DNA of 64,000 nucleotides from contig JAGNXB010000001.1 in the NCBI GenBank assembly GCA_017985675.1, positions 62,001-126,000 on the forward strand, given 5' to 3'. The translations under genes were made by a program, and so were the position numbers. Below the pieces are notes generated by a model. That model made no database searches and had not been told where the DNA came from. It was given only the letters and a program-made list of their open reading frames with translations. Below are positions 1 through 64,000 of the stretch, in pieces. Positions within the stretch are counted from its first letter, which is position 1, and every line of letters begins with the position of its first letter. Origin of the DNA: Saprospiraceae bacterium. Its GTDB lineage: Bacteria > Bacteroidota > Bacteroidia > Chitinophagales > Saprospiraceae.

Positions 1-175
1 TTGTCCTGATAAGCAAGTGCCAAATGTAGTAGGAATGGGACTCCGCGATGCGCTTTTTGCGCTAGAAAACCGTGGGTTACGTGTAGATCCGACAGGCGTG
101 GGAAAGGTAAGACGACAAAGTATTGCAGCAGGTACTTCCGCGCAGGGACAATATGTGCGCATTTATCTGGAATAG
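1..175 (+). CDS. ftsI: Penicillin-binding protein (FtsI type), C-terminal PASTA end, partial
   Basis: Only the last 57 codons are in the window, read in the frame starting at base 2 and stopping at TAG 173-175. They read as one PASTA domain: VPNVVGMGLRDALFALENRG, then a G-x-G-K-V strand and a final AQGQYVRIYLE. PASTA domains bind cell-wall material and are found at the C-terminus of many Bacteroidota FtsI proteins, the septal transpeptidases. The position immediately before murE is the normal dcw location of ftsI, and this supports the name more than the fragment does. The transpeptidase domain lies upstream of the window. A different PASTA-bearing transpeptidase cannot be excluded. Confidence 0.8.
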   Translation, partial: CPDKQVPNVVGMGLRDALFALENRGLRVDPTGVGKVRRQSIAAGTSAQGQYVRIYLE

Positions 176-242
176 ACAAATGGAATGGAAAAGCAATGAT
201 AAACACCTCTATTTTTAAAACACCAAAACGCACCGGCAACAA

Positions 243-1721
243 TTGAAATCCCTTGAATATCTACTTAACGGTGTGGAAGTACTGCACGTCCAGGGTGATT
301 TGGAAACGCAAGTTTCTCAGATCACTCTGGATAGCAGGACTATTAAACCTGGTGGTCTTTTCATTGCGATCAAAGGTGCCCAGGCTGATGGGCATCAGTT
401 TATTCCAAATGCGCTTGCTCAGGGTGCAGGTGCAATTATTTCTGAAAATAGTAATATCCACCCACATGACTCAAAGGTTGTTTGGATCCAAGTTGCCGAT
501 AGTCGAAAAGCACTCGGGATAATTGCCGCTCATTTTTACGATTCCCCATCTCAGGAATTACAATTAATTGGTGTAACTGGCACAAATGGCAAAACCTCGG
601 TAGTTTATTTGCTTTATCAGATTTATCTCAAACTGGGATATGTATGTGGTCTGATATCAACCATTGATATTATTTGGGCTGAACAACGCGAACGTGCACG
701 TTTGACAACACCTGATGTGATTCAGTTGAACGCATTGTTAAGGAAAATGGCTGATGCCGGATGCAGCCATGTGTTTATGGAAGTAAGTTCGCATGCTGCT
801 CATCAGGGCCGAATTGATGGGCTCTCCTTTAAAGGCGGGGTTTTTACAAATCTTACACATGACCATTTGGATTATCATGGTACTTTTCTGGAGTACCTAA
901 ATGCTAAAAAACTGTTTTTTGATCATTTATCCAAAAGTAGTTTTGCTTTAATCAATGAAGATGATCGTCATAGTAAGGTTATGGTGCAAAATACTGCTGC
1001 GCAAATTTCAACTTATGGTTTAAAGCATTTAAGTGATTATAAAGGCCGGATCCTGGAAAATCGATTAGATGGTCTAGTAATACGACTAAATGACAAAACC
1101 ATTTCTTGCAGGCTTTCAGGAGAATTTAATGCATATAATTTATTAGCTGCATTTGGCACCGCAAGATTATTAGGTGAGGATGAATCGGAGGTATTAAGTG
1201 CCTTGTCCGATTGTCATCCTGTCAGTGGCCGAATGGAAATAATCCATGACGGGATGGGGCGCATGGGTATTGTTGATTTTGCGCATACCCCGGATGCATT
1301 GGAAAAAGTGCTTCGAACTGTCAACGCTTTAAAAGATACTAAGCGCAAGTTGATTTTGGTATGTGGTTGTGGTGGTGATCGTGATACATCCAAACGACCT
1401 GTCATGGGTGCGATTGCAAGTTCGCTGGCAGATATCGTTTGTTTCACATCTGATAATCCCCGATCTGAAAATCCGGAAACCATACTTCATGATATGATGG
1501 CTGGTGTAGTGGAAGCGCACAAATCAAAGGTGCAAATTATCACATCAAGAGAACAGGCAATTCAAATTGCCGTTCGTTTAGCTGGCCCTGGCGATGTTGT
1601 AATTGTTGCTGGCAAGGGACATGAGGATTATCAGGAAATTCAAGGGAAGCGATTTCCCTTTGACGATAAAATGGTGCTTAAAGCAGCACTGGAAACAACA
1701 TCAATCCTTAATAGAGGATGA
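243..1721 (+). CDS. murE: UDP-MurNAc-L-Ala-D-Glu:meso-diaminopimelate ligase MurE
   Basis: Cytoplasmic Mur ligase that adds the third stem-peptide residue to UDP-MurNAc-dipeptide using ATP. The 492-residue length is normal. The P-loop GVTGTNGKTS lies near residues 109-118, followed by the central domain (FTNLTHDHLDYHGTF) and the C-terminal domain. The motif DNPRSENP at about residues 404-411 contains the DNPR signature typical of enzymes that use meso-DAP and not lysine, so the peptidoglycan is predicted to be DAP type. The start is TTG at 243: it gives the usual short N-terminus (MKSLEYLL) and no in-frame ATG fits better. The gene sits 67 bases after the penicillin-binding protein gene. Confidence 0.95.
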   Translation: MKSLEYLLNGVEVLHVQGDLETQVSQITLDSRTIKPGGLFIAIKGAQADGHQFIPNALAQGAGAIISENSNIHPHDSKVVWIQVADSRKALGIIAAHFYDSPSQELQLIGVTGTNGKTSVVYLLYQIYLKLGYVCGLISTIDIIWAEQRERARLTTPDVIQLNALLRKMADAGCSHVFMEVSSHAAHQGRIDGLSFKGGVFTNLTHDHLDYHGTFLEYLNAKKLFFDHLSKSSFALINEDDRHSKVMVQNTAAQISTYGLKHLSDYKGRILENRLDGLVIRLNDKTISCRLSGEFNAYNLLAAFGTARLLGEDESEVLSALSDCHPVSGRMEIIHDGMGRMGIVDFAHTPDALEKVLRTVNALKDTKRKLILVCGCGGDRDTSKRPVMGAIASSLADIVCFTSDNPRSENPETILHDMMAGVVEAHKSKVQIITSREQAIQIAVRLAGPGDVVIVAGKGHEDYQEIQGKRFPFDDKMVLKAALETTSILNRG

Positions 1722-1755
1722 AGATTCATTTCAGTTTGGTTCGGTACGGTGACAT

Positions 1756-1777
1756 GGGGCGAGCAAAGGCTCGCCCC
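1756..1777. other. Perfect 9-bp hairpin between murE and mraY
   Basis: GGGGCGAGC (1756-1764), loop AAAG, then GCTCGCCCC (1769-1777). The stem is GC-rich and perfect but no T-run follows on either side, so it is not a standard intrinsic terminator. It lies in the only sizeable gap (99 bases) of the early dcw cluster, between murE and mraY. It could attenuate transcription, stabilise the murE 3' end, or be a small dispersed palindrome. Confidence 0.5.
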
Positions 1778-1820
1778 CTTGTCCCACTCCAATCATTAAT
1801 TATTAATTCGTAACAAGCTT

Positions 1821-3077
1821 ATGTTAACACATCTCTTCGAATATCTCGACAGGTTATTAGATATACCCGGCTCTGGTCTGTTCCGGTATATCACCTTTCG
1901 TGCTGGCGGAGCGATTATTTTATCCTTGTTAATATCAATGGTTTTTGGAGCGGGGATTATACGTAAATTAAAACGTTTGCAAATTGGGGAAACGGTCCGT
2001 GACCTTGGATTGACGGGGCAGAAGGAAAAGGAAGGTACGCCTACGATGGGAGGAATTATTATTGTTTTAGCCATCGTGATTCCCTGTTTGTTATTAGCGC
2101 GATTGGATAATATTTATATCCAACTGATGCTGTTATCCACTATATGGATGGCCGTCATTGGTTTTATGGATGATTACATTAAGGTATTTAAAAAGAATAA
2201 AGAAGGGCTCAAAGCCATCTTTAAAATAATAGGGCAGGTTGGACTGGGTCTGATTGTAGGCCTGGTGATGTTGTACCACGAAGATGTGACAGTAAGAATG
2301 CCCATTGAGGAAGCTGAGAAGGGTGGATATACCATCGTAGAAACTTATAAGGTGTATGATTCGTCCACTGATGCAGTGTTGCAGTATGCGCATGTTAAAA
2401 CCACATTGACCAATATTCCTTTTGTAAAAAGTAACCGATTAGACTATCAGAAATTAATGTGGTTTTTAGGTGATAATGCAGGCACATGGGCATGGATCTT
2501 ATTTATTCCTATAATCATTCTTATTGTCACTGCGGTGTCAAATGCGGCTAACCTGACAGATGGGATAGATGGTTTGGCTACCGGTATTTCCGGGATTATT
2601 GCTGCGACACTTGGTGTGTTTGCTTATGTAAGTTCCAATGCCATTTTCTCTCAATATTTAGGGATCTTATTTCTGCCCGATTCTGCGGAGTTGGTCATAT
2701 TCGCAGCATGTCTAGTTGGAGCTTGTGTTGGATTTTTATGGTATAATGCCTATCCCGCGCAAATTTTTATGGGGGATACAGGTAGTCTTACTTTAGGCGG
2801 GATAATTGCTGCATTGGCCATTGTATTGCGAAAAGAATTATTAATTCCCATCCTGTGTGGCATTTTTCTGATAGAGAATTTGTCCGTAATGATTCAGGTA
2901 GGGTATTTTAAATATACGCGCAAGAAGTATGGAACGGGTAAGCGTGTATTCTTAATGTCGCCATTGCACCATCATTATCAAAAACAAGGCATGCACGAGG
3001 CAAAAATTGTTGCCCGATTTTGGATTGTTGGTATTTTACTAGCAGTGTTTACCATCATTACCCTTAAGATAAGATAA
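1821..3077 (+). CDS. mraY: Phospho-MurNAc-pentapeptide transferase MraY
   Basis: Integral membrane enzyme that transfers phospho-MurNAc-pentapeptide to undecaprenyl phosphate, giving lipid I. Recognisable signatures in order: [28 protein letters not shown] (aspartate pair), [26 protein letters not shown], and the C-terminal [13 protein letters not shown] loop. About ten hydrophobic segments are visible. At 418 residues it is longer than the roughly 360 of E. coli. The extra length is a hydrophilic stretch at about residues 152-215 ([19 protein letters not shown] onwards), an insertion common in Bacteroidota MraY. The ATG at 1821 starts just upstream of the first amphipathic/membrane segment. 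murD follows after 6 bases. Confidence 0.95.
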
Positions 3078-3083
3078 TTTCTC

Positions 3084-4415
3084 ATGAGCAAACAATTAAT
3101 CATTTTGGGAGGTGGTGAAAGTGGCATTGGTGCGGCTTTGTTGGGCAAGTCTAAAGGCTATACTGTTTTTTTGAGTGATAGCGGCATGATACCTTCAGCC
3201 TATCGAGATGAACTCTTACGGGCGGAGATTGATTTTGAAGAAGGAGGTCATTTTTCTCCAGTTCTTCAAGAGGCCGAACTTGTTGTAAAAAGCCCCGGCA
3301 TCCCAAATGACCACATACTAGTCAAGTCCTACGAGGACAGAGGCGTATCTGTTATATCTGAAATCGAATTTGCCTGGCAATTTATTAATGGCCGTATTGT
3401 AGCTATTACCGGAACAAATGGTAAAACCACCACTACGCATTTAGTGCATCATTTATTTCAGGAAGCAGGTTATGCGGTGGCGTGTGGGGGCAATATTGGT
3501 TATGGGTTATCAAGGCTGGCAATGGAGCCTCATAAGGATTGGTATATCCTTGAGCTTTCCAGTTTTCAGCTCGATGATATTACCACGTTTCGTCCGGATA
3601 TTGCCATAATCCTTAATATCACGCCCGATCATTTGGACAGGTATAAAAATGATATGTCCTTGTATGCTGATGCAAAATGGCGGATTTCTAAAAATCAGCA
3701 AAAGGAAGATTGTATCATTTTTCAGGCAGACAATGGATACATTGAAGCGGCTATTCAACGGAATCCCTCATTGGCTCAACAGCTAGCTGTTGGGCAACCG
3801 AAAGGTGAATCATCCTCTTGGTTGGAAGTACAAGGCGAACGTTATAATCTTGAACAATTTGTACTTCAAGGTGATCATAATTTATTTAACACTACCTGTG
3901 CGATTTTGGCGGCACGTAAGGCAGGAATTTCACAAGACGCCATTCAAAAGGCATTACCGCATTTCAAACCAGTAAGGCACAGGATGGAACCGGTAGGCAC
4001 TATCAACGGTGTTGTTTATATCAATGATTCAAAAGCGACAAATGTTGACGCAGTTTGGTTTGCACTAAAAGCAATGACAAAGCCGGTCGTTTGGATTGCC
4101 GGTGGCAAGGATAAAGGCAATGATTATTCCGCATTAATCGAGCTTGTTCAAAATAAAGTTAAGGCGCTTGTTTGTCTCGGCCTGGATACCAGAAAGCTGG
4201 AGGATCTATTTACACCAATGCTTCCACATGTTGTTGTGACACGGACAATGGATGCTGCCGTGCGGGCCGCTGCTGCTTTGGCAGTGGAAGGGGATTGTGT
4301 TTTACTTTCGCCAGCTTGTGCCAGTTTTGATTTATTTAAAAATTATGAACAACGCGGCGATATGTTTAAAGACGCAGTGGGTGATTTAGTCAAAGTAGAA
4401 AACCAAAGAACATGA
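3084..4415 (+). CDS. murD: UDP-MurNAc-L-alanine:D-glutamate ligase MurD
   Basis: Cytoplasmic Mur ligase adding D-glutamate to UDP-MurNAc-L-Ala. The N-terminal Rossmann-like part begins LIILGGGESGIGAALLG. The P-loop is ITGTNGKTTTTH (about residue 110), the central motif is LNITPDHLDRY, and the C-terminal domain carries YINDSKATNVDA, IAGGKDKGNDY and LLSPACASFDLFKNYEQRG, all typical of MurD. The 443-residue length is standard. The stop codon overlaps the start of ftsW by four bases (ATGA at 4412-4415), suggesting translational coupling. Confidence 0.96.
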   Translation: MSKQLIILGGGESGIGAALLGKSKGYTVFLSDSGMIPSAYRDELLRAEIDFEEGGHFSPVLQEAELVVKSPGIPNDHILVKSYEDRGVSVISEIEFAWQFINGRIVAITGTNGKTTTTHLVHHLFQEAGYAVACGGNIGYGLSRLAMEPHKDWYILELSSFQLDDITTFRPDIAIILNITPDHLDRYKNDMSLYADAKWRISKNQQKEDCIIFQADNGYIEAAIQRNPSLAQQLAVGQPKGESSSWLEVQGERYNLEQFVLQGDHNLFNTTCAILAARKAGISQDAIQKALPHFKPVRHRMEPVGTINGVVYINDSKATNVDAVWFALKAMTKPVVWIAGGKDKGNDYSALIELVQNKVKALVCLGLDTRKLEDLFTPMLPHVVVTRTMDAAVRAAAALAVEGDCVLLSPACASFDLFKNYEQRGDMFKDAVGDLVKVENQRT

Positions 4416-5575
4416 ATTCGAGAGTAGCACAGTTTCTTCAGGGAGATAAAGTAATTTGGACCATCGTCCTTATTTTAGCTACGCTGTCTGTAATGGCAGT
4501 GTATTCCTCAACAGGTATGTTGGCATATAAAGAAAAGGGAGGGCTCACCGAGTTTTATCTGCTCAAACATGGCAGTTTTATAATGGGCGGGCTCATATTG
4601 ACATGGGTGTTTTCCCGGTTGCCTTATGTTTTTTATGGCCGTGTTGCAAAAACGTTGTTTTACCTCACCATCCCGCTTCTCATTTATACGTTATTTTTTG
4701 GGGTTGATATGAATGATGCGCGTCGATGGATAACGATTCCTATCATTAGTTTGACTTTTCAAGCTTCGGATTTTGCAAAAGTTGTTTTAATGTTATTTCT
4801 GGCGCGGCAACTCGCATTGCATCAGGGACAAAAAATGGATTTATTTACACTGGCTAAGCCCGTACTCTTACCTGTTGCAATTGTTTGTGCCTTAATCATG
4901 CCGGCTAATTTATCTACAGCCTTACTCTTGTTTTTAACGTCGATGGCACTTATGGTTGTTGGACGGATTGATTTACGTTCTTTGGGCGCAATGATAGGAG
5001 CTGGGGTACTCCTTTTTGGGGTGATTTTTTTGCTTGGCCTTGTGATGCCTGAAGCTACGCGCGCAAGTACATGGGTTTCACGGATTCAATCCTTTGCGAC
5101 CGATTCGGATGGGGGATATCAGGTGCAGCAAGCAAAAATAGCCATTGTTAATGGTGGTCTTTTTGGCGAAGGGCCCGGGAATAGTTACCAGCGCAATGTG
5201 CTTCCTTCAGGATATTCAGACTTTATTTATGCTATTTTTATTGAAGAGTATGGGTTTATTGGTGCAGTGTTTTTGTTAATCATGTACGTGCTTTTTTTTA
5301 TTCGCAGTGTGCGATTGGTTACGTTATGTGATAAACCATTCGGTTCCTTACTGGTGATGGGAATTAGTTTGCTTATCGTTCTTCAGGCACTTGCAAATAT
5401 GGCGGTTGCGGTCAATCTCGGCCCGGTCACGGGTGTGACATTGCCCTTTATGAGCATGGGCGGCACGTCCTTGCTCTTTTTTAGCATGTCAGCAGGCATG
5501 ATCCTAAGTGTAAGCCGATATGTAGAGCGGACTCAGTCAGAAGAAGTTAAAGAAATGGAGCCATGCGTGTCTTGA
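4412..5575 (+). CDS. ftsW: SEDS-family septal peptidoglycan polymerase FtsW
   Basis: Polytopic SEDS protein that polymerises lipid II at the septum together with FtsI. About ten membrane segments are visible in 387 residues. Family signatures include DMNDARRWITIP, FQASDFAKVVLMLFLARQLA, GPGNSYQRNVLPSGYSDFIYAIFIEEYGFIG and LGPVTGVTLPFMSMGGTSLLF. The position between murD and murG identifies it as FtsW rather than RodA. Its start overlaps murD by 4 bases and its 3' end overlaps murG by 13 bases. Confidence 0.95.
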   Translation: MNSRVAQFLQGDKVIWTIVLILATLSVMAVYSSTGMLAYKEKGGLTEFYLLKHGSFIMGGLILTWVFSRLPYVFYGRVAKTLFYLTIPLLIYTLFFGVDMNDARRWITIPIISLTFQASDFAKVVLMLFLARQLALHQGQKMDLFTLAKPVLLPVAIVCALIMPANLSTALLLFLTSMALMVVGRIDLRSLGAMIGAGVLLFGVIFLLGLVMPEATRASTWVSRIQSFATDSDGGYQVQQAKIAIVNGGLFGEGPGNSYQRNVLPSGYSDFIYAIFIEEYGFIGAVFLLIMYVLFFIRSVRLVTLCDKPFGSLLVMGISLLIVLQALANMAVAVNLGPVTGVTLPFMSMGGTSLLFFSMSAGMILSVSRYVERTQSEEVKEMEPCVS

Positions 5576-6663
5576 TAACTGGTGGAGGCACCGGAGGGCA
5601 TGTATATCCAGCCCTTGCTATTGCGGAGGCTCTCCGCAAGGTTGACCCTACCATGGATATTCAATTTATAGGTGCGCGGGGTAAGCTGGAAATGGAAAAA
5701 GTCCCAAAGGCAGGATACAAAATAAAAGGATTGCCGATAGCTGGAATCCAGCGTCGACTGACCTGGAAAAATTTGCTGGTTCCCTTCAAAATAATGGCCA
5801 GCTTATGGGCTAGCTGGATGTTTTTAAGAAAATTTAATCCTGATGTGGCGATAGGTGTTGGAGGGTATGCAAGTGGTCCGGCACTTCGAGTAGCAGCATG
5901 GCTGGGCATTCCATATTTGCTGCAGGAGCAAAACTCCTATCCAGGTATAACAAATCGACTTTTGGCAAAAAAGGCGCGTTGGATTTGTATTGCCTGGCCT
6001 GGGTTATCCCGATTTTTTCCTGGAGAAAAGTTGGTTGTTACAGGCAACCCACTCCGTAGTAATTTGATTAGCCCGGCAACATCCAAGGATGAAGCCAAAG
6101 ATTATTTTCATTTATCTCAATCCCGGAAAACCATTTTATTATTGGGCGGGAGCCTTGGAGCGAGGTCATTAAATGAGGCAGTGATTGCAAATTTTATCTG
6201 GTGGCAACAGAAGGAAGACATTCAATTACTTTGGCAATGCGGTATGATATACAAGGAACAGTGTTTTCAATCTGCCACAGGCCAATTAGACCATGTGAGT
6301 GTGCATCCCTTTATTGACCGAATGGACATGGCCTACGCCGCTGCGGATGTAATTATTGCCAGAGCCGGAGCATTGACTATAGCCGAACTTTGTCAGTTGG
6401 GCAAGCCGGTTATTTTGGTTCCCTCACCTAATGTCGCAGAAAATCATCAGACGAGCAATGCCAAAGTATTAGCCAAAGTAAATGCAGCGCTCATGGTACC
6501 GGATAAGCATGTCAAAACAGATTTATTTCCGTTGGTTGAAGAATTATTGGCTGATCCGGTCAAAATGAACACGCTTTCTGAAAAGATCAGAGAATTTGCA
6601 AAGCCTTATGCCGCAGATGAAATAGCCCAATTGGTATGCAATTACAAAACCTGGAATGTATGA
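5563..6663 (+). CDS. murG: Lipid II-forming N-acetylglucosaminyltransferase MurG
   Basis: Peripheral inner-membrane GT28 glycosyltransferase that adds GlcNAc to lipid I. The N-terminal GGGTGGHVYPALAIAEAL glycine-rich loop, VGVGGYASGPALRVAAWLG and the LQEQNSYPGITNRLLAK segment are typical. The C-terminal donor-binding half has LLGGSLGARSLNEAV, IARAGALTIAELCQLGKPVILVPSP and AENHQTSNAKVLAK. The 366-residue length is normal. The gene starts inside the end of ftsW and its TGA stop overlaps the ATG of murC. Confidence 0.96.
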   Translation: MRVLITGGGTGGHVYPALAIAEALRKVDPTMDIQFIGARGKLEMEKVPKAGYKIKGLPIAGIQRRLTWKNLLVPFKIMASLWASWMFLRKFNPDVAIGVGGYASGPALRVAAWLGIPYLLQEQNSYPGITNRLLAKKARWICIAWPGLSRFFPGEKLVVTGNPLRSNLISPATSKDEAKDYFHLSQSRKTILLLGGSLGARSLNEAVIANFIWWQQKEDIQLLWQCGMIYKEQCFQSATGQLDHVSVHPFIDRMDMAYAAADVIIARAGALTIAELCQLGKPVILVPSPNVAENHQTSNAKVLAKVNAALMVPDKHVKTDLFPLVEELLADPVKMNTLSEKIREFAKPYAADEIAQLVCNYKTWNV

Positions 6664-8027
6664 ATAAGTCACAGGATATTCACCATATTTATTTCTTGGG
6701 AATTGGTGGCATTGGTATGAGCGCTCTGGCCAGGTATTATTTGCAGTTAGGCGCCACCGTTAGTGGTTATGATCGAACAGAAACTACGCTTACGCGTCAA
6801 TTAGTTAAGGAAGGCATTTCAATTATTTATGATGAAATTGCACCCTTGCCTGAAGCAATAGATCTCGCTGTTTTTACACCAGCAGTTCCAGCAAGTCATC
6901 CCGCATTTACAGCCTTGGCAGAAAGGGGAATACCGCTTTTGAAACGTGCAGAATTATTGGGATTAATTAGTCAGTCAAAACGATGTATTGCCATAGCAGG
7001 TACACATGGCAAAACAACTACGAGTGCTATCCTGGCTCATATGCTACGTGTGGGTGGTGTAGATTGCACCGCTTTTTTAGGCGGAATTTCTGCTAATTAT
7101 GGAACGAATTATTTGTTGGGTCATTCGGATTGGGTTGTCGTTGAAGCGGATGAATATGACCGGTCATTTTTACAATTGCATCCTACTATTCTCATTTTAA
7201 ATGCACTTGATCCCGATCATCTGGATATATATGGGGATGCCCGTACAATGGAGGAGACATACTACCAACTGATTGGTCAGATTCGGTCCGGTGGTAGTCT
7301 GTTATATAAAGCAGGTTTGACTATTCCTGATGCTGTTTTACAAAGGGAAATGTTAGATGTCTATACTTTTGGCGAAGGAGCGATTGATTTTCCATTAACC
7401 CATATCCGGCAGGAGCAAGGAATAACGCTTTTTGATCTGCATCATCAAGGTATGTGGTACCGATCGATTCGATTTACATTGCCCGGAATGCATAATGCTT
7501 CCAATGCAGCTGCTGCCTTTTCCGTTGGTCTTTTGTTAGGTATGCCCGAAATGCAAATTAGGGAAGGATTGGAATCATTTAGAGGGGTTGACCGGCGATT
7601 TAGTATTCATTATGATGCTTATGGCATCACCTATGTGGACGACTATGCGCATCATCCCGTCGAGCTGAATGGTTTAATACAAGCTGCTCGTTCCAGATTT
7701 CCAGGAAGAAGGATAACCGGGATTTTCCAGCCCCACTTGTTTACAAGGACACGTGACTTTGCGCATGAGTTTGCAGCGGCACTTGATTTATTTGATGACC
7801 CGATAGTAACAGATATTTATCCTGCCAGGGAAATACCCCTTGAAGGGATAAACGCCCATTACTTATTGGATTTAATGCATCATCCTCAGAAAAAATATAT
7901 AGCTCGGGAGGAACTCCTGTCATATATCGAAGCACATGACTTTGATGTGTTGATTACTGCTGGTGCGGGTGATGTTGACGCCCTTATTCCTCAAATTATA
8001 GAACTTTTACAAAAAAAGAACCCATGA
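6660..8027 (+). CDS. murC: UDP-N-acetylmuramate:L-alanine ligase MurC
   Basis: First Mur ligase of the pathway, adding L-Ala to UDP-MurNAc in the cytoplasm. Motifs: YFLGIGGIGMSALARYY at the N-terminus, P-loop IAGTHGKTTTSAILAH, VVEADEYDRSFLQLHP, LNALDPDHLDIYGD, and YVDDYAHHPVELNGL in the C-terminal domain. I chose the ATG at 6660 (MNKSQDIHHIYFLG) over an in-frame ATG 24 bases upstream: it gives the standard ATGA overlap with murG and the usual distance to the glycine loop. The product is 455 residues. Its stop overlaps ftsQ by four bases. Confidence 0.95.
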   Translation: MNKSQDIHHIYFLGIGGIGMSALARYYLQLGATVSGYDRTETTLTRQLVKEGISIIYDEIAPLPEAIDLAVFTPAVPASHPAFTALAERGIPLLKRAELLGLISQSKRCIAIAGTHGKTTTSAILAHMLRVGGVDCTAFLGGISANYGTNYLLGHSDWVVVEADEYDRSFLQLHPTILILNALDPDHLDIYGDARTMEETYYQLIGQIRSGGSLLYKAGLTIPDAVLQREMLDVYTFGEGAIDFPLTHIRQEQGITLFDLHHQGMWYRSIRFTLPGMHNASNAAAAFSVGLLLGMPEMQIREGLESFRGVDRRFSIHYDAYGITYVDDYAHHPVELNGLIQAARSRFPGRRITGIFQPHLFTRTRDFAHEFAAALDLFDDPIVTDIYPAREIPLEGINAHYLLDLMHHPQKKYIAREELLSYIEAHDFDVLITAGAGDVDALIPQIIELLQKKNP

Positions 8028-8797
8028 CTATCTGGAAAAAGCTAAGACAATGGTCGCGACTATTCTATCTAATTGCATTTTTAGCATTGGTTGGATTGTT
8101 TTCAACGGCAATGTGGAGTAAAAAGGCTACTTCAGCGGAGGAAATTATCATCGATATAGAACCTACTGTAGAAGGTGGTTATTTATTGACCACCAATGAA
8201 GTCAAAAAAATGCTTACAGATAAGATAAGGAAGCCGGGTGCACAGAATCTTTCACGTGTTCCTGTATCGGCTATGGAAGATTTGATTCAGAAACATCCCC
8301 TGGTCGAACGTGCGGATGTCTACATTGATGCCAGAAACAGAATCAAAGTAAGAATCGAACAGCCTGAACCCGTCATTCGAATCATTGACCGACGTGGAGC
8401 TAATTATTACATCAGTGATAAGCGAAAAAAGATTCCGCTTTCACGGCATTTCACACCCCGAGTGCCCGTGGCAACAGGTGATATTCCCATGTGGGAGGAT
8501 TCATTGGCACTCAAACCGGGGAATGCTATTTCAGCGTTGTACGAGTTAGCCGAGCTCATGCAGACGGATGACTTTATGGGTGCACTTGTGGAACAAATTG
8601 ATATCAAGGACGGTGTGATAAGTCTTGTTCCCAAAATGGGCAAGTTCAAAATTGTCCTCGGTGACTGTCGACAATTGACCAGCAAAGTGAGTCGTTTGAA
8701 AACATTTTATAAAGGGATTTTACCTACAAAGGGTTGGGATGCCTACAAACTGGTCGATTTGAGGTACAAAGATCAGGTGGTTTGTCGGAAAGTCTGA
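8024..8797 (+). CDS. ftsQ: Cell division protein FtsQ/DivIB
   Basis: Bitopic divisome protein linking early and late division proteins. A short cytoplasmic N-terminus (MTIWKKLRQWSR) is followed by one membrane segment (about residues 13-32). A periplasmic POTRA-like part then runs through LTTNEVKKMLTDKI, VPVSAMEDLIQKHPLVERADVYIDARNRIKVRIEQPEP. Length (257 residues) and position between murC and ftsA fit FtsQ. Bacteroidota FtsQ sequences diverge strongly from E. coli, so the name leans partly on gene order. The ATG overlaps the murC stop. A 113-base gap follows before ftsA. Confidence 0.88.
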   Translation: MTIWKKLRQWSRLFYLIAFLALVGLFSTAMWSKKATSAEEIIIDIEPTVEGGYLLTTNEVKKMLTDKIRKPGAQNLSRVPVSAMEDLIQKHPLVERADVYIDARNRIKVRIEQPEPVIRIIDRRGANYYISDKRKKIPLSRHFTPRVPVATGDIPMWEDSLALKPGNAISALYELAELMQTDDFMGALVEQIDIKDGVISLVPKMGKFKIVLGDCRQLTSKVSRLKTFYKGILPTKGWDAYKLVDLRYKDQVVCRKV

Positions 8798-8910
8798 GTC
8801 AGGTTGTTCACATATTGTGTATAATTCTTTTTCAATATTAAAATCACTTGTAATGTTTACCCCTATCTTCGCGCAGTAGATTGAAAACACCACATTAAGC
8901 GAAATCATAA

Positions 8911-10251
8911 ATGGAAACCATGAACACAGGAAAAGAGAGGCAGCCCTTTAGCGTGGCGCTTGATATAGGCACAACCAAAATTTGTGTCCTTATTGGTCAA
9001 CGTGACAAACATGGCAAGATAGAGATACTGGGACATGGGAGAGTGGAGTCGCAAGGCGTACTTCGTGGCGTAGTTTCTAACATTGAAAAAACAGTCAGAG
9101 GTATTAACGAAGCATTGCTTAAAGCACAGCGCAAAGCAGGCATTCCTGTGAATCGCTTGCATGTAGGTATTGCTGGTCAACATATTAAATCTATTCAACA
9201 TCGTGGCATTCTGACAAGAGATAATAGCCATGAAGAAATCAGTGACAAAGACATCCAGTCCTTGATCGCAGACATGTATAAATTGCAATTGCCTCCAGGA
9301 GAACGAATTATCCATATTTTTCCTCAAGAGTTTACTGTTGATAGTGAGCAGGGTATTGTTGATCCACGTGGTATGTCCGGTGTTCGTTTGGAAGCTAATT
9401 TCCATATTGTAACCGGGCAGATTACAGCAATACAAAACCTTGAACGGTGTATTGTCAAGTCGGACCTAAAGGTTGATGACATTATACTTGAGCCTGTTGC
9501 TTCCGGTAATGCAGTGCTTAGTGAAGAGGAAAAAGAAGCCGGTGTGGCGCTTGTTGATATCGGTGGTGGTACAACCGACCTGACTATTTTCCAGGAGGGT
9601 ATTATTCGGCACACAGCAGTGATTCCTTTCGGGGGCAATGCAATCACTAAGGACATCAAAGAAGGCGCAAGTATTATGCCTGACCGGGCCGAAAAGTTGA
9701 AAATCCGTTTTGGATCTGCAATGGCTAGTGAGGTGTTTGATAATACGATTATATCCATCCCAGGTCTGAAAGGTCACGAACATAAAGAGATTTCAGAAAA
9801 GAACCTCGCACGTATCATTCAGGCCCGTGTTGAGGAAATTCTGGATTATGTAATGGGTGAAATTAAACGCGCCGGTTACCAACGCAAACTAACAGCAGGT
9901 ATAGTTTTAACCGGAGGCGGAGCAATGCTGCGTCATATTGACTTGCTAACAGCTTATCATACTGGAATGACAACCCGCATTGGCCAGCCTGTCGATCACC
10001 TTGCTAATGGATATACTGAAGAGCTGACAAGTCCGGCTTATTCCACCGCTCTGGGTTTGCTGATCCACGGCTTAGAAAAGCCTTACCTGCCTGAAGAAGA
10101 AAGCCGTGAGGAAATTTTTAATGAAACGGCAGAAGCAGGAGCAACTCATGACCCGATTGTTGAAGAGAGCGGCAACAGGATGCCCTGGATGACAAAGCTT
10201 TTCGAAAAGGCAAAAGATCTTTTTAAAGATGATCCTGATGCAACTTATTAG
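8911..10251 (+). CDS. ftsA: Cell division protein FtsA
   Basis: Actin-like ATPase that tethers FtsZ to the inner membrane. The N-terminal phosphate loop ALDIGTTKICVLIG, the 1C subdomain, the second phosphate motif VALVDIGGGTTDLTIF and the adenosine motif GIVLTGGGAMLRHID are all present in 446 residues. The last residues (PWMTKLFEKAKDLFKDD) form a basic-amphipathic helix like the FtsA membrane-targeting sequence. Upstream, TATCTTCG (8864-8871) is one base off the Bacteroidota -7 consensus but lacks a well-spaced TTG, so a separate ftsA promoter is only a possibility. ftsZ follows after 34 bases. Confidence 0.95.
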   Translation: METMNTGKERQPFSVALDIGTTKICVLIGQRDKHGKIEILGHGRVESQGVLRGVVSNIEKTVRGINEALLKAQRKAGIPVNRLHVGIAGQHIKSIQHRGILTRDNSHEEISDKDIQSLIADMYKLQLPPGERIIHIFPQEFTVDSEQGIVDPRGMSGVRLEANFHIVTGQITAIQNLERCIVKSDLKVDDIILEPVASGNAVLSEEEKEAGVALVDIGGGTTDLTIFQEGIIRHTAVIPFGGNAITKDIKEGASIMPDRAEKLKIRFGSAMASEVFDNTIISIPGLKGHEHKEISEKNLARIIQARVEEILDYVMGEIKRAGYQRKLTAGIVLTGGGAMLRHIDLLTAYHTGMTTRIGQPVDHLANGYTEELTSPAYSTALGLLIHGLEKPYLPEEESREEIFNETAEAGATHDPIVEESGNRMPWMTKLFEKAKDLFKDDPDATY

Positions 10252-10285
10252 AACATCCCTTTTTTTAAAATAAAAAACACCTCCC

Positions 10286-11674
10286 ATGATGGAATTCTTA
10301 GGTTCAAATAGCTCCGCGCATATCATTAAAGTAGTTGGTGTCGGAGGCGGTGGCAGTAATGCCGTTAACCATATGTTCAAACAAGGTATAACCGGTGTTG
10401 AATTCATGGTTTGTAATACCGACAATCAGGCTTTGGCCTTGAGCCCGGTGCCCATAAAAATCCAGTTAGGCCCCAACCTAACAGAAGGACGTGGTGCTGG
10501 ATCTCTCCCTGATGTTGGCAAAGAAGCCTGTATTGAATCCGTTGAAGATATTGAACGTCTCTTGCTGAACAATACGAAAATGTTGTTCATTACTGCTGGC
10601 ATGGGTGGAGGTACAGGCACAGGTGCAGCTCCAATTATTGCCAAGGTAGCCCGAGAAATGGGTATCCTTACCGTAGGTATTGTCACGGTTCCTTTTCAAT
10701 TTGAAGGAAAGCGCCGGATTTCTCAGGCAATGAACGGACTGGAGCAACTCAAAAAAAATGTAGATACGTTAATCGTTATTGCTAACGAAAGGCTCCGCGA
10801 AATATACGGGGATCTGGGACTAAGAGATGCCTTTTCACACGCTGACGATATTCTTACCACTGCTGCAAAAGCAATTGCAGAAATCATTACGGTTCCAGGT
10901 TATATCAACGTTGACTTTGCCGATGTCAATACGGTCATGCGCGAAAGTGGTGTCGCCATAATGGGCGTTGGTACTGCGGAAGGTACCGATAGGGCCAGAC
11001 AAGCCATTGACCTGGCACTAAGTTCACCCCTTTTGGAGGATAATAACATCCACGGAGCCCAACACATCTTACTAAATATTTCATCGGGTACCCGTGAGGT
11101 GACTATGGATGAAATTATGGAAATTACAGACTTTGTTCAGGCAGAGGCAGGCGATGGTACAGACGTAATTTGGGGTAATTGTTACAATGAATCTTTAGGA
11201 GACAAACTTTGTGTTACACTTATTGCAACGGGGTTCGAAAGTCGGGGTGCTAGCCAAAGAGTCAAAGACGGTAAGGTGGTCTTGGATATTGACCAGCCCA
11301 ATTTATCGCACCTGGGTGCTGTTCGCCATGTCACACTAAGTGACTCCAATGAAGAAGAAGCCATGTTGCGTCCCGGTGTAACCGTTGAAATAGATATGAC
11401 CCGACGTCGGAATGATTATTCGACCAGAGCGTCATCTCCTGCAGGAGCAGCCGGCGCACAACCATCCAGAACTGCTGAAAATGTGAAACTCGCTTCGCCT
11501 AAAGTTATCGGCGAACTAGAGAATGAACCTGCATTTTTGCGACGCGGCGTTAAATTGGATGATGTTACCCATTCTTCAGAAGAAACCAGGTCTCGCATTA
11601 CGGTCAATGCAAGTGACGAACTCGATCTTTTTTCATCTATGCCATTCCTGAATGAACAACAGGATATAGATTAA
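10286..11674 (+). CDS. ftsZ: Cell division GTPase FtsZ
   Basis: Tubulin-like GTPase that forms the Z ring. The N-terminus has IKVVGVGGGGSNAVNHM, and the tubulin signature GGGTGTGAAP begins at residue 107. Synergy-loop and C-terminal domain motifs (FADVNTVMRESGVAIMGVG) follow. After about residue 320 there is a variable linker rich in S/T/A/R, then a short acidic tail PFLNEQQDID, probably the FtsA-binding peptide. The length of 462 is long for FtsZ, because of the linker, but normal in this phylum. Two ATGs (10286 and 10289) are equally possible. It is the last gene of the dcw cluster. Confidence 0.97.
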   Translation: MMEFLGSNSSAHIIKVVGVGGGGSNAVNHMFKQGITGVEFMVCNTDNQALALSPVPIKIQLGPNLTEGRGAGSLPDVGKEACIESVEDIERLLLNNTKMLFITAGMGGGTGTGAAPIIAKVAREMGILTVGIVTVPFQFEGKRRISQAMNGLEQLKKNVDTLIVIANERLREIYGDLGLRDAFSHADDILTTAAKAIAEIITVPGYINVDFADVNTVMRESGVAIMGVGTAEGTDRARQAIDLALSSPLLEDNNIHGAQHILLNISSGTREVTMDEIMEITDFVQAEAGDGTDVIWGNCYNESLGDKLCVTLIATGFESRGASQRVKDGKVVLDIDQPNLSHLGAVRHVTLSDSNEEEAMLRPGVTVEIDMTRRRNDYSTRASSPAGAAGAQPSRTAENVKLASPKVIGELENEPAFLRRGVKLDDVTHSSEETRSRITVNASDELDLFSSMPFLNEQQDID

Positions 11675-11742
11675 TTTCGATCGAGTGCAGTTATAGGACC
11701 GTCGGTTTGTACTACGTCAAGTCAACCGCTACGTTTAAAACA

Positions 11743-11778
11743 AAATCGGGACCGCCATGTAAAAGGCTGTCCCGATTT
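11743..11778. terminator. Bidirectional hairpin terminator after ftsZ
   Basis: AAATCGGGAC (11743-11752) pairs perfectly with GTCCCGATTT (11769-11778). Three further G-C pairs are possible inside the 16-base loop. A/T-rich flanks occur on both sides. It lies between the convergent ends of ftsZ (+) and the beta-propeller gene (-), so it can serve both. Confidence 0.75.
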
Positions 11779-11841
11779 CATTTAGTATAAGTTGGATCTA
11801 GCGGTCTTATATTATATCAACAAACTATGGTTTAGAGGCAG

Positions 11842-14724
11842 CTATTCTATGACAAAGCGAGTTTGGACTTTTTGTGAGGCCCTTAGAATTTCGATGGTAT
11901 AGGTTCCCGGCAGCAAAAAACTAAAATCTTCTGGTAGTTTCATTTTATCCAGCTTGTCTGACTTACTGGCTAAGTGTTTCCTCCATTTCTTAGCATTCGT
12001 TGGGTGCGTAATCTCAAGGTCCAAATTCCAAAAATTTAAGCCCATGTCTATTGGTTGTACGCCTTCCACAATAGCGTATTTTTCATTTTCCGGATAAATA
12101 GTCCAACTTGCAGTGCCCGATTCACTTGAATAAATAGTGACTTTGAGGGTAGGTCGTTCTGGTTTTATCCAAGATACATTGCTTTTTCCCCATTGTAGAT
12201 TGAATGATGTGTTTGGAATATGAAAGACGTGTAAATCCTTACTCAGGAGCGTGTCGAGCCCTCTCAATAGCTCAATATTTGCCGTATATAATGATCTTCC
12301 ATGTGTACCAACTACTAATGTATTTGATTCCTGGTGCAATGCGATGTCATGAATGGGTACATGTGGCAAGTTTTTCTCAAATGGAAAAAATGTAATGCCT
12401 CCATTCAGGGTTGTAAATAACCCGTGATCTGTGCCGACATATAAAATATGTTGGTTTTCGGCGTCTTCACGAATGACGTTTACAGGCTCATCTGGCAGGT
12501 CTGTGCCAATGCGATGCCATGTCAAACCATAATCATCAGATTGATACAAATATGTATTAAAATGATCCCATCTATAGCCATTTAATGAAATATACACTCG
12601 GCCTTCAACATGTTGAGATCCAATGATTCTAGATATCCATAGGTTGGAAGGAAGACCTTCTGATATATTTTGCCAAGTGTAACCGGCGTCTTTACTGACA
12701 AAAGCCAAACCGTCATCACTTCCGGTGTACAAGAGCCCAAAACGCATTGGTGATTCGTGGATTGATGTCAGTGTGCCAAAAGGAATATCCCCATTTACTC
12801 GCCCATTTGTAAGATCTTCACTAATGGGCTCAAAGTTTTGCCCCTTATCCATTGAACGCAGCATTCGATGAGATCCCATGTAGAGAATATCCGGATTGTG
12901 GGTGGATAAATGGATAGGCGTCTGCCAATTCCAACGATAAGGTGCTTCGCCTATATCATGACGGGGTGTAATACTCTCTTTTTCTTTGGTTCTTGTATCA
13001 ATGCGAAAGTAATTGCCAAATTGATATCCGGTATAAATGATCCGGTTTTCCTCACGTGGATCAACTTGGACCTGCATGCCATCACCTCCGTGTACATTTT
13101 CGTAAGGATACCGGCCGTTCATCTCCCAGCCCAGGTCCTTCGGATATTTAGATGGTCCTTTCCATACGCCGTTATCCTGTAGCCCGCCATAAATATTAAA
13201 TGGTTCTGCATTGTCTACTGCAATAGCATAAAATTGACCAACGGGTGGTCGATTTAGCCTTGTCCAGGTGTTGCCCCGATCATAGCTTAAATTAGCTCCG
13301 CCATCATTGCCTAATAATAAGTGCTCCGGGTTTTTGGGATTGATCCACAACGCATGATGATCCACGTGTACATTCTCGCCCTGGATGGAGGTAAATGTTT
13401 TTCCGCCGTCTTCAGAGCGCAAAACAGGAACACCTAAAATATAGAGTATATCCGGATTGTCCGGCTGTGCCCTAATTTGCCCGAAGTAGTAACCATATGT
13501 GTAAAATAGATCATCTAAAAATGGGTCATGCGTACGCTGCCATGTCTTGTTTTGGCCGTCCAGCCGGTAGATCTGAGGTCCTATGATTTGGGTATTAAAT
13601 AGGTTTGCATTGGCATCTTCATGATAATTCGACAGATCTATTGGTTTGATTTGGCCCGACTTAACAATCGATCTGATCTCTGTAGTGGTATATTTTTCAG
13701 GAAATTTATTTGTTCGCAAAAAAGCTTCTAGTTTTTTGTCGCTTAATGTTAGGAATTTATCAACAGACATTGTTTTTAGCGCATCCAATGAGAGGATGTT
13801 TGTGTCGGGTGCTGTTTCTTTTTTTTCGCGTAGGTTATAGTTGTCAACGATTGCAAAAACAATCGTTTTACCATCCCGGAAACTTGTAGTCAGGCCTATT
13901 CGCCCACATCCGGCACCAGATGGAAAACCTGACAAACTATCCGTACACAAAACCCAGGTTACGCCGGCATCCGTTGAACAATAAATCCCGGATCCTGGTC
14001 CGGATTCTTCAAAGTTCCAGGCTTGCCGTTTACGCTGCCACATGGCCGCATAGACATGGTCAGGTGTGTGAGGATCTAATACCAGATCTATGGCACCTGT
14101 TTTTTCATTCACCTTTAGAGAATGTGTCCAGGTCAGTCCGCCATCCGTTGATTTGTACACACCCCTTTCAAGGTTATCGGAATACAAATGGCCCATTGAT
14201 GCTACCCATATTAAGTCAGGATTGGTAGGGTGTAAAACAATCCTTCCGATATGGTGACTTTCAGCTAGCCCGCTATGTTGCCAGGTCTCGCCTTTATCGC
14301 GTGACACATATATGCCTATACCGGCATAAGAAGAACGGCTGGAATTCACTTCACCCGTTCCTACCCAGATAGTACCTGTGACCCAGTCAACAGCAATTGC
14401 ACCAATTGTCATGACAGCCTCCTTGTCAAACAAAGGCAAAAATGATGCGCCATTATTACGGGTATACCAAAGACCACCGCTGGCGTAGGCCACAAAAAAC
14501 TCCTGCGGATATTCCGGATTTACCGCAATATCAACAACACGTCCAGAAAAGACAGTCGGACCAACATTTTCAAAAGCTATATTTCTTATGGGGCTGCTTC
14601 TGATTTTGTCCAACCGCTTGTTGTATGAAAGGAGTCTTTCGGCAGCATTTGTCGGAAGAGGATGTTGAGCCAGCGCGGCAAGGATGGTACAAACAAGAAG
14701 TGCGGCGGACAATAATGCTTTCAT
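11842..14724 (-). CDS. Secreted sortilin/VPS10-like BNR beta-propeller protein
   Basis: About 960 residues with an N-terminal signal peptide (MKALLSAALLVCTILAALAQ). The body is built of WD40/BNR-type repeats with recurring Asp-box-like motifs such as TRNNGASFLPL, SRDKGETWQHSG, STDGGLTWTHS, STDAGVTWVL and SKDAGYTWQN. These resemble VPS10/sortilin-type ten-bladed propellers common in Bacteroidota as secreted proteins of unknown substrate. I moved the start from an upstream in-frame ATG to 14724, because this puts the signal peptide at the N-terminus. The C-terminal 100 residues are a separate beta domain (YTIEILRASQKVQTRFVIE) but not a clear type IX sorting domain. It diverges from the lptF-family gene at 14820. 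Function unknown; enzymatic activity should not be assumed. Confidence 0.8.
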   Translation of the reverse strand: MKALLSAALLVCTILAALAQHPLPTNAAERLLSYNKRLDKIRSSPIRNIAFENVGPTVFSGRVVDIAVNPEYPQEFFVAYASGGLWYTRNNGASFLPLFDKEAVMTIGAIAVDWVTGTIWVGTGEVNSSRSSYAGIGIYVSRDKGETWQHSGLAESHHIGRIVLHPTNPDLIWVASMGHLYSDNLERGVYKSTDGGLTWTHSLKVNEKTGAIDLVLDPHTPDHVYAAMWQRKRQAWNFEESGPGSGIYCSTDAGVTWVLCTDSLSGFPSGAGCGRIGLTTSFRDGKTIVFAIVDNYNLREKKETAPDTNILSLDALKTMSVDKFLTLSDKKLEAFLRTNKFPEKYTTTEIRSIVKSGQIKPIDLSNYHEDANANLFNTQIIGPQIYRLDGQNKTWQRTHDPFLDDLFYTYGYYFGQIRAQPDNPDILYILGVPVLRSEDGGKTFTSIQGENVHVDHHALWINPKNPEHLLLGNDGGANLSYDRGNTWTRLNRPPVGQFYAIAVDNAEPFNIYGGLQDNGVWKGPSKYPKDLGWEMNGRYPYENVHGGDGMQVQVDPREENRIIYTGYQFGNYFRIDTRTKEKESITPRHDIGEAPYRWNWQTPIHLSTHNPDILYMGSHRMLRSMDKGQNFEPISEDLTNGRVNGDIPFGTLTSIHESPMRFGLLYTGSDDGLAFVSKDAGYTWQNISEGLPSNLWISRIIGSQHVEGRVYISLNGYRWDHFNTYLYQSDDYGLTWHRIGTDLPDEPVNVIREDAENQHILYVGTDHGLFTTLNGGITFFPFEKNLPHVPIHDIALHQESNTLVVGTHGRSLYTANIELLRGLDTLLSKDLHVFHIPNTSFNLQWGKSNVSWIKPERPTLKVTIYSSESGTASWTIYPENEKYAIVEGVQPIDMGLNFWNLDLEITHPTNAKKWRKHLASKSDKLDKMKLPEDFSFLLPGTYTIEILRASQKVQTRFVIE

Positions 14725-14798
14725 AGTGCGTTTAGAGGTAAGATATCGAAATATAGAAAGATTAAGGATTTCATGGGAATCTACCAGCAACCCTTCGC

Positions 14799-14806
14799 TA
14801 TCTTTG
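14799..14806 (+). promoter_or_regulatory. Bacteroidota -7 element TATCTTTG upstream of the LptF/LptG-family gene
   Basis: Exact match to TAnnTTTG, ending 13 bases before the GTG start at 14820. No clear TTG -33 element lies at the expected distance. The predicted transcript leader is only a few bases long. Confidence 0.5.
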
Positions 14807-14819
14807 TTATCATTTTCAG

Positions 14820-16367
14820 GTGAAAAAAATAGACAGTTATCTCATTCGTTCCTTTGTGCCACCTTTCGTGGCCACTTTTTTTATTGCCCTTTTTGTACTT
14901 ATACTACAGATTCTTTGGGTGTATATTGATGATATCATTGGCAAAGGTTCCAGCTTGCTCTTCATCCTGGAAATGGTTTTTTACCTGTCCATGACTCTAA
15001 TTCCATTGGCTTTACCCATTGCAGTACTCATAAGTTCCGTAATGGTTTTGGGCAATCTGGCTGAGAGGTATGAATTGTCCAGTCTTAAGTCGGCAGGAGT
15101 TTCCCTCAGCCGGATTATGGCTCCGCTGTTGGTTATTGTTGTAGGTATCGCGTTGTTTTCCTTTGTATGCTCCAATTATTTGATTCCAATAGCAAATCTC
15201 AAAGGAAAAACAAGATTGTATGATGTACGAAAACAAAAACCCAATCTTAACCTGGAGGCGGGTATGTTCAATGAAGATTTTGAAGGTTATGTTATATACG
15301 TTGGCAGTAAATCAGATGATGGAAGAGAGATTAATGATGTGATGGTCTATTCGAATAATAATTCGCGTTTATTTCAGGTAATCACAGCAGAGAAGGGGCA
15401 ACTTTATACCACGCCTGATCAGCGATATTTGGTCATGGAATTAGAAAATGGTCGTCAATACCAGGAGTTGCAGGAGGAGGGTCAAAAGGAGAGCCAGGCC
15501 TTTTTAAGAAGTGAGTTTAGTAAATGGGAAAAGCTTTTCGATCTGGGCCAGTTTAATTTGGAACGAACGGATGAAGGATCATTTCGCACCAATGCCACTG
15601 TACTGACTATTCCTCAGATCCAAGAAGCTCGCGATTCTGTTTTTCGTTTAAAATTAGAGCGAAATGATGCGCTGAAGGTCCAATTGAAACCTTATTTGCC
15701 TCCACCTTTTTATAAGGATTCGCTTCCAAATAAAGATTTATTGAGAGCCGTTCCATCCTCTTTTGCCGATAGCATTCCAAGAGAAACAGTTTATAATGCA
15801 GGTCTGTCGGGCGGATATGTCCCACAGGATTCAAGTCTTCTTGTAGGCACTGGAATTTCTTCCATCTTGGAAACCTATCCCCAAAAGGACCAAAATATGC
15901 TCATAGGACGTGCCAGAACTTTTGCAAGGACGGTGCATGGTGAAGCACTCTCTGCAAATCGCGTGCAAAAGGAGTACAATAAAACACTTTCGAAATATTC
16001 CCTTGAGATCCATCTCAAGTTTAGCCTTGCTGTCATCTGTATTATTTTTCTGTTTATTGGCGCACCAATGGGAGCTATTGTACGAAAGGGCGGATTTGGA
16101 TACCCTATTCTCATCGCCATTTGCTTCTTTATGATGTTCATGATTTTGAACATGTTATTCAAAAGTCTGGCAGAAAAACTCATCATTTCACCTGCCCTGG
16201 GTGCCTGGGCTCCTTGTTTAATTATGTTTCCATTGGGGTTCTGGCTGACCTATCGAGCTATGATTGATGCTCGCATAATTGAAACGGAATCGTTTACCGG
16301 CCCTATTGTACGTTTTGTGAATCTCATCCGCTTTCGATATGGAAAAAAACGGCCCTCTACTTCTTAA
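14820..16367 (+). CDS. LptF/LptG-family (YjgP/YjgQ) permease
   Basis: Inner-membrane permease of the LPS export complex, which with the LptB ATPase extracts LPS and passes it to LptC. Residues 1-20 (KKIDSYLIRSFVPPFVATFF) are the typical N-terminus. Three membrane segments occur in the first 130 residues and three in the last 130 (LKFSLAVICIIFLFIGAPMGA...), separated by a beta-jellyroll periplasmic domain (about 130-260). Between about 265 and 385 there is an extra low-conservation, proline-rich stretch, which explains the 515-residue length against 360-370 in E. coli. The start is GTG at 14820. LptF and LptG cannot be told apart here. Its 3' end overlaps the PAP2 gene by 29 bases. Confidence 0.85.
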   Translation: MKKIDSYLIRSFVPPFVATFFIALFVLILQILWVYIDDIIGKGSSLLFILEMVFYLSMTLIPLALPIAVLISSVMVLGNLAERYELSSLKSAGVSLSRIMAPLLVIVVGIALFSFVCSNYLIPIANLKGKTRLYDVRKQKPNLNLEAGMFNEDFEGYVIYVGSKSDDGREINDVMVYSNNNSRLFQVITAEKGQLYTTPDQRYLVMELENGRQYQELQEEGQKESQAFLRSEFSKWEKLFDLGQFNLERTDEGSFRTNATVLTIPQIQEARDSVFRLKLERNDALKVQLKPYLPPPFYKDSLPNKDLLRAVPSSFADSIPRETVYNAGLSGGYVPQDSSLLVGTGISSILETYPQKDQNMLIGRARTFARTVHGEALSANRVQKEYNKTLSKYSLEIHLKFSLAVICIIFLFIGAPMGAIVRKGGFGYPILIAICFFMMFMILNMLFKSLAEKLIISPALGAWAPCLIMFPLGFWLTYRAMIDARIIETESFTGPIVRFVNLIRFRYGKKRPSTS

Positions 16368-17022
16368 TCGAATTTGGTCAACTCTTCATGTTTATATCTG
16401 GGCGTGCATTTTGTTCTGGATCGTATCCTTATGGATTGTAGTAGGGATAAAGCCAGGATCTGATTTGTCCTGGTTTAATGATTGGAAAGGGACGTGGATT
16501 GATTATGTTTTTATCTACGGCACCAAGCTGGGGGAAGAACACAGTTACATTTTAATCATGCTGATCCTATTTTTTGGACGACGTAAAGATGTATTATGGA
16601 TTCCGCTTATAGGAATCGTAGTTACCATTATTAGCTTTTTAGGGAAACAATTTTTTCGGGAGCCACGGCCCGGAGCATTTGCAACAGAGCCCTGGTTTGC
16701 CGATCGGATTATTTTAGTGGATGGGATCCAGCCGTTGACTGGTTTGACCAGTTTTCCTTCAGGCCATACGATGTCAGCTTTTGCACTAGCATGTTTTATC
16801 ATTTATCTTTTCCCCTTAAGAAGTGTGTGGATATTTGTTGTTTTTGGATTGGCCGTTCTTGTTGGCTTGAGTAGGGTTTATCTAGTCATGCATTTCCTTC
16901 GGGATGTGTTGACAGGGTCTATTATTGGTGTTATTGTAGGTTTGGTATTGGTCTATTTACACAGTAAGTATAGTTATTCATTGGCACCTTCAGTTTCTGA
17001 GAATAAATCTTCCAGTGATTGA
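16339..17022 (+). CDS. PAP2-family membrane phosphatase
   Basis: Polytopic phosphatase with the complete acid-phosphatase active site: K103-x6-R110-P111 (KQFFREPRP), PSGHT at 140-144 and S178-R179-x5-H185-x3-D189. About six membrane segments in 227 residues. Such enzymes dephosphorylate lipid phosphates, including undecaprenyl pyrophosphate and phosphatidate. The overlap with an LPS-export permease suggests an envelope-lipid substrate, but that is inference. Its last 49 bases overlap the 3' end of xseB on the opposite strand. Confidence 0.88.
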   Translation: MEKNGPLLLNRIWSTLHVYIWACILFWIVSLWIVVGIKPGSDLSWFNDWKGTWIDYVFIYGTKLGEEHSYILIMLILFFGRRKDVLWIPLIGIVVTIISFLGKQFFREPRPGAFATEPWFADRIILVDGIQPLTGLTSFPSGHTMSAFALACFIIYLFPLRSVWIFVVFGLAVLVGLSRVYLVMHFLRDVLTGSIIGVIVGLVLVYLHSKYSYSLAPSVSENKSSSD

Positions 17023-17183
17023 CCTATCGATCGCAACCGTTCTCTGCAATGTTTAATAAGTGCTAATGCACGCTTCGTTTCTTCTTGCATAGCTTCAAGG
17101 GATGTGTCACCACTTTGCATGCGTTCAAGAATGCCCTGGAGTTCCAACATAGCGTCATCATAGTTAAGCGTCAGCTTTTTCAT
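16974..17183 (-). CDS. xseB: Exodeoxyribonuclease VII small subunit XseB
   Basis: A 69-residue helical protein (LTLNYDDAMLELQGILERMQ, then ETKRALALIKHCRERL and a short acidic tail) matching the family size and pattern. XseB subunits assemble on the XseA coiled coil to form exonuclease VII, which degrades single-stranded DNA to oligonucleotides. The start lies inside the 3' end of xseA (20-base overlap), so the two are coupled. Confidence 0.9.
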   Translation of the reverse strand: MKKLTLNYDDAMLELQGILERMQSGDTSLEAMQEETKRALALIKHCRERLRSIGQSLEDLFSETEGANE

Positions 17184-18414
17184 TTGATTGGGTTTTGCTT
17201 ATTAAAATACCATCAGCTAATACGGTTTTCAATATAGAACCAGACGGGATAGTTGTGGCTTTTTTGACAATATGGCCTTCGAAAGTTGTTATGCTGTATC
17301 CTCTGTTCATGATGGCAATCGGATCAAGTTGTTGAATTGATTTTTCAAAGTGATCTAGCTGGTCTAGTGCTTTTTCTTGAGACCTGCGTATAGTTTGATG
17401 AATTTCATCCTGCACCTTCGTCAATGACCAATGTGCCTTATCCGTTTTCCGGTTCCCACTCGAGATAATTTGTTGGGCAAGGGAATGTAAAAATCGTTCT
17501 TTGATGGTCATTGTATGAAATACGATCTGACGAATTTGTGCTGCTTTCTCAGCAAGTGCACTTTCGAAACGAAGGTTGTGATCAATGAGCCATACAGCGA
17601 CTGCAGTTGGTGTTTTAAGGGCTTGCCAGGCCACCAGGTCGCTGACTGTTTCATCAATATCATGGCCGATGCCGGTTAGGACGGGAATAGGATGCAGCGC
17701 TATCTGTTCCGCTATCTTCAAATTATCAAACCAAGCCAGGTCTAGTTTGCTGCCACCTCCTCGGATGATTACGGTAAGATGGAACCGGGAAGATTGCTTT
17801 GTTATGGTGTTGAGCTGGTTTACGATCTCTTCTTCTACAGCATCTCCTTGCATTGCAGCTGGAAATAACGTCAGCTTAAACTGGTAACCCCACTGATTGG
17901 AATTAAGTTGTTCCTTAAAATCTTGCCAACCTGCAGCAGACGCAGAACTTATCACCGCAATATGTTGGATGACTGAAGGCATATTTAGTTGTCGGTTCCG
18001 TTCAAGATGCCCTGATTTTTGAAGCGATTCTATAACCTGAAGACGCTTGAGCGCCATTTGCCCCAACGTATAATTCAGATCCAGATGTTCTAACACCAGT
18101 TTTAAACCATATATCGCATGATGTTCCAACTTGACCTGGATCATGACATGGTTGCCTTCCCGCAACAGTACCTGGATATCCTGTCCTAATTCTTTTTCCA
18201 ACATTTTGCGTCGCCCCTGCCACACAACTGCATCAGCCTGTGCAAGTAATTCCTGATTCTCCCGCGACTTTTCAACAAGTTGGAGGTATAGATGACCTCT
18301 ACTCTCGCGGGATTGTGCAATTTCTGCCTCAATCCAATAAGCCGATGGGAAATTAAGACTCATCACCCTTCGGATCTGGTCCATGAGCTGAGATAATCGA
18401 ATAGAGTCCTTCAT
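17164..18414 (-). CDS. xseA: Exodeoxyribonuclease VII large subunit XseA
   Basis: Catalytic subunit of exonuclease VII. An N-terminal OB-fold (MKDSIRLSQLMDQIRRVM through about residue 115) precedes the nuclease core, whose signatures are VISSASAAGWQDF, IIRGGGSKLDLAWFDN and PVLTGIGHDIDETVSD. A long helical region then ends in NRGYSITTFEGHIVKK. The 416-residue length is normal. xseB follows in the same transcript. A weak -7-like TATATTCG lies on the minus strand just upstream (18422-18429). Confidence 0.95.
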   Translation of the reverse strand: MKDSIRLSQLMDQIRRVMSLNFPSAYWIEAEIAQSRESRGHLYLQLVEKSRENQELLAQADAVVWQGRRKMLEKELGQDIQVLLREGNHVMIQVKLEHHAIYGLKLVLEHLDLNYTLGQMALKRLQVIESLQKSGHLERNRQLNMPSVIQHIAVISSASAAGWQDFKEQLNSNQWGYQFKLTLFPAAMQGDAVEEEIVNQLNTITKQSSRFHLTVIIRGGGSKLDLAWFDNLKIAEQIALHPIPVLTGIGHDIDETVSDLVAWQALKTPTAVAVWLIDHNLRFESALAEKAAQIRQIVFHTMTIKERFLHSLAQQIISSGNRKTDKAHWSLTKVQDEIHQTIRRSQEKALDQLDHFEKSIQQLDPIAIMNRGYSITTFEGHIVKKATTIPSGSILKTVLADGILISKTQSNEKADA

Positions 18415-18462
18415 CGCAGTACGAATATACAGGTCTTATGAAAGTCCATCATTGAATATCGC

Positions 18463-18491
18463 TTGATTATAACTACCAGCATGTATCTTTA
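18463..18491 (+). promoter_or_regulatory. Promoter for the DUF4442 gene
   Basis: TTG (18463-18465), an 18-base spacer, then TATCTTTA (18484-18491), one base off the TAnnTTTG consensus. The ATG of the gene begins 5 bases later, so the message would be almost leaderless. Confidence 0.5.
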
Positions 18492-18495
18492 AAGA

Positions 18496-18957
18496 ATGAA
18501 TAATATTCCCAGTTGGAAATTTTGGATCTTTAAATGGTGGTTTTTGCCTGCAGCAGGATTTATGGGCGTCCGTCTAGTGCATTTGACTGATGTGGAGTGT
18601 AAAACCAGCCTAAGACTGAGTTGGCGAAATAAAAATCCGTTTCGATCGCAATATTTTGCTGCCCAGGCTGCAGCCGCAGAAATGGCAACGGGTCTGCCTG
18701 CATTCCAACTAATGCGTATGAAAGGCCAAAGTATTTCGATGTTGATAACAGGAATGGAGGCCGTTTTCCTGAAAAAAGCTACAGGGGTAGTAGAGTTTAC
18801 GTGTTATGATGTTCAGGTCATAAAGGATGCCATTCAAGAGGCATTAGCACAAGATGCCCAAGCAGTGCAAGTGAAGGTGGCAGTAGACGCGATCCAGCTG
18901 TCAGATGCCGAAGTTGTATCGACATTTATCTTTAACTGGAGTTTTAAAAAGCGATGA
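18496..18957 (+). CDS. DUF4442-like (hotdog-fold) protein
   Basis: 153 residues. The arrangement GVRLVHLTDVECKTSLRLSWRNKNPFRSQYFAAQAAAAEMATGL resembles the DUF4442 family, which has a hotdog fold like acyl-CoA thioesterases. No catalytic activity can be assigned: the conserved helix carries the family's N-P-F-R-S pattern instead of a classic Asp/Glu nucleophile. It stands alone between divergently transcribed xseA and a convergent metalloprotease gene that ends 8 bases after it. Confidence 0.65.
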   Translation: MNNIPSWKFWIFKWWFLPAAGFMGVRLVHLTDVECKTSLRLSWRNKNPFRSQYFAAQAAAAEMATGLPAFQLMRMKGQSISMLITGMEAVFLKKATGVVEFTCYDVQVIKDAIQEALAQDAQAVQVKVAVDAIQLSDAEVVSTFIFNWSFKKR

Positions 18958-18964
18958 ATAGCAC

Positions 18965-20545
18965 TTATTGAACAACCAGTTTTTCTGTATGAATACCATT
19001 TTCGGATTGCAGTCGGATGAAGTATACACCGCCCTGCGTCGGAGCCCATTGGGTAGTATATTGTTGCTCCCCACTGGATAGAAGGATTGTGTTTTCCTGA
19101 TGGATTATCCTTCCACTCATATCCACTATAGAAAGATCGACTGTTAAATCTGAGACCATTGCTGCCTGAAAATCAAGCTGTTGTCCTAGAGGCAATGGCT
19201 GCATGCGCAATGCAAAAGATTCGAGACCATTAATGGATGAAACCGAGGATGCAAGACTGGCATTAAAGGAAAAGATAGGGCTCCATGGTTCACACGTTCT
19301 ATATTCGTTGTAAGAATATACCTGCCAATAATATTTTGCATCCGCTATCAGATCAAAGTCAAGGGTAACCTGAGGAGTATTGACATAGTAATACCGCGGC
19401 ATGAATTTAAAACTGGTAAATCGGTCAATTCGGACAACGTAAGATTTTGCACCTGCATCTGCCTGCCATTCTAATTTAACCCCAACATTGCCATTTGAAA
19501 CGCCGCCATCAAGCGGAAAAACAGCGTCTGCGATACCTGGAAGTTGAAGCTCTGGTGTTGTGTTGACATTGAGATACTTGTTGTTATTGGGACTTACATT
19601 TTTGCGGGCGCTCAAATCTGCATTTATTGCAGCTTTTTGCTGTGTAGAAAAGTAGTAATCTGAACACTGCAAAAAGTAACCCATGATATTGTTCTCGTCC
19701 GGGTTGAGGGGAACTCCGTTTTTGTCTTTAGCACCCCCATTATAATTGCAATCATCCCAGCCAAGGCCCAGATTGTAGTCGGCGGGTGTATCTGCTAATA
19801 GGTCACCAGCATTAGTGGCGTTACTGCCATCTGCGAATTCAACCAGGATGTTATTATAAGGCGGCTTGAGGGAAGTACAAGGTGCAGTAGTGAGTGTTAG
19901 CGGGTTGCCGTGTTTTGCACCATCCCATTGATCACATTCCCAACCATTAAACGGATGTAGAATGCTGAAATAATGGCCAACCTCGTGTTCTACAGTAAAT
20001 TTATTCGAAGCAACTTCAGATCTCCGGATGACTAAAAGATCTGCTTCCCAACTTGGCCAGCCGGAAGTATAATAGGCTAATACATTAGCTTCACCCGTTT
20101 CGTTAGTCAAAAACATATTTAAAAAGCCCTTCTGGCGCTGATTGACCATAGTCGTGTATGAGGATGGACTCATTGGATTGTCAAACAGGCCTGTGTTTTT
20201 TAAATAGCTTATTGATCCTTTTAGGAAAAATTGAATATCCATCTCGGCATAAAATTCATTCAGGCCGCATAACATATCCAGAAACTTTTCCAGTTCCACA
20301 CCACCTGTTCCGTCCGTGCGCTGAACAATGAATAATCTAATGGGAACATACGTAACAGCACCACTGCGCTCGATGGCAATGTGATCCAGATTAGCAAGAT
20401 TCGCGGAAAGTTGTTCGCTTATTGCATCCAAATCATGTCGGGATGTACCACAAAAACCTTTGACAGTGGGATCCTGGGCAGTTAGAGATAGGGATAAAAA
20501 AAAGAGGAAAAGGAATGGGAGGAGGATAACTTGAAAACGCATCAA
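18965..20545 (-). CDS. Secreted M43-type (pappalysin-like) metalloprotease with T9SS sorting domain
   Basis: 526 residues. Signal peptide (FQVILLPFLFLFFLSLSLTAQ). Catalytic zinc motif HEVGHYFSILH at residues 187-197 (H187, E188, H191, H197) and a Met-turn NNIMGYF with M288. These are the M43 cytophagalysin/pappalysin hallmarks. A fibronectin-like domain (about 345-430, LEWQADAGAKSYVVRIDRF...YYWQVYSYNE) follows. The last 80 residues (VDLSIVDMSGRIIHQENT...GGVYFIRLQSENGIHTEKLVVQ) form a Por-type sorting domain, so it should cross the outer membrane by type IX secretion. The start is the first of two consecutive ATGs. Confidence 0.9.
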   Translation of the reverse strand: MMRFQVILLPFLFLFFLSLSLTAQDPTVKGFCGTSRHDLDAISEQLSANLANLDHIAIERSGAVTYVPIRLFIVQRTDGTGGVELEKFLDMLCGLNEFYAEMDIQFFLKGSISYLKNTGLFDNPMSPSSYTTMVNQRQKGFLNMFLTNETGEANVLAYYTSGWPSWEADLLVIRRSEVASNKFTVEHEVGHYFSILHPFNGWECDQWDGAKHGNPLTLTTAPCTSLKPPYNNILVEFADGSNATNAGDLLADTPADYNLGLGWDDCNYNGGAKDKNGVPLNPDENNIMGYFLQCSDYYFSTQQKAAINADLSARKNVSPNNNKYLNVNTTPELQLPGIADAVFPLDGGVSNGNVGVKLEWQADAGAKSYVVRIDRFTSFKFMPRYYYVNTPQVTLDFDLIADAKYYWQVYSYNEYRTCEPWSPIFSFNASLASSVSSINGLESFALRMQPLPLGQQLDFQAAMVSDLTVDLSIVDMSGRIIHQENTILLSSGEQQYTTQWAPTQGGVYFIRLQSENGIHTEKLVVQ

Positions 20546-20605
20546 AGTTCAGTTGTAGGTTAGGTTAAAACAAGGTGCAGACTCAAAATCGTTGCAGGTC
20601 AATGA

Positions 20606-20613
20606 CAAAGATA
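20606..20613 (-). promoter_or_regulatory. -7 element TATCTTTG upstream of the M43 protease gene
   Basis: Exact TAnnTTTG on the minus strand, about 60 bases before the start at 20545. No well-placed TTG was seen. It lies back-to-back with the mdh promoter. Confidence 0.4.
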
Positions 20614-20685
20614 AAGGGTTTCCGGCTATTGCACGTTGGTCTTAAATGCAACGTTCACAATTTAACAACAACCTTTTACAGATAG

Positions 20686-20717
20686 TTCGGGTAGGAGCAA
20701 AGAAATGGGTAACTTTG
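20686..20717 (+). promoter_or_regulatory. Promoter of mdh
   Basis: TTCG (20686-20689), a 20-base spacer and an exact -7 element TAACTTTG (20710-20717). The ATG of mdh is 28 bases downstream. This fits the Bacteroidota primary-sigma consensus except for one -33 base. Confidence 0.6.
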
Positions 20718-20745
20718 CGGCCTAATAACAAAACTGTATCAAATT

Positions 20746-21681
20746 ATGAATAAAGTGACGGTTGTTGGAGCAGGTAATGTTGGTGCAACTTGCGCTAATG
20801 TCTTGGCTCACAAGGATATTGTTAAAGAGATTGTGCTTTTGGATATCGCAGGTGACGTTGCCAAAGGAAAAGCTCTAGATACCTGGCAGCAGGCCCCAAT
20901 AGATAATTACAGCACGCGAATTGTTGGTACAGATGACTACGCAGCGACAGCTAACTCTGATATCGTCGTCATCACTGCAGGTGTACCGCGCAAACCAGGC
21001 ATGAGCAGAGATGATCTCATCGCAACAAATGCCAAAATTGTCGTTTCGGTTACGAAATCAATAATGGCCCATTCGCCCAATCCTATTATTATCGTTGTTT
21101 CCAATCCGCTTGACGTGATGACTTATGCTGCGTTTAAAGCAGCAGGGTTACCATCCACACGGGTGTTTGGCATGGCAGGAATATTAGACACAGCCAGGTA
21201 CAGAGCATTCCTTGCAGAGGCACTTGATATTTCCCCAAAGGATATTCAGGCTGTATTGATGGGTGGTCACGGCGACACAATGGTGCCTTTGCCAAGGTAT
21301 ACAACGGTATCTGGTATACCAGTGACGGAGATGATTGATCTTGAAAAACTGAATGCAATAATTGAACGGACTAAAGTGGGCGGTGGTGAACTAGTTAAAT
21401 TGATGGGTACCTCAGCATGGTATGCTCCCGGTGCTGCAGCAGCCCAAATGGTCGAAGCAATCCTAAAGGATGAAAACCGCATTTTCCCTTGTTGTGCTTT
21501 AGTCAATGGGGAATATGGATTGCAAGATGTTTTTCTCGGTGTCCCGGTTAAGCTTGGGCATAAAGGAATCCAACAATTACTCGAATTGAAACTGAACGCT
21601 GACGAACAAGCCTTGTTGGAAACCTCCGCTGGCCATGTCCGGGAAGTGATGCAGGCCTTCGACGGGATGGATCTGGTATAA
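20746..21681 (+). CDS. mdh: NAD-dependent malate dehydrogenase (LDH-like type)
   Basis: Interconverts malate and oxaloacetate in the TCA cycle. The 311-residue chain starts with the Rossmann loop VVGAGNVGATCA and has DIAGDVAKGKALD (the aspartate that selects NAD). The mobile loop GVPRKPGMSRDDL has R82, the arginine position that marks malate specificity, and R88. The catalytic histidine is H175 in GGHGDTMVP. The gene is monocistronic: its own promoter lies upstream and a strong terminator follows. Confidence 0.95.
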   Translation: MNKVTVVGAGNVGATCANVLAHKDIVKEIVLLDIAGDVAKGKALDTWQQAPIDNYSTRIVGTDDYAATANSDIVVITAGVPRKPGMSRDDLIATNAKIVVSVTKSIMAHSPNPIIIVVSNPLDVMTYAAFKAAGLPSTRVFGMAGILDTARYRAFLAEALDISPKDIQAVLMGGHGDTMVPLPRYTTVSGIPVTEMIDLEKLNAIIERTKVGGGELVKLMGTSAWYAPGAAAAQMVEAILKDENRIFPCCALVNGEYGLQDVFLGVPVKLGHKGIQQLLELKLNADEQALLETSAGHVREVMQAFDGMDLV

Positions 21682-21701
21682 AAACTTGTTAGTAGAAGAT
21701 T

Positions 21702-21748
21702 AATTCCTTGTCATTAACGAAGATCTGGTTAATGGCAAGGAATTTTTT
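21702..21748 (+). terminator. Intrinsic terminator of mdh
   Basis: A 17-bp stem (21702-21718 with 21728-21744) with one G-T wobble, a 9-base loop, and a run of six T's at 21743-21748. Starts 20 bases after the mdh stop codon. Confidence 0.9.
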
Positions 21749-21913
21749 GTTTGATCAAAATGATTTTCTCAGCTCGTTTGTTTTGGTCTTCAGCTTCCTG
21801 CTTATGCCAAATTGCTCCGTACTGTGATGCGCAGGTTCTTTTAAAAGGGTCTGTTGAACACGTTGGATGCCAGTATGTTTATAGCCCGTAGCAACCCTCT
21901 AATCTGAAGATTT

Positions 21914-22480
21914 ATGAAAAGACGAATCATTATTGGTGTAGGCGGAGCGAGTGGCAGTATTTATACAAGGATTTTGTTTGATCGTCTCAAAACTTTGGCT
22001 GATCAATGGGAGCATGTAGGAGTGGTGATGAGCACAAATGCGTTAATTAATTGGGAACTTGAAACGGGCCACCTGGACTTTTCTAATTATCCGTTCACCT
22101 TTTATGCAAAAAACGACTTCAATGCACCGTTTGCATCGGGGTCTGCTAAATATGAAACGATGTTTGTTTGCCCCTGCTCGATGGGTTTGCTGAGCCGGAT
22201 CGCACAGGGGACGAGTGATGATTTGATGACAAGAGCTGCGGATGTTATCCTTAAAGAAAGACGACGACTAATTGTCATTCCTCGAGAAACGCCATACAGC
22301 CTCATCCATTTGCGCAATATGGTTCAACTCACTGAAGCAGGTGGAATTGTGTTGCCAGCGAGCCCTTCGTTTTATGGACATCCGGGCACTATGGATGAAT
22401 TGGCAGCCACAGTTATAGATAGAGCACTTGATTTGGCTGGATTTGAAATTTCTACCATACGATGGGGCAGTGCCGATTAG
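21914..22480 (+). CDS. ubiX: Flavin prenyltransferase UbiX
   Basis: Makes prenylated FMN, the cofactor of UbiD-type decarboxylases. 188 residues with the family N-terminus IIIGVGGASGSIYTRILFDRL, the PCSMGLLSRIAQGTSDDLMTRAADVILKE segment, and RETPYSLIHLRNMVQLTEAGGIVLPASPSFY. No ubiD is adjacent. In Bacteroidota the cofactor usually supports menaquinone or aromatic decarboxylation; that use here is inference. The gene is preceded by 232 bases that hold only the mdh terminator, and its stop overlaps by 4 bases with the YihY gene on the opposite strand. Confidence 0.92.
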   Translation: MKRRIIIGVGGASGSIYTRILFDRLKTLADQWEHVGVVMSTNALINWELETGHLDFSNYPFTFYAKNDFNAPFASGSAKYETMFVCPCSMGLLSRIAQGTSDDLMTRAADVILKERRRLIVIPRETPYSLIHLRNMVQLTEAGGIVLPASPSFYGHPGTMDELAATVIDRALDLAGFEISTIRWGSAD

Positions 22481-23484
22481 AGCGGAGGATTAGTGTTAAT
22501 CTTATCCAGGAGATTTGTTTCCTCCAATGCTTTTTGACGCTTTAGCTTGGCGGAAATCCGATGAAAAAGAATGGCTGTGTTTAATTCGTAACCCGAAATG
22601 ATAGAAAAGGCGTTGATTTGGAGCCACAACATCAAAGCTATAATCGTACCTATCGATCCATATAATTTATTGTACGTTCCAAAGGAGTTTATGTAAAACG
22701 AAAACAACACGGAGGAGGCAATTGCAAGGATTGTTGCAACCGTAGCCCCGGTGCTGAAAAAGCCAAATTTTCGATGCGTTGGTGCGCCATACCTATACAG
22801 CAGAGAGATACTCACATAAAACATACTCAATACAAGTAGCCAGCGAAACCCTTCCAATGCGGATTTAGCAAACCAATCAAGCGACATATAATCACCCAAT
22901 AATTGAAGCAGCGCGTTGCCTGCAATGGTAAGTACGATGGAAAGAACGACTAATATGGCCAATACCACCGTTAGCCATAGTGCGATCCATCGAACCATGA
23001 GCGGATGTCTGTCTTTAAATATTTCCGGATACTTTTTTTCAAAACTATACATCAGCGTTGCTGTGCCACTCGTTGAAAAAAGGAGAAACATCAGCGTACT
23101 AAATGAAAGCAAACCACGCCGTTCGCGTGTGGCAATGTCATTCAAAAACTCAAGGAGCCAGTCTCCTGCAGTACCGGGCATTATGCCTCGTACAGTTTCA
23201 TGTAGGGTCACACTGAATGATTCGTAGACCTGGAAGTAGGGCAGGAGGGTAAATAAGGTGATGATTGCAGGAAAAAGAGATAGGAAAAAACTAAATGCTA
23301 CAGCATTTGCCCGCATAAAAGGATCGTCTTTCCGAAGCTCATTAAAAAAAAACTGACCTACATCATAAATCGGAATCCCAAAAAATCCCGGGAAGGAATG
23401 GCACTTTAACCAGGATACTAACCCATCCAGCAAAAGTTGGCCTTTGCGTTTTGACAGAATGACCCTTGCTTTAATGCGCTTCAT
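22477..23484 (-). CDS. YihY/BrkB-family membrane protein
   Basis: 335 residues, six predicted membrane segments. Diagnostic N-terminal part DDPFMRANAVAFSFFLSLFPAIITLFTLLPYF, followed by the helical segments typical of the family once misnamed ribonuclease BN. The biochemical role is unknown. I chose the start at 23484 (MKRIKARVILSKRKGQ), which overlaps the thioesterase stop by ATGA, over an ATG 48 bases upstream. It is the last gene of a coupled minus-strand trio with arginine deiminase and a thioesterase. Confidence 0.85.
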   Translation of the reverse strand: MKRIKARVILSKRKGQLLLDGLVSWLKCHSFPGFFGIPIYDVGQFFFNELRKDDPFMRANAVAFSFFLSLFPAIITLFTLLPYFQVYESFSVTLHETVRGIMPGTAGDWLLEFLNDIATRERRGLLSFSTLMFLLFSTSGTATLMYSFEKKYPEIFKDRHPLMVRWIALWLTVVLAILVVLSIVLTIAGNALLQLLGDYMSLDWFAKSALEGFRWLLVLSMFYVSISLLYRYGAPTHRKFGFFSTGATVATILAIASSVLFSFYINSFGTYNKLYGSIGTIIALMLWLQINAFSIISGYELNTAILFHRISAKLKRQKALEETNLLDKINTNPPL

Positions 23485-23897
23485 AAATACCTGGGTTGAA
23501 GTAGGTCCAAAAGCACCAAAGGAGCAGTACAAGTTCTGCCTGTTTGTTTGTCCAGAAAGGCAAGTGTCACACTTCCTGTTGTAAGTAATCGATCACTTTC
23601 GTTGAATATTTCACTCAGAAAGGTCATCGTTTTTTCAGGTAGTTCCTTGATACGTGTGCGCACAGTCAATAAATCATCATACCTGGCAGGCCGGAGATAT
23701 TGAAGTTGGAGCTCAATGACGGGCATAAGGACACCTCTTTCTTCGAGATCGCGATAGGTAAATCCTAAAGCACGCATAGCTTCAGCCCGGCCGACTTCAA
23801 GATACTGTGCATAATGACCATAATAGACAACGCCCATTTGATCGGTTTCACTATACCGTACCCGCACTTGTGTGTCATAACAGTACATAATCATCAA
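23481..23897 (-). CDS. YbgC/FadM-type acyl-CoA thioesterase
   Basis: 138-residue single hotdog domain. The conserved active-site stretch RYSETDQMGVVYYGHYAQYLE carries D19 and H28, the catalytic Asp-x8-His pair of 4-hydroxybenzoyl-CoA thioesterase-like enzymes. Substrate unknown; relatives hydrolyse short or medium acyl-CoAs. The start overlaps the arginine deiminase stop by 4 bases and its stop overlaps the YihY start by 4 bases. Confidence 0.88.
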   Translation of the reverse strand: MMIMYCYDTQVRVRYSETDQMGVVYYGHYAQYLEVGRAEAMRALGFTYRDLEERGVLMPVIELQLQYLRPARYDDLLTVRTRIKELPEKTMTFLSEIFNESDRLLTTGSVTLAFLDKQTGRTCTAPLVLLDLLQPRYL

Positions 23898-25165
23898 ATT
23901 GGATCACGACGAAGGGGACATGTCATGCAATGTGAGCCGCCGCGAGCTCGGGACAATTCATTTGAAGGTAAGGTGATAATCGTTTTTGTTAGTGACGCAG
24001 GGTCAAGCAATCCCGCATGGACATCCTTTAAAAAGTCTTCGGCATGCAGGATCGTATAGCCATTTTCCTTGAACGCCAATTCTGTAACCGGATTGCGATC
24101 GTAGGTCAATGCTACTCCGGGACGCAACGCCACCAGGTTGCAACCATCGGTCCACTGCTCACGCTCCTGGTACGGACTTTCACCTTTTCCACTTAAGATG
24201 AATCGCATGTTTGGGTCGATTTCTTCATGAAAAAATTCACGAATACTTCCATATTCTCGGTAATCGCCATTGCGGGCATACACCAGTACATTTGAGGCCA
24301 AGCCATCGACGACAATGGGTTTGAATGCAGCTATATCATGATGGTCAATCTGAGTAAATATGGTGTCAATGTGCATGTACGACCTGTCCTGGGGAATATT
24401 TACCTGAACAACATGGTCGATAACGCCCTTTTCAAAAAGGGCATTTTTTAGTAAATGAATAGAGTGTGCATTTGTCCGCTCACTGCAACCGACCAGCAGA
24501 TAATGGTTGTTAATGACCATGACATCACCTCCCTCAACCGAAACGATTTCACCGCGCTTAGAGGGCGGAAACTCATCGACATGGTTCAAATTGATGATTT
24601 TACCATCCTCGCGCAAGCTGCGAAACATTGGATGGGACCAGCAAATGAATCGGGTGAGAAAATTTTCCCTGTACCGGGCTGATTTTGCTGCTTTCGTTAT
24701 AAGGACATGGTCATTGATGGTAACAGCTAAATCCCTTGTGAAGATGAAGTTGGGAATAGGGTCAAACAATATCAAATCATTTGATGCCAGGTAGCCGGTT
24801 ATCAATGTTTCGGCCAAATCTTCATTGGGCAGGTCATGCAATAAGGAGAAATAACTTTTTGGTAATTCCTCATAATCAATGATCATATTGATTACTTCTT
24901 TGCGGGTAACAGGGTCCTCCCGGAGGGATTCTAAAAGTAGGTCGTGACTTTCCATCACCTGATCGGCACCTAAAAAGGCGCGAAGTACGGCAGAAAATAC
25001 ATCGTGTTCCTTTTGCATCTGGGGCAGATGCACAATGTCATCAAAGAGTAGCTCTGACGATTTTTTTGGGCTGACGCGAGCGATTCCTGCATCAGGGCGA
25101 TGGATCATGACACGCCGTAGTGTGCCTATTTCAGAATTAACATGAATTTCAGTTAGCTGTGTCAT
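23894..25165 (-). CDS. arcA: Arginine deiminase
   Basis: Converts arginine to citrulline and ammonia. 423 residues with all guanidino-modifying signatures: substrate/Asp motif DPIPNFIFTRDLAV, EGGDVMVINNHYLLVG, MHIDTIFTQID with the active-site His, and the nucleophilic cysteine C413 in RGGSHCMTCPLRR. The start at 25165 (MTQLTEIHVNSEIG) is preferred over an in-frame ATG 48 bases upstream: a perfect -7 element lies just before it and the extra residues match nothing. No ornithine carbamoyltransferase, carbamate kinase or antiporter gene is nearby. First gene of the coupled trio with the thioesterase and YihY. Confidence 0.9.
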   Translation of the reverse strand: MTQLTEIHVNSEIGTLRRVMIHRPDAGIARVSPKKSSELLFDDIVHLPQMQKEHDVFSAVLRAFLGADQVMESHDLLLESLREDPVTRKEVINMIIDYEELPKSYFSLLHDLPNEDLAETLITGYLASNDLILFDPIPNFIFTRDLAVTINDHVLITKAAKSARYRENFLTRFICWSHPMFRSLREDGKIINLNHVDEFPPSKRGEIVSVEGGDVMVINNHYLLVGCSERTNAHSIHLLKNALFEKGVIDHVVQVNIPQDRSYMHIDTIFTQIDHHDIAAFKPIVVDGLASNVLVYARNGDYREYGSIREFFHEEIDPNMRFILSGKGESPYQEREQWTDGCNLVALRPGVALTYDRNPVTELAFKENGYTILHAEDFLKDVHAGLLDPASLTKTIITLPSNELSRARGGSHCMTCPLRRDPI

Positions 25166-25171
25166 AGAATG

Positions 25172-25179
25172 CAAAGTTA
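25172..25179 (-). promoter_or_regulatory. -7 element TAACTTTG of the arginine deiminase operon
   Basis: Exact TAnnTTTG on the minus strand, 6 bases before the ATG at 25165. It lies downstream of an alternative ATG at 25213, so it argues for the shorter protein. No clear -33 TTG. Confidence 0.5.
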
Positions 25180-25272
25180 ATCTTCCTCCTTGGTTGAATG
25201 TTATTCCTTCCATTCCTTTAACCGTAAAAAGGGATCATCTGACGGATTAATGCTATCGTTTGTCTACCTTTG

Positions 25273-25303
25273 TTGGAGTGGTTCGCCTACCAGTTTACAT
25301 TTG
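25273..25303 (+). promoter_or_regulatory. Consensus promoter of the ABC/coiled-coil operon
   Basis: TTG (25273-25275), a 20-base spacer and TACATTTG (25296-25303), an exact match to the Bacteroidota primary-sigma consensus. A second TACCTTTG occurs at 25265-25272. The ATG at 25312 is 8 bases after the -7 element, giving an extremely short leader. Confidence 0.65.
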
Positions 25304-25311
25304 CATGACGT

Positions 25312-25986
25312 ATGAGTATTCTTAAAAACCTCAAGTCTTTATTTATTGAAGAGACCGAGGCTGCCGGGCAGTCAGATGTCGTTTCTTCTCCCAAAGACGA
25401 TCAAGCCACAGCGGTTGTGCCAACGCCTGAAGCACTTCTGGACAACGAACAAAATAGTTCTGCTAAACAAGTGGTGGATCATCGGTTTCTAGATACCCTC
25501 CTTGCTGCGATGGAGGCAAAAAATCAGGAAGGCTTTGATTATCTGGAGTTCAGACAAGCGCTTAAGTCTTTGGATAAAATGGCTTTTGACGAAGCGACAA
25601 AGTTCAAAACAGCTTTTGCCATGGCGCAATCTATGAAAGCCACGCCAGACCACTTGACCAACACCGCAAAACAGTATTTGGGTGTCCTGCAACAGGAAGA
25701 AAACAAATTCACTATAGCTTTAAAAGCGCAAGAGGAAAACCAGGTGCATGCCCGTGAAGTTCGCCTGGCGGATCTTGACAAATCTGTAGCTCAAAAACAG
25801 CAGGAAATTGAAAAATTGATGGCAGAGATTACCACTTTCAGGGATGAATCCACAAAGTTGCAATCTGAATTGTCGTCTGTTCACCAAAAAATCAGTGTTA
25901 CCAGAGACCGATTTACATTTACCTATTCGTTCCTATTGCAGGAGATCAAGGCGGATATTGAAAAAATGCAACAATACCTGAAATAA
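25312..25986 (+). CDS. Soluble coiled-coil protein, first gene of the ABC operon
   Basis: Not recognised as a named family. 224 residues, no signal peptide or membrane segment. Residues 1-50 are polar and probably disordered (SSPKDDQATAVVPTPEALLD). Residues 57-125 look helical with a conserved-looking segment DHRFLDTLLAAMEAKNQEG. Residues 125-224 are a long heptad-rich coiled coil (REVRLADLDKSVAQKQQEIE). It lies 10 bases before a membrane-bound coiled-coil gene, with ABC importer genes beyond. A cytoplasmic scaffold or regulator interacting with the neighbour's coiled coil is plausible but unproven. Confidence 0.7.
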   Translation: MSILKNLKSLFIEETEAAGQSDVVSSPKDDQATAVVPTPEALLDNEQNSSAKQVVDHRFLDTLLAAMEAKNQEGFDYLEFRQALKSLDKMAFDEATKFKTAFAMAQSMKATPDHLTNTAKQYLGVLQQEENKFTIALKAQEENQVHAREVRLADLDKSVAQKQQEIEKLMAEITTFRDESTKLQSELSSVHQKISVTRDRFTFTYSFLLQEIKADIEKMQQYLK

Positions 25987-25996
25987 TTATTGGCTT

Positions 25997-27034
25997 ATGA
26001 CAACTATGGAATCGTTCAAACCCAAATCGTTTTGGCAACGCCCCGAAGGGGTGACCGGAGCGCTGTTTCTGGGCGGATTGCTGCTGGGTGGTGGCTATTT
26101 GCTGTTTAAATTCCTGCCGGCGATTATTGCCTTGACTTCAAACTTGCTCTATCTGGGGGTTATTTTGATGGCTCTTGCGGCATTAATTTATGTTGTCCTT
26201 GACCCCAAAACCAGAAACCTGGTTTGGTACATGTACAAAAGTGTGATGCGCTGGTTAACAGGAATATTTGTCCAGATTGATCCTATAGGCATACTTAAAT
26301 CGTATGTCGAGGATCTAAAAAACAATTTGGGCAAAATGAACAAACAAATCACGTTGCTGCGTGGTCAGATGCACAAGCTGAAAGAAATCATACTGAACAA
26401 CCAGCGTGATATTCAATCCAACCTGCGCATGGCAAGCAAAGCGAAGGAAACGGACATGCAAGCTATGGTCGTTCTAAAATCGCGCAAGGCAGGTCGCCTT
26501 AAAGAGTCCAATGTCAAACTCGAGGATCTGTATCGTAAAATGGAGATCCTATACCGCGTCCTAGGTAAAATGTATGAAAATTCTGAAATACTTCTGGAAG
26601 ATATTACGGATCAGGTAAAAGTAAAGGAACAGGAGCGCAAGGCCATTCATGCCAGCCACTCAGCGATGAAGTCGGCTATGAATATTATTAGCGGTAATTC
26701 TGATCAGCGGTATATGTTCGATATGGCTTTGGAGGCTATTGCTGATGATGTATCCCAAAAAGTGGGAGAAATGGAACGCTTCATGGAAATGTCATCCAAC
26801 TTTATGGATAGTGTCGATCTTCAAAACGGTGTATTCGAAGAAGAAGGCTTGGCTATGTTGGAGAAATGGGAAAAGGAAGGCGTATCTATGTTGTTAGGAA
26901 ACGAAAAGGAAACCCTCCTGCTCAAAGCGGCAAATGAATCCGATGTGCTTGATTTGAATGCACCCATTGCCAAACCGATGGAACGGTCACATGCCGCACG
27001 TGATAACCAATATGACAGTTTTTTTGAATCCTGA
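25997..27034 (+). CDS. Membrane-anchored coiled-coil protein, faintly PspA-like
   Basis: 345 residues. Two hydrophobic segments (about 20-40 and 46-66) are followed by a basic stretch, then long helices from about residue 95 to 270 (DPIGILKSYVEDLKNNLGKMNKQITLLRGQMHKLKEII). The pattern of that first helix resembles the start of PspA/IM30 domains, but no family assignment is certain. The C-terminus (about 290-345) is polar. It sits between the soluble coiled-coil gene and the solute-binding/OmpA fusion, with 10 and 15 bases of spacing, so co-expression with the transporter is very likely. Function unknown. Confidence 0.7.
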   Translation: MTTMESFKPKSFWQRPEGVTGALFLGGLLLGGGYLLFKFLPAIIALTSNLLYLGVILMALAALIYVVLDPKTRNLVWYMYKSVMRWLTGIFVQIDPIGILKSYVEDLKNNLGKMNKQITLLRGQMHKLKEIILNNQRDIQSNLRMASKAKETDMQAMVVLKSRKAGRLKESNVKLEDLYRKMEILYRVLGKMYENSEILLEDITDQVKVKEQERKAIHASHSAMKSAMNIISGNSDQRYMFDMALEAIADDVSQKVGEMERFMEMSSNFMDSVDLQNGVFEEEGLAMLEKWEKEGVSMLLGNEKETLLLKAANESDVLDLNAPIAKPMERSHAARDNQYDSFFES

Positions 27035-27049
27035 AAATAGCTTTTACCT

Positions 27050-28627
27050 ATGGCTCGCAGATTAACCACTTTTTCCAAACTACTGATCACCGTACTGATT
27101 GTAGGCGGATTTGTATTATTGGGCAACTATGTGTTGAACAAAACAGAATGGGGGAAATCCCTTAGAAATCAAGCCGATAGTGGTGGTGATTTCGGCAGTG
27201 ATGCATCAGATAAAAATAGCGCAGGTAAGGATGATGATGTACTTACCGTCCAATTGGTCACTTGGGGCGGTTATGCCCCTGGCCTTTATTTTAATGAAGG
27301 TGCTGAGGCAAGTACCAATTCCCGTTTTTTTAAGGAGTATGGCATTAAAGTCCGCTTTGTAAAAAATGACGATCTCATGGCAGCTCTTAATGCCTGGATT
27401 GCTGACGAATATGACGTACTTGTTCAGACGGCAGATGCATTCCCTTTATATACCTTTCCTGATGAGTTGAAACAATTTGAGCCTCAGGTATTTATGCAGG
27501 TTGACTGGTCCCGTGGCGGAGATGCGATCATTGCCAAACGAGGGATCAACTCGATCAATGATCTTAAAGGGAAGCGTATCGCCGTTACTGAGCCTGCCCC
27601 ATCGCAGACCTTGCTTGTAACGGCGCTTGAAGCCGCAGGATTGAATTACAAGGATGTCATCGTTGCTGCCGCGCAGGACCCTGTGGTTGCATCTCAGATG
27701 TTCAAAGCTCCGGACATTGATGCAGCTGTGGTATGGAGTCCTTTTGATGTAGAGGCAATCCGTGAAGTGCCGGGGTCCAAAGTACTTGTGAGTACTAAGG
27801 ACCAGTCGCATATTATTGCGGATATCTTTTTTGCGAAGGCTTCCTACATCAGAAACAACAAAGCGAAAATTCATAAATTTTATGAAGGCTGGATGAAGGC
27901 CGTTGCTGAACTGGAAAATACGCCTTCAAATCAGGAAAAAGCAGCCAAACATCTAGCGGCCTTCCTGGAATTTTCGGAAGATGATGCCAAGGGTGCAATG
28001 GCAAATGTACGTTGGACTACCCATGGAGACAACATGAACTTCTTTGGACTAAATTCGAATTACCGCGGTGTAAAAGGGGCTGATCTTTACGATAAAATGT
28101 CAAAAGTCTTTTTCGAACTTGGACAGGCGGACAAAATGGCGCCACCATGGAGAAATGTGATTTATACTGGAGCCGTCCAGGCGGCAGCAGCTTTATCAGG
28201 TCCTGGTTTTACAGCCGAAGAAACACCCGCATTCACACCTCCTACCGAATCTGAACGCAAAGCGCCAGCGCTTGCCAACAAACAGGTGAGTATCAATTTT
28301 GATTCTGGAAAGTTCACCCTCTCCGAAAACGCTAAGACAATTATTGATTTACAATTTGCAGATGTTGCCCGTTCTTTTGCTACGCTGCGCGTGCGCATAG
28401 AAGGTAATACCGATAATGTTGGTGGAAGAGCAATGAATGTAGAGCTTTCTAAAAAAAGAGCCCAAGCAGTAGCTGATTACCTCAGGCAGACATACGGCCT
28501 GGATAAAAACCGGTTTGTTATTGTCGGAAATGGTCCTGACAAGCCGGTCGCAGGTTGCGAAAGCAATAAAACCGAGTCTTGCAAAGCGAAGAATCGAAGA
28601 ACTGATTTCCAATTGATCGGCTCCTAA
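27050..28627 (+). CDS. Membrane-anchored NMT1/SsuA-like solute-binding protein fused to OmpA domain
   Basis: 525 residues in three parts. One N-terminal membrane anchor at about 10-28 (LLITVLIVGGFVLLGNYVL) has no lipobox or clear cleavage site. A solute-binding domain spans about 65-375, with the nitrate/sulfonate/taurine type opening VQLVTWGGYAPGLYFNEG and a hinge region INDLKGKRIAVTEPAPSQTL. An OmpA-like peptidoglycan-binding domain runs about 410-525 (INFDSGKFTLSENAKTI, IEGNTDNVGGRAMNVELSKKRAQAVADYL, KNRRTDFQL). If the anchor is retained, one chain would tie the inner membrane to the cell wall with the binding domain between. The ligand is unknown. Permease and ATPase follow directly. Confidence 0.88.
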   Translation: MARRLTTFSKLLITVLIVGGFVLLGNYVLNKTEWGKSLRNQADSGGDFGSDASDKNSAGKDDDVLTVQLVTWGGYAPGLYFNEGAEASTNSRFFKEYGIKVRFVKNDDLMAALNAWIADEYDVLVQTADAFPLYTFPDELKQFEPQVFMQVDWSRGGDAIIAKRGINSINDLKGKRIAVTEPAPSQTLLVTALEAAGLNYKDVIVAAAQDPVVASQMFKAPDIDAAVVWSPFDVEAIREVPGSKVLVSTKDQSHIIADIFFAKASYIRNNKAKIHKFYEGWMKAVAELENTPSNQEKAAKHLAAFLEFSEDDAKGAMANVRWTTHGDNMNFFGLNSNYRGVKGADLYDKMSKVFFELGQADKMAPPWRNVIYTGAVQAAAALSGPGFTAEETPAFTPPTESERKAPALANKQVSINFDSGKFTLSENAKTIIDLQFADVARSFATLRVRIEGNTDNVGGRAMNVELSKKRAQAVADYLRQTYGLDKNRFVIVGNGPDKPVAGCESNKTESCKAKNRRTDFQLIGS

Positions 28628-28637
28628 AACCGATTTT

Positions 28638-29792
28638 ATGGGCATTTTTGAACTGAGAGGGTCACTCACAAGACAACAAAGCCTGTTGCTTTTTGCCATC
28701 GGTGTAGGTTTGCTTCTGGGTATTTGGCACTTGTTAACTACCGGGAGTGCTCCTGTATTGTCTTCGGCCATTTTACCCCACCCTCAGCGAGTGCTCTTTG
28801 CTTTCCAGGATCTTTATCTGGATAATGACATCATTAAAAATGCCTGCCATTCCATTGGGATTAATCTGGCAGGTTATCTGGAGGCTATTTTTATAGCTCT
28901 CCCGCTGGGTTTTTTGATAGGTTTGATGCCCATATTCAGAGGTGCATTCCAGCGTCCGTTAGAATCTATCCGGTATATTCCACTTACGGCCGTGACGGGA
29001 TTATTTATCGTTTGGTTTGGCGTAGGTACCTCCATGAAAGTCCACTTTCTTGCTTTTGGTATCTTAATATACCTCTTACCTGTAATCATACAACGTATTG
29101 ATGAAGTGGAAGATGTATTTTTAAAAACGGTTTACACTTTGGGCGCTACTAACTGGCAAACGATCCGTACGGTCTACTGGCCCTCTGTAGTATCACGGCT
29201 CTCTGATGATATCCGTGTGCTGACAGCGATTTCATGGACCTACATCATTGTTGCCGAAAATATTGATAGTACACAAGGTGGACTAGGAGCGCTGATTTGG
29301 CGAGTGGGGCAACGTCAGGGGCGCATGGATAAAGTATTCGCATTACTTATTCTGATTGTACTTATCGGGGTACTGCAAGACCGTTTGTTCAAACGAATGG
29401 ACCGTTTGCTTTTTCCCTATAAATATCAGGCGTCCTTGCACGGCAAGCATGGTACGCCAACAGACGGGAGCCAGAAAGGTATTTTCAGTGTCTTACTAAG
29501 TTATATGCTGGATGTTGTTGGTGGCCATCAATTTCGCCATGTCCTTCATCTGATTCTGGATTATATTTTAAAAGCTACTTGGTGGATAGTCCTCGCAGCT
29601 TATTGGGTATTAGCAGTCAATGAATGGACTGGACTTGTCTTTCCTGTTCAACTCATTCATAATTTGTTTGGGGACACGACGTGGGCTATCCATACAATCA
29701 TGTTCCTATTGACCGCCTACCAGGTTTGGAAGTTTCGGGAATCCCACCTGGGTCGATATGCCCGCCTTGTAACTGAAAAACAAATCGCATAA
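28638..29792 (+). CDS. ABC transporter permease with extra C-terminal membrane region
   Basis: Inner-membrane permease of the SsuC/TauC/NrtB type. A six-helix BPD_transp_1 core spans about residues 15-265. The EAA loop that docks the ATPase is DEVEDVFLKTVYTLGATNWQTIRTVYWPSVV (about 155-185). Usual members end near residue 260. This one continues for about 115 residues: a hydrophilic linker (about 270-300) and at least two further hydrophobic segments (HVLHLILDYILKATWWIVLAAY and a later one near 360). It starts 10 bases after the solute-binding/OmpA gene and ends 9 bases before the ATPase gene. Confidence 0.88.
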   Translation: MGIFELRGSLTRQQSLLLFAIGVGLLLGIWHLLTTGSAPVLSSAILPHPQRVLFAFQDLYLDNDIIKNACHSIGINLAGYLEAIFIALPLGFLIGLMPIFRGAFQRPLESIRYIPLTAVTGLFIVWFGVGTSMKVHFLAFGILIYLLPVIIQRIDEVEDVFLKTVYTLGATNWQTIRTVYWPSVVSRLSDDIRVLTAISWTYIIVAENIDSTQGGLGALIWRVGQRQGRMDKVFALLILIVLIGVLQDRLFKRMDRLLFPYKYQASLHGKHGTPTDGSQKGIFSVLLSYMLDVVGGHQFRHVLHLILDYILKATWWIVLAAYWVLAVNEWTGLVFPVQLIHNLFGDTTWAIHTIMFLLTAYQVWKFRESHLGRYARLVTEKQIA

Positions 29793-29801
29793 CCAGATTG
29801 T

Positions 29802-30632
29802 ATGGCGATGAAAATGAAGGATGATCCCAACTTGCCCAATATCATTGCCCTAAAAGGCATTAACCAAAGTTATGATGGTGGGCAATCTTATATTATTAAA
29901 GATCTCGATTTGTTAGTGGAGGATAAACCTGCTCAAGGGCAATTTGTTGTTATTTTAGGGATGTCTGGTTCAGGAAAATCGACGTTGTTGCGCTACATCG
30001 CGGGTCTGCAGGAACCTACTTCAGGTGAAGTGCTTTTAAATGGAAGGAAGGTTGGTGCTGACAACCGAGCCAGCATGGTCTTTCAACAGTATTCTTCTCT
30101 TCCCTGGATGAGTGTGCTGGATAATGTAGGACTACCCCTATTGTATAAGGGTATGGGTCGGTCAGAACGAGATGATCGCTCCATGGAAATGATTCGTCTT
30201 GTCGGTCTTGAAGGGCATGAAAGCAAGTTTGCACAATACCCGGCATTGTCCGGAGGCCAATTACAACGTGTGGCCATTGCAAGAAGCCTACTGGCTAATT
30301 CATCTGTTATTCTGATGGATGAGCCCTTTGGTGCGTTGGACGTAAAAACCCGATTGCAAATGCAGGACTTGTTATCTAAAATTTGGAATGAAATTCACCC
30401 AACTGTTGTTTTCGTGACACATGACATTTCAGAAGCCATATATCTTGGCGATGAAATTTACATTATGAGTTCACCACCGGCCAACTTCGTCGAACACATT
30501 CATATTGATCTTCCCCTTTATCGTAATCGGGAACTGAAACGAAGTAAAGCGTTTATGGATCTGGTTCATCATATTGAAGACAGAATGGTTGAAATTGCAG
30601 AACAAACGCAAAATGAAAATGCACAATTATAA
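29802..30632 (+). CDS. ABC transporter ATPase (SsuB/TauB type)
   Basis: 276-residue ATP-binding subunit. Walker A GMSGSGKST at 53-61, Q-loop VFQQYSSLPW, signature LSGGQLQRVAIARSLL from about 149, Walker B VILMDEPFGALD, and the switch histidine in VFVTHDISEA. This is the nitrate/sulfonate/taurine importer subclass that pairs with the preceding permease. The C-terminal 45 residues are helical and polar. Several ATGs lie close together at 29802-29817; the first is used. The 3' end overlaps the next gene by about 20 bases. Confidence 0.92.
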   Translation: MAMKMKDDPNLPNIIALKGINQSYDGGQSYIIKDLDLLVEDKPAQGQFVVILGMSGSGKSTLLRYIAGLQEPTSGEVLLNGRKVGADNRASMVFQQYSSLPWMSVLDNVGLPLLYKGMGRSERDDRSMEMIRLVGLEGHESKFAQYPALSGGQLQRVAIARSLLANSSVILMDEPFGALDVKTRLQMQDLLSKIWNEIHPTVVFVTHDISEAIYLGDEIYIMSSPPANFVEHIHIDLPLYRNRELKRSKAFMDLVHHIEDRMVEIAEQTQNENAQL

Positions 30633-31851
30633 GAACACCTTTTTTTGGGCTCTCATGTTTAGTTGGGGCGTCCCTGTTTTTTGTCAAAATAGCCCATCTG
30701 TTCACGCGGTGGAAACGGATGAACAGAAAACAGTTGAAATGGTATGGGGAGACTTAAAATTACCATTGACGGCAACCGCCAGCTCAACGTACTTTAAAGT
30801 CAAAAAAGAAATCACCCGGGAAGAGGCGATGAAATTGATAACACAGCCCATCCAATTTTTACTTAACGGAAAACCCTATTTCCTTTCAGGCCTGATCGCC
30901 TCTACCAACGCCCGAAAATCAGCTTTGACTGCACCAAATGATACAGTGGTTGTTGGAGCTAAACCAAAAGCAAATAGGGATACTGAGCAACAGGAAGTAA
31001 GGACATCCTCCCAACCACTCATCGGAGGGCTTCTCCTGGATTCATTGGTAGATCAAAAAAAGTACATCTTTAATATTGAAACTCAAAAAGACCTTGCGAC
31101 TTTTTTGAAAGAAGGTAACAGAATCACATTTGGAACTAGTCGAAACCGGCCAGGTTTGATGGTGAATATTGACATTGATATTTTTGATCCATATGAACAG
31201 TTTAGGCCCAGATATTATGTGCCGCCCATGTCATACATTAAGCCAGATATATCTCCCTGGCAATGGGCTAGTGTGCCGGGAAGGAAGAAGGGTATTGTAC
31301 GCTATGATCCAAATCATGCAACGCATGTTAAAATAATCGCAGCTTATAGTAATGAAGAAAAATATGAGTTAATTCCGATTCCCGGATTTCAGACTGGTGC
31401 ACATTATGTCGGCGAAGAGGACTTTATCGTGCCTCTAAAAGACGTTTCCTCCAAAGACACCTTGCGCAAATCTCCTGTGCTGGATGCTTATAAAGGTTAC
31501 GATATGATTACCGAAATGTCTGTTGGCTGGTCAATACAATGGGGTAGTGTGGAGGTAGGTCACAAAGGGAAATACTGCAAACCAGAAGAGTTTAATGTGG
31601 CGAACCTTGAAAAGATGATGGTGAAACGAGGCCAGCAGCTTTTGCCAATTGAACAGGTTTTAATAACCATTACGCAAAAGGAAGGAAATGTGAGCCAATA
31701 CCTTATTAGTGGACAGGAGCCTGAAGTCTGGCAGACTATCTTCCAGAACCTTCCGCCTACTACATCGATTTACTTTGAAGAAATCATCGTTAGGGAGGCG
31801 GATGAAAAGCTTTACCGGGTCCAGATTCCATTTATTCTCAATGTTTGGTAG
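30613..31851 (+). CDS. Secreted protein of unknown function, possible GldM-like C-terminal domain
   Basis: About 412 residues. I chose the ATG at 30613 (MKMHNYKNTFFWALMFSWG) so that a signal peptide ending near FCQ leads the protein; another ATG follows at 30619. The mature part has two regions of alternating beta pattern separated by a polar linker (about 110-140). The end, TTSIYFEEIIVREADEKLYR followed by VQIPFILNVW, resembles the closing strand pattern of the GldM/PorM periplasmic domains, but the match is by eye and weak. It overlaps the ABC ATPase gene, so it is probably the last gene of that operon. No terminator was seen in the 140 bases that follow. Confidence 0.6.
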   Translation: MKMHNYKNTFFWALMFSWGVPVFCQNSPSVHAVETDEQKTVEMVWGDLKLPLTATASSTYFKVKKEITREEAMKLITQPIQFLLNGKPYFLSGLIASTNARKSALTAPNDTVVVGAKPKANRDTEQQEVRTSSQPLIGGLLLDSLVDQKKYIFNIETQKDLATFLKEGNRITFGTSRNRPGLMVNIDIDIFDPYEQFRPRYYVPPMSYIKPDISPWQWASVPGRKKGIVRYDPNHATHVKIIAAYSNEEKYELIPIPGFQTGAHYVGEEDFIVPLKDVSSKDTLRKSPVLDAYKGYDMITEMSVGWSIQWGSVEVGHKGKYCKPEEFNVANLEKMMVKRGQQLLPIEQVLITITQKEGNVSQYLISGQEPEVWQTIFQNLPPTTSIYFEEIIVREADEKLYRVQIPFILNVW

Positions 31852-31991
31852 CGTATTTAGATTGATTTCTGGCATTTAGAGTATTCCCGTTATTGCTGTT
31901 TTTCGATTTATCTAACTTACCTAAAGTCACCTTCATTGGGTGTGGACCAGTCTCTCTCGAAATTCCCCATTGTAATTGAACCGCTTGTTAA

Positions 31992-32023
31992 TTTGATTGT
32001 TGCTTTCTTTTTGTCTAATTTTA
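31992..32023 (+). promoter_or_regulatory. Promoter of the large beta-propeller/PKD gene
   Basis: TTTG (31992-31995), a 20-base spacer and TAATTTTA (32016-32023), one mismatch to TAnnTTTG. Transcription would start about at the upstream ATG (32028), which favours the second ATG at 32049 as the real start. Confidence 0.5.
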
Positions 32024-32048
32024 TCCGATGTTTCAACCAACCCGTGGC

Positions 32049-35000
32049 ATGAAAAAATGGTACTTCCTTGCACTCCTATTGATATTTAGCATTGGCATGC
32101 CTTTGTTTGGCCAGGATTGGCCATCCATGATGAGCAATCCAAAAGAGAATTTTTACGATGTCCAGAATGCGTTCAATACGTATTGGACAGGTAAGGATAC
32201 AAAACAAAAAGGAAAAGGCTGGAAGCCATTCAAACGCTGGGAATGGTTTACAGAGCAACGGGTTTATCCATCAGGGAATCGTGACCAAATGGAAACGGCC
32301 ATGAGCACCTATTACGCTCAGCAACTTAATAAACCAGAAAATAACGAGCGGGGCAGTTCCTCAAGTGACTGGACATTCCTTGGCGCTTCTACCGTTCCTT
32401 CCAATGGAGGAGGTGCGGGTCGTTGCAATTTCATACGTTTTGATCCTAATGATCCCAATATACTTTGGACAGGTTCACCAGGTGGGGGACTTTGGAAATC
32501 CACAAATGCCGGAGCAACCTGGGTTAATTGGAACACGGATTACTTGCCCGTTATAGGTTGCACGGACATTGCCATTGTGCCCACAAATACAGACACCATG
32601 TATCTGGCTACCGGTGATGGATTTGCTAGTGATACTTATACCATTGGCGTTTTAAAAACAACGGATGGCGGTCTTACCTGGAATCCTACGGGCCTAAACT
32701 GGAACGTAACAGATACAAAGCTCATCCGAAAACTTTTACTCCATCCCGATAATCATCAAATCCTCATCGCGGGCACTTCTGATGGGATATATCGGACCGT
32801 TGATGGTGGTGACAATTGGGCTAAAGTGCAGGGAGGTGATTTTTATGACCTAGAATTCAAACCCGGCGACCCAACTATTGTATATGCTGGCTCCAATCGT
32901 TTTTTGCGTTCTACAAATGGTGGTATTTCCTGGTCACAGGTATCCTCTGGTCTTGCTCCTCAAAATCAGGTGCGACGATTAGCTATTGCTGTCACTCCTG
33001 CAAATCCTGAATTTGTTTACCTGCTGGCAGCGGAATCTTCTTCAAATGGCTACAAGGGCATGTACAGATCAGAGAATAGTGGCGGTGCTTTTGTATTGCA
33101 ATCTGAAACCCCAAATTTGTTGGGTTGGGCAAGTGATGGTTCCGATGATGGTGGCCAGGGATGGTACACTTTGTCCATTGCCGCTTCACCTACTAATCCA
33201 AACGCTGTGGCTGTGGGTGGAGTAAATATCTGGCGGTCGACAACCGGAGGAAGTACTTGGGGATTAAATGCCCACTGGTGGGGGGATCAAGCGCCTTATG
33301 TTCATGCCGACATTCATGATATGGCCTATTTGCCAGGAAGTGCTAATATCTATTATGCCGCCACAGATGGTGGTGTTTTCCGCACTACCGATAATGGAAA
33401 TTCTTGGACGGACCTGAGTAATGGGTTGGAAATAGCTCAGCTTTATAAAATTGGATCTTCCGCTACAAATGAAGAACTTGTTTTATCCGGTTGGCAGGAC
33501 AACGGTACAAATCGGCTTCTGGGCTCAGAATGGCAACGGGTTATAGGTGGTGATGGTATGGAATGTATCGTAGATCACTCCGATGCTGATGTCATGTATG
33601 GTGCTTTGTATTATGGAAATATCCGCAAGTCCACAGACGGTGGTAACGACTTTGATGGAATTGTCGATTCAGATGGGGATGGCGTCAATAGCGGAGGCTT
33701 GTGGGTCACACCCTATATAATGCATCCTACAAATAGCCAAACCTTGCTGGTAGGCAAAGACGAACTCTATCGCTCCATAGATGGTGGTTATAATTGGGAA
33801 CAGTTGGGAAGCATTGGAGGAGCTGGATTAATACGCGCTATAGCATATGCCCCTTCTAATCCTGATGTGATCTATGCAGCCCGCTCAAATTCTATCCATG
33901 TGTCCACAGACGGAGGGGCTTCATTTAGCAATGTTAGTACTGGACTTCCGAATCTCATCATCACCTATATTGCGGTATCCAGTATTAACCCTGATCGGGT
34001 GTACATCACCTATAGTGGATACATGGGAGCAGAAAAGGTGTTTGTTTCCAATAATAGGGGATCCGTTTGGTCCAATTATTCAACAGGCCTTCCTAACCTA
34101 CCGGTAAATTGTATTGAATACCAGAATGGATCCAATAATGGGGTCTATGCTGGTACAGATGTAGGCATTTATTATAGAGATGCCACTTTGTCATCCTGGG
34201 TTCCTTTCAGCAATGGCCTTCCAAATGTTGTTGTTAATGAGTTGGAAATTCACTACAATTCTTCAAAAATCAGAGCGGCGACTTATGGTAGAGGTTTGTG
34301 GGAATCGCCCTTGTACAGTGGAGCTCCGATTGTACCTGTCGCCAGTTTTACCTCTAATCCAGCCATCAATTGTGTGGGATCACCTGTGTATTTTAGTAAC
34401 CTAAGTGAAAACAATCCCCTACAGGTGAGTTGGACATTTGAAGGTGGAACCCCTGCTACATCTACTCAATATAATCCAGAAGTGACTTGGCTGACCGCTG
34501 GCACTTATACTATCTCACTCACTGTTACAAATGTTGCCGGCTCACATACGGAAACCAAAACAATTGAAATAAAGGCCATACCAGAAGTGACCATTGTTCC
34601 GGAAAATCCCACCATTTGTAAAGGAGAAAGTATTTCGCTGACGGCATCCGGCGCCAATACGTTTTTCTGGACAAATAATCTTGGCGGAGGCGCTGTTAAA
34701 ACAGTGACACCAAACGCCACTATTACTTATACAATTACTGGGAATAACGGAGGATGTACAAGCAAATCCACTGTGACGGTGTCCGTCAATGCTTTGCCTC
34801 AGGTTTTTATTAGTTCCTCTACAGATTCCGTTTGTGTTGGCCAGCCCGTTGAGTTGCTGGTCGAAGGTGCTACCCAATACGAGTGGGCAGATGGATTAGG
34901 CGCCTCGGAGACCGTGACCGTCAACCCTTTAGACATAGATACATTTTCGGTTAACGGAACGGATGATAATGGGTGTAGTGCTACTGCTTCTATTGTCATT

Positions 35001-36656
35001 ACAACAAAACCTCTTCCTCCATTAACTGTCTCCCCTGTGTCAGCGATTATATGTCAGGGAGACTTCCTCCAGCTTGAGGCGGATGGGGCAGCCTTTTATG
35101 AGTGGAGCCATGGATTTGGCACCAATTCATCCATTATTCTGGACCCATTGGAAAGTACGACAATCCAGGTGAAGGGAACTGCTGAAAATACATGCACATT
35201 GACATTGGATATACCCATCACCGTAAATAAAAAGCCCGATTTAATTTTGACCGGCGCTGATGACCCCATTTGCGAGGGAGAATCCACGTCTCTCTTTGTC
35301 GATGGTGCTTCTACCTATATTTGGACGGACAATCTTGGAACGGATCCTTCTGTTTTTGTTAATCCACTGACAACCTATACCTATTTTGTAACTGGTTTTT
35401 CTGCGGAGGGTTGTTCAAATCTTGATTCAGTTACAGTGACTGTTAATCCATTGCCAGATATCATCTTAATTGCATCACAATCTGCGATTTGTGAGGGCGA
35501 GCAGGTTGCCATTTTAGCTGAAGGCGCGGTTACTTTCCTTTGGGGAGGTGGTTTAGGTACAGATGCTGAAATCTTTGTTTCTCCTGCGAGTACAACGGAA
35601 TTCGGAGTGACCGGATATAGTCTCGAAGGGTGTTTAAAAGAGGAGTCAATCAGCATTATTGTTCATCCATTACCCGTCATTAATCTCGAACCCACCGCAC
35701 CCATTATTTGCAAAGATGGAGAAATTACGATTACAGCCTCAGGGGCGTCTGCCTATCTATGGAATGGTGGTCTGGGCGAAAGTGCAAGTGTTATCTTGCA
35801 ACCATCAGAAACATCTTCATATCAGGTCACCGGAATTAGCACCGAAGGATGTGTGGATAGTCAAATGATTGAAGTTCGGGTTCATGTCATCCCTGTATCT
35901 ACTCAGCCATGGCCCGACACACAATGTAATTCAGGGTTATACCAGGTAACAACCTCCGCTGAGATTACAGCGCTATCTTTTCCGGCTTCCTGGGTTGTTG
36001 ATACTAGCCAAATGCCCCACTTCTTTCAAATATCAAGTGCGCCACAGGGAACTGCATTTAGTCTGACCTTGGCAGACAGTTTGCTTACTTGCCCCGTCTC
36101 ATTAGAAATCAATCCTGATATAGAGACAAATCCATCCATACCACTGGTCTACGATCATTGTAAGGAAGAGATAACGGTTCTTTCTAATTGTGATTCTGGG
36201 GGAGGTGACTGGTACCGTTTTTCACGGGCTACCGGGCAGATTGAGCTCATCCAATCGAGTGCAGGCACTTTGTTGGAAGGCATTGATATTACCACACGTT
36301 CACAATTTGGTTATATGTATCATTGTACCTCACCATGTGGTGGTACAGCCTTTTTAGCTCCAATACAAGAGGGCGGATTTCCACCGTGTATAGAAGCCGG
36401 CACATTCAAACTCTTCATCGCACCGAACCCGGCATCAGGGGAGTTTACATTGGAGATTCAACACTTTGACGCGTCGGATTTGATCGTACGGATTTGGGAT
36501 ATCTCTGGCCGTCTTATTGATGAAAAGAAAATTTTACATCCTGGAGGGATAACACTTTTACCTATGACTTCATCCTCATGGGCATCAGGTATGTATGTTG
36601 TTAGTGTAATGGATGCAAAGGACAAAGAAGTGCAGAAGCAACTTATCATTCATTAA
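32049..36656 (+). CDS. Giant secreted beta-propeller / PKD / Ig-repeat protein with T9SS sorting domain
   Basis: 1535 residues from the chosen start (MKKWYFLALLLIFSIGMPLFGQ, a signal peptide; an ATG 21 bases upstream is less likely). Residues about 85-765 are a sortilin-like propeller with Asp-box motifs (KSTNAGATWVN, KTTDGGLTWNP, RTVDGGDNWAK, RTTDNGNSWTDL). A PKD domain follows at about 765-845 (ASFTSNPAINCVGSPVYFSN, YNPEVTWLTAGTYTISLTV). Six Ig-like repeats of about 73 residues come next (separate entry). The last 80 residues are a Por-type sorting domain (FIAPNPASGEFTLEIQ ... GMYVVSVMDAKDKEVQ), predicting cell-surface export. Likely adhesin or matrix protein; no catalytic motif seen. Confidence 0.9.
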   Translation: MKKWYFLALLLIFSIGMPLFGQDWPSMMSNPKENFYDVQNAFNTYWTGKDTKQKGKGWKPFKRWEWFTEQRVYPSGNRDQMETAMSTYYAQQLNKPENNERGSSSSDWTFLGASTVPSNGGGAGRCNFIRFDPNDPNILWTGSPGGGLWKSTNAGATWVNWNTDYLPVIGCTDIAIVPTNTDTMYLATGDGFASDTYTIGVLKTTDGGLTWNPTGLNWNVTDTKLIRKLLLHPDNHQILIAGTSDGIYRTVDGGDNWAKVQGGDFYDLEFKPGDPTIVYAGSNRFLRSTNGGISWSQVSSGLAPQNQVRRLAIAVTPANPEFVYLLAAESSSNGYKGMYRSENSGGAFVLQSETPNLLGWASDGSDDGGQGWYTLSIAASPTNPNAVAVGGVNIWRSTTGGSTWGLNAHWWGDQAPYVHADIHDMAYLPGSANIYYAATDGGVFRTTDNGNSWTDLSNGLEIAQLYKIGSSATNEELVLSGWQDNGTNRLLGSEWQRVIGGDGMECIVDHSDADVMYGALYYGNIRKSTDGGNDFDGIVDSDGDGVNSGGLWVTPYIMHPTNSQTLLVGKDELYRSIDGGYNWEQLGSIGGAGLIRAIAYAPSNPDVIYAARSNSIHVSTDGGASFSNVSTGLPNLIITYIAVSSINPDRVYITYSGYMGAEKVFVSNNRGSVWSNYSTGLPNLPVNCIEYQNGSNNGVYAGTDVGIYYRDATLSSWVPFSNGLPNVVVNELEIHYNSSKIRAATYGRGLWESPLYSGAPIVPVASFTSNPAINCVGSPVYFSNLSENNPLQVSWTFEGGTPATSTQYNPEVTWLTAGTYTISLTVTNVAGSHTETKTIEIKAIPEVTIVPENPTICKGESISLTASGANTFFWTNNLGGGAVKTVTPNATITYTITGNNGGCTSKSTVTVSVNALPQVFISSSTDSVCVGQPVELLVEGATQYEWADGLGASETVTVNPLDIDTFSVNGTDDNGCSATASIVITTKPLPPLTVSPVSAIICQGDFLQLEADGAAFYEWSHGFGTNSSIILDPLESTTIQVKGTAENTCTLTLDIPITVNKKPDLILTGADDPICEGESTSLFVDGASTYIWTDNLGTDPSVFVNPLTTYTYFVTGFSAEGCSNLDSVTVTVNPLPDIILIASQSAICEGEQVAILAEGAVTFLWGGGLGTDAEIFVSPASTTEFGVTGYSLEGCLKEESISIIVHPLPVINLEPTAPIICKDGEITITASGASAYLWNGGLGESASVILQPSETSSYQVTGISTEGCVDSQMIEVRVHVIPVSTQPWPDTQCNSGLYQVTTSAEITALSFPASWVVDTSQMPHFFQISSAPQGTAFSLTLADSLLTCPVSLEINPDIETNPSIPLVYDHCKEEITVLSNCDSGGGDWYRFSRATGQIELIQSSAGTLLEGIDITTRSQFGYMYHCTSPCGGTAFLAPIQEGGFPPCIEAGTFKLFIAPNPASGEFTLEIQHFDASDLIVRIWDISGRLIDEKKILHPGGITLLPMTSSSWASGMYVVSVMDAKDKEVQKQLIIH
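34584..35894 (+). repeat. Six tandem Ig-like repeats (about 218 bases each) inside the propeller/PKD gene
   Basis: Each 72-74 residue unit has the plan P-x-ICxGE-x-LxAxGAxxYxWxxGLG ... VxPxxTTTYxVTG ... GCxxxxxVTVxVxPLP. The cysteines near positions 11 and 58 of each unit are conserved. The units diverge at DNA level, so they are old duplications rather than recent slippage. They probably form a stalk. Confidence 0.85.
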
Positions 36657-36688
36657 TCATCTTGGTGGATTCAATTTATGAATAAACT

Positions 36689-36720
36689 AAAAGGGTAAGC
36701 GTGATCACGCTTACCCTTTT
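36689..36720. terminator. 32-bp perfect palindrome, bidirectional terminator
   Basis: AAAAGGGTAAGCGT (36689-36702), loop GATC, then the exact reverse complement to 36720. The A-run and T-run at the two ends make it a terminator for both the propeller gene (+) and the convergent metalloprotease gene (-). Confidence 0.88.
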
Positions 36721-36776
36721 GGCTTTATGATAAGTCTTCTTTAATCCTTGTAACCAGTTTGACCATACTTATTACA

Positions 36777-39188
36777 TTATTTCATGACCTTGATAATCAT
36801 TGCCTTGATCTGTAAAACATGGGCCTTCTGAATAGGATCTTTTGTTCGCTTACTTACTTTTTCTGCCTTTTTTTGGATAGCGATTAGCGTTATACCTGCC
36901 TGGGCTATAGCATCTTTATTCACCGATTGCTCCTTGATGATGGCAACCAGTTTTTCAACCAGTGCGATCTGAAGGTTGCGCTGGTAAATATCATTTTTTT
37001 TCTGATCACCTAGATGCTCGAATATACCATCCGTCAATGCCGTAAAATGTTCGTGCATGGCATAGGCAGTTTCATTGTTGAGCGCTTCCTGATGCTGTAT
37101 TCGATCCAAACGCTGGTCGTGAATTAACATATCAAGAAGCGAAGACTGAGCTGCAGCAATACGATCAATGATACCTTTTGATTCTATTCGGTCCAGGATA
37201 GTTGGATCAAGCAGCCAATCTGGGGTTTCAATAAATTCTTTTTTAAGGAAACGCATGGCATCTTGCTGTTTGGCAGCCGGAACAGCTGAAAAGACAGATC
37301 CTTCCTGATCGGATGTTTTAGGATTGTCGTAAACTCCACCAATATTGGCAGCTACATGACCTCCATATCTCCGCCATTGAGTAATGACTGCGCCGTGCAA
37401 TTCAGCCAGATCCTGATAAGGTTCGTCTGGAATAATAGCCCATTTGGTAAGATTGGCGGCAATACGTTTTAAGTTCATGATGCCGTAGTGACTTGCCTTG
37501 ATCGCATCATTCCCAAGATCCTCTGTTTGCGATCTGGGGTCATGTGGTTCGCCCGTTTGTCTTCCATAAAAAAAACGAGGATCTCCGGCTCGTGATTTGA
37601 TCCAGCTTTGAAGAATAGGTTTTTCTACTTCAGGATCAGTGACGCCAGAGATCAGTCGGTAGCCATATTCTATAGACCATTTATCATATATGCCGATGCC
37701 GGGAAAAAGGCAAACACCATTATCCTCTGGCTGTGCGACATAGTTGAATCGGGCATAGTCCATTATCGAAGGGGCAGTGCCCATAGCGCAAGTAAAAGAA
37801 GGACTGCGAAGGGAATCAACTGTATAGGCACTGCTGGAGCCCATATTGTGTGGCAATCCCAGCGTATGTCCTACTTCATGAGCGCACACAAATCGGATGA
37901 GTTCGCCCATTAATTCATCACTGAATCTAGGGGATTGCGCGTCAGGATTTACAGCGGCTGTCTGGATGAAAAACCAATTGCGGAGCAGGTTCATCACATT
38001 GTGATACCATAAGATATCACTTTCCAGTATTTCACCGGTACGCGGGTCATGTACATGGGGTCCCTGCGCATTTTGGATTTCTGTAGTGATGTATCGGATG
38101 ACGGAGTACCGCACGTCCTCCGGACTCCAATTGGGATCTTCTTCCTGTGTCGGAGGCTTTTTGCCAATAATGGCATTTTTGAAACCGGCAGCTTCAAAAG
38201 CTTTTTGCCAGTCATTGATGCCTTTTATCAGGTAGGGTGCCCATTTGGCTGGGGTAGCTGGATCCACATAATAGACGATTGGCTTGACGGGTTCCACAAG
38301 TTCACCGCGATTATAGGCAGCCCAATCCTTTGGTTCCAGGCGCCATCGGGTTATATATCGTCGTTGTGCGGCTTTGTGTTCATCCAGTCCGTAATCTGTT
38401 TGCGAAATACTAAAATAACCTACTCGAGGGTCAGCCAAACGCGCTGGCCAGGGTTTTGAGGGTAACTTGATAATGGATTGGTTCATTTCAAGGGACAACG
38501 AACCGGTAATACTATTATCAGGTAGGTTTTTCCCGGTATAGGTCAGGATATGCCGGACTTCTACATTTTCCGGAAAGACCTTAACGGAAGAAATCATACT
38601 GCGTTTAGCGTCCAGACTTCCTATTTGAAACTCCTTACGCTGTTCCTCAGAAATGCCTCCAATCATCGGGATATCTGTATTAAACAACGGTGTCGCTTCA
38701 AAAACCAAAGTGGTGCTGTCCCCATTGAAACACTGGATATCAAAACTGGCTATGACAGGCTCGAAATTGTTGTTTTTGACCGATCGATAGATAGGATCTT
38801 CTTCGGAAGCGACGCTGTTGTAAGAGACGGATCGGAGCAATACTTTACCATCCAGTCGCTGAAAACGAATGACTTGCTGGGGCCTGGATTTCATGCCCGC
38901 ACCCCCAAAGTTTAAACCTTTAACGAAACCAGAAATACAACTGACGATTAAAAATTCATCATCAAGAACATCAAAAGGTAACTCAAAGTAGGTTTTGTCA
39001 TCCACCTTATGGACATTGAAAACCCCGGTTTGGGTAACACTCCCCGGAGTGATAACCTTGTCAAACTTCTTAAACCTTGTCTTAGGATCAGTTGATTTTT
39101 CTGTTTTGTCTTTAGATTCACTTTCTTCCTGAGCAGGCAGAGTCCACGCTATAAACAGGGTCAGGAAAAGGAGAATTAGTTTCCGCAT
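36777..39188 (-). CDS. Secreted zinc-dependent metalloprotease (DUF5117 family)
   Basis: 803 residues with a signal peptide (MRKLILLFLTLFIAWTLPAQ). The zinc motif HEVGHTLGLPH begins at residue 437 (H437, E438, H441, H447), followed by PSIMDYARFNYVAQPED, the Met-turn region. The N-terminal half (DKTYFELPFDVLDDEFLIVS, GKVLLRSVSYN, KPWPARLADPRVGYFSISQTDYG) is the DUF5117/DUF5118 domain typical of large periplasmic metalloproteases of Bacteroidota. The C-terminal third is helical. There is no sorting domain, so it is probably periplasmic. A consensus-like promoter lies 10 bases upstream. Confidence 0.9.
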   Translation of the reverse strand: MRKLILLFLTLFIAWTLPAQEESESKDKTEKSTDPKTRFKKFDKVITPGSVTQTGVFNVHKVDDKTYFELPFDVLDDEFLIVSCISGFVKGLNFGGAGMKSRPQQVIRFQRLDGKVLLRSVSYNSVASEEDPIYRSVKNNNFEPVIASFDIQCFNGDSTTLVFEATPLFNTDIPMIGGISEEQRKEFQIGSLDAKRSMISSVKVFPENVEVRHILTYTGKNLPDNSITGSLSLEMNQSIIKLPSKPWPARLADPRVGYFSISQTDYGLDEHKAAQRRYITRWRLEPKDWAAYNRGELVEPVKPIVYYVDPATPAKWAPYLIKGINDWQKAFEAAGFKNAIIGKKPPTQEEDPNWSPEDVRYSVIRYITTEIQNAQGPHVHDPRTGEILESDILWYHNVMNLLRNWFFIQTAAVNPDAQSPRFSDELMGELIRFVCAHEVGHTLGLPHNMGSSSAYTVDSLRSPSFTCAMGTAPSIMDYARFNYVAQPEDNGVCLFPGIGIYDKWSIEYGYRLISGVTDPEVEKPILQSWIKSRAGDPRFFYGRQTGEPHDPRSQTEDLGNDAIKASHYGIMNLKRIAANLTKWAIIPDEPYQDLAELHGAVITQWRRYGGHVAANIGGVYDNPKTSDQEGSVFSAVPAAKQQDAMRFLKKEFIETPDWLLDPTILDRIESKGIIDRIAAAQSSLLDMLIHDQRLDRIQHQEALNNETAYAMHEHFTALTDGIFEHLGDQKKNDIYQRNLQIALVEKLVAIIKEQSVNKDAIAQAGITLIAIQKKAEKVSKRTKDPIQKAHVLQIKAMIIKVMK

Positions 39189-39197
39189 TTTTTGCAG

Positions 39198-39231
39198 GAA
39201 AGATAAGCATTAGTCCTATGGATGCACCAAA
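39198..39231 (-). promoter_or_regulatory. Promoter of the DUF5117 metalloprotease gene
   Basis: On the minus strand, TTTG (39228-39231), a 22-base spacer and TATCTTTC (39198-39205), one mismatch to TAnnTTTG. The ATG at 39188 begins 9 bases after the element. Confidence 0.5.
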
Positions 39232-39321
39232 AGCAGCTATGTCTATTTTTGCGATTTATGTTGTATTCATTTTATAAAACTACCAACATATTTCCCACAA
39301 CAGATAACTGAATTAATCCAT

Positions 39322-40470
39322 TTAGTCCTTCAAAACGATCCGACTAATCACCAATTTTTGGATTTCACTCGTTCCTTCCCCGATGGTACAGAGTTTGGAA
39401 TCTCTGAAAAATTTCTCCACAGGGAAATCCTTCGTGTAGCCATATCCTCCGTGGATCTGAATTGCATCAGTGGCTATCTGCACACATATTTCAGATGCAT
39501 AATATTTAGCCATAGCGGATTCCTTTGTCATTTTGACTCCGCGATTTTTCATATCAGCAGCCTGTCGTGTCAGCAGTTCCGCGGCATCAATTTTCGTCGA
39601 CATGTCGGCAAGTTTGAAGCTGATCGCCTGGAAATTAGAAATGGGCTGTCCGAATTGCTGGCGCTCCTGTGAATATTTGATACTTGCTTCATACGATCCT
39701 TTGGCAATGCCAAGCGAAAGGGCAGCGATCGATATACGCCCACCATCCAATACTTTCATAGCTTGTACAAATCCGTCTCCTTCCTTACCAAGCAATTGGT
39801 CTTTGTGTATCCGGCAATTGTCAAACACCAGCTCAGCCGTTTCTGAAGCCCGCATGCCGAGTTTATTCTCTTTTTTACCTGCTTTGAACCCAGGTGTGCC
39901 CCGCTCGACGATAAATGCAGACATGCCGTGACTATCCAGTAGTTCGCCAGTACGCACGATCACCACTGCAACATCTCCGGAAATACCGTGTGTGATCCAG
40001 TTTTTAGTGCCGTTCAACACATAATAATCCCCGTCTTTTTCGGCGACACATTGCATCCGGCCTGCATCACTTCCTGTGTTGGCCTCCGTTAAGCCCCAGG
40101 CACCAATCCAGTTACCGGAAGCCAACTTTGGCAAATATTTTTGTTTTTGTTCCTCATTTCCAAATTGCAAAATATGGCCCGTACACAAGGAATTATGTGC
40201 GGCTACAGATAGCCCGATCGAACTACATACCTTTGCAATCTCTTCAATTACTGTAATGTACTCCTGATAGCCAAGGCCTGATCCGCCATATTCCTCAGGA
40301 ACGAGTACACCCAAAAATCCATGTTCCCCTAAATTATGCATCACATCTACAGGGAAGTGTTGCGCCTCATCCCATTCCATGACAAATGGTCGGATATACG
40401 TTTCAGCAAAATCTCTTGCGCTTTGGCTTATAAGGTGCAGGTCATGACTTTTTTGGAGGTGTTGGCTCAT
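39322..40470 (-). CDS. Acyl-CoA dehydrogenase
   Basis: FAD-dependent enzyme introducing the alpha-beta double bond of acyl-CoA thioesters. 382 residues from the chosen ATG at 40470 ([16 protein letters not shown]); an upstream in-frame ATG would overlap rarA. Motifs: [69 protein letters not shown] and [15 protein letters not shown]. The glutamate of GEGTSEIQ is at the catalytic-base position of short/branched-chain members. Chain-length preference cannot be read. It follows rarA by 20 bases and is probably co-transcribed. A 133-base gap precedes the metalloprotease gene. Confidence 0.93.
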
Positions 40471-40490
40471 TTTGTTAGGCTTTGAATTGG

Positions 40491-41774
40491 CTAATATTCG
40501 TATTTCCCCTTCCAAATGTCTTTTAACAAATGGTGGTATTTATCTTCTGATGGATTTTCTCCCGGCGTATAAAGCAAAGTTTGTTTTAATGATTCCGGCA
40601 AATAATCCTGCGGTGCAAAATGACCGGGGAAGTCGTGGCTGTATTGGTAGTTTTTTCCATAGCCCAGCTCCTTCATCATCTTCGTCGGTGCATTTCGCAA
40701 ATGTAAAGGTACAGGTTGATCCCCGGATTGACGTGTAAGAGCAAGTGCTTTTTCTATTGCGATATAGGCCGAATTGCTTTTTGGACTACAGGACAGATAA
40801 ATGGCGATCTGAGAAAGCGGGATTCTTGCTTCTGGCCAACCAATTTTATGAACAGCATCAAAACAAGTTGTAGCCAGGAGTAAGGCATTAGGATTGGCCA
40901 GGCCAATATCTTCTGAAGCCAGGATGATAAGTCGACGCGCAATAAAGAGAGGATCCTCACCACCTTCAATCATCCGGGCCAAATAATAAACAGCTGCATT
41001 GGGGTCACTGCCTCGAATTGATTTGATAAATGCCGAAATGATATCATAGTGGATTTCTCCTTGTTTGTCAAATTGCGCAATGCGGCGCTGAACGATTTCC
41101 TGCACCATTGCATTGGTAATAACCAGTTCCTTGCCCGGACCAGTGTCCATGCTGACCAGTTCCAAAAGGTTGTAGAGCTTACGTCCATCACCGCCGGACA
41201 ATTGAATCAAGGCTTCGTCTTCCTGTATTCGTATTGTTTTTGTTTGGAGGATTAAATCATCCTTTAGGGCTTTTGCCATCATGCCCCTCAAATCGGCAAC
41301 GCTTAATGGTTCGAGGATATAAACCTGGCATCTGGAAAGAAGGGCATTGTTTACCTCGAAAGAGGGATTTTCTGTGGTAGCTCCAATTAATGTTACGAGA
41401 CCTTTTTCCACTGCACCCAGCAAGGCATCTTGCTGACCTTTGTGAAACCGGTGTATTTCATCGATGAATAAAATCGGAGCATGCTGACCTTCCTGGATCA
41501 TTGTTTGCGCCTGATCCAGACTACTTCTGATTTCTTTGACGCCGCTTTGTATGGCGCTTAAAGCAATGCAATCCCGACCTGATTCCTTGGCAATAATCCG
41601 TGCCAATGTTGTTTTGCCAACACCAGGAGGCCCCCAGAATATCATGGAAGGCAAATTGGCATTTTGAATGGCTTTATATAATACCGCCCCAGGCGCAACG
41701 AGATGAGCCTGGCCGGCAAAATCTGCTAATACCTCGGGACGCATCCGTTCGGCTAAGGGGGTAGTGGTCAACAT
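40491..41774 (-). CDS. rarA: Replication-associated recombination protein RarA (MgsA)
   Basis: AAA+ clamp-loader-like ATPase acting at stalled replication forks. 427 residues. The opening [21 protein letters not shown], Walker [16 protein letters not shown], Walker B/sensor [21 protein letters not shown] and sensor 1 [14 protein letters not shown] are standard. The C-terminal tetramerisation part includes [34 protein letters not shown] and the closing [21 protein letters not shown]. Its own promoter lies upstream; acyl-CoA dehydrogenase follows. Confidence 0.95.
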
Positions 41775-41788
41775 GGTGGATTTGTGAT

Positions 41789-41820
41789 CAAATGTAACCT
41801 TATCCGAGATAGAGCCGCAA
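41789..41820 (-). promoter_or_regulatory. Promoter of rarA, overlapping the 3' end of the upstream lipoprotein gene
   Basis: On the minus strand, TTG (41818-41820), a 21-base spacer and TACATTTG (41789-41796), a full match to the Bacteroidota consensus. The ATG of rarA is 14 bases downstream. The -33 box lies inside the last codons of the preceding gene. Confidence 0.6.
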
Positions 41821-42336
41821 AATCCGCCATCCTTGATTGGGAATATTTTCCCAGTAAATTAAAACGGGGAATTGTTCTGACCGTACGACGCCATCCTCTC
41901 CTTCATAGCGTAACGACCATTCGGCCCATTCGTAAATGGCTTGTTTATCTATTTTGGAGGGACTTGTGAATGGTGATGGCAAAGACTTGAATGTAGCGGG
42001 CCAGTCCATTTCTTCCTGTAAACGCGATAAATCGGCAGATGTTTGTCTGGTTTTAACCTCCATGTTAAGCGGTAAAAAATACCGCTGCCAATAAGCTGTT
42101 ATGACTTCTTTCCCAGACACCGTATATCCACCTAATCCATAGATTACGGCAGTATCTGCAAACAGTGAGGTTAGTTCACTTAATTGTTGGGCTTCAAAAT
42201 AAGCCGCGAGTTTGCCATTGAGCCGGGCAATTTCGTCTTGCCGCACGTTTTGGTCAGATTGACATGACCATACGCTGCATAGTCCCGACAGAAAAAGGAA
42301 AAAAAACAGGCAAGCGGAAATATGACCACGAAACAT
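41800..42336 (-). CDS. Predicted lipoprotein with NTF2/SnoaL-like domain
   Basis: 178 residues. Signal peptide with lipobox near LCSVWSC, so the mature protein starts at a lipidated cysteine near residue 25. The rest follows the SnoaL/NTF2-like pattern: LNGKLAAYFEAQQLSELTSLFADTAVIYG and GYTVSGKEVITAYWQRYF, then beta strands ending PNQGWRILRLYLG. Function unknown. It lies 8 bases after the M1 aminopeptidase gene and is probably co-transcribed with it. Confidence 0.7.
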   Translation of the reverse strand: MFRGHISACLFFFLFLSGLCSVWSCQSDQNVRQDEIARLNGKLAAYFEAQQLSELTSLFADTAVIYGLGGYTVSGKEVITAYWQRYFLPLNMEVKTRQTSADLSRLQEEMDWPATFKSLPSPFTSPSKIDKQAIYEWAEWSLRYEGEDGVVRSEQFPVLIYWENIPNQGWRILRLYLG

Positions 42337-42344
42337 CCGGCAAA

Positions 42345-44222
42345 TTAGCTGATTTTTTTCCCATTGTCCGCAAAGATTTCGTCAATAGCTTTTCGGGAAA
42401 TACTGTGATAACCTGGCCGTGCTTTGGCGTAGATGTCCCAAGCGGTATCTAATTGTTTAGCCTGAATCAAACCCTTATACAGCGGAGTGAGAAATTTGCG
42501 ACGGCCTACCTGGGTTAAAAATTCTGTCAGCGGTTTTTCGATAGGTTGTATAAAGCCTTTTTGTAGACATTGTTCAAACCAAATTGCCTTGTATTCCGCA
42601 TTTCCAGAGGCACTTAGGTTGAATCGCTGTTCAAGAGCAGCCAAATCCGCATTTTCCGGCAGTTGCCTCAGGAAATACATCCATTCTAATGCACTCCAGC
42701 CCGTTGTATCAATACCTGCAACATTTTTATCGGATTCCAGCTTCTTCAAAACTTCATCCAATTGAGCAAATCGCTCGGAACGACTTTTGAAGGCATTTGA
42801 AGGCAAGCCAGTACCATAAACCCATTCATCCACTCCGATGCCACTACCACCGTCCATCAAAATGCCCTTTAAAAAGGTTACAAATTCTTCCGTTGTGGCC
42901 GACTCGAAAGCCTTTTTTCTAAACCAGGCATTCAGGATATTGTCAACGGCGTTGCGACCATACATTTCTTCCATGGTGCGGAGGAAAAGGTACCCTTTTT
43001 CGTAGGCAATAGATGAGATGCCCTCATCTGGGTTCCGATTGTCCAGGTTGCCTTTTAGCCGGGTGTCTGAATGATCTTGCCCCTTTTCTTTGAGTGTTTT
43101 GAGCAGATCCTGATATCCCAACTCTTCTTCCATCCTACCCCAAGCCGAACTATAAACCATCTCCATAATTCGTCGCTCCAGGTATACCGTGAACCCCTCG
43201 TTTAGCCAGAAATCATTCCAAGTGGCATTCGTAACCAGATTGCCCGACCATGAATGGGCCAATTCATGAGCGATCAATGCAGTGAGACTTCGATCACCTG
43301 CGATGACTGTAGGCGTAACAAATGTCAACCGGGGATTTTCCATGCCCCCATAGGGAAATGAAGGTGGCAAAACAAGGATGTCAAATCGTTCCCATCGATA
43401 TGGACCAAAAAGAGCGGATGCTACTTCGATCATTTTTTCTGTATCCTCAAATTCCCATGCAGCAGAAAGCAATACATCAGGCTGTGCGTAGATACCCGCC
43501 ATGCGACCATAAGGCCGATATTCGAGATTTCCTACCGCCATAGCCATTAGGTATGCTGGAATAGGTTGCTCCATGGTAAAAAAATAATCACCTGTGTTGC
43601 TGACCATAGTTGGGTTGGCAGCACTCATGACAGCCATAAGCCCCTCGGGCACCCGGACTCTTGCATCGTAAGTGAATCGGATGCCCGGACTATCCTGGCA
43701 GGGCAGCCAGGTACGGGCCAGCATGGCTTGACTTTGTGTATATAAAAAGGGTGTCTTTTGGCGGGATTGTTCAGGTGACAGCCATTGCAAAGCTTCGGAA
43801 GTGGGCTGCGTTTTGTAGTGTATCGTAACGATATCCGTTTCAGGTTTTAGGGGAATGGTCAGGGATTGGCCCATAAGGTCGTCAGCAGATCCCATTTTAA
43901 ATGAGTGCGGTTCCCCTTCCTGTCCAATTCTGACCTCGATGATAGTGAGGTCCTTTGTGTCAAAAATTATTTCCCGGGCATTGTTGTGAACAATCGTATA
44001 CGAAGCAACCCCCTCCAGTATCTCCTCCTTAAAATCTACGCGTAGATCAAGTTGTAAATGATCAACCCGAGCTTCATCAGGCTTTGCATAGGAATGATGA
44101 TCTACAGAATCAGGAGCAGGGATTTGTATGCCTCCACTTGATTTAACATCAGCAGTGGATTGTTTGCAGGCAGGCACAAATAGCCAAATTGCACTAAAAA
44201 TGAGGGCAGTTAGAATTCGCAT
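42345..44222 (-). CDS. M1-family aminopeptidase, lipoprotein
   Basis: 625-residue zinc aminopeptidase resembling leukotriene A4 hydrolase. Lipoprotein signal MRILTALIFSAIWLFVPAC. Substrate motif GGMENP at 292-297; zinc motif HELAHSW with H319, E320, H323; distal ligand E342 in LNEGFTVYLERR. The C-terminal helical domain (about 480-620) matches the LTA4-hydrolase type. The role is predicted to be trimming of peptides outside the cytoplasm, in line with the other secreted proteases in this window. It starts an operon with the small lipoprotein gene. Confidence 0.92.
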   Translation of the reverse strand: MRILTALIFSAIWLFVPACKQSTADVKSSGGIQIPAPDSVDHHSYAKPDEARVDHLQLDLRVDFKEEILEGVASYTIVHNNAREIIFDTKDLTIIEVRIGQEGEPHSFKMGSADDLMGQSLTIPLKPETDIVTIHYKTQPTSEALQWLSPEQSRQKTPFLYTQSQAMLARTWLPCQDSPGIRFTYDARVRVPEGLMAVMSAANPTMVSNTGDYFFTMEQPIPAYLMAMAVGNLEYRPYGRMAGIYAQPDVLLSAAWEFEDTEKMIEVASALFGPYRWERFDILVLPPSFPYGGMENPRLTFVTPTVIAGDRSLTALIAHELAHSWSGNLVTNATWNDFWLNEGFTVYLERRIMEMVYSSAWGRMEEELGYQDLLKTLKEKGQDHSDTRLKGNLDNRNPDEGISSIAYEKGYLFLRTMEEMYGRNAVDNILNAWFRKKAFESATTEEFVTFLKGILMDGGSGIGVDEWVYGTGLPSNAFKSRSERFAQLDEVLKKLESDKNVAGIDTTGWSALEWMYFLRQLPENADLAALEQRFNLSASGNAEYKAIWFEQCLQKGFIQPIEKPLTEFLTQVGRRKFLTPLYKGLIQAKQLDTAWDIYAKARPGYHSISRKAIDEIFADNGKKIS

Positions 44223-44365
44223 GGTCGGGATGAAAATTTAGGAATAACTGGAACAAAGTTCAAAAATCGAACCAACATGAACAGGAAATCAAGAACGAAG
44301 AGGAATTGAAACATGATTTTTATCCTATTCGAAGAGGTTCAGTAGTTTATTATTCGGGAAGCCCT

Positions 44366-44373
44366 TACTTTTG
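44366..44373 (+). promoter_or_regulatory. -7 element TACTTTTG of the universal stress protein gene
   Basis: Exact TAnnTTTG ending 7 bases before the ATG at 44381. TTTA at 44346-44349 could be the -33 element with a short 16-base spacer. It lies downstream of an in-frame ATG at 44306 and so supports the shorter protein. Confidence 0.5.
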
Positions 44374-44380
44374 CACCCCT

Positions 44381-45196
44381 ATGAAACGATTTCTTGTACC
44401 CGTCGATTTTTCAAAGGATTCTGAAGCAGCCTTTGAATACGCTTTGGAACTTGCAAAAGGCCTGAAAATTCAGCTTTTTGTCATCGCCCATGTCGCCAAA
44501 TCTGTCATTCCTGTACCTGGTGCACTGACTAAAGCTCATGATGCTGATGGCGAAGCGGAATTGAAGCTGGCTCAGCTTACGAAACAAGCGGAGGAGCAGT
44601 TGGGAGAAAATGTAAGTGTGCTTTCCAAGGTGTTAAAGGGCAAACCAGAAGAAGTCATCGAACGCCTGGCTTATCAGTTTGAAGCAGATCTGATCGTAAT
44701 GGGTGCTTTAGGGGCGGATCGCTCTGGTGAGGAAGGTTTTTATCTGGGTACGGTTAGTGGTAGTTTGTTTAAACATACGGAACTACCCATGCTTTTTGTG
44801 CCAGCTGGATTCGCTTTTGAACCACCCCAAAAGATGGCGTTTATCTTAAAGTCCCTTATGATTTACAAGCCGGATGCATTGATGCCTCTATTAGAAATAT
44901 CTAAAACTTACGGCTCCGAACTCTCTGTGGTGCAGGTGAAAGCAGCATCCATTGATGAAACATACGGCAAAGAAACAAATCTTGACCTTGCAGGTACAGA
45001 GTACAACGTATTCCAACTTAGCTGTCCGGATGTGCCTTCCGGTATTCAAAAAGTGATTAACACCTTTGATCCGCAGATACTGTGTGTCATTCGACGTAAG
45101 CGGGATTTTTTCGAATCCCTGTTCAAATCAAAGGCCATTCCTGTTAAAGATTTTTCCAGTTCAGTACCTCTTCTTGTACTTCAGGGGTTGCGTTAA
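44381..45196 (+). CDS. Universal stress protein (tandem UspA-like)
   Basis: 271 residues from the chosen ATG at 44381 (MKRFLVPVDFSKDSEAAFEYALELAKG), the canonical UspA opening; a longer reading frame would add 25 residues with no family match. The first domain has VIERLAYQFEADLIVMGALGADRSGEEGFYLGTVSGSLFKHTELPML, close to the G-2x-G-9x-G-S/T nucleotide loop. The second domain (from about 150) is degenerate and lacks that loop. Small cytosolic ATP-binding stress protein. Its 3' end converges on the XRE regulator gene. Confidence 0.85.
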   Translation: MKRFLVPVDFSKDSEAAFEYALELAKGLKIQLFVIAHVAKSVIPVPGALTKAHDADGEAELKLAQLTKQAEEQLGENVSVLSKVLKGKPEEVIERLAYQFEADLIVMGALGADRSGEEGFYLGTVSGSLFKHTELPMLFVPAGFAFEPPQKMAFILKSLMIYKPDALMPLLEISKTYGSELSVVQVKAASIDETYGKETNLDLAGTEYNVFQLSCPDVPSGIQKVINTFDPQILCVIRRKRDFFESLFKSKAIPVKDFSSSVPLLVLQGLR

Positions 45197-45251
45197 ATCT
45201 GGTTCTTTAGGCTTTAGATATATTTCCTATTTTGAATGTTGTGACAGGCAT

Positions 45252-45461
45252 TCAATCTGCCCAATCATTAGGTTCTAACTGGAAAATCTCATCCAAAGTC
45301 TTTCCGCATACCGATGCAATTTTGAGGGCCAATACAGTAGAGGGCACATATTTCCCATTTTCCAGGGCATGAATGGTCTGCCGGGTTACACCCACTTTTT
45401 TTGCCAGTTCCTCTTGAGTGATTTGAAGTATTGCCCGTTCTATCCGCACACTATTTTTCAT
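45252..45461 (-). CDS. Small XRE-family transcriptional regulator
   Basis: 69 residues, essentially one HTH: RAILQITQEELAKKVGVTRQTIHALENGKYVPSTVLALKIASVCGKTLDEIFQLE. This is the YozG-like class that usually pairs with a small membrane protein gene. Its start overlaps the end of the membrane protein gene upstream by 11 bases, so the two are coupled. It probably controls its own operon through the palindromes upstream of that gene. Confidence 0.9.
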   Translation of the reverse strand: MKNSVRIERAILQITQEELAKKVGVTRQTIHALENGKYVPSTVLALKIASVCGKTLDEIFQLEPNDWAD

Positions 45462-45945
45462 AGGTCATCGCTTTTTTTGTACTCCAAAGCACTAGTCTAA
45501 AACGAATGATGAAAAAGATGAGGAGTGTAAACAGGTTGAATAACATGACGTAATAAAAACTCATATCATAAATAAATAAAATTGCCAGCATTAACAACCC
45601 ATAATTAACATAGGTTGCCCATACGAGCGATTCAAGCCTGATGCGGGCGATGTATTCGTCTTCTATTTTTTCTCTGGAGAAGGCGACCATCAGACCTCCA
45701 ACAAGGAATAATATGGAGGCCAGCTCATCAGCCAGATTATTCACTCGCGTCGTAAACCAGGTGCGATCCGAACCAAATAATTCGTCACCAGCGAGCACAG
45801 GCACACGGAGTGTGAGCCAGGTCGGTTCGAATTGGGTGATAAGAATGACCAAGGCAAATAAAATACCTGAAACGAACATGATCCAGCCCACAATGCTACA
45901 TGAATGGGGAAACAAAAGATTGGTTTTCATAATCTCGATTTTCAT
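45451..45945 (-). CDS. Small polytopic membrane protein paired with the XRE regulator
   Basis: 164 residues from an ATG at 45945 (MKIEIMKTNLLFPHS); two other in-frame ATGs are close (45957 and 45930). Four predicted membrane segments: IVGWIMFVSGILFALVILI, the LADELASILFLVGGLMVAF stretch, a third around TYVNYGLLMLAILFIY and a fourth FYYVMLFNLFTLLIFFIIRF. No named family recognised. XRE-plus-membrane-protein pairs are common in Bacillota and Bacteroidota and often act in envelope or temperature adaptation, but no role can be claimed here. Confidence 0.75.
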   Translation of the reverse strand: MKIEIMKTNLLFPHSCSIVGWIMFVSGILFALVILITQFEPTWLTLRVPVLAGDELFGSDRTWFTTRVNNLADELASILFLVGGLMVAFSREKIEDEYIARIRLESLVWATYVNYGLLMLAILFIYDMSFYYVMLFNLFTLLIFFIIRFRLVLWSTKKAMTYEK

Positions 45946-45986
45946 GATAACGCACAAAGTATAGAATAGTATACATAATGTATAAA

Positions 45987-46013
45987 ATAAATTACTAAAT
46001 GTATGTAATTTAT
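45987..46013. promoter_or_regulatory. Candidate operator: 9-bp inverted repeat upstream of the membrane/XRE operon
   Basis: ATAAATTAC (45987-45995), spacer TAAATGTAT, GTAATTTAT (46005-46013), a perfect dyad. Just beside it are GTATAC (45969-45974) and repeated AGTATA. The whole stretch 45957-46020 is very AT-rich and lies between the divergent membrane/XRE operon and the FabH-like gene. Confidence 0.45.
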
Positions 46014-46089
46014 AACATTTGGAATAAGTAAGTCAAATTTTTTTAGCAATCAATAGATGGTGGATGACCTCAGGAAGTGTTTGGTATAG

Positions 46090-46097
46090 TAGCTTTG
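46090..46097 (+). promoter_or_regulatory. -7 element TAGCTTTG of the FabH-like gene
   Basis: Exact TAnnTTTG, 21 bases before the ATG at 46119. A clear -33 TTG at the right distance was not found. Confidence 0.45.
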
Positions 46098-46118
46098 AGT
46101 TCGTAATCAGGACCAACT

Positions 46119-47183
46119 ATGCGTACGATGATCGTGGGAACAGGCGCTGCTATCCCTGCTTTAATAAAGCTAAATGCCGAATTTGCTCTGAACCGATTTT
46201 ATGATAAGCATCAACGGCTCATTCCTGAATCGTCTGAGGTGATTACCCGCAAATTCGAAGCGATAACAGGAATAAGGGAGCGACGATATGCCCGGGAAGA
46301 CCAGAATGCTTCAGATCTGGCTTTGGAAGCAGCAAAAATGGCTTTGGCCGATGCCGGAATGGATGCGGAGTCGCTCGATTTTATTTTGATGGCCGACAAT
46401 TTTGGCGATGTCACCAAACACACAATCCAGACCAATTATTTGCCGGCCCTGGCGTGTAGGGTTAAACAAGGATTAGGCATCTCCAATCCGGATTGCGTAG
46501 CCTTTGATATTGTCATCGGTTGCCCGGGCTGGATTCAATGTTTTATCCAGGCAGAATTAATGATTCGCTCAGGCGAAGCCAAAAGGGGTTTGGTCATCGG
46601 TGCGGAGACGCTATCCCGGGTAATCGATCATTATGACAGGGATAGTATGATCTTTTCGGATGGGGCAGGCGCGGTAGTTCTTGAAGCGCAGGATCAGGAT
46701 GAAACTCGTGGTGTGCTGGCTTCCAAAGCAGGTACTTACACCCTCCATGAGGCACTGTATCTTTTCCTTGGTAAGTCCAACTTTCCGGAAAGTGATCCCC
46801 GTGTCCGTTACATCAAAATGGATGGTCGAAAAATATACGAATTCAGTTTATTACACGTACCCCAGGCCATGAAAGCCGCTCTCGACAAAAGTGGTGTAGC
46901 CATCAAGGACCTGAAGAAGATATTTATTCACCAGGCAAATGAAAAGATGGATGAGGCGATCATTGAGCGGTTTTATAAGCTGTACGACATGGCCGTTCCT
47001 GAAAACATCATGCCTATGAATATCCATGATATGGGAAATAGTTCAGTGGCTACCATCCCAACTTTGTACCACCAGGTATCAAAAGGCCAAATTCCCAACC
47101 AATCCATTCAGGAAGGCGATATTATTTTATTTGCATCGGTGGGAGCAGGAATGCATATTAATGCCCTTGTGTATGGTGTCTAA
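46119..47183 (+). CDS. FabH-like 3-oxoacyl-ACP synthase III family protein
   Basis: 354-residue thiolase-fold condensing enzyme. The catalytic triad is visible: C135 in VIGCPGWIQ, H271 in FIHQANEKM and N307 in DMGNSSVATIP, with FabH-like spacing. The N-terminal region ITGIRERRYA and the closing GAGMHINALVYG are typical. It starts fatty acid or polyketide chains from acyl-CoA and malonyl-ACP, or carries out a related condensation. The gene is alone, away from a fab cluster, and its sequence near the substrate tunnel (YTLHEALYLFLGKSNFPESD) is unusual, so a non-housekeeping substrate is possible. Ends at a strong terminator. Confidence 0.85.
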   Translation: MRTMIVGTGAAIPALIKLNAEFALNRFYDKHQRLIPESSEVITRKFEAITGIRERRYAREDQNASDLALEAAKMALADAGMDAESLDFILMADNFGDVTKHTIQTNYLPALACRVKQGLGISNPDCVAFDIVIGCPGWIQCFIQAELMIRSGEAKRGLVIGAETLSRVIDHYDRDSMIFSDGAGAVVLEAQDQDETRGVLASKAGTYTLHEALYLFLGKSNFPESDPRVRYIKMDGRKIYEFSLLHVPQAMKAALDKSGVAIKDLKKIFIHQANEKMDEAIIERFYKLYDMAVPENIMPMNIHDMGNSSVATIPTLYHQVSKGQIPNQSIQEGDIILFASVGAGMHINALVYGV

Positions 47184-47215
47184 TCTTAGTCAAATGCCTT
47201 AGCCATTATGTAAAT

Positions 47216-47249
47216 AAAAAAGGTCCGGCAGCATTGCCGGACCTTTTTT
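47216..47249. terminator. Bidirectional terminator between the FabH-like gene and prolyl oligopeptidase
   Basis: A 15-bp perfect stem built from AAAAAAGGTCCGGCA (47216-47230), loop GCAT, and its complement to 47249. The A- and T-runs serve convergent genes on both strands. Confidence 0.9.
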
Positions 47250-47270
47250 TGTGGAGCGCCCAAACGTCAC

Positions 47271-49412
47271 CTATTTATAAGAAACAGGCGTTTGGGTATT
47301 GTAGAAAAAGAAAGACCACAAGTCAGCCTGTTCGTCAATGATTTTGGAAGTTGGTTTACCGGCACCATGACCGGCGCTGGTCTCAATGCGGATGAGTACC
47401 GGGTTTTCTCCCACATGAGATGCCTGCAACCTGGCAGCATATTTGAAGCTGTGGGCCGGCACAACACGGTCATCATGGTCTGCAGTCGTCACCATGGTCG
47501 CCGGATAAGCTATGCCAGGTTTGAGATTGTGGTAAGGCGAGTAGGCGAGCAGGTTGTGAAAATGCGCGCTGTCCTCGCTGCTGCCATATTCGGGCACCCA
47601 ACCCCATCCCACCGTAAAAGTATGGTAGCGCAGCATGTCCATTACACCCACCATGGGGAAAGCAACTTTAAATAAATCAGGTCGCTGGTTGATACAAGCA
47701 CCTACAAGCAAACCACCATTTGAACCTCCGGCTATGGCCAGTTTTTCCTTGCTGGTGTATCCTTCGGTGATGAGATATTCGCCGGCAGCGATCATATCAT
47801 CAAACACATTTTGTTTTTTGTCCAACATGCCACCTTTGTGCCATTCCTCCCCATATTCGCCGCCACCACGTAAGTTTGGCATGGCAAAAATGCCACCGTT
47901 TTCTAATAATAGGATTCTGGACGTGCTAAAACTAGGGGTCATATTGACATTGAATCCACCATACGCATACAGGTAGGTGGGATTAGCTCCATTTTTGGTA
48001 AGGCCTTTTTTGTGGACAATAAACATGGAGACAGAGGTGCCATCTTTGCTTTTGTAAAAAACCTGTTGTTCTTCGTAATCGTCCGGATTAAATTTTAATT
48101 CGGAGCGATAAAACAACGTGCTTTCGCCAGTGGCGACATCGTATTTGAAGATAGTACCCGGATCTACAAAAGATGCGTAGTTATAAAAAAGGTAAGTGTC
48201 TTCCTTCTTACCTGCAAATCCACCAGCTGAACCTAAACCGGATAATGTGATTTCTTTCTCTCCGGATCCATCATATGCATACCGGAATATCCGCGTTGTT
48301 GCATTTTTCAGGTAGTCTGCAAACAAAGCTCCACCACCTGTGCTTACCCCAGTCAACAAATCTTCCTTGTGCGGGATGACGTCCGTCCAGTTTTCTTTGC
48401 CAATTTTTGCAGGATCGACTGACACAAGGCGATAATTTGGGGCATCCACATTGGTCAGCATAAGGAACTTACCATCCTTATGGTCGACCAGGGTATTTTT
48501 ACTGTCAAAGCCTTTATAAAGCGGTTGAAAAGCTGAGCTTGGCTTGCTGAGGTCCATGAAATAGGTTTCAAAGCCATCCGTACCTGTTGACGCATAGAGG
48601 AACAGATATTTTTTATCCTCCGTGATAGTCGACCAATGGTACATTCTTGGAGCCATCTCATTGCGATAAACCAGTCGGTCTGCACTTTGAGGATCACCCA
48701 GTTTGTGGAAGTAGACACTATGAAATTGATTGGCAGCCGATAATTCCATTCCCGGTTGTGGTTCGGGCATCCGGCTATAATAAAAGCCCTCATCGGTCCA
48801 TTCAGCCGTACTGAATTTGACCCATTTCAGGTGATCAGTCATCTCCTTTTTGGTAGCGATTTCCATAACTTTGATTTCGCTCCAATCCGAGCCAGCATCA
48901 GAACGGGAATAAGCTACATATTTGTCATCGGGACTAAACCCAATCAGACTGATTGCGGTCGTTCCCGCTGCGGACAGTGCATTGGGGTCGAGAAACACTT
49001 CAGGAGTTCCTTCCAGTCCTTTTTGGACATAGATGACCGCCTGGTTTTGCAGCCCATCGTTTTTGGTAAAAAAGAGATACTCGCCCGCTTTCATTGGCGT
49101 AGTCTGCTTGGGAAAATTGTACAGCTCCTCATACCTCTTGCGCAGGGCTGCGCGGAAAGGAATTTTATCCAGGTAACCGAAAGTGACTTCGTTTTGGCTT
49201 TTCACCCAGGAAACCACTTCGGCTGCTGTGTCTATTTCCAACCAGCGATACGGGTCAGCGACTTCAACGCCGAAGTAGGTATCTGTAACCGAGTCGGTTC
49301 GGGTTTCAGGATAAGTGACCGGTATCGGCGGAAACTGGTTTACCGGTGCCGATTCTTTGCAGGCTTGAAAGAGCATAAGCGTGGGGATGATCAGATAAAG
49401 TGATCGTTTCAT
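47271..49412 (-). CDS. Prolyl oligopeptidase (S9A), lipoprotein
   Basis: 713-residue serine peptidase that cleaves after proline in short peptides. Lipoprotein signal MKRSLYLIIPTLMLFQAC. The N-terminal part YPETRTDSVTDTYFGVEVADPYRWLE opens the beta-propeller. The catalytic domain has S564 in GGSNGG, D648 in DDRVVP and H682 in GHGAGKP. Surface lipidation places it in the envelope, unlike many cytosolic relatives. It begins 6 bases after the dynamin-like gene, so it is probably the third gene of the WbqC-dynamin transcript. Confidence 0.95.
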   Translation of the reverse strand: MKRSLYLIIPTLMLFQACKESAPVNQFPPIPVTYPETRTDSVTDTYFGVEVADPYRWLEIDTAAEVVSWVKSQNEVTFGYLDKIPFRAALRKRYEELYNFPKQTTPMKAGEYLFFTKNDGLQNQAVIYVQKGLEGTPEVFLDPNALSAAGTTAISLIGFSPDDKYVAYSRSDAGSDWSEIKVMEIATKKEMTDHLKWVKFSTAEWTDEGFYYSRMPEPQPGMELSAANQFHSVYFHKLGDPQSADRLVYRNEMAPRMYHWSTITEDKKYLFLYASTGTDGFETYFMDLSKPSSAFQPLYKGFDSKNTLVDHKDGKFLMLTNVDAPNYRLVSVDPAKIGKENWTDVIPHKEDLLTGVSTGGGALFADYLKNATTRIFRYAYDGSGEKEITLSGLGSAGGFAGKKEDTYLFYNYASFVDPGTIFKYDVATGESTLFYRSELKFNPDDYEEQQVFYKSKDGTSVSMFIVHKKGLTKNGANPTYLYAYGGFNVNMTPSFSTSRILLLENGGIFAMPNLRGGGEYGEEWHKGGMLDKKQNVFDDMIAAGEYLITEGYTSKEKLAIAGGSNGGLLVGACINQRPDLFKVAFPMVGVMDMLRYHTFTVGWGWVPEYGSSEDSAHFHNLLAYSPYHNLKPGIAYPATMVTTADHDDRVVPAHSFKYAARLQASHVGENPVLIRIETSAGHGAGKPTSKIIDEQADLWSFFFYNTQTPVSYK

Positions 49413-49418
49413 ATTTGG

Positions 49419-51167
49419 TTAGTTAAAGGTTGTTTTATCGAGGGTTTGCCTAATCAGTTGCATCTGATCCATTTGGCGGTTTTTTAATAGTAAAATGCCG
49501 GATTCCAACTCAAGTACACTTTTTTCTTCTGAAGCCAAAAGGAGGTCAAAGCTATCAAAGTTCGATTCAATGCGCTGCCGAATAGTGTGGACGTAAGCAG
49601 ATAATTTGCCATCGAGCTCAAGGTTGAGGTGCGACCGTCCTTTGGCCATTTCCTCCTGGTAGCGCGCCAGGATGGATCGCCGCTGAAATCCAAATGTTAT
49701 TCCGGCAAAAAGAACGCCCAACCCAGTAAGGACGCCCCCGGTAATATCGAATACCATGCCCTGTGTTACGGCAGCCAGCACAATACCGATGACGGCTACG
49801 CCACTGCCTGCTGCGACATTCGGAGCCAGGTTTTTGGAGCTATCGAAGACATCTGAAGGCAGAAAATTTTCGCTGCGCTGCATAAACTGGGTGAAGGATT
49901 CCAGGAGTTCACGCAATACCTGTGCGCGGCGTTCGGCTATGTTGCTGTATATGTCGTGATCCATTGGCAGTAGGGTAGGGCTTTTACGCATTTCATATTC
50001 CACGACTTTGGCCATTTGCTGCACGCGGTCTGCCACATCCACTATTTGTTTGTCGAGCCTCAGTTTGAGATCACTTTGCAAGGTGGATTCAAGGCGCTGG
50101 ATTAATCCCTCAAGCCAATTTTTCAAGGTGGCACCTTTGCTAAAAATACCAGCAATGGTGCGGTTGAGGACACTGCCAAACGTTAAACCCTGCGAGAGTT
50201 CCGCCCCAAATTGGTCGGCAATATCCTGATAGGAGTGACTGATATTTTCAATCAGTGTCTTGACTTGTGTATTGGACAAAGCCGATTGCTGGTCCAGCGC
50301 TTCATGGATGCGCTGCCTGAATGCGATATCGCTTTCCCATTGTTTCCTGCGATCAGCGATGCCTTGATCCATTTTTTGGAGCAGATTAGCGGCGGTAGTC
50401 AGGATGCTTTCCATTTTGAGGATTGGAGCCGAACCTCCGGTGACATGCTGTTGGATATGGTTCCTTACGGCTAAAAAGCCACTGGTGTCAAGATGGCCAT
50501 CCAGCTCATCTTTGGCACTAACCTTAAATACCAAGGGTTGGGCTATGCCGAGAGATTGCGCGTGTTTTTTTACACCATCTGCATTAATCCGCAGATCAGC
50601 TTCGGGGAGCAGGTCCTTTTGCTGGAGGACAAACAGTACTTTTTTGTGCCATTCATCCCGGATAAACTTGAAAAAATCCCAACTGGATTGGCGGTATGGA
50701 TTTTTTGCCTCAAAAACAAAGACGATCAAGTCAGCAGCAGGTATAAAACGCTCTGTAATTTCCTGGTGATGTTCGATGATCGTATTCGTGCCCGGGGTAT
50801 CCACGATAGCAAAATGGCGGAGGATATCCACCGGTTGACGAATGATGCGGAAGAATGGATTAACCTGCTCTGTGGATGCCGTTTCGCCGTAGATCACTTG
50901 CTGGATGCAATCGGTCATCGGCTGAGGTGCAACCTTGCAAATTTCCTCTCCGGTTGCTAAAAGGGCATTGATAAAAGAGGATTTGCCGGCTTTTACTTCA
51001 CCGACAATGACAAAGAGGTAAGGATCCGTACATCGTTTGCGCAAATCCGCAATCAGGCTCCTGTGGACATTATTTCCTGCTTTTTCTGAAAAGAAAAACA
51101 GTTCCCCCAGGAAGAGATCCAACTCCTGCCGATGTCGTTCTATCGATTCACTGATAAGTTGTTTCAT
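49419..51167 (-). CDS. Bacterial dynamin-like GTPase
   Basis: 582 residues. GTPase motifs: G1 GEVKAGKSS from residue 56 (G56, K62, S63), G2 threonine likely in PMTDCIQQV, G3 DTPG at 123-126, G4-like QQKD at 182-185. Long helices follow, then two adjacent hydrophobic segments at about 455-500 (AAGSGVAVIGIVLAAVTQG, GGVLTGLGVLFAGITFGF) acting as a membrane paddle, then a C-terminal coiled coil. This matches the plan of cyanobacterial BDLP and similar proteins, which bend or fuse membranes. It is a single copy rather than a tandem pair. The start overlaps the WbqC gene stop by 4 bases. Confidence 0.88.
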   Translation of the reverse strand: MKQLISESIERHRQELDLFLGELFFFSEKAGNNVHRSLIADLRKRCTDPYLFVIVGEVKAGKSSFINALLATGEEICKVAPQPMTDCIQQVIYGETASTEQVNPFFRIIRQPVDILRHFAIVDTPGTNTIIEHHQEITERFIPAADLIVFVFEAKNPYRQSSWDFFKFIRDEWHKKVLFVLQQKDLLPEADLRINADGVKKHAQSLGIAQPLVFKVSAKDELDGHLDTSGFLAVRNHIQQHVTGGSAPILKMESILTTAANLLQKMDQGIADRRKQWESDIAFRQRIHEALDQQSALSNTQVKTLIENISHSYQDIADQFGAELSQGLTFGSVLNRTIAGIFSKGATLKNWLEGLIQRLESTLQSDLKLRLDKQIVDVADRVQQMAKVVEYEMRKSPTLLPMDHDIYSNIAERRAQVLRELLESFTQFMQRSENFLPSDVFDSSKNLAPNVAAGSGVAVIGIVLAAVTQGMVFDITGGVLTGLGVLFAGITFGFQRRSILARYQEEMAKGRSHLNLELDGKLSAYVHTIRQRIESNFDSFDLLLASEEKSVLELESGILLLKNRQMDQMQLIRQTLDKTTFN

Positions 51168-51808
51168 AGACCCGGATTGGTTCGCATGGATTGGAGGATG
51201 GAGATAGCTTGAGGACCACTACAAAATAACAAATCCAGACCGCAGAGGCCGGGAAGAAATCCCAGGCGATCCGAAAAGACCTGCAAGTAGGGGATACTAG
51301 TTGAAAAGGCATTCGTCGCCCCGCGCACGGATGGCCGAAGGGTATTTCTTAGATCAATACATGCAGGCGTTGGCAATGAATGGTATTCTTGTGTAAACGA
51401 TAGTTCTCCGGGCATTCGGAGTTGGTCCTTCAACCAATGAAACAATCGAAGGTTCCAATCCCAAAGGTAGATATCCTTTTGATCAAATAGGTGTGCGAGG
51501 CTATCCTGATAATGTTCGAAAAAGGGTGCGTTGCCGTAGGCAGATACAATGCTCCGCCAGTGGGTACGGGCCCAGGGTGTATCCCATGCAATGCGGACTT
51601 CCTTTGCCGGCATAGCCTGGTGTTTGCCTTTGACAAGCGGTATGGAAAGTGCCTGGGGGCCCTGTGATCCGGCTATGGTACAGCGGTTGCGATACGATCC
51701 TTTCTGGTAATGATCATGTTGCTCAATGATCAATGTGCTTTCCGAACTGCTAAGCAGTGCCCATACATCAACAGGCGGCAGATAGTGCAATTCGATGAGG
51801 AACGTCAT
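51164..51808 (-). CDS. WbqC-like family protein
   Basis: 214 residues from ATG 51808 (MTFLIELHYLPPVDVWALLSSSES); an earlier in-frame ATG is unlikely because the -7 element sits between the two. Signatures: EQHDHYQKGSYRNRCTIAGSQG, LSIPLVKGKH, RTHWRSIVSAYGNAPFFEHY. This matches the WbqC family, sometimes found in polysaccharide gene clusters but without a proven activity. Here it leads an operon with a dynamin-like GTPase. Confidence 0.85.
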   Translation of the reverse strand: MTFLIELHYLPPVDVWALLSSSESTLIIEQHDHYQKGSYRNRCTIAGSQGPQALSIPLVKGKHQAMPAKEVRIAWDTPWARTHWRSIVSAYGNAPFFEHYQDSLAHLFDQKDIYLWDWNLRLFHWLKDQLRMPGELSFTQEYHSLPTPACIDLRNTLRPSVRGATNAFSTSIPYLQVFSDRLGFLPGLCGLDLLFCSGPQAISILQSMRTNPGL

Positions 51809-51812
51809 GGCA

Positions 51813-51820
51813 CAAAGATA
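51813..51820 (-). promoter_or_regulatory. -7 element TATCTTTG of the WbqC/dynamin operon
   Basis: Exact TAnnTTTG on the minus strand, only 4 bases before the ATG at 51808. No -33 TTG recognised. Implies a leaderless transcript. Confidence 0.45.
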
Positions 51821-51861
51821 GAAGTTGTGCCGGATGCCGGGCCCCCATATGATCATTACCC

Positions 51862-53046
51862 TTACTCCTTCACAACCCTCACCGTTGCCTCCTGCTTGTT
51901 GTTGGAAATCTTCATCAGATAGATCCCAGCAGGTTCCTTTATTTCAAAGGAAAAAGTAGATGCATTTTTAGTTGTGCTATTTTCCAATAGCTTTCCATCC
52001 AGGCTGTAAATTGCAACATTTAAATCATCCTGGACAACATCAAAATGGATGAATAACTGACCAGTAGTTGGATTAGGGCAGATGGTAAAGTCATTCCAAT
52101 TGTTCTTTTTCTGAATGGACGTCTCATCCTTATATATCCCGGTTCTTGGATAGTTGGTGACCACATCCCAGATCATGGTTTGTAAATATGTGGCAAGCTC
52201 AGGTGAAGGAATAGGCGTGCCGGCAGGAGCATTTGGAAGCAGATCATTGGGAAGTCCTACAGGACTGAGATTAAAAATACAGGCGTAATGGATCATACTA
52301 ATCGCATACGCACCCAGTTCATTGGTGTGGATATTATCGCCAAAAAACTGATCTATCATGGTAATACCCGGAACAATGCCCAGTTGGATATCATCGTATA
52401 AGCGAGCCATCATTTTATGTCCCGGGATGAGGTACACCGGGGGTGCGCCAGCAGGTCTGTTATCATTGGCATAATCCTGCATCCTCTCCCATTCTGCACC
52501 CTGAATATCCAACATCTGTCGCCAGGGCCCGTCACTATCGTCGATATTGGTCCAGGTTGTCCAGAGTAGCGTAGGTGCCCCATTACCGCCATGGCCATTG
52601 TTCCAGGCATTGTTGACAAATAAAGACAGGTAATGTTTTTGCTCCTGAATACCATCCAGATACCATTGCTGTGAATTACCTCCTTCGTAAAGCAGAGGCA
52701 CTCTTTCTGTGATCGAGAGCAGTTCCCAATCGGCAATATCCAGTCGCGCATCCGGTGCACCAAAGCCAATCGGATTATTCCATCGGTAATTCATGGAAGA
52801 GCCCGGCCCGGTAGACTTCCCGACCATTTCATCAAACAACTGCCAGGCTGGCAGATTATTGATATGCCCAATCAGATTCACATACTGCCCCGGCCAATGC
52901 GGATAAAACAAGGGATCTGTAAGACTATGCCCACTGTGGATTTGTTTTACATCGATCGGATAGGCTTGTTTTGGGGGCAGGATCTGAGCAAAGGAAGATG
53001 CGGTATAAACGATTAAGGCTAGGAATGCCAGATATATTTTTTTCAT
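51862..53046 (-). CDS. Secreted SGNH-like hydrolase with T9SS sorting domain
   Basis: 394 residues from ATG 53046 (MKKIYLAFLALIVYTASSFAQ, signal peptide); the longer frame adds 16 residues upstream. IHSGHSLTDPLF near residue 35 resembles SGNH block I, with GHS in place of GDS, and FFGDNIHTNELGAYAISMIHY matches the Asp-x-x-His block V. An oxyanion asparagine is not obvious. The C-terminal 80 residues (ICPNPTTGQLFIHFDV ... AGIYLMKISNNKQEATVRVVKE) are a Por-type sorting domain. Likely an esterase or sugar O-deacetylase acting outside the cell; substrate unknown. Confidence 0.75.
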   Translation of the reverse strand: MKKIYLAFLALIVYTASSFAQILPPKQAYPIDVKQIHSGHSLTDPLFYPHWPGQYVNLIGHINNLPAWQLFDEMVGKSTGPGSSMNYRWNNPIGFGAPDARLDIADWELLSITERVPLLYEGGNSQQWYLDGIQEQKHYLSLFVNNAWNNGHGGNGAPTLLWTTWTNIDDSDGPWRQMLDIQGAEWERMQDYANDNRPAGAPPVYLIPGHKMMARLYDDIQLGIVPGITMIDQFFGDNIHTNELGAYAISMIHYACIFNLSPVGLPNDLLPNAPAGTPIPSPELATYLQTMIWDVVTNYPRTGIYKDETSIQKKNNWNDFTICPNPTTGQLFIHFDVVQDDLNVAIYSLDGKLLENSTTKNASTFSFEIKEPAGIYLMKISNNKQEATVRVVKE

Positions 53047-53244
53047 TTTATGGATATAGATGTGTTGAGGCCTGTAGACACGACGCAATGGCAAGTTAGG
53101 GGTAAAATTTGATACTATAGGGACGATTCATTTTATTAGTTCCAATACAAGTGATGGCGGGCATAGATTAGAACGCTCAATGGTAAGTTTCCGGCTTCGG
53201 CTATCAAAATTGAATCTCAATTTTTGTACCAGGTTACGGAACAT

Positions 53245-53281
53245 AAAAAGCGGGAGAATCCTTGACAAAGGATCCTCCCGC
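53245..53281 (-). terminator. Intrinsic terminator downstream of the 1316-residue protein gene
   Basis: A 14-bp stem with one mismatch (53250-53263 with 53268-53281) and loop GACA. On the minus strand it is followed by TTTTT. It begins 26 bases after the stop codon at 53307. Confidence 0.8.
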
Positions 53282-53306
53282 ATAGGTTGTATAGGCGCTT
53301 TTCGTA

Positions 53307-56300
53307 TTACTCCTGTTTTACCATTTTTACGACGTGCTGGACTTGCCCATCTATGATGACTTGCAGGAAGTATAGTCCGGAGGGTAGGGGCGCTGTTTGC
53401 AGGGTTTGCGTTTTGCTTCCTACTTGTGCAGGTGTGTTCAGGAAAGTTTGTCCGGTCAAGCCCATTACACGGAATGTGGTGTTTGCATTGGCCTCTTCCG
53501 ATAGTTCAATGGATATATATCCGGTCGTCGGATTAGGTTTTATTGTAATACCTTTTGCCGAAGGAAATTGCTCCGTTTGCACCAAAGTCCCTTCCAGACA
53601 AATGTTGTCGATTAGCACGGCATCTCTGACATTACCATCACCCTGATCAGCACTAAGCATGTTGGCCATTTTGATACTTAGATAAACCGGTATACCGTCA
53701 GATTGGTCACCACATGAATCCGTCCATACCATCTTATTCATGTCATATGGAATGAATACATCCCACCAATCTGTACTATCCAAAGGGATTAAATCTTCAA
53801 GCACGCCAATGATGTTACATCCCCCTTTTTGTTCCAAACACGGATCCGGTGGAGGTGCTGCCTTGTCATTAAATAGTTGAATTATTATTCGATTTCCGCC
53901 AGGTGGTTTTCTGCCCAATTTTACATCTACTCCAGGTATCGGATCTCCCGGAGTGCGAAGACGAAGTGACAATATGCCCGAGTCTGTCTTCGATAGGCAA
54001 ACAGGTACGGAGGTGCTAAGGACATCAGAATTGAAATAGCAACCTGTTAACAACATAGTCCAGCCATCGTGCGAGTCAGCAGGACCCTCCAAGAGCACAG
54101 GATTGTCAGTTGCAGCTACCCATCCCGGTGCTTCACCACTCCCACCTTGACCTAATCCACCGGCTATAGGATTTTCATTAAAGGAAGCGTTTGTTAACCT
54201 GGAATCAAGACAATCATCAAAGATTGTGCAGAGTACTGTTACAATCTGTGATTTTACAAACACCTCGCACTGTGACCCATCCGGCTTTAACCTTGTCACA
54301 ACCATGTAGACCGTGTAAGTGCCGGAGAATGGGAATTTGTAACAAAATGTCTGTGATCCAATACTTGATCCAATAGGGGCACCAGCGGTGGAGTTGACGT
54401 ACCAATCTACTGTTTCACAATCACTCACCGCTAAAGGTGAAAAACAAGCATTGCAGGATTTATTGGCCAGCGCCACTGCAAAACCTTTGTCCACATTGGA
54501 TGACAATGCAAGGATGTCATCTATATCACAAGGACATAAGTCCGGGCAATCAATTAAAAACTGGACTTCACACAAACATGTATCCCCATTACAAACTCCA
54601 GTCATGGTGAGGGTATACAACCCAGGCTGGGAAATATAGGTAGGCAGGATATGGATACCGAAATAGGGGTCGTTATCCTGAAAACCGCCGGTATGGGTTG
54701 TGCCTGTACTTTGATGCACTAATGTCCAGTCGATCTGATGATCGGGAGGGCATCCACCACCTGCGCATCCAAACACACCAGTGAGATGAAAACCTTTGCC
54801 CGGATCAGGACACGGTATAGTTAAAGGTGGACCGCCACAGGACACAGCCATATTCATCGCCCCTTGTGGGGTGCGGACAAACATATCTTCAAATCCTCCG
54901 CAATAACACGTGTCACAAGCCTCCTGAACCCAGCGGACCGTACAAACACAGGAATCTGTTTGTCCGGGACATAGTGTACTCAAAGTAAGTGAATACGTTC
55001 CGGGAGCACCAATCTGGCTCACAGTATAGGTCAGGGAAGGGAAAGGTGTTGTAAATCCTTGATCCACTATCCCATTTGGACCTGTAAGCACATAGTGTAC
55101 TGCTGTTTCTTCACACAATCCACCAGATGCTGTTTCACAACCAAAAAAGCCGGAAATAACCACATCACTCAAAGGACAAGGTAATGATGGTGTAGGTGCG
55201 CCCTGAGTACAGAAAAGCTGATAACTGGCAAGGGAGGTCGTAATGGACATGTTGGGCACATTACAAATACAAGGCTCGCAGGACAGTGTAAGGGTATCCG
55301 TAATCACCTTCTCCAGACAAATAAAATTGGAATCATTCAGGGCTATTGCCAGGAAGGAGATATAATAGGTACCATTACCCGAAAAGCTGTGCATGGGTGG
55401 CGGAGTAAGGCTGGACCAGGGACCATATTCCGGACCCTGCCCCCAGTCGATCCATTCCAGATAATAACAAGGCGCCAGTGTACTCAGGTCCATAGTGACT
55501 TTGCAGGAATCGGCATCGATGGTATAAATCAAAGCACTGTCAATATCTGCACAGAAGGAGACGATGTCTTTACAACAGGGGTCTGGCGGTGCAGGAGTGC
55601 ATTGCCTGAAACTAATACAATCCACTGCAAAATCATTGCCTATGAAATTGATATCATGGGAAATAATTTTGAGTGTATAGGAGGCACTTGGAACAGGTAC
55701 TGTCCAGCTTAATGATAAATCTTCCCAATTATCCTGAATTTCAGAGATGGTAAGTGGTCCGGATGTCCATGTATTTAGCGGATTGAAATCATCCTCCAGG
55801 ATCAGTTCCACGATGGGATCCGAAAAATCCAGCGCCGGTTTTACCAGGTTATTAAACAGTGCGCAAAAAACATATTGATCACCTGCAGTAAATCCACTTA
55901 CCTGTTGTTTCCATACCGCCAATCCGGGGGTCAGGCTCCCATCTACGACAAAATAATTATCCAGCGGCCCACCTTTTGCTCCACATACCCAGGCATTATT
56001 GGCATTGTAGGCATCCAACTGGTTCATGATCGATACCTCACCGGAAGTGGATGGAGTTGTTACATAATTGTAGTCCGTTAAAGGAGGTGTTATAATTTGA
56101 AAATTACCATTGATCACCAATTCCGGCCCCATTATAGATCCATCCGGGCAACAGGTAAATGGTTTGTATCTGGAAGGATGTTCGAACACCAATGAATCAA
56201 CACAAATTAGAGGATTCGGAATATCATTAAAGCCTAAGGCGCTAATTGTCCATTTTCGGTCTAAATTTTCATGGGGATCTCCCCAAGGAGTCATGGCAAC

Positions 56301-57257
56301 CCTGAACTTACATGGCTCATAATGCACAAATGAAAAAACTATTTCAAGCATTGTAGGGCTAAGAAGGTTTGCATCCCAACCAGCGGGTAAATTTTCCCAA
56401 CTTGTGATTTCTCCCGAATCTACTTCTAACAGAATTTTCTCAAAACAATATAAATTATCTAAAAAAAGACAAAGGTTATATACACTTGAATCCTGTATAG
56501 AGACATCCTCTTGTAACAGGATTTCTACATCATCGCAATCACATTCCGGACAACTGCCAAAATTTCGAAACTCCTCCGTTCCAGGAGTAAGCTCCATGGC
56601 ATACATGCCAGAGGCAGGAACGTTTGCTGTCCATCCGGGAGACTTCGTTGCCTTTACGATATAATTCCCAGGAGGCAGATCGCAAATGGAATAATTACCG
56701 TCATCACTAGTGGTATATTCTGATACAATATTCCCCATGTCATCCGTTACTTCCACTAAAAATCCCTCCAGAGTAGGTTGGTCCGAAAAGGGCTCATCTG
56801 CACATTCCCTGTAAACCGTACCTGAAATACATCCCTCGCCACATCCGGGCAAGGCATGAATATTCTCGCAGCTTTCCATGACACAACCGTCGGGATAGAG
56901 GAGGATGAGTTCGGTAGGGGAGCCCCCCGGGGTATAATATAGGAAGTTCAGCATGGTGTGATCACCCGACGGAAATAAACCATTTGAATGGGTCACCAGC
57001 AGTTCATTGGGTGCCAATTGCTCCACTATCCAATTATCTGCTGTATTCGCTGTCCATTCATAAAATGTGCCAGCGCTCAATAGCACACGCATCTCTGTGT
57101 AACAATCCGTGCCTTCGGTATAACTCAGATCTGCACCTGATGTACAGGCAAAGGCAATAATACCTGTCTTTAGGTTACATCCTTGTCCGGCTAAAGGCTC
57201 AGAATGGAACAATAGACCAATTACAAAGGCAAGTAGAAAGAGTAGTTGTTTAGGCAT
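53307..57257 (-). CDS. Large cysteine-rich secreted protein with Cna-B/SdrD-like segment and T9SS sorting domain
   Basis: About 1316 residues from ATG 57257 (MPKQLLFLLAFVIGLLFHSEPLAGQ, signal peptide). Near residues 140-235 is an SdrD/SpaA-like segment (GCISGTVYRECADEPF, TTSDDGNYSICDLPPGNYIVKATK). A carbohydrate-binding-like domain follows at about 375-560 (LVINGNFQIITPP ... YTLKIISHDINFIGNDFAVDCISF). Then come at least three cysteine-rich units, each opening with C-x-C clusters (CEPCICNVPNMS, CDTCYCGGFEDMF, CPDLCPCDIDDIL). The last 80 residues (IKPNPTTGYISIELSEEAN ... GLYFLQVIIDGQVQHVVKMV) are a Por-type sorting domain. No enzyme motif seen; adhesive or structural role inferred. Confidence 0.85.
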   Translation of the reverse strand: MPKQLLFLLAFVIGLLFHSEPLAGQGCNLKTGIIAFACTSGADLSYTEGTDCYTEMRVLLSAGTFYEWTANTADNWIVEQLAPNELLVTHSNGLFPSGDHTMLNFLYYTPGGSPTELILLYPDGCVMESCENIHALPGCGEGCISGTVYRECADEPFSDQPTLEGFLVEVTDDMGNIVSEYTTSDDGNYSICDLPPGNYIVKATKSPGWTANVPASGMYAMELTPGTEEFRNFGSCPECDCDDVEILLQEDVSIQDSSVYNLCLFLDNLYCFEKILLEVDSGEITSWENLPAGWDANLLSPTMLEIVFSFVHYEPCKFRVAMTPWGDPHENLDRKWTISALGFNDIPNPLICVDSLVFEHPSRYKPFTCCPDGSIMGPELVINGNFQIITPPLTDYNYVTTPSTSGEVSIMNQLDAYNANNAWVCGAKGGPLDNYFVVDGSLTPGLAVWKQQVSGFTAGDQYVFCALFNNLVKPALDFSDPIVELILEDDFNPLNTWTSGPLTISEIQDNWEDLSLSWTVPVPSASYTLKIISHDINFIGNDFAVDCISFRQCTPAPPDPCCKDIVSFCADIDSALIYTIDADSCKVTMDLSTLAPCYYLEWIDWGQGPEYGPWSSLTPPPMHSFSGNGTYYISFLAIALNDSNFICLEKVITDTLTLSCEPCICNVPNMSITTSLASYQLFCTQGAPTPSLPCPLSDVVISGFFGCETASGGLCEETAVHYVLTGPNGIVDQGFTTPFPSLTYTVSQIGAPGTYSLTLSTLCPGQTDSCVCTVRWVQEACDTCYCGGFEDMFVRTPQGAMNMAVSCGGPPLTIPCPDPGKGFHLTGVFGCAGGGCPPDHQIDWTLVHQSTGTTHTGGFQDNDPYFGIHILPTYISQPGLYTLTMTGVCNGDTCLCEVQFLIDCPDLCPCDIDDILALSSNVDKGFAVALANKSCNACFSPLAVSDCETVDWYVNSTAGAPIGSSIGSQTFCYKFPFSGTYTVYMVVTRLKPDGSQCEVFVKSQIVTVLCTIFDDCLDSRLTNASFNENPIAGGLGQGGSGEAPGWVAATDNPVLLEGPADSHDGWTMLLTGCYFNSDVLSTSVPVCLSKTDSGILSLRLRTPGDPIPGVDVKLGRKPPGGNRIIIQLFNDKAAPPPDPCLEQKGGCNIIGVLEDLIPLDSTDWWDVFIPYDMNKMVWTDSCGDQSDGIPVYLSIKMANMLSADQGDGNVRDAVLIDNICLEGTLVQTEQFPSAKGITIKPNPTTGYISIELSEEANANTTFRVMGLTGQTFLNTPAQVGSKTQTLQTAPLPSGLYFLQVIIDGQVQHVVKMVKQE

Positions 57258-57747
57258 GATCAGTAGTTGATAGTTCTCAATATTATATGGCAGAGCGTTC
57301 AAGCTCGTTATTTAAGTTCAACTTAGATCCTCATCGGCTGCGCAATAAGCAGCAGGTAGGCAACCTTAAGGAAATTGGTACAACCAATGGCATGGGCTTA
57401 TGCTCCCAAATGAGGACAAGCCCCTGTATCCTGATTATCCTTCTAAGTATGATGTCTTGAAGGAAACCACTTGTGACCGTCAGATAATAGGCCATAAATC
57501 GGGGTTCATCCTTCAAACGGATAGGCTTACAAAAGGCCCCTATCTATTATGCGAAGGCTAATATAATGTATTTTTACAAAATGATATATCAACTTTACTA
57601 ACTAATTCAATAATTCATTTGCCTGATCACTAAAATATAGGAATCTAATTGCCAAATGGAAGTGGTTGATTCAAACGATTGACGAGCAGTATGTGGGTAA
57701 ACAGCATCCCGCAAAATCATTTTTTTATTAAAATTGGCCAGCACTAA
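57258..57747. other. Intergenic region between two divergent giant cargo genes
   Basis: About 490 bases without a supported gene. A 61-codon minus-strand frame (57331-57516) has no recognisable features. No repeat, hairpin with T-run or RNA gene was seen. No TAnnTTTG element was found for the minus-strand gene starting at 57257. Confidence 0.5.
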
Positions 57748-57776
57748 TTGAAAAAAACATATTTCATGTATCTTTG
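57748..57776 (+). promoter_or_regulatory. Promoter of the lectin/HYR gene
   Basis: TTG (57748-57750), an 18-base spacer and TATCTTTG (57769-57776), an exact match to the Bacteroidota consensus. The leader to the ATG at 57893 would be about 110 bases, the longest predicted in this window, and contains a C/G-rich block at 57809-57823. Confidence 0.65.
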
Positions 57777-57892
57777 ATGCGTCAATCGGTGAAAACCAAC
57801 ATATTGACGCCCCCCGCCCCGCTAAAACCATATCCCTGGGACTTCTCTGTTCCAGCGGTCCATTGAGATTTTTCATTTCAAACACCTGTACT

Positions 57893-60800
57893 ATGCAACC
57901 ACTGGACATGATCCGGCGGAAGACAGGCGTATTATGCTTAGGGGTATGGTTAAGCATGAGCGTCCTGATATCCGCACAACCCACAAATCCCGGTACGCCC
58001 GGCATTTCTCCCGATATCGAATTAAAACCTCCTAATGGAAGTTTCATCTCTGGCCTTAATGCCATCTGTCCCTCAAACATGACGGTTAATGCCCAGCCTG
58101 GGATAAATGGGGCTGTCGTCAATTGGGCGGCAATACCCGTTACAACAGACTGCGCCACCTGCACCACGGCAATGCCCCAAAGCACCTATTTGGGTCATTA
58201 CAACGGGCACCAGTATTTCCAATCAACGGCATTAACAGATTGGGTGGGGGCCACCCAATTTGCACTTAGTCAGCAATCCCACCTGGTGGCGATTAACACC
58301 CCAGGTGAAAATGCATTTTTGGAAGGGTCTATGACCGTAAATGTAGCCTACACATCAGGCAATGATCTTTCGGTAGAAGGCCAATTTGAATGGGCCAATG
58401 GTGACCCATTCGTATATACGAATTGGGCTCAGGGTCAACCCGATAATGCCAATAATAACGAGGATGTTATTGGTCTGGCCATCGACGGTACCTGGCGAGA
58501 TGTGGATCAAAATAATGCCCGTCCATTCCTGGTCGAATTACCCTGTGTTACGTCTCAGCTCATTGCCGGATTGCCTAACGGATCCGTTTTCCCTGTTGGT
58601 ACCACTACCGTGACATTCAAAATCGTGGATGCCTGCGGAAATACAGTGTTGTGCAGTTTTTTGGTCACTGTACTCAATCCGATATCGGTCCAATGCCCTA
58701 ACGACATTACGGTTTCCTGCCAGCCAGCCAAAAATGGGGCAACAGTGAATTGGTCTCTACCAACTGCAACAACTTCTTGCACAAGTTGTAATCAGGTTAT
58801 CCCTCAAACGGTGGATATGGGGTCCTTCAACGGTTCACATTATTATTGTACGGTAGGGACATGGTTATGGGCCGATGCACAGAATTATGCCAGTTCGTAT
58901 GGTGGCCACTTGATGGCTGTGAATTCACAAGCCGAAAACAATTTCATCGCTTCCAAATTAACCTTGCAGGAAGCCTACATCGGCCTCAGCGATCTAATTG
59001 TCGAAGGCCAGTTTTTATGGGTGAACGGCGATCCACTTGGTTATACTTCCTGGGCTTCGGGCCAACCTGTCAATCAAACAGGCAGTGAAGATGTCGTGGG
59101 CATGACGCCAGCCGGGACCTGGAAAACCATCAATAAATACCTGAAAAAAGAATGTGTCATAGAAGTGCCCTGTTTGACGATTACGCAAATAGCAGGTCCT
59201 CCGCCAGGATCTGATTTCCCGGTAGGCATCACCAAAATCACCTACAAAATTTCGGATGCCTGTGGCAATGAGGCCTATTGCAGTTTTTATGTGACGGTAA
59301 AGGAAGGCGTTTCTATTACGTGCCCCAATGACATCACTGTCGATTGTCAATCCGGCAATAACGGTGCTTATGTTTCCTGGTCTCTGCCACAAGCGTATTC
59401 CTGCTGCACGCAATGTGTAAATGGAGCCCCGATTCCCGGGTTTATTTACATGGGCAATGATCAGGGCTCTAAATATTATTGTTCGCTACAACCGGCAACA
59501 TGGGCGTCGGCCAAAGTGCAATCCGAAATGAATGGCGGGCACCTGGCCATCATATCCGGCACCGGTGAAAATACCTTCATTGCCAGCAAATTGATGGGTC
59601 AAAATGCATGGATAGGCCTCACCGATGCGGCTGCCGAGGGGGTTTTTCAATGGGTCGACAACTCGCCGTTAACCTTTAATAATTGGCAGGCGGGCCAACC
59701 GAATAATGGCAATGGCTCCAATGAAGACCATGTCATGTTGCGCCCGGATGGGTTCTGGACGGATGAAAACGGCAATGCGCCGAAGGAATTTGTCATGGAA
59801 ATTCCCTGTGTTACGATAGTGCAAATCAGCGGACCAGTCTCCGGCGCGCTTTTTCCGGTCGGAACGACAACGGTTGTCTATAAGGTTACAGATGGATGCA
59901 ATAACACAGCTACATGCAGTTTTAAGGTTACTGTGAAAGCGTGTTGTAATAATGCACCATCGATCACTTGTCCGCCGGATTTTGTTGGATGTCCCGAGAC
60001 GTCCATGTCTCCGGGGACAACCGGATATCCTACTTCAAACACACCCAATGGCTCCTGCGGCCAGGTTATGTTTGATTATACGGATCTCGTTCTGAGCCAG
60101 GGCAATTGCTGGGACAAAAAGATCAAACGGACCTGGAAAGCGTATTTTAGTCAGAATCCGTCCCAATACACTACTTGTGATCAAATCATTGAGCTGAAAG
60201 ACGTGAAAGCTCCGGTTGTATGGGAATGCCCCAAGGACATTACTGTCGAGCCGGGTCCGGATTGTCAGGTCTGTGTCGGTTGGACACCACCCAATGCGAT
60301 GGACAATTGTTCCAACGTGACCGTTACCAGTTCACATTCGCCCGGAGCCTGGTTTGGAGCAGGGACCACCACAGTTACCTATACCTTTAAAGATGCCTGT
60401 GGCAATACATCCTATTGCTCGTTCAAGATAACCGTCAACCCTTGTTGTGAGCCGCCTTCCGTGCAATGCCCACCAAAATTTATAGGTTGTCCGGAAACGT
60501 CCATGTCACCCAATGTAACGGGCTTCGCCTCCGCTTCGGCACAGGAGAATGGTTGTGGAAAGGTAAATCTGGATTATTGGGACACGGTGATAAGTACAGG
60601 TAACTGCTGGTCTAAAACCATCAAACGGACCTGGAAGGCGTTTTATCAGGACCACCCATCACTGTACACCACGTGTGAGCAAATCATCGAACTCAAGGAT
60701 GTAACTCCACCTGTGGTATGGGAGTGTCCCAAAGACATCACCGTGCAGCCGGATGCAAATTGCCACGCCTGCGTATTCTGGACGCCACCGAATGCAATGG

Positions 60801-62908
60801 ATAATTGCAGCAGCGTTACCGTCAGCGTTTCACACCTGCCGGGTGCTACCTTTGGCGAGGGCACGACCACAGTGGTTTATACGTTTACGGATGCTTGTGG
60901 TAATCAATCCACCTGTGCCTTCGATGTTACGGTCACGCCGTGTTGCCAGGCTCCGAATATCCAATGCCCTTCCAATTTCAACGCCTGCCCTGATACGCCA
61001 ATCCTACCGGCCTTAACGGGATTCCCCACCTCCATATCCCCTGAGGGACCTTGCGGTATTGTGGAATTTGAGTACCAGGACCAGATCCTGAGTATGGGTA
61101 CGTGTTGGGACAAAATCATTCAGCGGACCTGGAAAGCGACCTATAGTTTGGATGCTGGTCTCAAGAGCGAGTGCATCCAGATCATTGAATTGAAGGACAT
61201 TCAGGCACCTCAGTTTATCCTGGTGCCCAGTGACCTGACGTTGTGTCCAAATGACCCTATTTCTTTTGCTACTCCAACAGTTTCAGATAATTGCTCCACA
61301 GTTAATCTGGACTTCACAGATAGTTGGGTATGGGGTGATTGCAAAACCGGCGAACAGGTCTTGCGTACATGGACAGCAACGGATGATTGTGGCAACCAAG
61401 CCACCGCTACCCAGTCATTGATCTTAAAGGACAATCAATTTCCGGTTGTTTCTAATTGCCCGGCAGATATTACTGCAGACCCCGGCAATGATTGCGAGGC
61501 AACCGTATCCTGGGTTATACCTACCGCTACAGATAATTGTGGCGCCGTAACCGTTACGGCTTCACACAACCCCGGCGATATTTTCCCGGAAGGGGTCACG
61601 ATAGTGACGTATGTCTTTACCGATGCATGTGGCAACATAAGCCAGTGCAAATTCAAGATAACGGTTTCGGCCTGTTGTGCACCACCTGATCTGGTTTGTC
61701 CCGCCAAATACGTGGGCTGCCCGGGTGATTATATAGGTCCGGATGTAACGGGTGAGCCTACCCTGGCAGGGCCAAGCAACTGTGGATTAATGGATCTGAC
61801 GTACACCGAATTTATAACGGATACATCCGGATGTCCGGGCAGCATAGCGCTGGGCAGGGTATGGACCCTGACGGTGGTCGGTCAGCCTGAGAAAAAAAGC
61901 ACCTGCGAACAATGGATCATACTGGAGGACAAATCGGCACCGGTATTTGTGCCTTGTCCTGCGGATATAGAAGTATACACAGAAACCTGGTGCCCGGTAC
62001 AGGTATTTTGGCCCGAACCTGAAATTGCCGATCTCTGTAGTGATTTCAGTGTGGAGGTGACACATCTCAACGGGGACACTTATTTCCCGGGCAGTTATGA
62101 TGTCCAGTATTGGGCAGAAGACGATTGTGGAAATGTTTCATTCTGTTTTTTCAATATCCAGGTCAATTATTTGTCCAATCCACCCTTATGTATTTCTCAC
62201 GGAGAAGATGCCAGTGCGATATGGGTCGAGGATTATACATTGAATGGCGTACAATACGTCAATGGCAATAACTGTGGATGGGGTGCTAAGGATGCATGGG
62301 ACCAACTTCTGCCATGGGGTAGTACAGTGGATCTGATGGTGAATCCGGGTTATTCCGGCGCTCCGATGCCCTATTACCTCAGGGTGTGGTTGGATTTAAA
62401 CAGGGACGGCGATTTTCTGGATTTTGGCGAAATGATGTATGATGCAAAGGCACTGGGCCAGGGTCCTGCAAACATTCAATTTACCGTGCCGGAATTTGCC
62501 ATGGCGGGGCTAACCTGGATGCGCATCTCCTGCAAGTATACCGATCTCGGTGATGATTCCACTTTGCCTGAGGCATGTAGTATATTCCAGCAGGGCGAAG
62601 TGGAGGATGTCCAGGTTCAATTGGGCACCACGACAGCCTTGACGGAACCGGGTGCCACACACCAGATAAAGCTGTTTCCTAATCCGGCACATGGTCAGGT
62701 CCAGCTCATGGGCACGGATCTATGGGAATCTGTGCGGTCTGTCGAAATCTATAACGCCATTGGGCTGCGTGTACATCGCGAGGAAAACATCGCGACAGGC
62801 ACCAGTCCGGTATTATTGGATATAAAGGATCTTCCATCCGGATTTTATCAAGTGCTGATTTCCTATGCCAATGGCAAAAAAGTCGCGTTGCCATTGATCA
62901 TTGACTAA
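57893..62908 (+). CDS. Giant secreted protein: three C-type lectin domains, HYR repeats, GEVED domain, T9SS sorting domain
   Basis: 1671 residues from ATG 57893 (signal peptide through VWLSMSVLISAQ); ATG 57908 is also possible and an upstream TTG is not needed. C-type lectin-like domains at about 99-219, 307-429 and 516-641 each have the W-x-GQP-x-N and ED motifs and end in a CVT/CLT strand. Each is followed by an HYR domain (FPVGTTTVTFKIVDACGN). From 684 to about 1430 run alternating cysteine-rich and HYR units. A GEVED-type domain lies at about 1435-1580 (YYLRVWLDLNRDGDFLDFGE). The sorting domain ends the protein (LFPNPAHGQVQLMG ... GFYQVLISYANGKK). Probable carbohydrate-binding surface adhesin. 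Confidence 0.9.
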   Translation: MQPLDMIRRKTGVLCLGVWLSMSVLISAQPTNPGTPGISPDIELKPPNGSFISGLNAICPSNMTVNAQPGINGAVVNWAAIPVTTDCATCTTAMPQSTYLGHYNGHQYFQSTALTDWVGATQFALSQQSHLVAINTPGENAFLEGSMTVNVAYTSGNDLSVEGQFEWANGDPFVYTNWAQGQPDNANNNEDVIGLAIDGTWRDVDQNNARPFLVELPCVTSQLIAGLPNGSVFPVGTTTVTFKIVDACGNTVLCSFLVTVLNPISVQCPNDITVSCQPAKNGATVNWSLPTATTSCTSCNQVIPQTVDMGSFNGSHYYCTVGTWLWADAQNYASSYGGHLMAVNSQAENNFIASKLTLQEAYIGLSDLIVEGQFLWVNGDPLGYTSWASGQPVNQTGSEDVVGMTPAGTWKTINKYLKKECVIEVPCLTITQIAGPPPGSDFPVGITKITYKISDACGNEAYCSFYVTVKEGVSITCPNDITVDCQSGNNGAYVSWSLPQAYSCCTQCVNGAPIPGFIYMGNDQGSKYYCSLQPATWASAKVQSEMNGGHLAIISGTGENTFIASKLMGQNAWIGLTDAAAEGVFQWVDNSPLTFNNWQAGQPNNGNGSNEDHVMLRPDGFWTDENGNAPKEFVMEIPCVTIVQISGPVSGALFPVGTTTVVYKVTDGCNNTATCSFKVTVKACCNNAPSITCPPDFVGCPETSMSPGTTGYPTSNTPNGSCGQVMFDYTDLVLSQGNCWDKKIKRTWKAYFSQNPSQYTTCDQIIELKDVKAPVVWECPKDITVEPGPDCQVCVGWTPPNAMDNCSNVTVTSSHSPGAWFGAGTTTVTYTFKDACGNTSYCSFKITVNPCCEPPSVQCPPKFIGCPETSMSPNVTGFASASAQENGCGKVNLDYWDTVISTGNCWSKTIKRTWKAFYQDHPSLYTTCEQIIELKDVTPPVVWECPKDITVQPDANCHACVFWTPPNAMDNCSSVTVSVSHLPGATFGEGTTTVVYTFTDACGNQSTCAFDVTVTPCCQAPNIQCPSNFNACPDTPILPALTGFPTSISPEGPCGIVEFEYQDQILSMGTCWDKIIQRTWKATYSLDAGLKSECIQIIELKDIQAPQFILVPSDLTLCPNDPISFATPTVSDNCSTVNLDFTDSWVWGDCKTGEQVLRTWTATDDCGNQATATQSLILKDNQFPVVSNCPADITADPGNDCEATVSWVIPTATDNCGAVTVTASHNPGDIFPEGVTIVTYVFTDACGNISQCKFKITVSACCAPPDLVCPAKYVGCPGDYIGPDVTGEPTLAGPSNCGLMDLTYTEFITDTSGCPGSIALGRVWTLTVVGQPEKKSTCEQWIILEDKSAPVFVPCPADIEVYTETWCPVQVFWPEPEIADLCSDFSVEVTHLNGDTYFPGSYDVQYWAEDDCGNVSFCFFNIQVNYLSNPPLCISHGEDASAIWVEDYTLNGVQYVNGNNCGWGAKDAWDQLLPWGSTVDLMVNPGYSGAPMPYYLRVWLDLNRDGDFLDFGEMMYDAKALGQGPANIQFTVPEFAMAGLTWMRISCKYTDLGDDSTLPEACSIFQQGEVEDVQVQLGTTTALTEPGATHQIKLFPNPAHGQVQLMGTDLWESVRSVEIYNAIGLRVHREENIATGTSPVLLDIKDLPSGFYQVLISYANGKKVALPLIID
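58188..59815 (+). repeat. Three tandem lectin-plus-HYR units
   Basis: Copies begin at about 58188, 58811 and 59440, spaced about 620-630 bases. Each lectin domain is followed by an HYR domain, with the third HYR ending near 59941. The lectin sugar-site tripeptides differ: QPD, QPV and QPN. The strand that carries WND in classic C-type lectins reads WRD, WKT and WTD. Confidence 0.8.
59942..62180 (+). repeat. Four large cysteine-rich/HYR units starting with Cys-Cys
   Basis: Units start at 59942, 60443, 60941 and 61673. The first two are 501 and 498 bases; the third is 732 because it carries an additional HYR copy. Shared protein words include CPETSMSP, KRTWKA, IIELKDV and WECPKDITV. The first two units are close enough to suggest a recent duplication. 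Confidence 0.8.
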
Positions 62909-62940
62909 GGGAAAATCCCCAAGCCATACCTCTTTTATCT

Positions 62941-62973
62941 ATCGCCCTGGCATTTGCCAGGGCGATTTTGTTT
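62941..62973 (+). terminator. Intrinsic terminator of the lectin/HYR gene
   Basis: ATCGCCCTGGCA (62941-62952), TT, then its perfect complement to 62966, followed by TTTG TTTG. It begins 33 bases after the stop codon. Confidence 0.8.
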
Positions 62974-63066
62974 GTGGGCTGTGCATGATATTTCGCTTGC
63001 CCAGATCATTCAATTCCGGATTCTTCCCCTAAACCTCAGCCAGATTCCAGATTAATAAAAATCACC

Positions 63067-63088
63067 GCAAAGACGCTAAGACGCAAAG
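63067..63088 (+). repeat. Short 8-base tandem repeat
   Basis: GCAAAGAC, GCTAAGAC, GCAAAG in sequence, one substitution between the two full units. Words like this occur as dispersed intergenic repeats in many environmental bacteria. Confidence 0.6.
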
Positions 63089-63377
63089 GGGATTGGGATT
63101 ATTTGGGATCCCGCTACCCGCAACCCACGTAACCCGCATCTGATACCTCCAGATTCCAGTTTCTCCTGATTCCTCAAAACCTCCTTAGCCCATCATCTCA
63201 ACTTAAATACCCACTCTACATTACCCTTTTATAACTGTTGATATACTTCATACCTACTTGATACTTACTTGATCTTAACTATTACATGACACTAACATAC
63301 AGGAATAGAAGGAGTAATAACATGGTAGGAACACGCTATTGAATGCCGTACTAACAAGGGGTTAGGCAAATGAGCAC

Positions 63378-63424
63378 GCGGGGGCGCCCGGTTCGCTCAC
63401 CGAATGTCCACCGGACATTCGCCC
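63378..63424. repeat. 47-base palindromic direct repeat, copy 1
   Basis: Shares 45 of 47 bases with the copy exactly 180 bases downstream. Contains the inverted repeat GAATGTCC-ACC-GGACATTC and a GGGCGCCC palindrome. The trailing TGAGCTCACCC word also recurs after each copy. REP-like. Confidence 0.75.
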
Positions 63425-63557
63425 TCTTCCTTGGTCGCCGAAGCCTAGGCGAAGGTGACGGGGTCTGTGAGCTCACCCACGCCTCGTTCCAGATTCCAGA
63501 TTTTCAGATTCCAGATTATTTCCGTTGATGTGCTATTGGGCATTTCGTAAGCCTCGT

Positions 63558-63604
63558 GCGGGGGCGCTCGGTTCGCTCACCGAATGTCCACTGGACATTC
63601 GCCC
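63558..63604. repeat. 47-base palindromic direct repeat, copy 2
   Basis: Differs from copy 1 at two positions (CGCTCGG for CGCCCGG, and ACT for ACC in the hairpin loop). The loop change keeps the 8-bp GAATGTCC/GGACATTC stem intact. Followed by CCCCTTCGGGG, an extra small hairpin missing after copy 1. Confidence 0.75.
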
Positions 63605-63675
63605 CTTCGGGGTATGTGAGCTCACCCTCAAAACCTCAAACACTCAAAACCTCCCAAACTCATAACCTAAAAACC

Positions 63676-63683
63676 TACCTTTG
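63676..63683 (+). promoter_or_regulatory. -7 element TACCTTTG of the aspartate kinase gene
   Basis: Exact TAnnTTTG, 19 bases before the ATG at 63703. The upstream stretch has no TTG at the right distance. Confidence 0.45.
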
Positions 63684-63702
63684 CCCCGAAATACAAGATG
63701 TA

Positions 63703-64000
63703 ATGGCTAAAATGTTCAAGTTTGGCGGATCCAGCCTCAAGGATGCCGCTGCTATTCGCAATGTAGGGGCTATACTCCAACGCTTCAGGGACGAAAATCT
63801 GGTCATCGTTGTATCGGCGTTGGGCAAAACAACTAATGCGCTGGAAGAAGTTATCTATGCACATGCACGGCAGGATGGAAAGGCCAAAACACTCCTGTCG
63901 GATTTAAAGTCGCTCCATTACAATCTGGCAACCGAGTTAATGCCCGACAATCAGGAGGTTCTTGTTTTGTTAAATGACACGTTTGTGGAAGCGGATTGGG
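63703..64000 (+). CDS. Aspartate kinase, N-terminal part
   Basis: First 99 codons of an amino-acid kinase; the gene runs off the window. The opening MFKFGGSSLKDAAAIRNVGAI carries the lysine/GGSS nucleotide loop, and LVIVVSALGKTTNALEEV is the second conserved motif of aspartokinases. It phosphorylates aspartate at the head of the lysine, threonine and methionine pathways. Whether it is monofunctional or fused to homoserine dehydrogenase cannot be seen. ATGs at 63703 and 63712 are both possible starts. Confidence 0.88.
   Translation, partial: MAKMFKFGGSSLKDAAAIRNVGAILQRFRDENLVIVVSALGKTTNALEEVIYAHARQDGKAKTLLSDLKSLHYNLATELMPDNQEVLVLLNDTFVEADW

Follow-up and report, generated by a model that had tools for sequence, protein, structure and literature searches.

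A conserved five-gene unit in Saprospiraceae and six other families sets a NitT/TauT-class ABC importer beside a likely PspA/IM30-like membrane protein

Five consecutive genes, p1 to p5, in the 64,000-nucleotide stretch of Saprospiraceae DNA analysed here (the window, which comes from a draft 3.65-Mb genome that is 94% complete) are a conserved variant of a predicted PspA-transporter system. They encode a soluble coiled-coil protein (p1), a membrane-anchored and likely PspA/IM30-like protein (p2), and the binding protein, permease, and ATPase of a putative ABC importer (p3, p4, and p5, respectively). If p2 is PspA-like, this is a defined set that has no AAA+ gene in its operon and that carries a conserved p1, a tail motif, and a transporter. 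With the p1–p5 unit, it also becomes testable whether envelope protection is linked to solute uptake.

We propose, with a confidence that falls just short of an even chance, that the p1–p5 proteins act jointly in solute import, with the importer kept within a PspA-type scaffold at the inner membrane. In such a complex, p2 would be anchored in the inner membrane via a predicted two-helix hairpin, with its coiled coil laid on the cytoplasmic face and polymerising in the way of PspA and Vipp1; p1 would bind or regulate this p2 coat, and p3 would bridge the inner membrane and the peptidoglycan, as its domains predict, and hand a small solute to p4 and p5. The purpose of this arrangement may be to sustain uptake at a stressed membrane patch, or otherwise to report from such a patch. 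Because p1 and p2 also occur without the importer, the latter would be a client or an input of the coat, and not its sole engine.

The original prediction had described six closely spaced genes on the + strand, and their coordinates and spacing were all borne out from the ORF coordinates, with gaps of 10, 15, 10, and 9 bases between successive genes from p1 to p5 and an overlap of 20 bases between p5 and p6. The six-gene arrangement in the window is thereby confirmed, and the order of p1–p5 is more than chance, recurring as it does in distant families. The third gene, p3 (27050..28627, + strand), encodes a 525-residue protein in which Pfam and NCBIfam models recognise an NMT1-type solute-binding protein fused to an OmpA-like domain. 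The binding protein with a wall-binding domain that had been predicted here was upheld, given that NMT1 (46.0 bits, cut-off 20.5) and OmpA PF00691 (65.0 bits, cut-off 27.2) both exceed their cut-offs. The OmpA-like domain, a predicted peptidoglycan-binding one, occupies residues 417–507 (28298..28570, +) with the motif TDNVGGRAMNVELSKKRAQAV, and its Asp/Arg motif, which we take to be the peptidoglycan-ligand motif, is intact in the window p3 and in all seven of the distant p3 proteins examined. At the other end of the protein, hydropathy and a conserved N-terminus point to a transmembrane anchor at residues 11–29 (27080..27136, +), which on inspection of the sequence has no lipobox. Residues M1, L5, T6, S9, and K10 of this N-terminus are at least 95% conserved among 57 sequences, and such conservation is not expected for a cleaved signal peptide. 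Within the binding domain, the segments W72–Y75, D152–D158, and W229–P231 are likewise at least 95% conserved in the 57 sequences, and we take them to line the binding cleft. The best solved binding-protein matches to p3 are taurine- and sulfonate-binding proteins.

The permease p4 (28638..29792, +; 384 residues) carries BPD_transp_1 at residues 87–256 in Pfam (44.3 bits, cut-off 26.4) and an intact EAA-type coupling loop, and the only solved permease that it matched is the nitrate permease 8w9m (E 5e-4). The ATPase p5 (29802..30632, +; 276 residues) reaches 98.1 bits for the Pfam model ABC_tran (cut-off 25), and its Walker A, signature, and Walker B motifs are all intact, by the ATPase and EAA-loop patterns that we presume to be the proper ones for p5 and p4; distant p5 ATPases have GRSGIGK[ST] as their Walker A. 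By these domains above their cut-offs, p3–p5 can be classed as a type I ABC importer of the NitT/TauT class, sharing NMT1, BPD_transp_1, and ABC ATPase with SsuABC, TauABC, and NrtABCD. They differ from NitT/TauT importers in the N-terminal anchor and the OmpA fusion that p3 adds, and also in that no NCBIfam substrate cut-off is reached: against the substrate-defined models (taurine, sulfonate, nitrate, and urea-associated), p3 scored 82.1 bits at best versus the 333.9 needed, and p4 and p5 fell below every substrate cut-off shown. As for the membrane domain that p4 was said to have added, a C-terminal extension is there (residues ~270–384), but its hydrophobicity is no more than moderate (the highest mean over 19 residues being 1.59, at residues 309–327), and many homologues lack it or have a different one: it varies among Saprospiraceae copies and is missing at loci L060, L062, L075, and L137; the distant p4 permeases comprise 259–265 residues only.

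That the importer is linked to coiled-coil partners was supported in Saprospiraceae, where p2 lies within 1 kb of p3 in at least 80 of the 94 genomes with a strong p3. The p2 gene itself is present in 142 of 150 family genomes, with 261 matches in total, and most of the public records in which a close p2 relative was found carry the label of Saprospiraceae or its kin. Strong matches, defined as E <= 2e-44 for p3 and E <= 3e-30 for p4, were found in 94 and 93 of the 150 genomes; at the looser search threshold, all 150 match p3 via its OmpA part and 103 match p4. If p2 is PspA-like, the set is moreover one whose p3 and p4 are kept or lost together, given that both are strong in 90 genomes and neither in 53, with p3 alone in four and p4 alone in three; the 150 genomes are mutually related, so that a Fisher value for these counts is not a true probability. 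At the 80 named p2 loci, a p1 homologue is found no more than 700 bp upstream of p2 at 65 of the 74 with room for it, and p3 no more than 700 bp downstream at 54 of the 73 with room, but p4 comes less than 1 kb behind p3 at only 21 of the 47 that have room for it. Counted by genome, 66 of the 90 with both have p4 no more than 1.5 kb from p3, and at a limit of 6 kb the count rises to 68. The remaining 22 are an upper bound for genomes in which p4 is not near p3, since they include contig breaks such as that of genome G184, where the p3 contig runs out at the start of p4. Two genomes, G201 and G208, carry both genes on a single contig, separated by about 185 and 330 kb. In Flavilitoribacter nigricans, a culturable and non-pathogenic relative, there is p1–p2–p3 together with a p4–p5 pair elsewhere. 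Eight of the 22 p4 sites were opened; there was no p3 at any of them, and p4 and p5 are neighbours in seven, the place at the eighth (L132) being hidden by ORF picking.

Whether the coiled-coil genes lie mostly apart from the transporter genes, as they would if the original prediction were wrong, has thus a different answer on either side: from the strong-p3 genomes they are mostly linked, as counted above, but many p1–p2 copies do stand apart, with 50 of the 142 p2 genomes having no strong p3 and 47 of these 50 having no strong p4 either. All five of the second p2 copies that were opened have p1 and lack p3. Conversely, related p3–p4–p5 sets without an adjoining p1–p2 were seen at five opened Saprospiraceae loci (L122–L126), and in genome G272 (L136) p1, p3, p4, and p5 are present and a p2 match is absent.

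Outside the family, p2 is rare: of 148 phylum-wide genomes it was found in four, three of these being within Saprospiraceae, and a distant p2 query of 295 class genomes matched 26, of which three belong to the family, eight are strong (E <= 2e-34, spanning seven other families), and 15 are weak. We opened the eight strong loci and one weak one. In six of the eight, from six families, p1–p2–p3–p4–p5 is complete and in order (L137, L175, L176, L177, L178, and L179); at L178, two further ORFs separate p2 from p3, which lies 2.0 kb away. L173, from the same genus as L137, has p1–p4 and lacks p5 within the stretch that was opened, L174 has p1–p2 with a weak p3 match only, and the weak match, L180, is a p2-like gene alone. 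BLAST identity to the window proteins is 47–65% in two families (35% for p1) and about 22–33% in four. The HMMs for the distant loci were built with L137 sequences included (p2 as L012), and therefore it is BLAST and single-sequence hhalign that provide the independent evidence.

On quick p2 trees with a midpoint root and with the outgroup row L174 unlinked, the p3-linked state needs nine changes versus about 21 in shuffles, and the change counts were the same in a second tree where L174 was added, L178 relabelled, and the long-branch L034 excluded. The second copies L025, L029, L036, and L038 group together or low within the Saprospiraceae part of the trees. This clustered linkage fits an old p2–p3 linkage followed by several losses.

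The first alternative to consider is that the genes form two independent modules, a NitT/TauT-type importer of the ordinary kind and a pair for membrane protection, which have no more in common than their operon. Either half is found without the other and p4–p5 are often elsewhere, as this explanation would have it, but the five-gene order is held at the lower identities just given, in four other families, and the linked state clusters on the quick trees, with the rooting and the unlinked row already mentioned; on balance we consider mere co-residence unlikely. Slightly less probable still is the second alternative, that the unit is a sensor in which the ligand occupancy of p3, or wall tension, passes via the ABC core to the p1–p2 coat and switches its assembly, with import being secondary. 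The wall-binding domain of p3 would suit such a role, and so would the fact that p2 still adjoins p3 in 17 of the 22 genomes with p4 away from p3; against it, a strong p3 seldom occurs without p4 (4 of 94), and the intact catalytic motifs of the window p5 and the intact p4 loop are as in a working importer. The importer in a PspA-type scaffold stays our preferred reading.

The p2 gene (25997..27034, +) encodes 345 residues, with a transmembrane hairpin predicted from hydropathy at residues ~19–68 (26051..26200, +) and a coiled coil after it. A membrane coiled coil is what it had been called; what had been missed is a likeness to PspA in hhalign, by which p2 is likely a distant PspA/IM30 relative. 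The ESCRT-III superfamily has PspA and Vipp1 as its bacterial branch. If p2 is PspA-like, the coiled-coil subunits of the importer take on a different meaning. The p2 profile, aligned with 30 Bacteroidota PspA proteins (the longest ORF at 30 of 49 PspA matches, all 30 checked to contain the match), scored 96.3% (E 2e-9), and 88.7% (E 2.6e-6) with the PspA rows trimmed to the match; reversed-sequence controls, which preserve composition, gave 8% and 1.4% for the former and 0.8% and 0.6% for the latter. The alignment with PspA/Vipp1 (IM30) runs from residue 76 to 223 or to 280, depending on the alignment (26222..26836, +), starts where PspA has its N-terminal helix, and brings the DP motifs of the two into register. 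It was less firm with a Saprospiraceae-only p2 profile, which scored 93.9% untrimmed and 47.6% (E 2e-4) on the trimmed rows. In a difference from PspA/Vipp1, p2 adds the hairpin and a C-terminus with the conserved tail motif NQYDSFFES (27005..27031, +), of the pattern [YF]xx[LFM][FL] in the p2 sequence set, which is present in all 63 distinct p2 sequences versus three of 988 internal 14-residue pieces.

A further difference is that p2 stays under the PF04012 gathering score of 33.9 bits: no Pfam model matched the window p2 at E <= 1, and a PspA_IM30 (PF04012) profile search of the window genome gave no match. The best p2 relative against this model, that of L137, reached 30.5 bits in hmmscan (E 3.5e-7) and 33.1 bits in the PF04012 profile search, still below the cut-off, and the L173 p2 matched a custom PspA HMM at E 4e-9. 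The AlphaFold2 model of p2 has a pLDDT of 66.5, and fold searches did not set PspA apart from BAR domains, many folds scoring at a similar Z. We think it improbable that p2 is no more than a membrane-anchored coiled coil of a generic sort whose similarity to PspA is compositional, for even though helical proteins do score many folds at similar Z and the Saprospiraceae-only profile drops on trimmed rows, the same-composition reversed controls collapse to 0.6–8%, the DP motifs are aligned, and distant p2 proteins (L137 and L173) match PspA directly.

The p1 gene (25312..25986, +) encodes a soluble coiled-coil protein of 224 residues, as read from its ORF, its AlphaFold2 model (pLDDT 82.9, pTM 0.52), and its p2-linked homologues. 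Its N-terminal KNLKSLF motif is followed by a linker that is disordered and of low confidence, then by three short helices and, at the C-terminus, a long one, and the strict pattern of the KNLKSLF-type motif is found in 52 of 70 p1 sequences. No Pfam family was above cut-off for p1, and hhalign against the PspA profile gave 4–6%, at which kinship is not detectable; by these comparisons, p1 is a family of its own, separate from PspA. The L137 gene in the p1 position matched the p1 profile in hhalign at 96% (E 5e-9), and BLAST of the window p1 found no match in the L137 p1 and E 1.8 for that of L173.

The unit had been put forward as an undescribed system, and this does not hold. Passages of Ravi et al. 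2024 (PMC11237479) describe operons of a PspA/Snf7-TM protein with an AAA+, an ABC ATPase, a permease, and a PBPB-OmpA protein, propose a link between membrane remodelling and solute transport, and mention a third coiled-coil gene alongside PspA and Snf7 in Bacteroidetes (CBH24266.1), and passages of PMC9239133 report, for Bacteroidota, band-7 genes next to pspA, and also ABC transporters in the vicinity of pspC; because of these reports, the PspA-transporter kind of operon is known in outline. The neighbourhoods of Ravi et al. also include that of OGG56892.1. The window operon would share with that of Ravi et al. the PspA/Snf7-like TM protein, the ABC ATPase, the permease, and the PBPB-OmpA protein, a likeness that depends on the p2–PspA kinship, and p1 is here an additional coiled-coil protein in which PspA kinship was undetected, with CBH24266.1 known to us by its description only. 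In contrast to their operon, that of the window has no AAA+ among its six proteins. The AAA+ check covered the window contig, where the nearest PF00004 match begins at window position 41313, and eight distant genomes, where none of the matches listed lies within 20 kb of p2 except in G072, which has a sigma-54-type response regulator (a PF00004 match) about 6 kb from p2. In the literature that we searched, we found in print neither the AAA+-less form, which the supplementary tables of PMC11237479 may list, nor the five-gene order across seven families (that of the window and six others), the p3/p4 co-occurrence with displaced p4–p5, the p2 tail motif, or an experimental study of the PspA-importer unit.

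An operon without an AAA+ ATPase leads us to one further and very improbable proposal, in which the importer would take the place of Vps4. The p2 polymer, as an ESCRT-III-like membrane coat, would be assembled and disassembled via p1 and the conserved C-terminal tail of p2, driven by the cycle of the ABC ATPase, for which ligand binding or contact with the wall at p3 would act as the gate. In other ESCRT-III systems, it is Vps4 that fills the corresponding role.

With regard to the borders of the unit, the putative importer operon as first drawn includes p1–p5, which form the conserved unit, and also p6, which lies outside it and whose homologues occur at only 5 of 80 loci (three close relatives and two weak ones beside p5) and are lineage-specific. 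The p6 ORF (30613..31851, +) encodes 412 residues from its ATG, or 425 from a TTG at 30574, overlaps p5, and has a putative signal peptide by eye; no Pfam family was found for p6 and four homologues. Upstream of p1, two candidate -7 boxes span 25265..25303 (+), with TACCTTTG at 25265–25272 and TTG-N20-TACATTTG at 25273–25303. The latter had been read as a consensus promoter, and the pattern is indeed there, but its frequency is no better than chance, with four matches in the window versus 2.4 expected from shuffles, and two versus 1.8 for a stricter promoter pattern. Two close relatives retain a different -7-like box about 30 bases farther upstream of p1.

The p1-p2 pair, made up of the soluble coiled-coil protein and the membrane-anchored, likely PspA/IM30-like protein, was found a second time, without the OmpA-fused binding protein p3, in the Saprospiraceae loci L025, L029, L034, L036 and L038, and in L036 this second pair adjoins glycerol-3-phosphate dehydrogenase and YidC genes. 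We also found, in five Saprospiraceae genomes (L122, L123, L124, L125 and L126), a set related to p3-p4-p5 with no p1-p2 adjoining, composed of an OmpA-fused protein of 595-598 aa, a permease of 258-265 aa and an ATPase. Judged on length, this importer resembles that of the distant families of the class (L137, L173 and L177-L179). In genome G272 (L136:8551-12024), the order p1, p3, p4, p5 is kept, and a p2 match is absent from the genome.

The 563-aa homologue of the permease p4 at L082:12671-14359 carries, after its first segment, a long insertion, cadherin-like in appearance by eye.

In the window, the operon is followed, after a 176-base gap, by the gene of an exported 1542-aa repeat protein (32028-36656); judged by eye, its repeats are of BNR-like and PKD-like type and its C-terminus is sorting-like. 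On the other side, 98 bases from p1, lies a divergent 439-aa gene (23894-25213) whose product looks, by eye, like an arginine deiminase.
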